DNA from: Rubripirellula sp.
GTDB taxonomy: Bacteria; Planctomycetota; Planctomycetia; Pirellulales; Pirellulaceae
DNA length: 36,833 bases
Assembly: GCA_022425745.1 (NCBI GenBank)
Contig: JAKMEW010000300.1
Coordinates: 1 to 36,833, forward strand
Direction of reading: 5' to 3'
This document shows, piece after piece, positions 1 through 36,833 of the stretch. Made by a program: the position numbers and the translations under genes. The notes under the pieces were generated by a model, which made no database searches, was not told the origin of the DNA, and worked only from the letters and a program-made list of their open reading frames with translations. The stretch's first letter is position 1, and every line of letters starts with the position of its first letter.

Positions 1-693
1 GCATTCTGGCCTGCTGCGAGCCACGATGGAGACGTGGTGCTTTATCACGATGACAACCGCACCGAAGAATTAGCTAAATTCCACTTTCTCAGACAACAAT
101 GGGAACGAAAAGGGCAGCAAGACTTCCGATCATTGGCTGACTACATCGCCCCGGTAGATTCTGGGCGAAAAGATTACCTCGGCGGCTTCGTTGTGACCGC
201 GGGAATTGGTGCTGATGCAATGGCTCAACAATTCAAATCCGAGCATGACGACTACAGGGCCATCATGGTTCAGGCTGTTGCCGATCGATTTGCGGAAGCA
301 TTCGCAGAACTACTGCACGAGCTCGCAAGAAAAGATTGGGGCTTTGGTACGGACGAAAGCTTGACGAAAGAAGAATTAATTGCAGAGGGCTATCGAGGAA
401 TCCGCCCAGCCGCTGGTTACCCAGCGTGTCCGGATCACACAGAAAAATCGACACTCTTCACTGTCTTGGATGCCAAAGCAAACACAGGCGTTGAGCTCAC
501 TAGCAGTTTCGCCATGACACCTGGAGCCAGCGTGAGTGGCCTCTACTTTGCTCACCCTGATGCAAGATACTTTGCGGTCGATCGAATCACCAAGGATCAA
601 GTTGAGTCATATTCGGGACGCAAAGGTCAAGCCATCTCTGAAACAGAACGCTGGTTGAGCCCTAACCTAGCGTATGAGCCAGATATATCCTGA
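1..693 (+). CDS. metH: Cobalamin-dependent methionine synthase, C-terminal part (5' truncated by window)
   Basis: The reading frame is open from base 1, so the gene enters from the left; only about 230 C-terminal residues of an enzyme usually near 1,200 residues are present. They match the AdoMet-binding reactivation domain, which binds S-adenosylmethionine and flavodoxin-type reductants to remethylate oxidised cob(II)alamin. Seen in the sequence: the start AFWPA, the stretch FHFLRQQ, the conserved TAGIG and EHDDY...IMVQAVADR helix, the AdoMet-binding signature RGIRPAAGYPACPDHTEK, then SFAMTPGASVSGLYFAHPDARYFAV and a final ERWLSPNLAY. The enzyme transfers a methyl group from methyl-tetrahydrofolate to homocysteine in the cytoplasm. 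It ends at a TGA, and no clear terminator follows. The GTG at 34 is an internal codon, not a start. Confidence 0.95.
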   Translation, partial: AFWPAASHDGDVVLYHDDNRTEELAKFHFLRQQWERKGQQDFRSLADYIAPVDSGRKDYLGGFVVTAGIGADAMAQQFKSEHDDYRAIMVQAVADRFAEAFAELLHELARKDWGFGTDESLTKEELIAEGYRGIRPAAGYPACPDHTEKSTLFTVLDAKANTGVELTSSFAMTPGASVSGLYFAHPDARYFAVDRITKDQVESYSGRKGQAISETERWLSPNLAYEPDIS

Positions 694-881
694 TGTTCAT
701 CAGCCCGGAAAACAGCTCGCCGTCCGTGCAACTTCACTGACGACCATCGACCGGCAGGGATAGTCCATTAGCAGCATTTTTGGCGATACGCCTGTCATTG
801 AGTGATCGCCAAGCCCCCACCCCCAGTGTTTGTGCGCATAATCACAACTTGCAGCGCAATCTCTCGACGGGACTAAGTCAA

Positions 882-3800
882 ATGCACCAACGACAGTGGT
901 TAGCACTTACAGTCAATGCTCTCCTTTGCTTCACCGCGACAAACGGTTTCAGCAACAATTCATTGACCGAAAACGGGCAACAGCCTACCAAAATCGTCAA
1001 CGGGATTCCTTTTCATATCGCTAATGGACTTGACCTTGAGTTGGTTGCTGGCGAACCACTTGTGAAATGGCCGATCTTGGTTGACTGGGATCAGTCGGGA
1101 CACTTAATCATTGCCGAATCAGCGGGAGTCACGAAGCCAGTCAGCGAGCATAACAAACTGGGCTTACATCGGATCGTTCGGCTGTTTGACAGTGATCAAG
1201 ACGGGCACTTCGATAAAAGAATGGTTGCTGTGGAAGGAATTGGATTCCCTGAAGGGGTCTTATGTCTGGGAAATTCGATCCTTGTCTCCATCCCACCGCA
1301 AATCATGAAATTTACGGACACTGATGGCGATGGCAGCTACGAACAGCGTGAAATCTGGTTTGATGGACAAACCATCACGGGCTGCGCCAATGATCTTCAC
1401 GGCCCCTATTTCGGGCTAGATGGGAAAATCTACTGGTGCAAAGGAGCTTTTGCGGAGCAGCAGCACATGCTCGCCAATGGAACAGAATTCATTTCCTCTG
1501 CTGCTCATATTTATCGATGCAATGAAGATGGAACCGAACTAGAAGTCGTCATGACAGGTGGGATGGATAATCCCGTCGAAATGGCATTCATCCCCGAGGG
1601 TGAAAAATTCTTTACAAGCACCTTCCTTCAACACCCTCATCAAGGCCTAAGAGACGGGATCGCTCATGCCGTCTACGGGGGACTTTTCGGCAAGGAGCAC
1701 AAGGTCATCAATGGCCACCCACGAACGGGTGATCTGATGCCGATCATGACACAACTCGGCGCCGCCGCCCCAAGTGGCTTGATTCATCTCAGGCACAACT
1801 CCCTTAGCAGTCAACAAACGCTGAAGGATCGTACCCCCACACTCTGTTCAGCCCTGTTCAACCTACATCAGGTCCGGACTCATAATTTGAAACTGAACGG
1901 CTCCACCTACCAAACCGAGGATACCACCCTCATCTCAACTTCACGCGTTGACTTTCACCCAACTGATATTCTCGAGGATGCCGATGGCAGTCTCATTGTG
2001 GTCGATACGGGTGGGTGGTACGACCTGTGTTGCCCAACATCACGAGTTGATCAAAAAACAGCTTCCGGGGGTATTTATCGAATCACAAATCAAACGACAC
2101 GCCGCCATCGGACCACTCTCACTCATCGTCCTGTCGCAACATCTTCGGCACTCACATTCGAACAACTCGAAGCACCGCAACCTTGGGTGCAGCGAGAGGC
2201 TCTCAGATCCCTCCGCGATACTGGTGAAACAGCGAGCGAATCGGCGATCAAACTGATCACCAACGACAAAGGCGCGGTCAACACAAAAACCAATTACATC
2301 TGGGGATTGTGCTGCATTGGAAACCAAGAATCACTCAGCATCTGCGAACAACAACTGCTTTCGCCCCACAAGGCTGTGGTGAAAGCAGCCTGCCACGCTC
2401 TAGCACTTCACAGACACGAGCCAGCGAGGGAAACGATTGAATCGTTACTGAACCACTCCGATTTATCAATCGCTCGCGTCGCAGCCGAAGCATTGGGGCG
2501 AATTGGAAACCCTCTTTCATCAACCGCGATTCTCGACTCTCCACACCTCCTGTCAGAAGATCGCTTCATTCAACATAGCTTGATGTACGCTTTGATTGAG
2601 ATCACGCATAAATCTTCCCGCTTGACCGTCGACGTTGAAAACTTAAACGAAGTGCAACTGACCACCATCATCAACGTCGCAAAGGAAACCAATCTTCTAA
2701 ACACCATCGACTCGAAGATTCTATTTTCTGCGTTAGGCAGCCAAAACCAAGAACTGCAGATTGCGACAGCTCGCGCTCTTAACACTCTTCCAGAAGTTGT
2801 TAATGATTCGACAGAATACCTAGCGGATATTTGGGAGAGCACTTACGACGCTCCAATCTCTCGGCATATAGCCGTCTCGCTACTTCGAGAACCAAGACAT
2901 CAACCTGATGTGGAAGCATTCATTCTTCGACAAATCACAAATGCCAATAATCAAAATAAGGACTATCAGCTGTGGCTGGCACAAAATCTTCATGAACTCG
3001 CACCCACGCAATTGGACGCTGAATGGATTAACCAGCTACTCACGTGGCTACAACATGGACCTCAAGAATCAAGCGTACAGATTGCAAGAAGCATTGCAAA
3101 ACTGAATGTCCCAACGAGTAGTGCCGACCAAATCTTGAACGCCCTTCTCACCTTGATTGATTCAACGAAAGACGTAAGAACGAAAATATCGCTTGCGTCA
3201 ACGATTCCTCACACTGATTCAGTCATTGGTCATGAACTCGAGGTGCTTTTGGTAGATAGCCTAACAAGTTCAGATTCAACAATGATTGCAGATGCAATCG
3301 CTGCGTTAAGTCGCATTCATGTGAGCGAACAGGCTGCACGAAGGATAGTTCGTGATCTCGACGAATATCGACCCCAAGACCTACCTCTTCTCATCGAATC
3401 AATCGTTCGCTCTGGCCATGGTGAAACGACCACACAGCTCTTGATCAATCTACCCGACATCCGTGCTGCTAGAACACTTCCTCGCGGCTATTTAAAAAAT
3501 GCATTTAGACTCAGTTCAGACGAGCACAAAAAGCGAGCAGAGGAAGTTGCGATCGCGTTAGAAATGCCAGACGAAGACGTTCGACTTGGAGTAGAAGCTA
3601 AATTAGGTGAGCTAGGGATCGGTGACCCAATCCGTGGCCTAGAACTTTTTCGGAATTCAAAATTAGCTTGCAGCAATTGCCATAAGATGGGCTACCTCGG
3701 AAATGAAATCGGCCCTGACCTTACTAGAATCGGTAGCACACGCACGCGAGAAGCGATACTCGAAGCAATCCTCTACCCCAGTAGTCGGATTGAACAAGGA

Positions 3801-4037
3801 TATGAAACAACCAAGATCCTGACCTCCGATGGACTAATACTAAACGGAATGATTGCTTCCGAAAGTGAAGAGAACATCGCTCTGCGTCTCAGTGCCGATC
3901 GAGTAGAAGTCATTACGAAAGATGAGATCGAATCAATGGATCCAAGCAGAATTTCCATCATGCCAGAGGGTTTATCAAACTTATTGACGGATCAAGATTT
4001 AGCTGATCTGCTGGCACTCCTTTCAACAGCCAAGTAG
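882..4037 (+). CDS. Secreted PVC-type beta-propeller/HEAT/cytochrome c protein
   Basis: This large exported protein of about 1,051 residues has the three-part layout common in Planctomycetes and Verrucomicrobia. An N-terminal TIGR02604-type propeller (roughly residues 30-430) begins LDLELVAGEPLVKWPILVDWD. A helical HEAT-like region follows (about 440-900, e.g. QREALRSLRDTGE, IARVAAEALGRIGNP). The C-terminal TIGR02603-type heme domain has C930-S-N-C933-H934, followed by GNEIGPDLTRIG and YETTKILTSDGLILNGMI. The reading frame is open from a TTG at 780, but I chose the ATG at 882 because it starts a signal peptide (MHQRQWLALTVNALLCFTAT). One c-type heme is expected to attach covalently in the periplasm. 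The family is usually assumed to be a dehydrogenase or electron-transfer partner in polysaccharide breakdown; the substrate is unknown. It stands alone between metH and rnr. Confidence 0.9.
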   Translation: MHQRQWLALTVNALLCFTATNGFSNNSLTENGQQPTKIVNGIPFHIANGLDLELVAGEPLVKWPILVDWDQSGHLIIAESAGVTKPVSEHNKLGLHRIVRLFDSDQDGHFDKRMVAVEGIGFPEGVLCLGNSILVSIPPQIMKFTDTDGDGSYEQREIWFDGQTITGCANDLHGPYFGLDGKIYWCKGAFAEQQHMLANGTEFISSAAHIYRCNEDGTELEVVMTGGMDNPVEMAFIPEGEKFFTSTFLQHPHQGLRDGIAHAVYGGLFGKEHKVINGHPRTGDLMPIMTQLGAAAPSGLIHLRHNSLSSQQTLKDRTPTLCSALFNLHQVRTHNLKLNGSTYQTEDTTLISTSRVDFHPTDILEDADGSLIVVDTGGWYDLCCPTSRVDQKTASGGIYRITNQTTRRHRTTLTHRPVATSSALTFEQLEAPQPWVQREALRSLRDTGETASESAIKLITNDKGAVNTKTNYIWGLCCIGNQESLSICEQQLLSPHKAVVKAACHALALHRHEPARETIESLLNHSDLSIARVAAEALGRIGNPLSSTAILDSPHLLSEDRFIQHSLMYALIEITHKSSRLTVDVENLNEVQLTTIINVAKETNLLNTIDSKILFSALGSQNQELQIATARALNTLPEVVNDSTEYLADIWESTYDAPISRHIAVSLLREPRHQPDVEAFILRQITNANNQNKDYQLWLAQNLHELAPTQLDAEWINQLLTWLQHGPQESSVQIARSIAKLNVPTSSADQILNALLTLIDSTKDVRTKISLASTIPHTDSVIGHELEVLLVDSLTSSDSTMIADAIAALSRIHVSEQAARRIVRDLDEYRPQDLPLLIESIVRSGHGETTTQLLINLPDIRAARTLPRGYLKNAFRLSSDEHKKRAEEVAIALEMPDEDVRLGVEAKLGELGIGDPIRGLELFRNSKLACSNCHKMGYLGNEIGPDLTRIGSTRTREAILEAILYPSSRIEQGYETTKILTSDGLILNGMIASESEENIALRLSADRVEVITKDEIESMDPSRISIMPEGLSNLLTDQDLADLLALLSTAK

Positions 4038-4265
4038 CCGAAGAAACACCTCAATCACTTGAAAGTCTTGGTAGAAAAATCAAAGCCAGCATCAATAGCG
4101 CAGGGAACAACAATCGCTGGAAAAAGATATTCACGCACGATGCATCTGTCCTCGTCCACCACTCATTCTTTACACCGTAACCGACCTTCAAAGATTGCTC
4201 GAAGCGACTCCATTGCGGTTGTCAGCCCCTGTCCCTAGGTTACCCCCATCAGCTATCTTTTCCCT

Positions 4266-6515
4266 ATGAAAATATCACATGAATTAGCTGATCGACTAAT
4301 GAGATTAGTCGTCGCGACGGACTACCTCCCCAGCAAGCCTAAACAGATTGCGACCAAACTCAAGCTCGATCTCGACGAGACTCGCGAGCTTAAGAGAGTG
4401 ATCAAGCAATTGGTACTCGAGGGCCGATTAATATATGGCTCGAACCATCTGGTGATGAGCGTGGGAGCTCTCGGTGGACCGAGCGACACCCTCAGGGGAA
4501 ATTTTCGAAAAGCAATTGGTTCGGGGTTTGGTTTCGTCCGTCCGAACCACAGCGAGGAGGGAGAACACAAGGAAGATATTTTCATCCCCGAGGGAAAAAC
4601 AAAAGGAGCCCTTGAGGGCGATCTCGTTGAAGTCTCGATTCGCGAATCGAGAAGAGGAGGTACCGAAGGTTCTATCTCGCAGATCCTCGAACGAGCAAGG
4701 CGTCAATTCACAGGTACTTTCCAGAACCAGAACGGTAAAGCTTGCGTGACGATTGACGGAGTGCCTTTTACAAATCCTGTTTCCGTTGGAGACGTTCGCG
4801 GACTACCTCTTGAAACCGACGACAAAGTTTTCGTTGAAATCGTTGACTTCCCAGGCGAGTCCGGCAACGGCGGAGAAGCCATTATCCTTGAGCGACTTGG
4901 TAGCAATAAAAATCCTGCTATCGATACGATCACGATCATGCGGCAGTATGGCTTACCAGAAAGCTTCCCAGAAGAAGTCATTCGTACAGCAAGGATCGAA
5001 GCAGATCAGTTCCGAGAAGATCAAATACCGATGGATCGGCGCGATCTCACCGATCTTCTAACGGTAACGATTGACCCGCATGATGCGAGAGATTTTGACG
5101 ACGCAATCTCGATTGAACGAGAACAAGGGCGATGGAGACTTTGGGTGCACATTGCTGATGTCGGACATTTCGTCAAACCAAATTCGCCGATTGATGAAGA
5201 AGCAAAGAAACGAGCCACCAGCGTTTACTTGCCCGACCGCGTTGTCCCTATGATTCCAGAAATCATCAGCAACCATCTCGCAAGTTTACAACCCAACAAA
5301 CAACGATTTGCCAAAACAGTTGAAATTGAAATCCTTGATGACCTAACCATCACACACACTCAGGTGCATCATACGGTCATCCGGAGTGACATGAGACTCA
5401 ACTACGACCAAGTTGACCAGTACCTGGCCACACCTCAACTTTTTGTAGAAAAATGGGGTGAACCGATTTGCCAGCTTCTGGAACAAATGCATTGCCTCGC
5501 GATGCGTCTACGAGAATCTAGATTCAAACGCGGATCCCTTTCAATGGATCTTCCAGACATCAAACTCGATTTGGATCGATCTGGAAAAGTAAAAGGAGCC
5601 TTTCGTGTCGAGCATACCGAAAGCCATCAGATCATCGAGGAGTTTATGCTGGCGGCTAACCAAGCTGTCGCTACTTGGCTTGATGATCAGCAACTTAATT
5701 TCCTACGTCGAATTCACCCTGCGCCTGATCGCAGAAAAATTCGACAACTAGAAAACTTCATCAAAGATCTAGGGATCACTGCGGACTCATTAGAGAGTCG
5801 GTTTGAAATTCAGCGGGTGTTAAACAGAGTCAGTGGAACGCCGCTCGAAGACGCCGTCAACTTTGCGGTTTTGAAAAGCATGAGTAAAGCTGTCTATGCG
5901 CCTGAGAGTGAAGGCCACTTCGCGTTGGACATGCACCACTACTGCCACTTCACCAGCCCAATTCGCAGATACCCTGACTTGACAGTGCATCGACTGGTAG
6001 ACAACCTGCTGAGCAACAAAGCGACACCCGATGACCCCTACCCCATGCTCGTAAAGATGGGTCATCATTGCAGTGATATGGAACGCAACGCAGCACTTGC
6101 TGAGCGAGAACTTATCCAACTTAAGTTGCTACACTTTTTAAATAAGCACATTGGTGAGTCACTTGAAGCGGTGATCAGCCGTGTTTTCGCGGATGGTGTA
6201 TACGCTCGCTGCAGCAAAATGCCCGTTGATGGCTTCGTACCGGTCTCAGCATTACCATCCGACAATTATCGATATGAACGCCGTGGTCAGATGCTGATCG
6301 GCTTCCGCGAAGGCAATCGATTTCGTCTTGGCGACCAAATCACGGTTCGAATTTCGAAGGTTGATCTACAGGATCGTCAACTTTTCTTTCAGATCATAAA
6401 AAATCATTCCTCGCACCTCGAAGCGACCCCAGGGCGAACCAATCACCAGAAATCAAAATACAAAGGGAAGCGAAAAAAAGAGAGGAGAGACAAAAAGAAA
6501 CGGCGACGACGTTAA
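4266..6515 (+). CDS. rnr: Ribonuclease R (RNB family 3'-5' exoribonuclease)
   Basis: The 749-residue protein has the RNase R architecture: a winged-helix N-terminus (about 1-65), cold-shock OB domains (about 75-215, with GSGFGFVRP), the RNB catalytic domain, and a C-terminal S1 domain (about 630-715). The Mg2+-binding aspartates are visible in TIDPHDARDFDDA as D270, D276, D278 and D279, matching the known RNase II/R active site. HFTSPIRRYPDLTVHR is another family hallmark. The C-terminus (715-749) is a strongly basic Lys/Arg tail ending in RRRR, as in other RNase R proteins, where such tails help unwind structured RNA. It degrades structured RNA processively in the cytoplasm and takes part in mRNA and rRNA quality control. 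The start is the ATG at 4266. The 228 bases upstream contain no gene. Confidence 0.95.
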   Translation: MKISHELADRLMRLVVATDYLPSKPKQIATKLKLDLDETRELKRVIKQLVLEGRLIYGSNHLVMSVGALGGPSDTLRGNFRKAIGSGFGFVRPNHSEEGEHKEDIFIPEGKTKGALEGDLVEVSIRESRRGGTEGSISQILERARRQFTGTFQNQNGKACVTIDGVPFTNPVSVGDVRGLPLETDDKVFVEIVDFPGESGNGGEAIILERLGSNKNPAIDTITIMRQYGLPESFPEEVIRTARIEADQFREDQIPMDRRDLTDLLTVTIDPHDARDFDDAISIEREQGRWRLWVHIADVGHFVKPNSPIDEEAKKRATSVYLPDRVVPMIPEIISNHLASLQPNKQRFAKTVEIEILDDLTITHTQVHHTVIRSDMRLNYDQVDQYLATPQLFVEKWGEPICQLLEQMHCLAMRLRESRFKRGSLSMDLPDIKLDLDRSGKVKGAFRVEHTESHQIIEEFMLAANQAVATWLDDQQLNFLRRIHPAPDRRKIRQLENFIKDLGITADSLESRFEIQRVLNRVSGTPLEDAVNFAVLKSMSKAVYAPESEGHFALDMHHYCHFTSPIRRYPDLTVHRLVDNLLSNKATPDDPYPMLVKMGHHCSDMERNAALAERELIQLKLLHFLNKHIGESLEAVISRVFADGVYARCSKMPVDGFVPVSALPSDNYRYERRGQMLIGFREGNRFRLGDQITVRISKVDLQDRQLFFQIIKNHSSHLEATPGRTNHQKSKYKGKRKKERRDKKKRRRR

Positions 6516-6572
6516 AAGCAGTAAGTGAGGAGCGAAAAACGGTTTAAGTATTGGTGGTTGATGAAATAGACT

Positions 6573-7994
6573 GTGACAAACACCGGAAAAACTCTAACAA
6601 CAATCGGCAGGTCACTCCAATTGCGTCAAGCACTACTCTGCATCGCGATCGTCCTCATTGCGATTAAATCCGTCGCGGTACTGCTCAATGGCCCAGTGCC
6701 CCTAGAAAGGGACTCGTTGGGATACTGGACACTAAGCACGTTAGTCATGAATGGTGACTTTTTCATGACGGATTCGCACATTTCCTACAGAACACCGCTT
6801 TATCCGTGGTTCCTAGCAGCGTGTCGTCTTCTCTATGGCAGTCACTCGTTTTGGTTTATCGCTCTAGTGCAAGTCGCGGCCTATGTTGGATCGATATGGT
6901 TCGCCTCAACACTTGCCTTACAGATAACGCGGCTGCCATTCTCAAGATTTGCAACGATAATCTGCCTGCTCCCAGCGATCTCAGCGACCCAATACAATGC
7001 TGCGGCGCTATCTGAGTCATTATTCGTGTTATTGTTAACTCTCCATTTGTGCGCGTTTATCAAATACGCGCACCACCCAAATCAAAGCCAAGCTGTTTTC
7101 GTCGGTCTCACGTTGGCAGCACTTCTACTCACCAAGCCGATCTCGCTGCTACTCTGGATCGCACATTTAATCTTGATTTTGCTATACGTAATGCGAAGAA
7201 GAAAACTTGAGCATGCGGATAAAATTCACTTCTACAAATTTTCTCACCTATTCACCGCGGCATGCGTGTTACTGCTCTTCATCAGTCCTTGGGTTTTCCG
7301 AAATCACCTCATATTTGGACGTCCTTCACTCACCGAATTCGCAGGTAGAAATCTGTGGATTGTGACATTCCAAGACGGATCTGGCGCAGGGCTCGCACTA
7401 CCACGATCTTCGGCAAGCCAAGAGCTAACACAACGCTTGCTCCACTCGCCAACGCAGATCGATCCCACTGCGACTTGGAGTGTTTCAAATCAACTAACGC
7501 GCTCTGGGCTCAGTGACGCCCAATCTGATCGGCTAATGAAACAGGTTTGCATCGACGCTATTCAACAAGAACCACGTCAATTCGCAACAAGAATGCTGCG
7601 GCGAATTATCAATTTTTGGCGATGCGCAAATACCGATCTTTTGAAGCAGGGTATCCGTGGCGAAGGACTCACGCCGCTGCAAACATGGAACCAAGACGTC
7701 GTCTGGTCAAAGAGGTTGCTCGACGTTCGGGCCAGCCAGTCCGTCCTTTGCAACACTATCTTAGCCGTCGTCATTGGTCTGGCACTCGGCTGCTTGCTCT
7801 TGAATCATTCAACCCGTCCCGCCGCTATTTGGTTATCACTCATTCTGGCTTATTTCTCGGTTGTGACCGGCACGCTAGAAATTCCAGACTATCGATACCG
7901 CCTAATCATTGAACCAATTATCGGCACAACCTTTGGATCAGCGTGGGCCGTGCTGCTCTCGAAAAAAGAGCGAATCGCTGCGATAGCGGATTAA
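6573..7994 (+). CDS. Multi-pass membrane glycosyltransferase of the PMT/ArnT (GT39/GT83-like) fold
   Basis: The 473-residue, highly hydrophobic protein has about ten predicted membrane segments. The first outer loop carries PLERDSLGYW, the acidic residue plus tyrosine typical of PMT_2 enzymes, followed by the family hallmark YRTPLYPWFLA. The C-terminal YRLIIEPI resembles the conserved YR-hh-P region of this superfamily. Such enzymes use a polyprenyl-phosphate sugar on the outer face of the cytoplasmic membrane and transfer it to a lipid or protein acceptor. The start is a GTG at 6573; the in-frame ATG at 6561 is followed at once by a stop, so it cannot be used. It lies 57 bases after rnr and upstream of a DPM1-like GT2 that could make its donor. 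Acceptor and sugar cannot be read from the sequence. Confidence 0.75.
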   Translation: MTNTGKTLTTIGRSLQLRQALLCIAIVLIAIKSVAVLLNGPVPLERDSLGYWTLSTLVMNGDFFMTDSHISYRTPLYPWFLAACRLLYGSHSFWFIALVQVAAYVGSIWFASTLALQITRLPFSRFATIICLLPAISATQYNAAALSESLFVLLLTLHLCAFIKYAHHPNQSQAVFVGLTLAALLLTKPISLLLWIAHLILILLYVMRRRKLEHADKIHFYKFSHLFTAACVLLLFISPWVFRNHLIFGRPSLTEFAGRNLWIVTFQDGSGAGLALPRSSASQELTQRLLHSPTQIDPTATWSVSNQLTRSGLSDAQSDRLMKQVCIDAIQQEPRQFATRMLRRIINFWRCANTDLLKQGIRGEGLTPLQTWNQDVVWSKRLLDVRASQSVLCNTILAVVIGLALGCLLLNHSTRPAAIWLSLILAYFSVVTGTLEIPDYRYRLIIEPIIGTTFGSAWAVLLSKKERIAAIAD

Positions 7995-8123
7995 GTCACA
8001 CATTCGCTCCAGTATGTATCTGCTTATACTTCATAAATCGTTTACTGCTACGATTGCAATGGAATCGCCGTAAGACCCTGAATAAATCGACCTCATCCGA
8101 GACGACAGTTTGCTAGCACTAAA

Positions 8124-9308
8124 ATGAATCAGCACCCAGAAATCTCCATCGTGATGCCTTGTCTGAATGAAGAAGACACCATCGGCATTTGCGTTGAAAA
8201 GGCAATGACCGCGATGAAGGATGCAAATCTTAACGGAGAAGTCGTTGTTGCTGACAACGGGAGTACAGATCGATCAGTTGAGATTGCAAAATCATTGGGC
8301 GCTGTGATCGTTCCGGTACGCGACCGAGGCTATGGCGCCGCATTGATGGGTGGCATCGAAGCATCACACGGTAACTTTTTGATCATGGGAGATTGCGACG
8401 ACAGCTATGATTTTTTAGAGATACCCAAATTTATCAACGAATTAAAAAATGGATTCGACCTTGTCCAAGGTTGCCGACTACCGCGTGGAGGGGGACAGGT
8501 TTTACCAAAAGCAATGCCATTCCTACATCGCTGGTTCGGAAACCCTCTTCTCTCGTGGCTCGTGCGTCGAATGTTTCGAATCCCCATTCACGATGTTTAT
8601 TGTGGTATGAGAGGGTTTACACGTGATCTATACAACCGTCTTGATTTGCGTTCACCGGGAATGGAGTTCGCAACGGAAATGATCATTAAAAGCGGTCTTT
8701 ACAGCGCCTCGATGAGCCAGGTTCCTATCACACTACATCCTGATGGACGGAAGCAGCATGGGCCACACCTACGAACTTTCCGAGATGGATGGCGAACACT
8801 TCGACTTTTCCTCATCTTCAGCCCGAGATGGAGTTTTTTCCGCCCGGGCGTCACCCTATTGGCCCTTGCGGCAAGTGGCTATCTGCTTGCACTGCCGCAG
8901 TTTCAGATTGCCAATGTAACCTTCGACATCCATACGCTCTTGGTATCGAGCCTTCTGGGGATTGTGGGCTGGCAAGCAATTTTGTTAGCTGTTTTCGCAA
9001 AGCTATTCGCCGCCCGCGAAAAGATGATGCCACCAAACCCAAGTTTAGAGAATCTGTCTGTAGAAAAACTTATCGGACTGGGAACAATCTTTGTCATGAT
9101 CGGTGCTGCGATGATCGCCGGTATCGCGCTCAATTGGTGGTCATCTAATTTCGGAAGGCTTAACTATCCGGAAACCATGAGATGGGTCATTCCCGGTGTC
9201 ACACTAGCCGCCATCGGCTTTCAAACCATGATGGCCGCCCTAATGGTGGGAGCGTTAAAGATGCACCCGCAACGTGTAAATCAATCAAGTAATTCTGACA
9301 CAAATTAA
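8124..9308 (+). CDS. GT2 glycosyltransferase, polyprenyl-phosphate mannosyl/glucosyltransferase-like, with membrane tail
   Basis: The 394-residue protein begins with a GT-A domain: ISIVMPCLNEEDTI, VVADNGSTDRS, and the metal/nucleotide-binding DxD region GDCDDSYDF (D90, D92, D93). VYCGMRGF and MEFATEMIIKS are typical of dolichol-phosphate mannosyltransferase-like bacterial enzymes. After about residue 235 come four hydrophobic segments, so it should sit on the cytoplasmic membrane and charge a polyprenyl phosphate with a sugar from a nucleotide donor. The upstream PMT-type gene (ending at 7994) uses exactly this kind of product in known systems, so I infer a functional pair. The 129 bases between the genes hold no ORF, only a weak CGATT/AATCG hairpin. 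It converges on the sulfatase gene with 11 bases between stops. Confidence 0.85.
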   Translation: MNQHPEISIVMPCLNEEDTIGICVEKAMTAMKDANLNGEVVVADNGSTDRSVEIAKSLGAVIVPVRDRGYGAALMGGIEASHGNFLIMGDCDDSYDFLEIPKFINELKNGFDLVQGCRLPRGGGQVLPKAMPFLHRWFGNPLLSWLVRRMFRIPIHDVYCGMRGFTRDLYNRLDLRSPGMEFATEMIIKSGLYSASMSQVPITLHPDGRKQHGPHLRTFRDGWRTLRLFLIFSPRWSFFRPGVTLLALAASGYLLALPQFQIANVTFDIHTLLVSSLLGIVGWQAILLAVFAKLFAAREKMMPPNPSLENLSVEKLIGLGTIFVMIGAAMIAGIALNWWSSNFGRLNYPETMRWVIPGVTLAAIGFQTMMAALMVGALKMHPQRVNQSSNSDTN

Positions 9309-9319
9309 CAACCGAGCCA

Positions 9320-11506
9320 TTAATTATCGCCCTTAAACAGGGACCTCCAACTTCGATCTCGCGCGAATTGAATTGCTAATTCCTTTGCACGGTCTCTTAT
9401 TTCTGGGTCACGATCTCTGGCCAATTGATCAACACACTCCAACAGTTCTAACCGAGGCTCAGTCATGGTCGCGATGATACTCAACGCTGCCATGCGAACT
9501 TCAGCATACGAAGACTCTAAACACTTTCGCATTAAATCTTCCTCCGCAATCTGGTCGCTCAATGCCACTCTAAATCGTTGCTGAACCCAATCCTGATAGT
9601 AGGTGAAGCCACGTTTGTCAGGCTCGACCATCTCATAACCCAATTCATCAACGGGATTTAAGTAAGCTGCTTGCCAGCGATGAATATCGTGCACAATTCG
9701 ATAACCAAACGGCTGCCCATCTTCTCCACTCCACGGCCCAACCAACAGCGAACTTGCATCAATAAAATTGCCCGACACAAATGATCTTTCTCGCAACTTG
9801 CTTAGGTCAATTTGGCTGACATTTAATCCGTCAAATAGCAGCTCACCTTTCAGTTCAATGCCAAGGATGGCCAACAGTGTTGGCAGCAAGTCGCCGTGAA
9901 AAGTAGGAGCATCAATCACCCTAGGGTCAACACCTGGATAGTAAATCACGGCGGGCGTCATATTTTGATATCTCGAGAGCCTTGTTCCGTGCGATGCGGT
10001 TCCATCATCAAGAAATGGTTCTCCATGATCTCCAGTGATAATGACGACGCAATCTTCACGAAGCAATGGCGCTAAGATGTCATCCATGCTTCTGAGGCTG
10101 TTTTTATAACGGTTGTAAAAGTGTTGTTTGAGGTCTGGAGCATTTGCAATCAGGAGACCCTCATCTGCTTCAGGTGTAAAAACTCGATACGCTGGATCAC
10201 TGTATCGAAAGCTACTATGCGTTCCGTATAGATAGCAGACTGCCGACCTTAGGGAATCACTTACCTCATGGCCTGGTTTAGCCTCATCTTGATCAGTGCG
10301 GTTAATGAAAGACAACGTTCTTGAAACTGCAGCCAAATCTGTCCGGGGAAGCTCGGGATCTTCGATATGGAAAGAATCGTAGTGCTTCTCGTTAATGAAA
10401 CCATCCATTTCGTAGACTCTCCAATCCGTTTGCCCCCCATAAAAAGCGAGTTCATAGCCGGATTGATGCATCAATCGATTATAGAGCGGGGCGTCCTTAA
10501 CCCCTCGACGAAACCAAATTGACTCCAATCCATTCAGCAGACTGAACATTCCCAAGCAGGTTGAATTGCCACCGGAAAAATGCCTTTTTAACAGCAATGA
10601 CTTTTTTGAAAATGAATGTAGGTTCGGCATCAATTCCGGTGAAATGGATTCGGGTCGCAAACACTCAACGACAACCAAAATCACGTCAGTCGGGCCGCGC
10701 ATTCCGTTACTTGGAGGCTTGAGGCTTGTCTCCAAGCCGTCACTCAACATATTCTGCTCTCGGCGATAAATGGCTTCATAGGATTCCAAAGCACGTAAAC
10801 GATCACGGGGTGGAATGGCATCACCCAGCACAACATCCCCGACACCCCGAAATCCAACTACGTGGAATGCACAAAATGGATGTCTTGATGACGTATTTCT
10901 CATCTCCTCGTGAATCGTCGCCCAATTGATTCCCGGCATGACTGCCAGCACCAATCCCAACACTACCATGACAACTACAGCGCTTCTGACGCTGATGGAA
11001 TCGTCGGACTTTCCCCACCTCCAAGCAAACCTGACTGACAAGCCAAATCCAGCGCCACTTAAAAGCAAACCGCCAATCACCACCATTACCGCCTGTAAAA
11101 CCGCATATGCGGATACATGAAGAGACAACGCTGGCAAAAGTGATTTCGCAATATGGGCCATGGTCGCCGATAAGAAACGCTCACCAATCCAAGTAAATGC
11201 CAAAACATCACACAGATACAACCACGGCAACGTCATGATCGCAATAGTGCTGACCTTGACGAAGAATTTTGGGGCTAATGGTAGAATCGTGAGCGAGACT
11301 AATAACGTGGTAATTGCGACGCCGAGAGACTGGGACAACACCCATCCGTAACTCGAGGCAAATGGAAGTGAAATCACTTCGTCAACCGGACGGCCAGAAG
11401 GATAGAAAACCGCCAAACAGAATATCTCGCACGCCGATATTAGAGCGAGCAGCACGAGAAAACATTGCGAGTTCTTGAGTTCCTGTTTCTTGGAGTCGAC
11501 TGACAT
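9320..11506 (-). CDS. YejM/LtaS-like inner-membrane sulfatase-fold protein
   Basis: The 728-residue protein has about five membrane segments in residues 15-192 and then a periplasmic alkaline-phosphatase/sulfatase-fold domain. Visible features are DVILVVVECLRPES (metal-ligand Glu281), GGNSTCLGMFSLLNG (candidate nucleophile Thr316), NRYKNSLRSMDDIL, and TGDHGEPF (Asp493, His494). These correspond to the metal and nucleophile positions of LtaS, so the centre looks intact, whereas E. coli YejM/PbgA is chiefly a regulator of LPS synthesis. The YLYGTHSSF stretch and overall layout resemble YejM most. The last 70 residues (YAEVRMAALSIIATM, DPEIRDRAKELAI) look like two HEAT-like helical repeats, which is unusual for the family. 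It may transfer phospho-headgroups or modify envelope lipids. A PlsC-type acyltransferase lies upstream on the same strand. Confidence 0.8.
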   Translation of the reverse strand: MSVDSKKQELKNSQCFLVLLALISACEIFCLAVFYPSGRPVDEVISLPFASSYGWVLSQSLGVAITTLLVSLTILPLAPKFFVKVSTIAIMTLPWLYLCDVLAFTWIGERFLSATMAHIAKSLLPALSLHVSAYAVLQAVMVVIGGLLLSGAGFGLSVRFAWRWGKSDDSISVRSAVVVMVVLGLVLAVMPGINWATIHEEMRNTSSRHPFCAFHVVGFRGVGDVVLGDAIPPRDRLRALESYEAIYRREQNMLSDGLETSLKPPSNGMRGPTDVILVVVECLRPESISPELMPNLHSFSKKSLLLKRHFSGGNSTCLGMFSLLNGLESIWFRRGVKDAPLYNRLMHQSGYELAFYGGQTDWRVYEMDGFINEKHYDSFHIEDPELPRTDLAAVSRTLSFINRTDQDEAKPGHEVSDSLRSAVCYLYGTHSSFRYSDPAYRVFTPEADEGLLIANAPDLKQHFYNRYKNSLRSMDDILAPLLREDCVVIITGDHGEPFLDDGTASHGTRLSRYQNMTPAVIYYPGVDPRVIDAPTFHGDLLPTLLAILGIELKGELLFDGLNVSQIDLSKLRERSFVSGNFIDASSLLVGPWSGEDGQPFGYRIVHDIHRWQAAYLNPVDELGYEMVEPDKRGFTYYQDWVQQRFRVALSDQIAEEDLMRKCLESSYAEVRMAALSIIATMTEPRLELLECVDQLARDRDPEIRDRAKELAIQFARDRSWRSLFKGDN

Positions 11507-11542
11507 AGAAAACGATCACCTTTGGGACGGATCCCCAACGCC

Positions 11543-11580
11543 AAAAAAACTTGAGAACAAAACGGGAGTAAAAACCTCAA
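11543..11580 (-). terminator. Candidate weak intrinsic terminator
   Basis: Read on the minus strand, TTGAG (11580-11576) can pair with CTCAA (11555-11551) across a 20-base loop, followed by G and seven T (11549-11543). The stem is short, so strength is doubtful, but the T tract is the longest in the area. It lies downstream of the acyltransferase and upstream of the sulfatase start, so if real it would separate their transcripts. Confidence 0.3.
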
Positions 11581-11646
11581 TCAGGCACCTTAGCAAATCG
11601 GTAATGATTTCGGTCAACTTTAGAATTCGATTCTCGGTAGCCAATG

Positions 11647-12858
11647 TTACAAAGAAGCAATGACCCTAGCTTCCAAGGATAAACCACTAATCAAAGAAGA
11701 TAACTGACACCGTAGCGTATCCAACAATGGATCTCGTTGCCCTCGCGGCGCTTTCTCACTGGGAACATCGATCTCGTTCCCGAACTCAATCACAGCGTGC
11801 AGTGGGAAATCCTGAACAGCTCGGCCAAAGCTTACCTCCTGTAAACGCTGCAGCGTCTCAACAAGACGGGTGTCCGTCACCATCTCGCCTTCAAGATAAT
11901 GATCCGTGAAAGTCATTAGTTCTTGACACAAATTGACATCCTTTGCAGACGAACTCAACTCGGCCAAGTCAGCAGATGAATCGCCAAACCTCTTCACAAC
12001 GATTTCTGCACGCATCGCCCGAATTCTTGCCGGCATATCTTCTTGATCAATTTGCACACTCAGGCGGTCGCACGCCCTATCGAGCAATGATTTCGCCAAT
12101 AATTTCCTACGATCCGAATTAGAACCGTCTTGTTTTGCGCCAAGAATCTGAATTTCATTCGACGCCAACCAGTGATCCGCAAGTCGCTGAACGCGATGCA
12201 CAGCGTTCACACTATCCGCTGAATCTAATTCAAAATGCCGTTCTAATTGCGATGCTCTTTCCCTAATCCATGGCTGACAATCGACCTTACATAAGTACTT
12301 GATCGCTACTGGCAGCATCACGACTGGATTACCCGCACGCTTCAAACTCTTCTTCGCAGCTGATCGTGCGATAAACGCGATACCCTCCAAGAGATCTTTT
12401 AGATCATCATTCATGCGACTGGTGGTTCCCTCAGGAAAGAGAATCAACGGACGTTCTCCTGTCGCTAATATCTCAATCGCAGTTTCAAGTGACTGGCGAT
12501 CGGAAGCCTCTCGGTGAATACTGAACCCACCCATTTTCTGGATCGCAAAACCATCTAACCAACTCTTATTAAAGAGGTGCCATGAAGCCATCGCGTAAAC
12601 GTGCGTTTTGGCCAATCGAGCCGGCCATCCCATCACCAATGGATCCGCATATCGACAATGATTAGGAGCCAGAAGAATCCCTTTCCTTGCAGCCAGAGCG
12701 GATTGAAAAGCATCCAGATTACGAACCTCAAAAGAGTGAACACCCTCTTTCAAGCGTAAATAGTGATCGACGATACGAAACTTCTGAATGAACGTCGGCC
12801 ACAAACTGCCTCGATGTGGCGGGATGAACTCGTACGGTCGTTGAAGAACAAGGCTCAT
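11647..12858 (-). CDS. PlsC-type 1-acyl-glycerol-phosphate acyltransferase family protein
   Basis: The 403-residue protein contains the acyltransferase block I NH-x4-D (N66, H67, D72 in LLAPNHCRYADPL) and block III FPEGTTSR (141-148), with FSIHRE between them. This is the glycerophospholipid acyltransferase fold that moves an acyl group from acyl-ACP or acyl-CoA to a hydroxyl. It is longer than simple PlsC (about 240 residues): residues after about 230 form a charged, probably helical region with no family I recognise. There is no clear membrane segment, so it is probably a peripheral membrane enzyme. The neighbouring YejM-like protein suggests a role in envelope lipids, but the acceptor is not readable. 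It is on the same strand as the kinase upstream (160 bases apart) and the sulfatase downstream (140 bases). Confidence 0.8.
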   Translation of the reverse strand: MSLVLQRPYEFIPPHRGSLWPTFIQKFRIVDHYLRLKEGVHSFEVRNLDAFQSALAARKGILLAPNHCRYADPLVMGWPARLAKTHVYAMASWHLFNKSWLDGFAIQKMGGFSIHREASDRQSLETAIEILATGERPLILFPEGTTSRMNDDLKDLLEGIAFIARSAAKKSLKRAGNPVVMLPVAIKYLCKVDCQPWIRERASQLERHFELDSADSVNAVHRVQRLADHWLASNEIQILGAKQDGSNSDRRKLLAKSLLDRACDRLSVQIDQEDMPARIRAMRAEIVVKRFGDSSADLAELSSSAKDVNLCQELMTFTDHYLEGEMVTDTRLVETLQRLQEVSFGRAVQDFPLHAVIEFGNEIDVPSEKAPRGQRDPLLDTLRCQLSSLISGLSLEARVIASL

Positions 12859-13018
12859 GCGTGATCCAAGATAAGCTCCACCTAGGCAGGGTAAGATAGT
12901 AGATTACCAATTCAAACTATGATTAACACTTAGGTGATCCCGAGCACACATTTGCCGCGTCGCTCAAGGATAATATTCAAAAAGAGACAAAGATGGCAGA
13001 CTCAGAGGATAGTCAAAT

Positions 13019-14548
13019 CTAACCGACAACTCTAGCGAGCATGAACCCTAGTGCAGCAGCAATAATGAAGAGTGCTGCGACCAAAGCACCAATGAGCATT
13101 GGATCAAATCCACGTCTGCGACCTGAGGTGGATGAAATGCGACTGCTAGATCGCGTTGCGTCAACATTGCCACGATGAAACTCAGAAGACGAACCGTGAG
13201 TATCCGCGCCGGGGGTTGAGGCTTCACCCTTGAAACCAGATTCAACTTGCAGATCAATAAAACTGCCGTCCATCAAATCCGGGCGAGGCACCACACTGAC
13301 CAACCTACCACTCTGGTTGCTAGTGAGTTCAGACACTTCGCGATCTAAAACATTCCCAGAGCTTGAAAGAGTGTCATCCACCCTGCTGCTTAATGTGTCA
13401 CCATGCCCTGCATTAGAATCGCGAAATTCATCCAATGAAATGGAAGATGAATCACTTGTAGGTTGATCATAGGTCGCTTTGGAAACCGCACCAATACTGA
13501 CAGGCTTGGGAGCATTTTCAGCATAGCGTTCGAGTGCGACAGCCACCTCTTCGGCACTTTGATAGCGGTACCTAGGGTCTTTCTGGATCATCTTGACACA
13601 GATACCTTCAAGCTCGCCTGAACAATCTTTCCGAATGGTTCGGATAGCTTTCGGCATCTCCTTTTGATGCCTCGCGATGCGTTGGGCAAGGGTACCATCA
13701 CTAAACGGAGGTTTCCCAGTAAGTAGATAATAGAGCGTGCAGCCCAAGCCGTAGATATCAGCTCGATGATCAACCGAATGACTATTAAGTGCCTGCTCAG
13801 GTGCCAAATAATCTGCGGTCCCCAAGACATTCTCGTTATTGGCGACGGTTAGAGACTGGTCTTCTTCGGCATTAACAAGAGCCAGTCCCATATCAAGCAA
13901 ACGCACCCTGCCAGTCTTATCAATCAGCAAATTGGCTGGCTTCACATCTCGGTGTATCACGCCGTTTTCGTGGGCGTGATGCAATCCGCGTGCGGCTTGT
14001 GCCACCATTTCAGCAGCAGTTTCAAGCCCAAGCGGCCCGTCCTGCTTAACCATCTGCTGCATGTCGATGCCGTCGACATATTCCATGACGATGTAGTGGA
14101 CATCTCCATCATTGTCCATATCGTGGGCAAGAACGATATTGGGATGATGCAGTGATGCTATGGCTTTGGCTTCTAGCTGAAACCTAGCGAGATAGGTCGC
14201 ATCCTTGACACGACTCTTCGGCAAAACTTTGATTGCACGCTTGTCGCCCATCCGAGTGTGCTCTGCAAGGTAAACACTGCTCATACCGCCGGTGCCGATA
14301 TGTCCAAGTAACTTGTATTTACCAAGAAAAAAACCTTTGTACTTACCGCTCAGTAGCTTCTCCACGTGCCACTCGGTAAGGAGTTGCTTCTTAACAAGCA
14401 ACCGAGCAATCTTCGCGGGATCTTTCGGCAAGCGACCATCAAGGTGTCCGCGCACGCGTTCTTCCAATGTTTCCAACTCAGCGGCATCAACGAGCCCACT
14501 GTTGGCAACAATTTCTAAGAACCGTTCAGATGAAAGACTCTTCGTCAT
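13019..14548 (-). CDS. Membrane-anchored Ser/Thr protein kinase (Pkn2/Hanks type)
   Basis: The 509-residue protein starts with an 80-residue helical region common in planctomycete kinases (SSERFLEIVANSGLVDAAEL...LLVKKQLLTEWHVEKLLSGKY). The kinase domain covers about 77-345: glycine loop GHIGTGGMSSVY, Lys107 in AIKVLP, Glu126, the catalytic loop HRDVKPANLL with Asp201, DMG at 219-221 in place of DFG, and APEQ. A serine-rich linker follows, then one membrane segment (about 484-505, DPMLIGALVAALFIIAAALGFMLARVVG region) at the extreme C-terminus, so it is a tail-anchored kinase with the catalytic domain in the cytoplasm. The frame is open up to 14608, but the ATG at 14548 gives the usual family N-terminus. 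No sensor domain is present outside the membrane. The substrate is unknown. Confidence 0.88.
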   Translation of the reverse strand: MTKSLSSERFLEIVANSGLVDAAELETLEERVRGHLDGRLPKDPAKIARLLVKKQLLTEWHVEKLLSGKYKGFFLGKYKLLGHIGTGGMSSVYLAEHTRMGDKRAIKVLPKSRVKDATYLARFQLEAKAIASLHHPNIVLAHDMDNDGDVHYIVMEYVDGIDMQQMVKQDGPLGLETAAEMVAQAARGLHHAHENGVIHRDVKPANLLIDKTGRVRLLDMGLALVNAEEDQSLTVANNENVLGTADYLAPEQALNSHSVDHRADIYGLGCTLYYLLTGKPPFSDGTLAQRIARHQKEMPKAIRTIRKDCSGELEGICVKMIQKDPRYRYQSAEEVAVALERYAENAPKPVSIGAVSKATYDQPTSDSSSISLDEFRDSNAGHGDTLSSRVDDTLSSSGNVLDREVSELTSNQSGRLVSVVPRPDLMDGSFIDLQVESGFKGEASTPGADTHGSSSEFHRGNVDATRSSSRISSTSGRRRGFDPMLIGALVAALFIIAAALGFMLARVVG

Positions 14549-14761
14549 AATGTGAAGACAAGAACCCCATGGAAATCGAATGATCGTTGTGAGAGGATAG
14601 CACGTCAAATCCGGTGTTGACGGTAAAAACTTACGATCACGCGATGATCCCCCAACGGCTGTCGATGCGACTTACTCTAATCCCACCTCAATAGTTTTGC
14701 CAACGGTTTTTAGCGGTCAATACGATCGAACCTTGTTTACCAGTTATGAGGATTTGAAAGG

Positions 14762-15571
14762 GTGAATACATCCCCCCCCCATTGTGGTAAGCCGTTGGAA
14801 GAATTAGCTATTTGTATCCTGACAAAATACTGGGATGCGGGGCAGGTGAAGACTCGACTGGCAAAAACCATTGGAAGCAGAGCTGCCGCCCTGATTCACA
14901 GGGAATTCACGATGTTTCTGTGTGAATCCCTCGCTCACTGCGGAAATCGCCGAAGCTTGAATCTAACGCCACCAAATCGGGCAACTAAGGTAAAATACGA
15001 ACTTTGCCAACTGAGCATTCAAGATCGCTGGCAGATTGAAGATCAGGGCACAGGCGACTTGGGAACCCGCATGTTGAATTGGTTCAATCGACATGCAACC
15101 GCCAAGCAAAAAACACCACAATTGGCAATCATGATTGGCGCTGACTGCCCACTCCTAAACAACTCGCATATCGAGTCAGCAGCACAATGTCTAAGTTCGG
15201 TAGACGTCGTCCTTGGTCCCGCGAGGGATGGCGGTTATTACCTAATTGGATTCCGCAGTACACTTCGGGAAGAGATAAGGCGGATACTTTTCGAAAAGAT
15301 GCAGTGGAGCACCCAGTCCGTGCTTTCCGAAACCCGCCAAAGACTTAAAAGACATGGAGTCGAATGGGAAGAGATTAAACAGGAAGAAGACATCGATACC
15401 GTGTTTGACTTGCGCCGCTTTATAAACTTTCTGAGGGACGCTAATTCTTCGCCAAGAAGTCAATCAGAAGCTCATCGCCAAAACCTGCTATATCAGCGTT
15501 TACAAACCATCATTTCAAACTGCTCACCAGCTGCGAAATTACTGATCTATGACCAACGAAACCAACTCTGA
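14762..15571 (+). CDS. DUF2064 / TIGR04282-type GT-A-like transferase
   Basis: The 269-residue protein begins LAICILTKYWDAGQVKTRLAKTIG, the nucleotide-binding start of the DUF2064 (rSAM/selenodomain-associated transferase 1) family. It carries GADCPLL and the signature GPARDGGYYLIGF (about 158-170). The fold resembles nucleotidyl- and glycosyltransferases such as CofC/MobA; the biochemical reaction is not established for this branch. The start is a GTG at 14762, with GAGG and AAAGG shortly upstream. Codons 4-7 contain nine consecutive C bases (14772-14780), so slippage could frameshift the gene just after the start. Its 3' end overlaps the ThiO-like gene by 23 bases, implying translational coupling. 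It is divergent from the kinase gene across 213 bases with no clear promoter. Confidence 0.8.
   Translation: MNTSPPHCGKPLEELAICILTKYWDAGQVKTRLAKTIGSRAAALIHREFTMFLCESLAHCGNRRSLNLTPPNRATKVKYELCQLSIQDRWQIEDQGTGDLGTRMLNWFNRHATAKQKTPQLAIMIGADCPLLNNSHIESAAQCLSSVDVVLGPARDGGYYLIGFRSTLREEIRRILFEKMQWSTQSVLSETRQRLKRHGVEWEEIKQEEDIDTVFDLRRFINFLRDANSSPRSQSEAHRQNLLYQRLQTIISNCSPAAKLLIYDQRNQL
14772..14780 (+). repeat. C9 homopolymer tract at gene start
   Basis: Nine consecutive C bases span codons 4-7 of the DUF2064 gene. This is a potential slippage site, and the only tract of this kind I noticed in a coding start here. Confidence 0.9.
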
Positions 15572-16703
15572 TGATGTCTTTGTAGTTGGTGGGGGTATCG
15601 TTGGTCTCAGCATCGCCTGGCAACTGTCTCGAGAAGGTCGAAATGTCACAGTAATCGATCAAAAACAGATGGGAAAAGGCACCTCATGGGCCGGAGCGGG
15701 TATCCTGCCACCCGCTAATCAAAAAAACGCGACGGATCCTCTCGACCAACTGCGTGGCTTGAGCCATGAACTTTTACCTATATGGGCTGGTGAGCTAACC
15801 AACGAAACGGGTAAGGATGTTGGCCTGCGACGATGCGGTGGTTGGTATCTTGCTGAGAGCCCTGGAGAAATGGCGGCGATGATCGGCTTAGCTGATTACT
15901 GGTCCGATTTAGAAATCCAAGTCGAACGGGTTCCTTTGCAGGAAATACCTCGGCGGGAACCAATGCTCAGCCAATGGGCTAGAGGAGAGCAAGCGATCGG
16001 TGCTTGGTGGGCCCCCGATGAATATCAGTTAAGACCGCCCCAATACCTCAAAGTTATCCAAGAAGCGTGTCGGAATCATTCCGTACAACTTCGCGAAAAA
16101 TGCAAGGTGACGGCAGTGCGAGAAAAACAGTCACGCCCACAAATCTGCATTAATGGAACTTGGCATTCATGCGAACAATTGGTTTTATGTGGCGGGGCAT
16201 GGCTAAGCCAATTCACTCATTCACAAGGTCTGGGCAACAGCGTGATTCCAGTCAGGGGGCAGATGCTTCTGCTCAAAACGCAGAGCCCTCTTAGTGCTCG
16301 GGTCATCAATGTGGGTCATCGATACCTCGTTTGCCGTGAAGATGGCCACATTCTCGTTGGCTCCTGCGAGGAGGAGGTTGGCTTCCAAGAAGGCACCACG
16401 CCGAAAGTCATCCAGGGACTCCACCATTTCGCGTGCTCCATAGCCCCTGAAATTCGCTCTGCAACCTATGTCGATTGCTGGTCCGGTTTACGTCCCATGA
16501 CGATTGACGGTTTCCCGATGATTGGTCGAATTCCTCGACTCGATCGCACCTATGTCGCTTGCGGACATTTCCGAAGCGGATTACACCTATCCGCAGGCAC
16601 TGCAACCATCATCGCGGACCTTCTCCAAGGTAGAAATCCGCCGATTTGCATCGATTCCTTTCGGGTCGGCAAACAGATGGTGGAAACGCACCGCCGCTCG
16701 TGA
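15549..16703 (+). CDS. thiO: ThiO-like glycine oxidase / D-amino-acid oxidase family flavoprotein
   Basis: The 384-residue FAD enzyme shows the dinucleotide-binding motif VVGGGIVGLSIAWQL (G14, G16, G19), the acidic residue closing the fold (VTVIDQ), and GTSWAGAGILPP, which marks the ThiO/DadA branch. The C-terminal part has DCWSGLRPMTIDGFPMIGR and GHFRSGLHLSAGTATIIADLL, the second FAD-contact region seen in ThiO. In thiamine synthesis ThiO oxidises glycine to dehydroglycine (iminoacetate) for thiazole formation. No thiS, thiG or thiE is adjacent, so a related amine or D-amino-acid oxidase remains possible. The ATG lies inside the 3' end of the preceding gene (23-base overlap), and a Rossmann protein follows after 32 bases, so these three are probably one transcript. 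Confidence 0.78.
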   Translation: MTNETNSDDVFVVGGGIVGLSIAWQLSREGRNVTVIDQKQMGKGTSWAGAGILPPANQKNATDPLDQLRGLSHELLPIWAGELTNETGKDVGLRRCGGWYLAESPGEMAAMIGLADYWSDLEIQVERVPLQEIPRREPMLSQWARGEQAIGAWWAPDEYQLRPPQYLKVIQEACRNHSVQLREKCKVTAVREKQSRPQICINGTWHSCEQLVLCGGAWLSQFTHSQGLGNSVIPVRGQMLLLKTQSPLSARVINVGHRYLVCREDGHILVGSCEEEVGFQEGTTPKVIQGLHHFACSIAPEIRSATYVDCWSGLRPMTIDGFPMIGRIPRLDRTYVACGHFRSGLHLSAGTATIIADLLQGRNPPICIDSFRVGKQMVETHRRS

Positions 16704-16735
16704 TGTATCCCGCTGTTTTCCACTAAATCATCAAC

Positions 16736-17398
16736 ATGTCCGATCTAGATCTCACATCATTTACACTTGATCCGCCCGGCAGAATCGCCGTAATTGGCGC
16801 CGGACCGCTTGGCGTCGAAACCGCTCTGTATGGTCGCTTTCTCGGATACGACATTAACGTTTACGAATCACGCGGCGTGGCAAGTAGCTTACTATCCACC
16901 GAGGATCGCGATCTTCCCTTGTTGCCCGATCGGTCGCTCTCGAACCTAGCAGTTCAAGCCCTGCTTACACAAACCGAAACAATCTCATTGACATTCCCTG
17001 TCACGCTGCATGAGTGGGCAAATAACTATTTAATCCAGCTAACACAAACTGATCTACTACAAGGCAGGGTTCATATTGATTGTGAGATCCGATCGATAGA
17101 AACCTGCCCAGTGGAAGGTGACGAAGAAGTAATCCCACCGGATTTCCAACTGTCCTTTGTCGACAGCAATGGCAACGCGAAAAAAGAGACACACGAATGC
17201 GTGATTGTGGCGACCGGTAGTGAAGTGCGTTTCGCGATGCCGGAACCAGATGTCACGCCTTACCTTTTTCGTGTAGGTGGAACAGGCTATGAAACCTGGG
17301 AAGAATCCCTCCAAGTCGGATTTCGCGAGATTGTAAGCATTTTCGCTGGATTGGGCGAAAGACCTGGCCTTGATCTCTACCGACCAAGGCGAGTCTAG
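16736..17398 (+). CDS. Short FAD/NAD(P)-binding Rossmann protein
   Basis: The 220-residue protein has a single dinucleotide-binding fold: RIAVIGAGPLGVETALYGRFLGYDINVYESRG (GAGPLG at 21-26, acidic end of the second strand in VYESRG), and later CVIVATGSEVRFAMPEPD, the ATG motif of flavoprotein oxidoreductases. The domain that would normally carry the second cofactor or the active site is missing or highly reduced; flavin-dependent disulfide reductases and monooxygenases are usually twice as long. There is no frameshifted continuation: the stop is followed by a non-coding stretch with a candidate promoter. It may be a complete small lineage-specific protein or a shortened one. The reaction is unknown. 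It follows the ThiO-like gene by 32 bases. Confidence 0.65.
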   Translation: MSDLDLTSFTLDPPGRIAVIGAGPLGVETALYGRFLGYDINVYESRGVASSLLSTEDRDLPLLPDRSLSNLAVQALLTQTETISLTFPVTLHEWANNYLIQLTQTDLLQGRVHIDCEIRSIETCPVEGDEEVIPPDFQLSFVDSNGNAKKETHECVIVATGSEVRFAMPEPDVTPYLFRVGGTGYETWEESLQVGFREIVSIFAGLGERPGLDLYRPRRV

Positions 17399-17442
17399 CT
17401 TGACTTGCACTTTGCGAATCAAGCGAATCGGAAAAAGCTCTG

Positions 17443-17471
17443 TTGACTGACTTACACCCCATTTATCTATT
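17443..17471 (+). promoter_or_regulatory. Candidate sigma-70-type promoter for fliN-fliO
   Basis: TTGACT (17443-17448) is separated by 17 bases from TCTATT (17466-17471), matching 5/6 and 4/6 of the consensus hexamers at ideal spacing, about 50 bases before the fliN start. I see no sigma-28 or sigma-54 box here. The call rests on consensus matching by eye. Confidence 0.4.
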
Positions 17472-17522
17472 CTATCCGAGACAAACCTTCCTGAACCAAG
17501 CACTGAGAATAAACCTCAAGAG

Positions 17523-17903
17523 ATGGAACTTGATATGAATCGATCGCTTGAACAGGACCATACGAGAGTTTTAGAGGAAAAACAAAGCCATGCGACACCA
17601 ATGCATCTCGAAGAAATCTCTCCTTCATTAGGCTCCAAATTCATCCATCCAAGTCATACCGACCTGAATGACTTGATGGGTGATATTGAGATTGAACTGG
17701 AGATTACGTTTGGCGATGTAACAATAAAACTTGATGAGTTTCTAAGACTCCGAAACGGAGCAGTCATAACATTGGATCAAGATGCCTCCGAACCGGTTGC
17801 CATACAAGCCAACGGAAGACATATCGCCAACGGTGAAGTTTTGATTTTGAATGATCGATTCTGTATTCGAGTGATCGAATTAGTTGGATCATCTTGTCCT
17901 TGA
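17523..17903 (+). CDS. fliN: Flagellar motor switch protein FliN
   Basis: The 126-residue protein consists of a variable, acidic 50-residue N-terminus and a SpoA/FliN C-terminal domain (about 53-121): DIEIELEITFGDVTIKLDEF, LRNGAVITLDQDASEPVAI, ANGRHIANGEVLILNDRFCIRVIEL. This is the standard FliN fold that builds the lower C-ring of the flagellar switch and binds CheY-P and FliH. The length is typical of FliN, not of a FliM fusion. Two ATGs are possible, 17523 and 17535; the second has GGAAC eight bases upstream. fliO follows after 66 bases. A type III secretion homologue is possible, but the FliO-like neighbour and the flgM at the window end favour the flagellum. Confidence 0.85.
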   Translation: MELDMNRSLEQDHTRVLEEKQSHATPMHLEEISPSLGSKFIHPSHTDLNDLMGDIEIELEITFGDVTIKLDEFLRLRNGAVITLDQDASEPVAIQANGRHIANGEVLILNDRFCIRVIELVGSSCP

Positions 17904-17969
17904 TGCGCGGTAATCTCCTCAGCTCAGGAAAATGAGATGCCATTGACAGCGGACACACCAGGAACCCTG

Positions 17970-18596
17970 ATGAACCATTTTGCAAGGGTTACGCTTTTAC
18001 TTACCGCAGCACTGTCTGCAACAGCTTTTGGTGAAGGCCAAAACACTCAAGCCCAAGAGGCGAACGACCAAAATCGGACCGCAACAATCGTCAGACCAAG
18101 AAGCAATACAACCGGCCAGGCAATCACAAACCGAGAAGCAACCTCAGTTGGAAGCAACGGTAAATCAGCGGTAGATTTCCCAACCTTACCCCCGCGCACA
18201 AGCGAGAACCGTGAAACTTCTGCAGCAGAAAAAACATCGGGGATTACATCCGCCACGATCACCGTTGTTTCCAGTCTACTGATTGTGCTTGGTTTGTTTG
18301 CGGGACTTGTCTGGTTCAGTCGCAAGGTCAATGCAAAATCGCACGTAAGTACCTCCGCGGTGGCGGCACTCATTGAACCGCTAGGAAGTCACATCTTTGA
18401 CCAAAAAACACAGATGCATGTGATAAGGTTTTCGAATCGAATCCTCCTCGTCTCGCAAGCCAATGGCGAGATGGAAACACTTTGCGAAATAGATGACCCA
18501 GCGGAAGTGCAAACCATTTTGAATACTTTTGACTGGGACCCAAATAATGAATTTGCAAAGGCAGTGAAACAATTTGAACCGCCAGAAAACGAGTGA
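17970..18596 (+). CDS. fliO: Flagellar biosynthesis protein FliO-like
   Basis: From the ATG at 17970 (AGGA six bases upstream) the product has 208 residues: a cleavable-looking signal segment (MNHFARVTLLLTAALSATAF), a 70-residue low-complexity periplasmic stretch, one membrane segment at about 94-116 (ATITVVSSLLIVLGLFAGLVW), and a cytoplasmic FliO domain with VAALIEPLGSHIFDQ, HVIRFSNRILLVSQ and METLCEIDDP. FliO is an assembly factor for the FliP export gate. An in-frame ATG at 17937 would add 11 residues but lacks both a good ribosome-binding site and a signal peptide at the very start. The gene follows fliN, and the unit is closed by a terminator at 18657. fliP, fliQ and fliR, the usual next genes, are absent. 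Confidence 0.75.
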   Translation: MNHFARVTLLLTAALSATAFGEGQNTQAQEANDQNRTATIVRPRSNTTGQAITNREATSVGSNGKSAVDFPTLPPRTSENRETSAAEKTSGITSATITVVSSLLIVLGLFAGLVWFSRKVNAKSHVSTSAVAALIEPLGSHIFDQKTQMHVIRFSNRILLVSQANGEMETLCEIDDPAEVQTILNTFDWDPNNEFAKAVKQFEPPENE

Positions 18597-18656
18597 GAAA
18601 AATTGCATCCTCTAACGCTGACGCCCGACCATCCATTGAAATTGGAAAAACGACAC

Positions 18657-18683
18657 AACCGACGCTGATGTTCGGTTCTTTTT
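18657..18683 (+). terminator. Intrinsic terminator after fliO
   Basis: A perfect 6-bp stem, AACCGA (18657-18662) with TCGGTT (18672-18677), has a 9-base loop and is followed by C and five T (18679-18683). It lies 60 bases past the fliO stop. The rest of the 249-base gap up to 18845 shows nothing else I can name. Confidence 0.65.
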
Positions 18684-18845
18684 ATCTTCACGGTTGCCTA
18701 GTTAACTACAATCAACATCATAAACGGCGACTTTCCAGCGATTCATTGCGGACATCGATTGCGATTGATACGCTTGCTTCTTGAGAGTGACCATGACGCT
18801 CAATCAAATCAGTCCGCACACCTACCTCTCCTTAGTACTTGAAGC

Positions 18846-19703
18846 ATGTCACCGGCGCCATCACAGCTGCAATGGAAAATTTCATCTTGGGTGATGATCT
18901 TTCGTACAGCTCTCGAGGAGCGGCTTGTTTACCGCGGTGACTTCGCCCTTGGAACATTGATGCGATTCTTGCCAATCGTTACCCAAATATTCCTATGGTT
19001 CGCAGTCTTCGACGCAATTGAACGCAAAGGTGATAACACTGACGGCACCATCGGTGGCTTCAGCTTTCAAGAAATCGTTGCCTACTACCTCCTAACCATG
19101 TTGGGGCGAGCATTTTCCAGCATGCCAGGCCTAGCATCCGGTATCGCAAAGCAGATTCGAGAAGGAGAAATCAAGCGATATTTGATCCAACCAATTGACC
19201 TTATCGGTTTTCTACTTATCAATCGCATCGCACACAAGTTTGCCTACTACGTCATTGCGGCGGGACCATTTGCCTTAGTTTTTTTCCTCTGCCGCCATTA
19301 CTTCATCTCTGGATGGCCAAGCCTGACGACTTTATTTGCTTTCACTTTGTCACTCGTCATGGGCTTCCTCATTGGATTTTTCCTTGAGGCGTCAATTGGC
19401 ATGATTGGTTTTTGGTTTCTGGAAGTCTCTTCTTTACTATTCGTTTACATGCTATTTAGCTTTTTTCTTTCTGGTCACATGTTTCCGCTTTCTCTACTTC
19501 CAGATTCAATTGAATACTTCGTGACGTTCCTTCCACTAAAATACCTCGCGTATTTCCCCGCCGCGATTTTCCTCGGAAAAATCCCTCAGGAAGAACTTCT
19601 TTTTGAATTAGCACTGGAAGCAATTTGGCTCCTTTTTTTCATTGCGCTTTGTCGAGTCGCTTACTCGCGTGGAGTGAAACGATACAGCGGATATGGCGGT
19701 TGA
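18846..19703 (+). CDS. ABC-2 type transporter permease (ABC2_membrane_6 / DUF990-like), first subunit
   Basis: The 285-residue protein has six predicted membrane segments and the features of the three-component ABC-2 exporters: a start with FRTALEERLVYRGDFALGTLMRF, the loop GIAKQIREGEIKRYLIQPIDLIGFLL (the coupling region with its conserved GEI...L-QP), and a C-terminal FLPLKYLAYFPAAIFLGKI. These permeases work as heterodimers with a separate ATPase to export an unknown lipid, glycan or small molecule. The stop overlaps the next permease start by 11 bases, so the two are translationally coupled. No ATPase gene is next to the pair in this window. The start is the ATG at 18846. Confidence 0.85.
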   Translation: MSPAPSQLQWKISSWVMIFRTALEERLVYRGDFALGTLMRFLPIVTQIFLWFAVFDAIERKGDNTDGTIGGFSFQEIVAYYLLTMLGRAFSSMPGLASGIAKQIREGEIKRYLIQPIDLIGFLLINRIAHKFAYYVIAAGPFALVFFLCRHYFISGWPSLTTLFAFTLSLVMGFLIGFFLEASIGMIGFWFLEVSSLLFVYMLFSFFLSGHMFPLSLLPDSIEYFVTFLPLKYLAYFPAAIFLGKIPQEELLFELALEAIWLLFFIALCRVAYSRGVKRYSGYGG

Positions 19704-20580
19704 GGAAATCCAAGAAATGACCTTGAAAGACCTGCACCCCAATTACTTCAAAGTCTTCTTGACTTTCGCAAAAAACAGTCTCATTCGAGACATGACCTTT
19801 CGCACGAACTTTGTTCTGCAATGCGTCAGCAGTGTTGGCTGGACGCTGATGAATGTCGGTTTTTATCTAATCCTATTTCAGTACACCGACAGCATTGGCG
19901 CGGACTCAGGCTGGGATCGTGATAAGTTTTTTCTTTTCTTAGCAACGACTTGGTTTATTAACAGTATTGTCCAAGCCTTCTTCATGCCAAACGCAGAAGA
20001 GTTCAGCGAATTAATCAGAACAGGAGGTCTGGACTTTGCATTACTCAAACCTATTGACACGCAGTTTCTAATCTCGTTCCGTAAAGTAGACTGGAGCTCC
20101 CTTTCAAACTTTGCCGCGGGAGTCGTGATCGCCATCATTTCGCTCCGAAACCTGGCGCTACGGGCAACCTCGCCAATGATTCCAGCATGGCATGAAGTGA
20201 TTCTCTATATCATCTTTGTGTTTTTGGGAATCATCATCATGTACAGCCTGATGATCTGCCTTAGCGCGACGAGTGTTTGGCTGGGAAGGAATCAAACGCT
20301 TTATAATTTCTGGTTTTATATCACCAACTTCAGCCGTTATCCGATGGAAATGTATGATCGCGGATGGGGCCGACCTTTATACGGCATATTCACATTCATC
20401 ATTCCCGTCCTACTAGTCGTCAATGTCCCAGCAAGGATACTTGCTAGACCTATCGACCCCCGAACAACAGCTGAATGGTTTTTTGTTATGTGGGCGTTCG
20501 TTGCCGCCTGTGGAAGTCTCGTAATAAGCCGTTGGATCTTCCACCGTGCATTATCTAGTTACCGAAGTGCGAGCTCGTAA
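19693..20580 (+). CDS. ABC-2 type transporter permease (ABC2_membrane_6 / DUF990-like), second subunit
   Basis: The 295-residue protein is the partner of the preceding permease: six membrane segments, an N-terminal KVFLTFAKNSLIRDMTFRTNFVLQ, the coupling loop EEFSELIRTGGLDFALLKPIDTQFLISF parallel to the GEIKRYLIQPID of its neighbour, and a late PMEMYDRGWGRPLYGIFTFIIPVLLVVNVPARIL typical of the second subunit. It probably forms a heterodimeric channel with the first subunit. The ATPase needed to drive it must come from elsewhere or from outside the window. It is followed by a strong-looking terminator and meets the symporter gene tail to tail. Confidence 0.85.
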   Translation: MAVEEIQEMTLKDLHPNYFKVFLTFAKNSLIRDMTFRTNFVLQCVSSVGWTLMNVGFYLILFQYTDSIGADSGWDRDKFFLFLATTWFINSIVQAFFMPNAEEFSELIRTGGLDFALLKPIDTQFLISFRKVDWSSLSNFAAGVVIAIISLRNLALRATSPMIPAWHEVILYIIFVFLGIIIMYSLMICLSATSVWLGRNQTLYNFWFYITNFSRYPMEMYDRGWGRPLYGIFTFIIPVLLVVNVPARILARPIDPRTTAEWFFVMWAFVAACGSLVISRWIFHRALSSYRSASS

Positions 20581-20602
20581 ACCAATCTCTAACTCTGCAG
20601 GA

Positions 20603-20648
20603 TTCCAAGATGCAACCCTTCGGAAATTGAATCTTGAAACGTTTTTTT
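20603..20648 (+). terminator. Intrinsic terminator after the ABC-2 permease pair
   Basis: TTCCAAGAT (20603-20611) pairs with ATCTTGAAA (20631-20639) with one C/A mismatch, around a 19-base loop containing CTTCGG, and is followed by a run of seven T (20642-20648). It lies in the 107-base convergent gap between the permease and symporter stops. Confidence 0.65.
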
Positions 20649-20687
20649 CTAAGCAGATTTTCGAGGCAGGAACATCCAGACAAGAGA

Positions 20688-22880
20688 CTAATTGGCACCA
20701 ATAGACGCGAGCCAGGTCAACAGGCTGATAACGACTACGCACACCAAGCAGGAAATTGTGAATCCGATGACATCCATCTTGGTTGGCACCGTAAATTCCC
20801 AATCGGTATTCGGGAATAACCTGCGGTTTCCGGCAGCACGGGGATTATGAAACGCTTCCTCTAAGTTATTGAGATCCAACGTGGGATCTGGATTAACCGG
20901 CGTATTCATCTTGGCATAATAGCGATCGAGAACCTGCTCGTTCTCGCGTCTCGTAATGTAGCTAAAACCAATCAGAATTAGGAACGGCGTAAGTAGCCGT
21001 GATGGCAAGCGAAGGGTCTCCAACGTGGCCTTTGAGACGGTCGACAAATCCCAGCCTGCCAACGAGTAGATGACGAAGTCAAGATTCAAAGCACCTAACC
21101 CTCGAATCGGCCCCGATGCCGTCTCAACTCGCACGGTGACTCCGTCAATCTCAGATTCCGAGGCAAGCTTAAAACTGATTGGTCCGGTTCCCGCACCCGT
21201 TTCATCAATCGATTCGGCACCACCACGCCAGAAAACGGGAACACCGCCCGAGGTAATGCTGACCTCAATGGATTCACCAACCACCGCCTCTGGAGGTGCC
21301 TTGCCGAGCAGTTTTCTCTTTTGCTCTAACTCGCCTGATTCAGAATTGGCGTACTTTGTCTCGATGGCTTGCCTAGCTTCAACCCAAGCTTGATATCGAG
21401 AGACATCTGAATCAGTAGCAGGTCTGGAAAACGTCTTGGTAACTCGATCGGTGACAACCGCAAAGCGATCACTGTCTCGCAAAACCGGTGCCATCTTTGG
21501 GATGAGAATGGGAAAGATAAAGAACAGCAGCAACGACACAACAATGGTTGCCCATACCGATCGACAATTCGCACGACGCCAATACATACCAATCCAAAAA
21601 GGAGCAGCAAAAAGAATTGGCAATTCCATCGCCATCTTAAATTGACCGAAAACATCGGAATAAGCCAAGGAAACAATGACAGCCCCAACAATGATCAACA
21701 AACCTGTCAGTCGACCAACCGCGATGTATTTCTTTTCATCAGCCACTGGATTGATGTAGGCCGCATAGACATTCCTCACAACCAAACCCGACGTGACGAT
21801 CATGTAGGTATCAGCAGAGCTCATCATTGCTGCCAACAGACACGCCAGCATTAAGCCAACAAGCCCTAAATTCATCGGACCAAGAATTTCTCGTGCAGCA
21901 ACTCCCCATACCTGATCTGGATCGGAGGCAATCTCAGTATTCCCTGACAAAAGAGCAAGCGCGATTAACGCTGTAATTGCCCAGCCGACAGTACACAATC
22001 GTTTCAAGAAGTTACCGGCAACCAACCCGATCCTGGCTTCATCTTCTGACTTAGCCGAACCGCCCCCGGTCGCAATAAAATGGGGTTGCACAACAATCCC
22101 TATCATTCCCAATAGGGACAGAGAGACGATGTACTGCATCGGAAACTCACCGCTACTCGGACCGTTGAAAAGACTGAAGTAATCCTGCGATATTCTCTCA
22201 TGCATGATACCGAAACCATTGATCATGCTCTGAGAACCCTCTTCTGCGAATTTCGCACATAACGCCCACAGTCCATAGGGAATCAGAAGAACAGAAAGAA
22301 GAAGAATAAAAACTCCCTGAATCAAGTCCGTCCAGTAAGCCGCAGTCAAACCACCCAACACACCGTAAACCATCACAATTCCCGCGATTAATGGGATCAG
22401 CGTGTATCTAATTTCATACCCCAAAAGCCCCGTTTCAAATCCAAGCAGCGGCACAGCAAACTTGGCAATCGCTGAAAACATGGTCGAAAGATAGAACATA
22501 TAAAACACAATTGCGAACAGCGTGTAGGCAACTCCGAGTGCCGGCGATTGATATCTCTCCACAAACCAATCACCCAGCGTTAAATGCCGCATCCTGCGAT
22601 ACCAAACCGCGGTAATCCAATAGACCGGGGTAACAAAAAGCCACATTAATGCAGACCAAACACCACTGAGACCGCTTGTCCAGACTGTGCGTCCAACCTG
22701 AACTGGCTCGTGCGCCCCCGTTCCGGCTCCAAAAGCTGCAAAGGTTTGCATCAACTTTCCAAACCCGCGCCCGCCCATAAAATAATCTTCTTGATTATTT
22801 ACCCGACGCATTGCCCAAAGACCAATCAAAATCATGATTGCGAAATAACTGATCAATACGTAGTAATCGATGTCTTGCAT
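20688..22880 (-). CDS. Sodium:solute symporter family protein with a large C-terminal soluble insert
   Basis: The 730-residue SSS transporter begins YYVLISYFAIMILIGLWAMRR, NNQEDYFMGGRGFGKLMQTFAAFGAGTGAHEP (the first discontinuous helix), and has GLTAAYWTDLIQGVFILLL and CLLAAMMSSADTYMIVTSG (about 347-365), which holds the expected Na+-binding serines. It couples Na+ influx to solute uptake; the solute cannot be named. Family members are commonly 450-600 residues. Here a hydrophilic stretch of about 160 residues (465-625, with beta-rich ESIEVSITSGGVPVFWRGG and VTVRVETASG) sits between membrane segments, followed by a helix near 627-641 and a final one near 700-725. The gene is divergent from the ABC exporter across a 240-base gap that has an operator-like inverted repeat. 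Confidence 0.88.
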   Translation of the reverse strand: MQDIDYYVLISYFAIMILIGLWAMRRVNNQEDYFMGGRGFGKLMQTFAAFGAGTGAHEPVQVGRTVWTSGLSGVWSALMWLFVTPVYWITAVWYRRMRHLTLGDWFVERYQSPALGVAYTLFAIVFYMFYLSTMFSAIAKFAVPLLGFETGLLGYEIRYTLIPLIAGIVMVYGVLGGLTAAYWTDLIQGVFILLLSVLLIPYGLWALCAKFAEEGSQSMINGFGIMHERISQDYFSLFNGPSSGEFPMQYIVSLSLLGMIGIVVQPHFIATGGGSAKSEDEARIGLVAGNFLKRLCTVGWAITALIALALLSGNTEIASDPDQVWGVAAREILGPMNLGLVGLMLACLLAAMMSSADTYMIVTSGLVVRNVYAAYINPVADEKKYIAVGRLTGLLIIVGAVIVSLAYSDVFGQFKMAMELPILFAAPFWIGMYWRRANCRSVWATIVVSLLLFFIFPILIPKMAPVLRDSDRFAVVTDRVTKTFSRPATDSDVSRYQAWVEARQAIETKYANSESGELEQKRKLLGKAPPEAVVGESIEVSITSGGVPVFWRGGAESIDETGAGTGPISFKLASESEIDGVTVRVETASGPIRGLGALNLDFVIYSLAGWDLSTVSKATLETLRLPSRLLTPFLILIGFSYITRRENEQVLDRYYAKMNTPVNPDPTLDLNNLEEAFHNPRAAGNRRLFPNTDWEFTVPTKMDVIGFTISCLVCVVVISLLTWLASIGAN

Positions 22881-22961
22881 GACGCTTCAGCAGATTATTT
22901 GTTGCTCACTGAAATTTAATAAAGGATGCCAATCAGCCGAAAAGACGACAAAACCTCAACC

Positions 22962-22994
22962 GGCTACCCTTGTGAAACCGACGCAAGGGTAACC
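22962..22994. promoter_or_regulatory. Inverted repeat in divergent promoter region
   Basis: TACCCTTG (22965-22972) is the exact inverse of CAAGGGTA (22984-22991) across 11 bases; GG/CC extends the arms beyond one mismatch. It sits between the divergent symporter and ABC exporter genes and lacks a T tract on either strand. An operator or an RNA hairpin are both possible. Confidence 0.45.
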
Positions 22995-23120
22995 TGTTAA
23001 AATTGTTGACGCGAGCGTTTTCAAATAGTTTGGACGGTTTTATCTGTTATCCATGGCCATCACTTAATAATGCTACGTCAGATTGAGTTGAGCTCACGGA
23101 CCCATTAGGGAAACATAAAG

Positions 23121-25073
23121 ATGGTACGCGAACCGAGCCGCAAACGATTCATGGAGTTTCGGCTGCGTGCTCGCAAAAAAAAGACGGGAAATTCCGCACA
23201 CTCTTTTCACGGACATTCCGGCAAAAACTCCAAAAAGATTGGCTCCAGAGATCGTAAGTTTCTCGAGCTATTCCTGCAGTTTCTTCAGTTATTACAAGGA
23301 CACCGTCGCAACCTCTCGCTTGCCCTCGCGCTGTTGACAATCGGAATTGGCTTGCGACTGATCCCGCCTTTGGGCACGAAGTTAGCAATCGACCTAGCGT
23401 TAACGAGCCCACCCAAGGAAGTACCGACTTGGGCCTCCGGTATCATCACCACCAACGACCCTCTCGCCATTCTCGTTGTGATTGCCACAGGTGTGGTCGT
23501 CGTTACCGCAACCGCCACCGTGGTACACCTCACGAGCAGATGGATTGCGACAAAGACAGTCAATTTGACGCAAATAAGCATCCGCAAGAAAGTCTTTGCG
23601 CATTCCATTCATCTCCCAATGAATCTGGTTCATGACTTAAAAAGTGGTGGTGCCGCGAGTTTAATTCGTGAAGATGCAGGTGGAGTAGCGGATCTGATTT
23701 TCAGCATGCTGTACAACCCGTGGAGAGCACTGGTTCAACTTGCGGGGAGCTTGCTAATCCTGATGCTTGTTGATTGGAAGCTCATGCTCGGTGGTGCCAC
23801 ACTTCTCCCTTTGGTTTGGATTAGCCACCGTACATGGATCAATCGAATTCGACCGCTATATCGCGACATCAGAAAGCAGCGGCAAACCATTGACAGTGGT
23901 GTAACCGAAACATTTGGTGGAATTCGCGTGGTAAGAACGTTCGCAAGGCAGCGGAGCGAAACGAGACGGTTTGTTGAAGAGGGGAACCTGCTTGTTAGAC
24001 AACAACTCTTCACATGGTGGTGGACCCGTTTGATCGAAACGGTTTGGGAAGTTGTCATCCCGCTAGCCTCGACCGGCCTTCTACTCTACGGGGGATACCA
24101 AATCATTGAAGGAGAGTTGACTCTCGGCGACCTAATGATGTTTCTCGTTTATCTCACAATGCTTCTCGACCCGCTTGCCACCTTGGCTGCGAGTGCTGCA
24201 GGATTTCAAAACAATCTTGCAGGTTTAGACCGAATCCTTGATGTGCTGGAGATCGACCAAGAATTACCCTCGACCCCGAATGCGATTCAAGTAAGCAAAG
24301 TCTCGACGAAAGGTCGCATCCAATTAGAGAACATTGATTTTGCGTACCCCGGCAGCGAGCAGAAAGTCCTCAGGAATATATCCTTCACCATCGAACCGGG
24401 AGAGACAGTTGCGTTAGTTGGTCGCAGCGGAGCGGGCAAAACAACGCTGACAAACATCATTGCAAGGTTCTATGATCCCAGCGCGGGCAAGGTTCTTTTA
24501 GACGGAACCGACTTGAAAGACATTGAACTTAGCTCCTTTCGGCAACTTCTCGGCATTGTGGAACAGGATGTCTTTCTATTTGACGGAACGATTGCCGAAA
24601 ACATCGGATACTCGCGGAAAGACGCTGACATTCACACCATCCAGCAGGCAGCAACCATGGCTGCTGCGCATGATTTCATCCAACGCCTGCCTAAAGGATA
24701 TCTATCGCGAATTGGCGAACGTGGAGTCAAACTATCAGGCGGACAGCGTCAAAGGATCGCGATTGCCAGAGCAATTTGCGCTGATCCAAAAATTTTAATT
24801 TTGGACGAGGCAACCAGCAATCTCGACAGCGAGAGCGAACAGTTAATTCAGCAGAGCCTGCAGAGCCTCTTAAAAAACCGCACATCGCTTGTGATCGCAC
24901 ACCGTCTAAGCACAATCCAGCAAGCTGATCGCATCGTCGTGCTAGATGACGGAAAAATAATTGAATCGGGTAACCACCCAACCCTACTCAGACAGGGAGG
25001 AATTTATAGCGAAATGATACAGCGCCAAACCACCTACTCCTCGAAAAACCTAAACTTACCACGCGATTCATAA
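23121..25073 (+). CDS. MsbA-type ABC exporter (fused membrane and ATPase domains)
   Basis: The 650-residue half-transporter begins with an unusual 45-residue Lys/Arg/His-rich cytoplasmic extension. A six-helix type IV exporter domain (about 60-360) follows, and then an ATPase: Walker A GRSGAGKTT (434-442), Q-loop GIVEQDVFLF, signature LSGGQ (538-542), Walker B ILILDEATSNLD, and switch histidine in IAHRLST. This is a homodimeric lipid or drug exporter of the MsbA/LmrA branch; planctomycetes have an outer membrane, so lipid flipping is plausible, but the substrate is not readable. The start is the ATG at 23121 with AGGG about 11 bases upstream. It converges on the QW-repeat gene with 52 bases between stops. 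A GATGAA/TTCATC hairpin (25115-25130) at that junction has no T tract. Confidence 0.9.
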   Translation: MVREPSRKRFMEFRLRARKKKTGNSAHSFHGHSGKNSKKIGSRDRKFLELFLQFLQLLQGHRRNLSLALALLTIGIGLRLIPPLGTKLAIDLALTSPPKEVPTWASGIITTNDPLAILVVIATGVVVVTATATVVHLTSRWIATKTVNLTQISIRKKVFAHSIHLPMNLVHDLKSGGAASLIREDAGGVADLIFSMLYNPWRALVQLAGSLLILMLVDWKLMLGGATLLPLVWISHRTWINRIRPLYRDIRKQRQTIDSGVTETFGGIRVVRTFARQRSETRRFVEEGNLLVRQQLFTWWWTRLIETVWEVVIPLASTGLLLYGGYQIIEGELTLGDLMMFLVYLTMLLDPLATLAASAAGFQNNLAGLDRILDVLEIDQELPSTPNAIQVSKVSTKGRIQLENIDFAYPGSEQKVLRNISFTIEPGETVALVGRSGAGKTTLTNIIARFYDPSAGKVLLDGTDLKDIELSSFRQLLGIVEQDVFLFDGTIAENIGYSRKDADIHTIQQAATMAAAHDFIQRLPKGYLSRIGERGVKLSGGQRQRIAIARAICADPKILILDEATSNLDSESEQLIQQSLQSLLKNRTSLVIAHRLSTIQQADRIVVLDDGKIIESGNHPTLLRQGGIYSEMIQRQTTYSSKNLNLPRDS

Positions 25074-25125
25074 TCAATCTGCCAATCAGGAGAGCAATCC
25101 ACAACAGCAGCAATGATGAATCGTT

Positions 25126-26214
25126 TCATCGCTGATAGATTGGCAAGAAAGATCGATCAAGCTGCAACATGATCAGATTACATGCAGTGACATAGACAGG
25201 ATCAATCTGACCCTCCCAATAACCATCGGGCCTCTGCTCGCTCACGATACGGTTGTAAAGTCGGTCACGAAAAGGAATCCACATCTCATCACCTTGCCGG
25301 TAAACCACTTGGCTGTAGTACAGGTAGGTATAGTGCCAATGACCAAAGGCACGAGAGCCATCACCGATATCGTGCAACGTTCCCTTTGCGTAGTCCAGCA
25401 TTTCAGGCACGTGATTGCTATCGTAATCGCCCGCGTTGTAGAGAGCAGCCAATGCCGCAGCAGTAATAGCCGGTCGACTCGTACCCATCTGCTGACTGCT
25501 GTAGCTAATTCCACCATCATCATTCTTACATCGATAAATGTATTGCTTTGCTTTCTCAATCACCTCTCCGCTAACAGGAATCCCCGCGTTTCGACACCCC
25601 CTCAAACCTTGAACCTGAGTGATCGTTGTCGAACCTTCGTCGAAGTCATTACCCTCCTTGGCGGACACGTACCCCCATCCGCCCGCTTCTGTCTGAGCAC
25701 CCCCGCTGAATTCAACAGCTTTTGTTAAGACTTCCACGAGTTCATTACGACGATCCACTAACCCTTCTTCTCCTAACACCTGCGAAAGCATCAACATCGC
25801 AAACCCATGACCATAGGTGTAGCGAGAGTCCGTCTGTGGATCACCAATTAAGCCATTATCACGGCTCTTACTAATCAGGAAATCAGCGACCCTTGCGATA
25901 CCACGTGCATAGGGCCCCTGGGTGGTGGTGCTGCCACTTGCGATGAGTGCCGTTCCTGCAAGTGATGCTAAAGCCGTGGGATATACCTGAGTGTTCCATT
26001 GCCCACGTGACGATTGTGAGCGACTGAGCCAATCAAGCCCTCTTTTGATTGAGTCTCCCCAGCGATCCTGCTGGGCTGCAGATACAGCGCAACTGGATTT
26101 AATGGATGCGGTTACCGAAGCAAGCGAAGCGATTAGCTTGACGCAATCACGCCTCGAAAAAAAATCTCTAAAGCCATACTCATCAGAATCCAAGCCGAAA
26201 TCCAGTGCCTTCAT
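25126..26214 (-). CDS. Tat-exported prenyltransferase/squalene-cyclase-fold repeat protein
   Basis: From the ATG at 26214 the product has 362 residues. A twin-arginine motif SRRDCVKLIAS (20-30) followed by a hydrophobic stretch implies Tat export. The mature part is a run of alpha-barrel repeats with three QW-like motifs of the form QxxxGxW: QSSRGQW (67-73), QTEAGGW and QRPDGYW. Also seen are YTYGHGFAMLMLSQ and SRPAITAAALAALYNAGDY, typical of the squalene cyclase/prenyltransferase superfamily. I see no DXDD catalytic motif of squalene-hopene cyclase, so a true cyclase is unlikely; such proteins are common in planctomycetes with no assigned role. The frame is open to 26337, but the longer form would bury the Tat motif. 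It lies downstream of mutM on the same strand. Confidence 0.75.
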   Translation of the reverse strand: MKALDFGLDSDEYGFRDFFSRRDCVKLIASLASVTASIKSSCAVSAAQQDRWGDSIKRGLDWLSRSQSSRGQWNTQVYPTALASLAGTALIASGSTTTQGPYARGIARVADFLISKSRDNGLIGDPQTDSRYTYGHGFAMLMLSQVLGEEGLVDRRNELVEVLTKAVEFSGGAQTEAGGWGYVSAKEGNDFDEGSTTITQVQGLRGCRNAGIPVSGEVIEKAKQYIYRCKNDDGGISYSSQQMGTSRPAITAAALAALYNAGDYDSNHVPEMLDYAKGTLHDIGDGSRAFGHWHYTYLYYSQVVYRQGDEMWIPFRDRLYNRIVSEQRPDGYWEGQIDPVYVTACNLIMLQLDRSFLPIYQR

Positions 26215-26281
26215 GCGTCTCTCTCGATGTATGTGTTCTGCTTGGACGTCTACTTCTTTTAAAGATCTTTCAACAGAAATC

Positions 26282-26323
26282 TTTGGTTCACAGTGCACGA
26301 GTAGGTTTCTGCTAGAAACCAAA
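26282..26323 (-). repeat. Two mutually exclusive hairpin arms in the leader of the QW-repeat gene
   Basis: GGTTTC (26304-26309) pairs with GAAACC (26315-26320) over a 5-base loop. TTTGGTT (26282-26288) can alternatively pair with AACCAAA (26317-26323), which shares bases with the first stem. If the gene starts at 26214, this lies in its 5' leader and resembles an attenuator-type switch. If it starts at 26337, it is coding sequence. Confidence 0.4.
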
Positions 26324-26446
26324 TCGATATGGTGCAAGTCTTATCAAACTAAAGACAACCGAGTGGTTAACAAGCTTTTGCCACACGGCAACACGACTTG
26401 CCTCGATTCAGTATAGCCGGTATCCAAGGACCTGAAGGTAGCTTTT

Positions 26447-27358
26447 TCATTGACCAAGAAGTGAAGAATGGAGACCTCGTCTCTTTTGGCACTCGGGACA
26501 AAAGAAGGTGCTACGTTGAGCCTGAATGATTCGGGCGATTTTTCCCTTGCCGCAACGCGAGCAGGCTGAACCTTCTCGATCGTAAACGCGATGGCATTGT
26601 TGATAACTGCCCTCACCATTGATCGCGTTTCGGTAGGTTCCGTCACTTAACGTGCTACCCTCATGGAGTATCGCCTGACTGAGAATTTCCTGTGTCGCGT
26701 CAGAAATTCTGTGCCACTGTTTTCCTGATAGGCGATCACACCGAGCACGTGGATCAATCCCTGCCATGAATAAAATCTCCGCCGCATAGATATTGCCAAT
26801 CCCCGCAACTAATTTCTGATCGAGTAAAGCAACCTTAATCTCTCGTTTCGACGAACCAAAATTCTTGGCATAAAGTGCCGGTGTCATTTGCAGGCCGTCT
26901 GGGCCTAAACGATTGATAACGCACTCCTCGAGTTGCTCAGACGACATCAGGCGAACGGTGCCAAGCCCGCGGCGATCCCAAAACAACAATTTTTTCTCTT
27001 CTTTACTCGCTGCACTAGAAACCGCTTGCGTGAGTCTCGCCTTAGAGCCAACTTTCACCAGTGTGAACTCAAGACGTAGATGTGTTTGATTCGGAGGATT
27101 TTCAAGCATCACGATGCCTGTCATCCTAGGTTCAATGACTAGGATTTGCTTTCCTGAAAACCGCACCAGTACTCGTTTCCCTAAGCGACTAACCTGCTGA
27201 ACCTCGCTCCCAATGAGAGTCGCTGCAATTTCACTCGCTCTAGGATGTATCGAAATAGGCTTCAAACGACATTCACACATCTGAAAGCTCTTCACCTGAA
27301 GCCCCTCAATCGAGCGAATACCGCGACACATGGTTTCGACTTCAGGTAACTCTGGCAT
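26447..27358 (-). CDS. mutM: Formamidopyrimidine-DNA glycosylase (Fpg/MutM)
   Basis: The 303-residue protein starts MPELPEVETMCRGI, giving after Met removal the catalytic Pro2 and Glu3. It keeps the DNA-binding lysine in SRLGKRVLV and the H2TH region IGNIYAAEILFMAGIDP. It ends with the zinc finger CSRC...CPEC (spacing x2 and x2, preceded by HRVYDREGSA). It removes 8-oxoguanine and formamidopyrimidine from oxidised DNA and cuts the strand by beta/delta elimination. The QSTIYC-like helix regions and length are normal; residues about 110-135 contain a small insertion rich in Ser/Lys (QAVSSAASKEEKK). The start is the ATG at 27358, divergent from trpB across a 467-base gap. Confidence 0.95.
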   Translation of the reverse strand: MPELPEVETMCRGIRSIEGLQVKSFQMCECRLKPISIHPRASEIAATLIGSEVQQVSRLGKRVLVRFSGKQILVIEPRMTGIVMLENPPNQTHLRLEFTLVKVGSKARLTQAVSSAASKEEKKLLFWDRRGLGTVRLMSSEQLEECVINRLGPDGLQMTPALYAKNFGSSKREIKVALLDQKLVAGIGNIYAAEILFMAGIDPRARCDRLSGKQWHRISDATQEILSQAILHEGSTLSDGTYRNAINGEGSYQQCHRVYDREGSACSRCGKGKIARIIQAQRSTFFCPECQKRRGLHSSLLGQ

Positions 27359-27825
27359 CAGATCTCAAGCACTTTGATTGTTTGCAGGAAACTGGAAGCA
27401 TATCGGCGACTGTTGCAGTTAGGGCAAATTGAAGTGATTGAGCAACCGCCACTCAACTCATGATAGATATTTGCGGACCCTGTCGCATTCAGCCAACCTG
27501 ATCAGATTGGGTCCAAACTGGAATGAAACCTCGCAACTTTCGAGCCCCCCGTATGTGGTAATTACAAATAAGAACATTAAACTGTTGGGTGAACGTTGAC
27601 CATTCCTATCCTGAGACCGAGAATCTGAGGTGATCTGTCGGTACATGACTGCGGTTCTCAAGGCGTAACGCGGTTGCTATCACGGTCCGAGAGCCCGCTG
27701 ATGTGTTTGAAATACATCATTTTGAGGTCGATCCAGCTTTGTCAGTGGTTCACTTTACCGCCAACGAACATTTTTGTATTGATCGCATCGCACACCATCA
27801 ATTGCCAGTAATTCGTCAAAACATC
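27359..27825. other. 467-base divergent intergenic region between mutM and trpB
   Basis: I see no convincing gene. A possible plus-strand promoter is TTGACC (27596-27601) with GAGAAT (27619-27624) at 17-base spacing, which is weak. A bulged inverted repeat, TGAGACC (27612-27618) with GGTTCTCA (27653-27660), overlaps that site and could be a leader hairpin of trpB. There is no T tract behind it and no Trp-rich leader peptide that I can find. An open frame of 67 codons on the minus strand (27458-27661) has no family features. Confidence 0.4.
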
Positions 27826-29049
27826 ATGAGTATTGCACCGGAATCTACCCAAGCCACGACCTCCGTCCCCGACGAACAGGGTCGTTTTGGAAAATTTGGC
27901 GGACGATTCGTTCCAGAGACACTCACACGGGCCCTTGAACAGCTTTCCGAAGAGTACGAAAGGGCAAAGCATGATGAAGAATTCCAGAGAGAACTCAACG
28001 AACTTCTGATGAGGTTTGTTGGACGTCCTAGCCCTCTATATTTCGCAAAGCGTCTTACGGAAGCTGCGGGTGGTGCACAAATATGGTTCAAGAGAGAAGA
28101 TCTCAACCACACCGGCGCGCACAAAATCAACAACACTGTAGGTCAAGCTTTGCTGACGCTTCGGATGGGAAAAACTCGCGTGATTGCTGAAACTGGCGCA
28201 GGCCAGCACGGCGTTGCAACAGCGACCGCTTGCGCCCATTTTGGACTCCCGTGTGTTGTTTACATGGGCAGCGAAGACATTCGCCGACAGAAACCAAATG
28301 TTTTTAGTATGAAACTACTTGGTGCAGAAATACGCGCGGTGGAAAGCGGGTCAAAAACCCTTCGAGACGCCGTTAATGAAGCGATGCGAGACTGGATGTC
28401 ATCAGTGGAAGACACGCACTACATCATCGGTAGTGTCATCGGCCCCCATCCATTCCCGATGATGGTTCGAGACTTCCAGTCAGTGATCGGACGCGAGGCA
28501 CGCAGTCAGTGCTTAGATACTTTTAATAAACTCCCCGATTGCGTCATCGCTTGCGTGGGTGGTGGGAGCAACGCAGCTGGAATGTTTCATCCGTTTGTAG
28601 ATGATGAGGGAGTACGACTGGTTGGGGTGGAAGCAGGCGGACGTGGCACCACACCCGGAGATCACGCTTCGCCACTTTCTTTTGGCAGCCCTGGTGTATT
28701 GCACGGGAGCTACAGTTACGTCATGCAAGACACGGACGGCCAGACTTGTGACGTACACTCAATGAGTGCCGGGTTAGATTATCCAGGGGTTGGCCCTGAG
28801 CACAGCTATTGGAAAGATAGCGGAAGGGTTGACTATCTAGAATGCGGTGATGATGCGGCGATGCATGCGTTCGATAAGATGGCCCGCACCGAGGGAATTA
28901 TCGCGGCACTGGAATCTAGCCACGCCATCGCCAAAGCGATTGAACTCGCTAAAACAATGTCAGCCGACCAACACATTCTGGTATGTCTTTCTGGAAGAGG
29001 CGATAAGGATGCGATGGAGATCGCGCGTCTTCGAGGAGAAGATTGGTAA
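27826..29049 (+). CDS. trpB: Tryptophan synthase beta subunit
   Basis: From the ATG at 27826 the protein has 407 residues, the normal TrpB length; an upstream GTG at 27703 would add 41 residues with no family similarity. Family hallmarks: [15 protein letters not shown], the PLP lysine K100 in [21 protein letters not shown], the phosphate-binding [13 protein letters not shown], and the C-terminal CLSGRGDKD. This is TrpB1, which joins indole and serine to make tryptophan and normally works with TrpA through an ammonia-free indole tunnel. trpA is not in the neighbourhood: the next gene is a metal-dependent hydrolase. A small ATGCC-CTGA-GGCAT hairpin (29106-29119) follows the gene without a T tract. 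Confidence 0.96.
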
Positions 29050-29154
29050 AACCGCTATCGCAGGGCTCTCGTATTCTGGCTCATAACGGTTGCATGGCAA
29101 CAAAGATGCCCTGAGGCATAATCAACGCAGAGGCAAACTCATTGAGTATCTGAC

Positions 29155-29841
29155 ATGACAATAATCACGTGGCTTGGTCACGCCTCTTGGCTAATTGAAA
29201 CTGATCAACACAAAATTCTTCTAGACCCGTTTCTAACTGACAATCCATCGGCAACGAAAGAGATTGATGATTTTCGGGACTGCACCCATCTGCTCATTTC
29301 ACACGGCCACTTTGACCACATCGCTGATGCCCCGCAAATCGCATCACAATCGGATGCGACAGTCGTAGCGATATTTGAGATTGCACAATGGTTCTCGGAA
29401 AAGCACGGCATCTCAAACACGGTAGGCATGAACGTTGGCGGCGAGGTCCACCTACCATTTGGCGTTGTGAAAATGACTCCCGCACTTCACAGCAACAGTC
29501 TCCCCGACGGCTCACCCTCAGGATTAGCTGCAGGTTTTCTTCTGACCATCGCGGGACAACGCATTTATTTTGCTTGTGATACCGCAATATTCGGAGACAT
29601 GGCCTATTACTCTTCGGGCGTTGACGTGGCGATACTACCCATTGGTGACTTATTCACGATGGGTGTCCAAGACTCAGTTGAAGCAATTAAACTCATCAAT
29701 CCCAACAAAGTCCTACCAACGCACTACAACACATGGCCTCCGATTGAAGTGGATCCACATCAGTGGGCCGAGAAAGTCCAAGAAGATACCGCTGCGGAAC
29801 CGGTGATCCTGAAGGTAAACGAATCGCTTCAGATCTCTTAG
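29155..29841 (+). CDS. UPF0173-type metal-dependent hydrolase (metallo-beta-lactamase fold)
   Basis: The 228-residue protein matches the UPF0173/YtkL family: the start MTIITWLGHASWLIE, then LLDPFLTDNP, the metal motif SHGHFDH (H50, H52, D54, H55), ALHSNS, YFACDTAIFGDM (bridging aspartate), and LPTHYNTWPPIEVDP. All expected zinc ligands are visible. It should be a cytoplasmic hydrolase of an undefined substrate. It starts at an ATG 105 bases after trpB, and the SDR gene follows after 45 bases, so these two may be co-transcribed. Confidence 0.9.
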   Translation: MTIITWLGHASWLIETDQHKILLDPFLTDNPSATKEIDDFRDCTHLLISHGHFDHIADAPQIASQSDATVVAIFEIAQWFSEKHGISNTVGMNVGGEVHLPFGVVKMTPALHSNSLPDGSPSGLAAGFLLTIAGQRIYFACDTAIFGDMAYYSSGVDVAILPIGDLFTMGVQDSVEAIKLINPNKVLPTHYNTWPPIEVDPHQWAEKVQEDTAAEPVILKVNESLQIS

Positions 29842-29886
29842 GAAAGCACTCAAGAAATTTTTTAATTTTAACCCACGGTACATAGC

Positions 29887-30633
29887 ATGCCAGTCGCAGT
29901 GGTCACCGGTGCAGGTTCTGGTATTGGCCGCGCTGTTACACAGCGTCTGATGCTCGAGGGATATTATGTTTTTCTGGCTGGCAGAAACCAAAAAACACTT
30001 CTTGAGACGCTTGATACATCAAACCATCATCAGGACCGAGCGTGTGTGATCGTGACCGACGTGTCTCAGGAAGAGAGTGTTCAGTCACTCTTCCGACGCG
30101 TTGAAGAAATGCATGGCCGGATTGATTTATTATTCAACAACGCTGGGATTGGCTCATTCGCCTCCGAGATCGACAACATTGAGTTAGAGAACTGGAATCA
30201 AGTCATCGCGGTCAATCTAACCGGTGTGTTCCTTTGTAGTCGCGAGGCGTTCCGTTTGATGAAACGACAACAGCCGATTGGTGGACGAATCATCAACAAC
30301 GGATCCATTTCAGCCACTACACCACGTCCGTTATCAGCTCCTTACACCGCCACCAAGCATGCGGTGACTGGACTCACAAAATCCCTTGCTCTGGATGGCA
30401 GGCGGTATGGTATCACCTGCGGCCAAATAGACATTGGGAATGCCGACACAGCGATCGCGAGTCAGATAAAAAAAGGAATACTCCAGAGTGATGGCTCGAC
30501 TCAAATGGAGCCTACCATCGATGTAGCTTGCGTTGCAGATGCCGTTATGACCATGGCAAGAATGCCTTCAGAAGCGAATGTACTTCAGATGACTGTCATG
30601 GCAGCAAAAATGCCTTTCGTTGGACGTGGCTAA
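29887..30633 (+). CDS. Short-chain dehydrogenase/reductase
   Basis: The 248-residue classical SDR has the cofactor motif TGAGSGIG (7-14), NNAG (84-87), the catalytic serine in NNGSIS (S140 or S142), and Y153-x3-K157 in YTATKHAVTG. NAD or NADP preference cannot be settled: the residue after the second strand is in AGRNQK, where the arginine favours NADP(H). The substrate is unknown. It is the second gene of a probable two-gene unit with the UPF0173 hydrolase. The stop precedes a 149-base gap before the FG-GAP/sialidase gene. Confidence 0.9.
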   Translation: MPVAVVTGAGSGIGRAVTQRLMLEGYYVFLAGRNQKTLLETLDTSNHHQDRACVIVTDVSQEESVQSLFRRVEEMHGRIDLLFNNAGIGSFASEIDNIELENWNQVIAVNLTGVFLCSREAFRLMKRQQPIGGRIINNGSISATTPRPLSAPYTATKHAVTGLTKSLALDGRRYGITCGQIDIGNADTAIASQIKKGILQSDGSTQMEPTIDVACVADAVMTMARMPSEANVLQMTVMAAKMPFVGRG

Positions 30634-30782
30634 ACGATCCGTCCATTATAAATGTGGCGTCCGGTCCGATAACCCCATCGCTGGCCGGACACCGTCGCTT
30701 GACAGAGAAAATCAGATCCGACGCAAGCAACGACGTAGAGTACCATGATGCGTCGAGCAACCTAATTCACCTAGTAGATTTC

Positions 30783-33700
30783 ATGAAACAATACTTAACG
30801 ATCGCATTGGTACTCCTTGTCTCAAGATCACAGTCGTTCGGGCAAGAGACAGAATGGAAATTACGTCCGCTTCGGTACAATCAAGACAACCTTGTTGTAG
30901 ATCTGGGTGTCGGACTCTGGGCGTGGCCGATGCCACTCGATTACGACGGCGACGGGGATATCGATCTTTTGGTCGCCTGTCCAGATAAACCTTCCAATGG
31001 TGTCTACTTCTTTGAGAACCCATCCCAAGATCCCAAACTGAACTCACCGGTCTTCAGACCAGGTGTTCGAGTAGGATCGGCAGGACACAACTATCAGATT
31101 AGCTACATTGATGACCAACCAGTGATTCTCAAGCCCGGTTATGAGTTCCCACGAGATGCGTCCACCGGCAGATTTAATTTCGAAAAACCAAAGAAGATCT
31201 ACGACCGCTCCAATGTTCACCGCAACGGCGTTCGAGGGAACATGTGGCGCTACGTCGATTACGACGGAGATGGTGATCAGGATATCGTTACTGGTGTAGG
31301 CGATTGGACCGATTACGGTTGGGACCATGCTTATGACGCCAATGGCCAGTGGAATAATGGACCTCTACATGGCTTTATCTACCTGATAACAAACAACGGA
31401 TCGTATCAGGAACCAGATTACTCTACTCAACCGAAACGCATTAAAGCAGGCGGCGATGACATCGATGTCTATGGTTGGCCATCGCCAAATTTCGCTGACT
31501 TCGATCATGACGGCGACCTTGATCTCATTTGCGGTGAGTTTCTAGATGGGTTCACCTACTTTAAGAACGAGGGCGATCGTTCGAATCCACAATACGGCGC
31601 TGGAATCAGACTGAAACAAGCAAGCGGTGACCCCTTAGTCATGGATCTGCAAATGATCACGCCGACCGCTTTTGATTGGGATTCAGATGGTGACTTAGAT
31701 CTCATTGTTGGGGATGAAGATGGGCGTGTCGCATTGATCGAAAACAGCGGAGTCCGAAGCGAGGATGAGATTCCTTACTTCAAGGCACCGGTCTATTTTC
31801 AACAAGAAGCAGACACGCTTAAGTTCGGCGCATTGGCAACACCGTTTGCCTATGACTGGGACAAAGACGGTGATCAAGACATCTTATGTGGCAATACTGC
31901 AGGACACATTGGATGGTTTGAAAACTTGGGACTGACTGAGTCCGGCGAGAGCAAGTGGTCAGCACCAAAATACCTGCGCAAAAAAGAACTAAATCTTGAA
32001 AACGACACTCCAACATCACACTCGGATATTTTCCGTGTGCTGGCAGGTCCCAATGGTTCAATCCAAGGTCCTTGCGAGGCCAAATGGGGTTACACAACCT
32101 TTAGCGTGTCAGACTGGAACAAGGACGGCAGAGCTGAGATCCTTTACAACTCAATCTGGTCACAGATGGGTCTGCTAACACAATCGGGCATGGATGTTAT
32201 TGAAACACCTTTTCAATTTGGGGTAACCGAGTATCCACCTAAGTGGTACTGGTGGAATACTAACGGAAGTGGATCATTAACGCAGTGGCGTACAACTCCA
32301 TTCGCGATTGATTTCGATGGCGATAAGGAAGTTGAAATTGTTGCGCTCGATCAAGATGGCTATCTGACACTGCGCGAAAAGAGCCTGAGTCCATCCAGAG
32401 TTTTCTTAGATGAGAACGAAATGCCAATTCAACTCAACCCGAAATCCTGTGGAGGATCAGGTCGAGTAAAGCTTAGCGTCGCGGATTGGGATCAAGATGG
32501 TCGACTTGATGTGATAGTCAATTCTGAAAATGCACTTTGGTACCGCAACTGCGAGACGAGGCAGGGAAAATACATCCTAAAGAAAGTCGGCAACCTGGCT
32601 CGGCGGAATGTTGCCGGTCACACTTCGAGCCCGGCAGTGTGCGACTTCGACCAGGATGGGCAACTAGATTTGCTCGTGGGAGCAGAAAATGGTCGCATCT
32701 ACCACATCCGTCACCAAGACTGCATTAGCTATGGTCCTGAACAAACCACAGCTAAACCAACGTCAAAGGTCACCTCTCCAAAATTCCCCGGTGTTGTCAG
32801 TGAAGAGTTTGTGTTCACGAAGGCCAGCTTTCCACAATGCCATGCCTCGACCATCTGCGAAACCTCACGTGGGCTGGTGGTTGCATGGTTTGGGGGCACG
32901 AAAGAAAAAGATAAGGATGTGGGGATCTGGGTGAGCTATCACGATGGTTCACGCTGGTCGGGCCCCAAGGAATGGGCCAACGGAATTCAGCATTCACAAC
33001 TTCGATACCCGTGCTGGAATCCTGTCCTATTCCAACCGCAAGGTAATCAACCACTTCTCCTCTTTTTTAAGGTTGGACCTGATCCTCGGAGCTGGTGGGG
33101 GGAAATGTTAGTCAGTTATGACCGAGGCCGAACTTTTCGTGACCGAGTTCGGCTCCCAGAAAGCATTGATGGTCCTGTTCGTTGCAAACCCATCGAACTC
33201 CCGGATGGAACATTACTAGCCGGATCATCTACTGAATACGATGGCTGGCGGGTTCATTTTGAAAAAACCGACCTGGATCGAGGATTACCCTCGGATGAAT
33301 GGGAAAGAGTTGGACCGATCAACAGCAAGGAAGAATTCAATGCAATTCAACCAACGCTACTTGAACACGCCGATGGACGATTGCAAGCACTTTGCCGGAC
33401 ACAAGAAGGAGTGATCAGCACAACCTTTTCCGATGACCTTGGAGAAACTTGGTCCAAGATGACTGCAACTAACTTACCGAATCCCAACTCAGGAATCGAT
33501 GCGGTCAGCCTTCAAGATGGAAGACACCTCTTGATCTACAATCACCTAGGCTCAGGCAGTACCGGCTGGGGTCGAAGAGGACTTCTAAATCTCGCGATCT
33601 CCGAAGATGGAATCACATGGAAAAAAGCTGGAACACTTGAGCGAGAAGCCAATGCAGAGTTTAGCTATCCAGCGATGATCCAAACTGAGGATGGCCTGAT

Positions 33701-33812
33701 TCACATCTCCTACACTTGGAAAAGACAAAGGATCAAGCACGTCGTGGTCAACCCAAACGCTATCGAAGCGGGTGACCTCTTAAGTCTTGATCCGTGGGAA
33801 GAAGCCGAATAG
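30783..33812 (+). CDS. Secreted FG-GAP/VCBS-repeat and sialidase-like (BNR) fusion protein
   Basis: From the ATG at 30783 the protein has 1,009 residues with a signal peptide (MKQYLTIALVLLVSRSQSFG). Residues 30-650 carry about nine calcium-binding D-x-D-x-D-G loops of FG-GAP type: YDGDGDIDLLVA, DYDGDGDQDIVTG, DFDHDGDLDLICG, DWDSDGDLDLIVG, DWDKDGDQDILCG, DWNKDGRAEIL, DFDGDKEVEIV, DWDQDGRLDVIVN and DFDQDGQLDLLVG. After a linker, residues about 665-1000 form a BNR_2/sialidase-like propeller: TSRGLVVAWFGGTKE, the Asp-box SDDLGETW plus degenerate SYDRGRTF and SEDGITW. It may bind and cut a glycan outside the cell; true sialidase activity is not shown. The frame is open from 30528, but that extension overlaps the SDR gene and has no signal peptide at its start. 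Confidence 0.88.
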   Translation: MKQYLTIALVLLVSRSQSFGQETEWKLRPLRYNQDNLVVDLGVGLWAWPMPLDYDGDGDIDLLVACPDKPSNGVYFFENPSQDPKLNSPVFRPGVRVGSAGHNYQISYIDDQPVILKPGYEFPRDASTGRFNFEKPKKIYDRSNVHRNGVRGNMWRYVDYDGDGDQDIVTGVGDWTDYGWDHAYDANGQWNNGPLHGFIYLITNNGSYQEPDYSTQPKRIKAGGDDIDVYGWPSPNFADFDHDGDLDLICGEFLDGFTYFKNEGDRSNPQYGAGIRLKQASGDPLVMDLQMITPTAFDWDSDGDLDLIVGDEDGRVALIENSGVRSEDEIPYFKAPVYFQQEADTLKFGALATPFAYDWDKDGDQDILCGNTAGHIGWFENLGLTESGESKWSAPKYLRKKELNLENDTPTSHSDIFRVLAGPNGSIQGPCEAKWGYTTFSVSDWNKDGRAEILYNSIWSQMGLLTQSGMDVIETPFQFGVTEYPPKWYWWNTNGSGSLTQWRTTPFAIDFDGDKEVEIVALDQDGYLTLREKSLSPSRVFLDENEMPIQLNPKSCGGSGRVKLSVADWDQDGRLDVIVNSENALWYRNCETRQGKYILKKVGNLARRNVAGHTSSPAVCDFDQDGQLDLLVGAENGRIYHIRHQDCISYGPEQTTAKPTSKVTSPKFPGVVSEEFVFTKASFPQCHASTICETSRGLVVAWFGGTKEKDKDVGIWVSYHDGSRWSGPKEWANGIQHSQLRYPCWNPVLFQPQGNQPLLLFFKVGPDPRSWWGEMLVSYDRGRTFRDRVRLPESIDGPVRCKPIELPDGTLLAGSSTEYDGWRVHFEKTDLDRGLPSDEWERVGPINSKEEFNAIQPTLLEHADGRLQALCRTQEGVISTTFSDDLGETWSKMTATNLPNPNSGIDAVSLQDGRHLLIYNHLGSGSTGWGRRGLLNLAISEDGITWKKAGTLEREANAEFSYPAMIQTEDGLIHISYTWKRQRIKHVVVNPNAIEAGDLLSLDPWEEAE

Positions 33813-33841
33813 ACCCGAGACTTAGAAAATCTAGTTAGCAA

Positions 33842-33872
33842 AATTGGCGTGGTTACCCATCGAGGGCCAATT
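33842..33872. terminator. Candidate bidirectional terminator between convergent genes
   Basis: AATTGGC (33842-33848) pairs exactly with GCCAATT (33866-33872) over 17 bases, between the sialidase-fusion stop and the Rieske stop. On the minus strand the stem is followed by TT; on the plus strand only by a mixed T-rich stretch further on. It is the best hairpin in this 59-base convergent gap. Confidence 0.45.
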
Positions 33873-34192
33873 CACGATTCAATCTTATTTTCCCTCACTA
33901 GAACCTCATTACCTTCTATTTTAACTTCGAAACAATCCACCTTCGTTTGCGGATTGTCTTCCCAACGGCCATCCTTGATGCAAAATCGCCAAGCATGCCA
34001 CGGACATGAAACAGAATCTCCATCAAGGTAACCTTCAGCGAGGGACGCCCCCATGTGGGGGCACAAATCATCAATGGCGTACCAACCATCAGTCGTCCGA
34101 AAAACAGCAACCATTCGGCCATCAAAGACTACCGCCTTGCCCTGTCCTAGTTCAAAATCGTCTACTAAGCCAACCGATTCGAAATCTTGCAC
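33872..34192 (-). CDS. Rieske [2Fe-2S] ferredoxin-like protein (NirD-like)
   Basis: The 106-residue protein is a single Rieske domain with C44-P-H46 (DDLCPHMGASLAEG) and C63-PW-H66 (VSCPWHAWRF), the two Cys and two His that bind the cluster. It resembles the small subunit of nitrite reductase and ferredoxin components of ring-hydroxylating dioxygenases; no partner oxygenase or reductase is near, so it probably delivers electrons to an enzyme encoded elsewhere. It has no signal peptide, so it is cytoplasmic. The start is the ATG at 34192, divergent from the radical SAM gene across 100 bases. Confidence 0.92.
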   Translation of the reverse strand: MQDFESVGLVDDFELGQGKAVVFDGRMVAVFRTTDGWYAIDDLCPHMGASLAEGYLDGDSVSCPWHAWRFCIKDGRWEDNPQTKVDCFEVKIEGNEVLVRENKIES

Positions 34193-34292
34193 GATTCAAC
34201 ACCTTTAATAAGATCCGACGAGCTCCCTTGCATCCGCGGGACTCTTTAAGACACACTTTAACTACGAACAATGGGTTTCCCAACAGCCCATC

Positions 34293-36170
34293 GTGAACCA
34301 GCATTTCCACGAACCATCTGCTGAACTTCGAATGATCAATCAACCGCTTCGACAAAAACTCGAATCTCTCATTTGGCCACATGTTCAGACACCAGCACAA
34401 TACGTCGGTGGCGAACGAAACATTGTCGTCAAAAATCATCATGAACTTAAAGGCAAAGTATGCCTTGGTTTCCCTGATGCCTACACCATTGGCATGAGCC
34501 ACCACGGCTTGCAGGTTCTCTACTCGTTGATGAATCGACGTCAGGATTGGTGCGCGGAACGTGTCTTTGCGCCTTGGCCAGACATGGAAGCTCAACTGCG
34601 CCGCCAACAACTACCGCTCTACAGCCTAGAAACCTTCACACCTCTATGCGAGTTTGACGTTGTTGGCCTTTCTCTGCAGTACGAAATTAGTTCACCAAAT
34701 GTCCTTACGATGCTTGACCTTGGAGGCATTCCCCTTGAGTCATGCGACCGGACCATGGCAGACCCCTTGATTTTGGCCGGCGGTCCATGCTGCCAAAACC
34801 CTGAACCCATGGCAGACTTCTTCGATGTGATGATCGCGGGTGATGGCGAGCCTATCCTTCCGGAAATATGCGATCTATGGATCGAACTGAAGAAACAGTA
34901 CCGAAATGAGAACGGAGAATTTGAACAAGGCTCTTCGGGACAACGACAACGTGTTGAAGCTTTAGCAACACTCGCGAAGACAATTGAATCTGCCTATGTA
35001 CCCCGATTTTATCAACCAGAGTACCACCAAGGCCGAATCGTTGCGCTCAATCGCACTCGAGATGATGTTCCTGCAACGATCGCCCCCAGTGTGATCAAGG
35101 ATCTCGATTCGATTCCTTTACCCACAAAACCAATTGTTCCATACATCGAATGTGTTCACGATCGAATCGCAGTGGAAATCATGCGGGGCTGTCCACATCT
35201 GTGTCGATTCTGCCAGAGTACCGTGATCAAACGCCCCCTCAGAATCCGAGAAGTGGAAACGATCGTCGATGCGGCTTTAGAAAGTTACCGAAACACCGGA
35301 TACAACGAGATCAGCATTCTGTCCCTCTCCAGCAGCGATTACCCACATTTTGAACCGCTTGTTGAACGACTACACGAAATCTTCAAGCCACTGGGTGTGA
35401 ATATCAGTGTCCCAAGTCTTCGTGTCAACGAGCAATTGCGAACCCTTCCAATTCTTCTCGGTAGTGATCGCCGGCGCAGCATGACCTTGGCGCCAGAAGT
35501 GGCTCGCGACGATATGCGTGAACAGATTCGAAAGAAAATCAAGAACAGTGATCTCATCGAAGGCTGTCGAGTTGCTTTTCGAAATGGTTTTGAAAGTATC
35601 AAGCTCTATTTCATGTGCGGGCTACCAGGTGAACGCCCGGTGGATCTAGATGGCATTGTCGACTTAGCTGAAACGATCGCCAAAGTTGGTAAAGAAGAAA
35701 CTGGGCGGTACGCTCGCGTGACTGCAAGCGTCTCCAATTTCGTACCAAAAGCACATACCCCCTATCAGTGGAACGGTATGCAGAGACGAGAATACTTCAA
35801 ATGGGCGCATCGTTACCTCCGTGATCGCCGGCAAATTCGAAGTGTCACCGTAAAATGTCACGATGTTGAAACGAGCCTCCTTGAGGGCGTTCTTAGTCGC
35901 GGCGATCGACGCACTGGTAAAGCGATCCGGCTGGCTTGGGAAAGGGGAGCTCGAATGGATGGATGGACCGAGCATCTTGACCCTCAACGGTGGTGGAATG
36001 CGATTGAAGATGCGGAGATTGATGTTGAAAAACAGGTCCACACAAAATACGAACTGCTCGAAAAACTGCCTTGGGATCATATGAACGTCAAATTCGGGCG
36101 TGGATATCTCGAGAAAGAGCAGGGCAGGGCAACGGTCCAGCTTGAGGAACTTGCAAAAGTTACCGAGTGA
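34293..36170 (+). CDS. TIGR03960-type B12-binding/radical SAM protein
   Basis: The 625-residue protein matches the TIGR03960 family: an N-terminal cobalamin-binding-like region (FPDAYTIGMSHHGLQVLYSLMNRR, RVFAPWPDMEAQL, ETFTPLCEFDVVGLSLQYE, ILAGGPCCQNPEPMADFFD, IAGDGE) and a radical SAM barrel with C300-x3-C304-x2-C307 (RGCPHLCRFCQ). Later come MTLAPEVARDD, KLYFMCGLPGE and FVPKAHTPYQW. The family is usually beside or fused to a DUF2344 (TIGR03936) partner and often near ribosomal protein L21 or RNase E/G genes; none is here. The reaction is unknown. The GTG at 34293 is chosen by open frame; an ATG at 34332 is equally possible, and neither has a ribosome-binding site. Confidence 0.88.
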   Translation: MNQHFHEPSAELRMINQPLRQKLESLIWPHVQTPAQYVGGERNIVVKNHHELKGKVCLGFPDAYTIGMSHHGLQVLYSLMNRRQDWCAERVFAPWPDMEAQLRRQQLPLYSLETFTPLCEFDVVGLSLQYEISSPNVLTMLDLGGIPLESCDRTMADPLILAGGPCCQNPEPMADFFDVMIAGDGEPILPEICDLWIELKKQYRNENGEFEQGSSGQRQRVEALATLAKTIESAYVPRFYQPEYHQGRIVALNRTRDDVPATIAPSVIKDLDSIPLPTKPIVPYIECVHDRIAVEIMRGCPHLCRFCQSTVIKRPLRIREVETIVDAALESYRNTGYNEISILSLSSSDYPHFEPLVERLHEIFKPLGVNISVPSLRVNEQLRTLPILLGSDRRRSMTLAPEVARDDMREQIRKKIKNSDLIEGCRVAFRNGFESIKLYFMCGLPGERPVDLDGIVDLAETIAKVGKEETGRYARVTASVSNFVPKAHTPYQWNGMQRREYFKWAHRYLRDRRQIRSVTVKCHDVETSLLEGVLSRGDRRTGKAIRLAWERGARMDGWTEHLDPQRWWNAIEDAEIDVEKQVHTKYELLEKLPWDHMNVKFGRGYLEKEQGRATVQLEELAKVTE

Positions 36171-36218
36171 TGCGGCAGTGCGTGCCTCGGCACAATCAAT
36201 CGATAGCAAGCCGCATCA
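36168..36218. repeat. 9-bp perfect inverted repeat over the radical SAM stop codon
   Basis: TGATGCGGC (36168-36176) is exactly inverse to GCCGCATCA (36210-36218). The 33-base loop contains a second small hairpin, GTGCC-TC-GGCAC (36182-36193). No T tract follows. It is the first of a series of inverted repeats running towards flgM. Confidence 0.6.
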
Positions 36219-36675
36219 TGCATTCACGCCAAAACCGAATCTGTTAGCAACGATTTACCCAGATTCGGTAGGTCCACCGCAGAGTCAACTGTCGTCGTAA
36301 TCAATTAACGCGATAATCTGCCTACACGGGAGCAAGCACTGTGCCGACGGCTCTTTTGCTAGCGTCATTGGATTTCTGACAGAAACGGTAGCACCTTTTC
36401 AGGACTTTACCTGAAGGTTGACAACCACGAGAGACGATACCGTCCATAGCTTTCGCAATTTTCGCGCTGAAAAGTCTCTTTTCGCTTACGGATTGCATCC
36501 TGGGACAAGGATCGCGGCGCCTATGACCGAAGCGAAAGCCCCAGCCATCCCCACGTGAGGGGGATGTCCGGAAATCGGTCACCTTTGCGCTTACACTCCT
36601 CTAGTGTTGTCTGCCATGGTTTTGGTAGTACTACAGTCTGTGGAGATTCTCGTCCCTCATGGGAGCAATTTGATT
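36219..36675. other. Hairpin-rich intergenic region before flgM; possible structured RNA or leader
   Basis: This gap has no gene I recognise but many inverted repeats: ACCGAATCT (36234-36242) with AGATTCGGT (36261-36269); TTTCTGACAGAAA (36373-36385); ACC-TTCAGG with CCTGAA-GGT around ACTTTA (36393-36418, two-base bulge); GGTTGACAACC (36416-36426); GAAAAG-TCT-CTTTTC (36469-36483). Closest to flgM, TGACCGA (36524-36530) with TCGGTCA (36575-36581) encloses CATCCCC (36546-36552) with GGGGATG (36560-36566). GAGC...GCTC plus TTTT (36330-36357) could be a weak terminator. Which strand would carry an RNA is undecided. Confidence 0.5.
36322..36582 (-). CDS. Possible small basic hypothetical protein
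   Basis: An 86-codon frame starts at a GTG (36582); a shorter form of 58 codons could start at an internal ATG. The product is rich in Lys, Arg and Cys (SRGCQPSGKVLKRCYRFCQK) and has no membrane segment or motif I know. Many codons look like preferred ones (GGT, CGT, ATC, AAA), which argues mildly for coding, but the stretch is also full of inverted repeats, which argues for RNA. I cannot decide. Confidence 0.2.
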   Translation of the reverse strand: MTDFRTSPSRGDGWGFRFGHRRRDPCPRMQSVSEKRLFSAKIAKAMDGIVSRGCQPSGKVLKRCYRFCQKSNDASKRAVGTVLAPV

Positions 36676-36833
36676 ATGCAAATTTACGGCCCTTTTCGGG
36701 TTTCAACGAGCACATCGGTTTCGCCAAGCAATCGTGTGCAAAGCCCACCTGCAACTGAAGGTGCTGCAAAATCGTCGGCGGCACCCGTTGACCAACTTGA
36801 TCTTTCAAGCAGTACATCTGACGTCAACCGACT
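36676..36833 (+). CDS. flgM: FlgM-like anti-sigma-28 factor, N-terminal part (3' truncated by window)
   Basis: The first 52 codons are present: MQIYGPFRVSTSTSVSP, a Ser/Pro/Ala-rich disordered stretch, then VDQLDLSSSTSDVNR. The start MQIYGP and the DQLDLSS motif (D-x-h-x-hS) fit FlgM N-termini, including those of planctomycetes; the sigma-binding C-terminal helices lie beyond the window. FlgM holds sigma-28 inactive until the flagellar hook is complete and is then exported. GGGAG lies about 10 bases before the ATG. Upstream is the hairpin-rich gap, so the gene may have a structured leader. Confidence 0.7.
   Translation, partial: MQIYGPFRVSTSTSVSPSNRVQSPPATEGAAKSSAAPVDQLDLSSSTSDVNR

Follow-up and report, generated by a model that had tools for sequence, protein, structure and literature searches.

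A structured leader of the flgM mRNA in Pirellulales with two candidate CsrA sites near its predicted 5′ end

CsrA is described as recognizing ANGGAN motifs in hexaloops, and one dimer can bridge two sites over 10–63 nt; on the E. coli flhDC mRNA, two CsrA sites near the 5′ end protect the transcript against RNase E (available text of PMC7652899). The flaA mRNA of C. jejuni carries two GGA hexaloops 21 nt apart, and the flgM mRNA of the same organism was bound by CsrA in gel shifts (available text of PMC4894983). A consensus of (A/U)CANGGANG(U/A) has been given for CsrA in the part of PMC6692469 at hand. FlgM is also controlled post-transcriptionally by the trans-acting small RNAs OmrA/OmrB and CJnc230, which thereby tune sigma-28 (excerpts of PMC7549644 and PMC11187230). 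A candidate RNA named from the same organism group as the leader described here, the Rhodopirellula-1 motif, has been listed for Proteobacteria and Planctomycetes (Weinberg 2010, PMC2864571). Its table row carries a 'y', which we take to mean cis-regulatory, and no Rfam number stands in that row. In the open-licence literature we found no other paper naming the Rhodopirellula-1 motif, and nothing on the RNA reported below or on a link between CsrA and sigma-28/FlgM in planctomycetes.

We analysed a contig of Rubripirellula sp. (GCA_022425745.1, JAKMEW010000300.1), the whole 36,833 nt of which are called the window. Near its end, flgM follows a radical SAM gene, and positions 36412–36675, mainly the 3′ half of the gap between the two, are a sigma-28-like promoter followed by a structured flgM leader of about 230 nt (table 1). 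This leader resembles E. coli flhDC as far as the available text goes: both belong to mRNAs of flagellar regulators and have two sites close to the 5′ end, at a distance from the Shine–Dalgarno (SD) sequence, the sites here being putative; the gene is a different one, and CsrA binding was demonstrated for flhDC, whereas we infer it for flgM (PMC7652899). It shares with C. jejuni flaA a flagellar mRNA bearing two GGA motifs about 20 nt apart. For flaA, however, the text at hand describes a short leader whose GGA motifs occupy the hexaloops of two neighbouring hairpins (PMC4894983), whereas site 2 of the flgM leader lies in an internal loop and the fold is larger and covarying. Relative to the consensus in the available part of PMC6692469, two letters rather than one separate GGA from the next G. 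Post-transcriptional control of FlgM that tunes sigma-28 is what we propose here too, but through a structured cis leader instead of a small RNA acting in trans (excerpts of PMC7549644 and PMC11187230). The leader, which our models matched convincingly in Pirellulales only, may be identical with or distinct from the Rhodopirellula-1 motif, for which two phyla are listed (table row in PMC2864571).

The RNA appears to be uncatalogued: it has no Rfam family, and the comparison with the Rhodopirellula-1 motif was made with one table row. Rfam 15 at the gathering threshold returned no match in the window. A lax Rfam search of 36100–36833 gave only one match, to a CRISPR repeat (E 6.7), and a lax search of 20 diverged leaders again only one, to a miRNA (E 0.15). 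A search for tRNA and tmRNA yielded nothing usable.

Table 1. Positions of the promoter, leader elements and gene at the end of the window; for helices the two arms are given.
Feature	Position	Strand	Observations
Sigma-28-like promoter (predicted)	36412–36440	+	TGAAGG at 36412–36417; GACGATAC at 36433–36440; consensus match
Structured 5′ leader of flgM mRNA, whole element	36446–36675	+	model R1 match at 36446–36543, E 1.2e-25; model R2 match at 36461–36522, E 1.2e-18
Helix P1	36449–36456 with 36532–36539	+	each of the 8 pairs has both partners changed in one or more of 54 distinct sequences
Helix P2	36464–36468 with 36516–36520	+	3/5 pairs changed on both sides; order-wide 4/4 modelled pairs
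Helix P3	36474–36478 with 36502–36506	+	order-wide both partners changed in 3/5 pairs; 82.3% of cells paired
ANGGA site 1 (ACGGAT), proposed CsrA site	36488–36493	+	A-Y-GGA in 76/79 family cores, 0/10 other-family cores (alignment A10)
ANGGA site 2 (ACAAGGAT), proposed CsrA site	36505–36512	+	C-A-N-G-G-A in 89/89 aligned cores, partly circular
Probable pseudoknot helix PK1 (the nested element of the sequence-only reading)	36524–36530 with 36575–36581	+	genus g79: 3/10 pairs changed on both sides; set A5: 2/7, 79.1% paired
Hairpin P5	36546–36552 with 36560–36566	+	stem letters vary among relatives, pairing kept, by eye
Hairpin P6	36611–36616 with 36623–36628	+	by eye in relatives and single-sequence folds
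Hairpin over Shine–Dalgarno	36653–36656 with 36661–36664	+	SD GGGAG at 36661–36665
flgM, anti-sigma-28 factor	36676–36833 (cut by window end)	+	profile match across first 52 residues

A DNA search with 36100–36833 in 60 genomes gave matches in 24: every one of the 22 from the window's genus, plus two more. The block conserved in these 24 genomes spans about 36461–36537; in most of them it makes up the match, at about 80–94% identity, also where the radical SAM gene is kilobases distant. R1, a covariance model of the longer element, detected this element in 65 of 241 genomes of the family (9 of 68 genera), with one match each. The flgM start, ATGCARAT, follows 195–298 nt after the start of the element in 63 of these 65 homologues; the remaining two elements run off contig ends. 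FlgM itself is present in 225 of the 241 family genomes, and the core can be seen by eye upstream of flgM in genera missed by R1.

A second model, R2, was built from 29 core sequences (12 located by hand) and contains only P2 and P3. When applied to 40 further flgM upstream regions, one of whose genomes (G133) had been part of the model, it matched 34 with E ≤0.0043, each time on the strand of the gene. The misses were L194, L195, L201, L213, L225 and L226, three of which resemble weak versions by eye and were not counted. The window's genome has one significant R2 match (E 1.2e-18), the next reaching E 0.32. Across the order, 62 of 196 genomes matched at E ≤0.01, 28 from this family and 34 from other families, so the range of nine genera reflects a limit of model R1 and the RNA extends order-wide. 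A few order genomes carry a second, weak R2 match.

Besides the window, FlgM was encoded downstream on the same strand in 29 of the 29 best R2 loci checked. These include 10 loci from four other families, the best of the 34 order genomes outside the family; the other 24 stand outside the count. Pfam PF04316 (FlgM) scored above its cut-off in all four relatives' proteins tested, and NCBIfam TIGR03824 scored below its cut-off in the same four. In a sample of the phylum, R2 matched 35 of 392 genomes, 7 of them of this family. We rejected the 28 matches outside the order (E 2.3e-4 to 0.01) as false positives, since the 23 loci checked held no convincing FlgM, with one FlgM hit of 14.5 bits among them.

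The RNA is a Pirellulales flgM leader, and we regard both the structured RNA and its link to flgM as real with near certainty. The sequence-only reading had offered three explanations for this gap. That of a cis-regulatory leader of flgM is borne out by a covarying RNA that precedes FlgM in 29 of the 29 best matches checked. A MITE remnant, or any mobile repeat family, is refuted for the conserved element, which has a single DNA match in its genome and one strong model match and is conserved together with the gene. A free-standing small RNA may arise as a by-product; the element lies upstream of flgM in all loci checked.

Helices P1, P2, P3 and P4 were proposed from 23 homologues, and RNAalifold, run on a longer alignment, recovered P1, P2 and P3 independently. 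In the 65 elements found by R1 (54 distinct rows), aligned by fitting to R1 in a way that favours the model, pairing holds in 98.1% of cells, and both partners have changed in 11 of the 21 pairs. None of 500 shuffles of this alignment reached the observed value in four of five measures, and one did in the fifth; slid controls gave at most 3 pairs changed on both sides, compared with the 11 observed. The alignment that preceded the model has 6 pairs with changes in both partners (1 of 500 shuffles), while the count of pair types was reached by 475 of 500 shuffles. A further covariation count gave 6 of 9 pairs changed on both sides.

Order-wide, 89 of 90 sources yielded a core match, L223 being the one without. 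Of the 9 pairs in the alignment of the 89 cores, 7 have changed in both partners, and none of 500 shuffles reached any of the five measures; slid controls produced up to 6 such pairs against 7 observed, but no more than 21 such cells against 60. P3 is nearly invariant within the Rhodopirellula clade. Compensatory changes in the aligned sequences thus show helices P1, P2 and P3, and the element is kept order-wide, the reverse of the outcome in relatives that the sequence-only reading had named as its refutation. The scaffold is strongly conserved, beyond the needs of a CsrA site, a point against the CsrA reading.

Two other pairings were rejected. P4, a GGA/TCC helix of 36490–36492 with 36498–36500, barely varies in the Rhodopirellula clade and is lost in diverged members, for which reason it was omitted from R2. 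An alternative GGGAC/GTCCC pairing with the SD region is not kept in genus g80.

Support for PK1 differs between sets. In genus g79, it is 98.3% paired. For the whole structure in that genus, 84 of 500 shuffles had at least as many pairs with both partners changed and 499 at least as many pair types, leaving the other three measures as those that support the helix. Two genomes of the window's genus have exchanged GACCG/CGGTC for GAGGTC/GACCTC in PK1. The values for the mixed set A5 (table 1) come from an alignment with some misaligned rows. When PK1 partners were swapped across genera, the mean fraction of swaps that were as good was 0.43; with GACCG/CGGTC so widespread, this control could not tell the true partners from swapped ones. 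In genus g80, PK1 was not evident. Taken from these alignments, PK1 is a probable pseudoknot to the next hairpin.

The SD hairpin, with at least 4 bp, was present in 47 of 63 leaders, compared with a mean of 33.8 and a maximum of 41 in 200 shuffled controls; it was missing in genera g85 (0/13) and g12 (0/2). Folding z-scores of whole leaders ranged from −3.76 to −0.22 (mean −1.68, n = 21) and were weak in several genera. A highly conserved 5′ UTR core with covarying stems, a pseudoknot and an SD hairpin in most leaders would also suit a riboswitch, whose ligand, a metabolite or a second messenger, would be bound by the conserved asymmetric loop between P2 and P3, with pseudoknot and SD hairpin acting as the switch for flgM translation. 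Metabolite riboswitches, however, usually precede several genes of one pathway, and here the same single gene, flgM, lies downstream in every locus checked. In addition, no Rfam riboswitch matched the window or the 20 diverged leaders, and the SD hairpin is not universal, as g85 and g12 show. We consider a riboswitch rather unlikely. Apparent resemblances to riboswitches served as leads only and were dropped.

The gap had first drawn attention through its inverted repeats, at least seven of which were said to lie in about 420 bases, in a density seen in no other gap. The named stems and the nested element are where they had been placed. A perfect 9-bp repeat occupies 36168–36176/36210–36218, and the second perfect repeat, 36234–36243/36260–36269, measures 10 bp. 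The nested element has outer arms of 7 bp (36524–36530/36575–36581) that enclose 36546–36552/36560–36566, the inner pair being part of a 12-nt pair that is 83% complementary; from its end at 36581 to the flgM ATG at 36676 there are 94 bases, as claimed. The number of repeats came out lower: counting perfect arms of at least 7 with loops of 3–60, 36168–36675 holds 5, against a mean of 1.31 in 500 dinucleotide shuffles, 5 of which reach 5. With arms of at least 9 there are 2; shuffles average 0.064, and a single one of the 500 has that many. The repeats are denser than chance predicts, yet such a density is not unique within the window: in a scan of 508-nt segments at 100-nt steps, with genes and gaps pooled, 6.3% reach 5 repeats and the densest, starting at 26301, holds 7.

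Both parts of the gap fold better than most shuffles, contrary to what the sequence-only reading had named as refuting it, with z = −2.39 for the leader, 36446–36682 (2 of 200 shuffles equally good), and z = −3.08 for the upstream part, 36168–36445 (1 of 200). The nested element proved to be part of the leader, as PK1; the stem pair at 36168–36218 and 36234–36269 lies outside the conserved element. Among the matches listed in the DNA search of 60 relatives, no other genome covers 36173–36354, the region of the two perfect stems, and copies of these stems were not seen by eye in segments of four close relatives. The first stem starts at the radical SAM stop codon and may terminate the transcript of that gene, although it has no T-run.

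These observations bear on whether the gap is ordinary intergenic sequence, its hairpins being terminators, chance repeats or a transposon remnant. Segment 36168–36445 folds well without conservation having been found, and the possible terminator at the stop codon fits the same explanation, so ordinary intergenic sequence stays the default reading of 36168–36411. For 36446–36581 it is refuted by the one strong match in the genome, the covariation and the order-wide conservation before flgM, and as an account of the locus we give it a negligible chance.

The sigma-28 consensus matched at 36412–36440 is that of FliA/SigD promoters, and we take CGAT[AGT] to be the heart of its −10 box. Of 89 loci, 85 have CGAT[AGT] in the 75 nt preceding the core, compared with 19–35% at five control offsets. 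From the consensus and this positional enrichment, the transcript would start at or just before P1. Scans for sigma-70 promoters and terminators gave nothing usable.

The unpaired letters that occur without exception in the 89 aligned cores are the A, G, G and A of C-A-N-G-G-A after P3. A-Y-G-G-A was aligned in 76 cores and absent in 13, namely the 10 other-family cores and L204, L207 and L215. The spacing from GGA to GGA is 18–21 nt in 60 of these 76 (mode 19) and 18–27 nt in 76 of the 79 family cores; in the window, the GGA of site 2 starts 19 nt from that of site 1. Leaders of the Rhodopirellula clade contain 2.83 ANGGA on average, compared with 0.75 in composition shuffles (n = 63). A weakly supported stem around site 1, of 2 bp in the window, was equalled by 31 of 1000 swaps for 76 sequences and by 3 of 1000 for a 50-sequence subset. 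The loop holding site 2 is internal and asymmetric rather than that of a hairpin.

Members from other families retain one ANGGA only. Because site 1 is missing in 10 of 10 other-family cores and 3 of 79 family cores, part of the RNA family does not fit a two-site reading. CsrA is encoded in all 20 genomes searched, with 3 matches in the window's genome and 4–14 in each of 19 other leader-bearing genomes; with CsrA this widespread among them, finding it counts for little as evidence.

Leaders bound by other proteins typically also have one dedicated target gene and an extensive conserved structure; such a protein might be FlgM itself, through autoregulation, or sigma-28, an export chaperone of the flagellum or a ribosomal protein. 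Nothing specific points to any such protein, however, and the invariant letters are ANGGA, the CsrA signature; we think it unlikely that one of them is the ligand. Alternatively, the leader might be freed from the flgM transcript and work also or mainly in trans, by titrating CsrA or by base-pairing; the C. jejuni flaA mRNA does titrate CsrA through a leader with two GGA (available text of PMC4894983). Against this, the flgM leader has only two strong GGA sites and no terminator was found between core and flgM in the window, so that we judge action in trans very unlikely.

We favour, with moderate confidence, a new family of cis-regulatory RNA in which a CsrA dimer would set the stability or translation of the flgM mRNA; CsrA is the best-supported mechanism, as we infer from the conserved motifs. 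Sigma-28 would transcribe flgM from the predicted promoter, and the first ~95 nt of the transcript would fold into P1, P2 and P3, probably with the pseudoknot to the next hairpin. This scaffold would present the two ANGGA motifs, 19 nt apart, at ~40–65 nt from the predicted 5′ end, where one CsrA dimer could bridge both. CsrA would then most likely protect or remodel the 5′ end, as on the E. coli flhDC mRNA. We prefer this to occlusion of the SD, because ~170–190 nt separate the sites from the start codon downstream, leaving the SD uncovered. The resulting change in mRNA stability or in the SD hairpin would alter the amount of FlgM, in either direction, and with it the limit on sigma-28.

The leader is a structured RNA apparently in no catalogue searched, found order-wide and dedicated to one target, the anti-sigma factor responsible for the timing of late flagellar genes. 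Being compact, it lends itself to studies of how GGA sites are built into a complex fold. It also suggests a concrete link in planctomycetes between CsrA, with several to 14 matches per genome, and the sigma-28/FlgM switch. More tentatively, and with real doubt, we propose that the pseudoknotted leader holds CsrA sites in place close to the start of a transcript made by sigma-28, and that members of an expanded CsrA family (3–14 matches per genome) may gate anti-sigma synthesis, which would close a post-transcriptional feedback loop on flagellar or swarmer-cell development in Pirellulales.

Scanning the upstream regions of the 89 aligned loci revealed a TGCTA[GAT]C[AG] box no more than 260 nt upstream of the core, the P2/P3 part of the structured flgM leader, in 20 of them, often at a distance of 36-104 nt. 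This box could be the extended -10 element of a second, housekeeping promoter.

Coordinates of features in the window and in contig C301 of genome G021
Feature	Position	Sequence	Basis
TGCTA[GAT]C[AG] box	36354-36361	window	pattern match
Radical SAM stop codon to flgM promoter	36168-36445	window	
Three additional radical SAM-like stretches	13823-14761	G021 contig C301	

The segment between the radical SAM gene and the flgM promoter folds strongly (z -3.08 versus shuffles), and a DNA search of 60 genomes gave no counterpart of its sequence in relatives among the matches listed. The additional stretches in G021 resemble the C-terminal end of the radical SAM protein (its final ~38 residues) and are spaced ~410 bases apart.

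Within the leader, the apical loop of hairpin P5 reads AGGAT in the window's genus and near genera (e.g. leader loci L063 and L067), where GCATCC is likewise found downstream of the probable pseudoknot helix PK1. Pairing of these two motifs could create a second pseudoknot; both are altered in the window's own subclade.

For CsrA, the inferred binder of the leader ANGGA sites, PF02599 matches numbered three in the window's genome and 4-14 per genome in 19 other leader-bearing genomes, counts far above the expectation based on E. coli. CsrA is thus multi-copy in Pirellulales.
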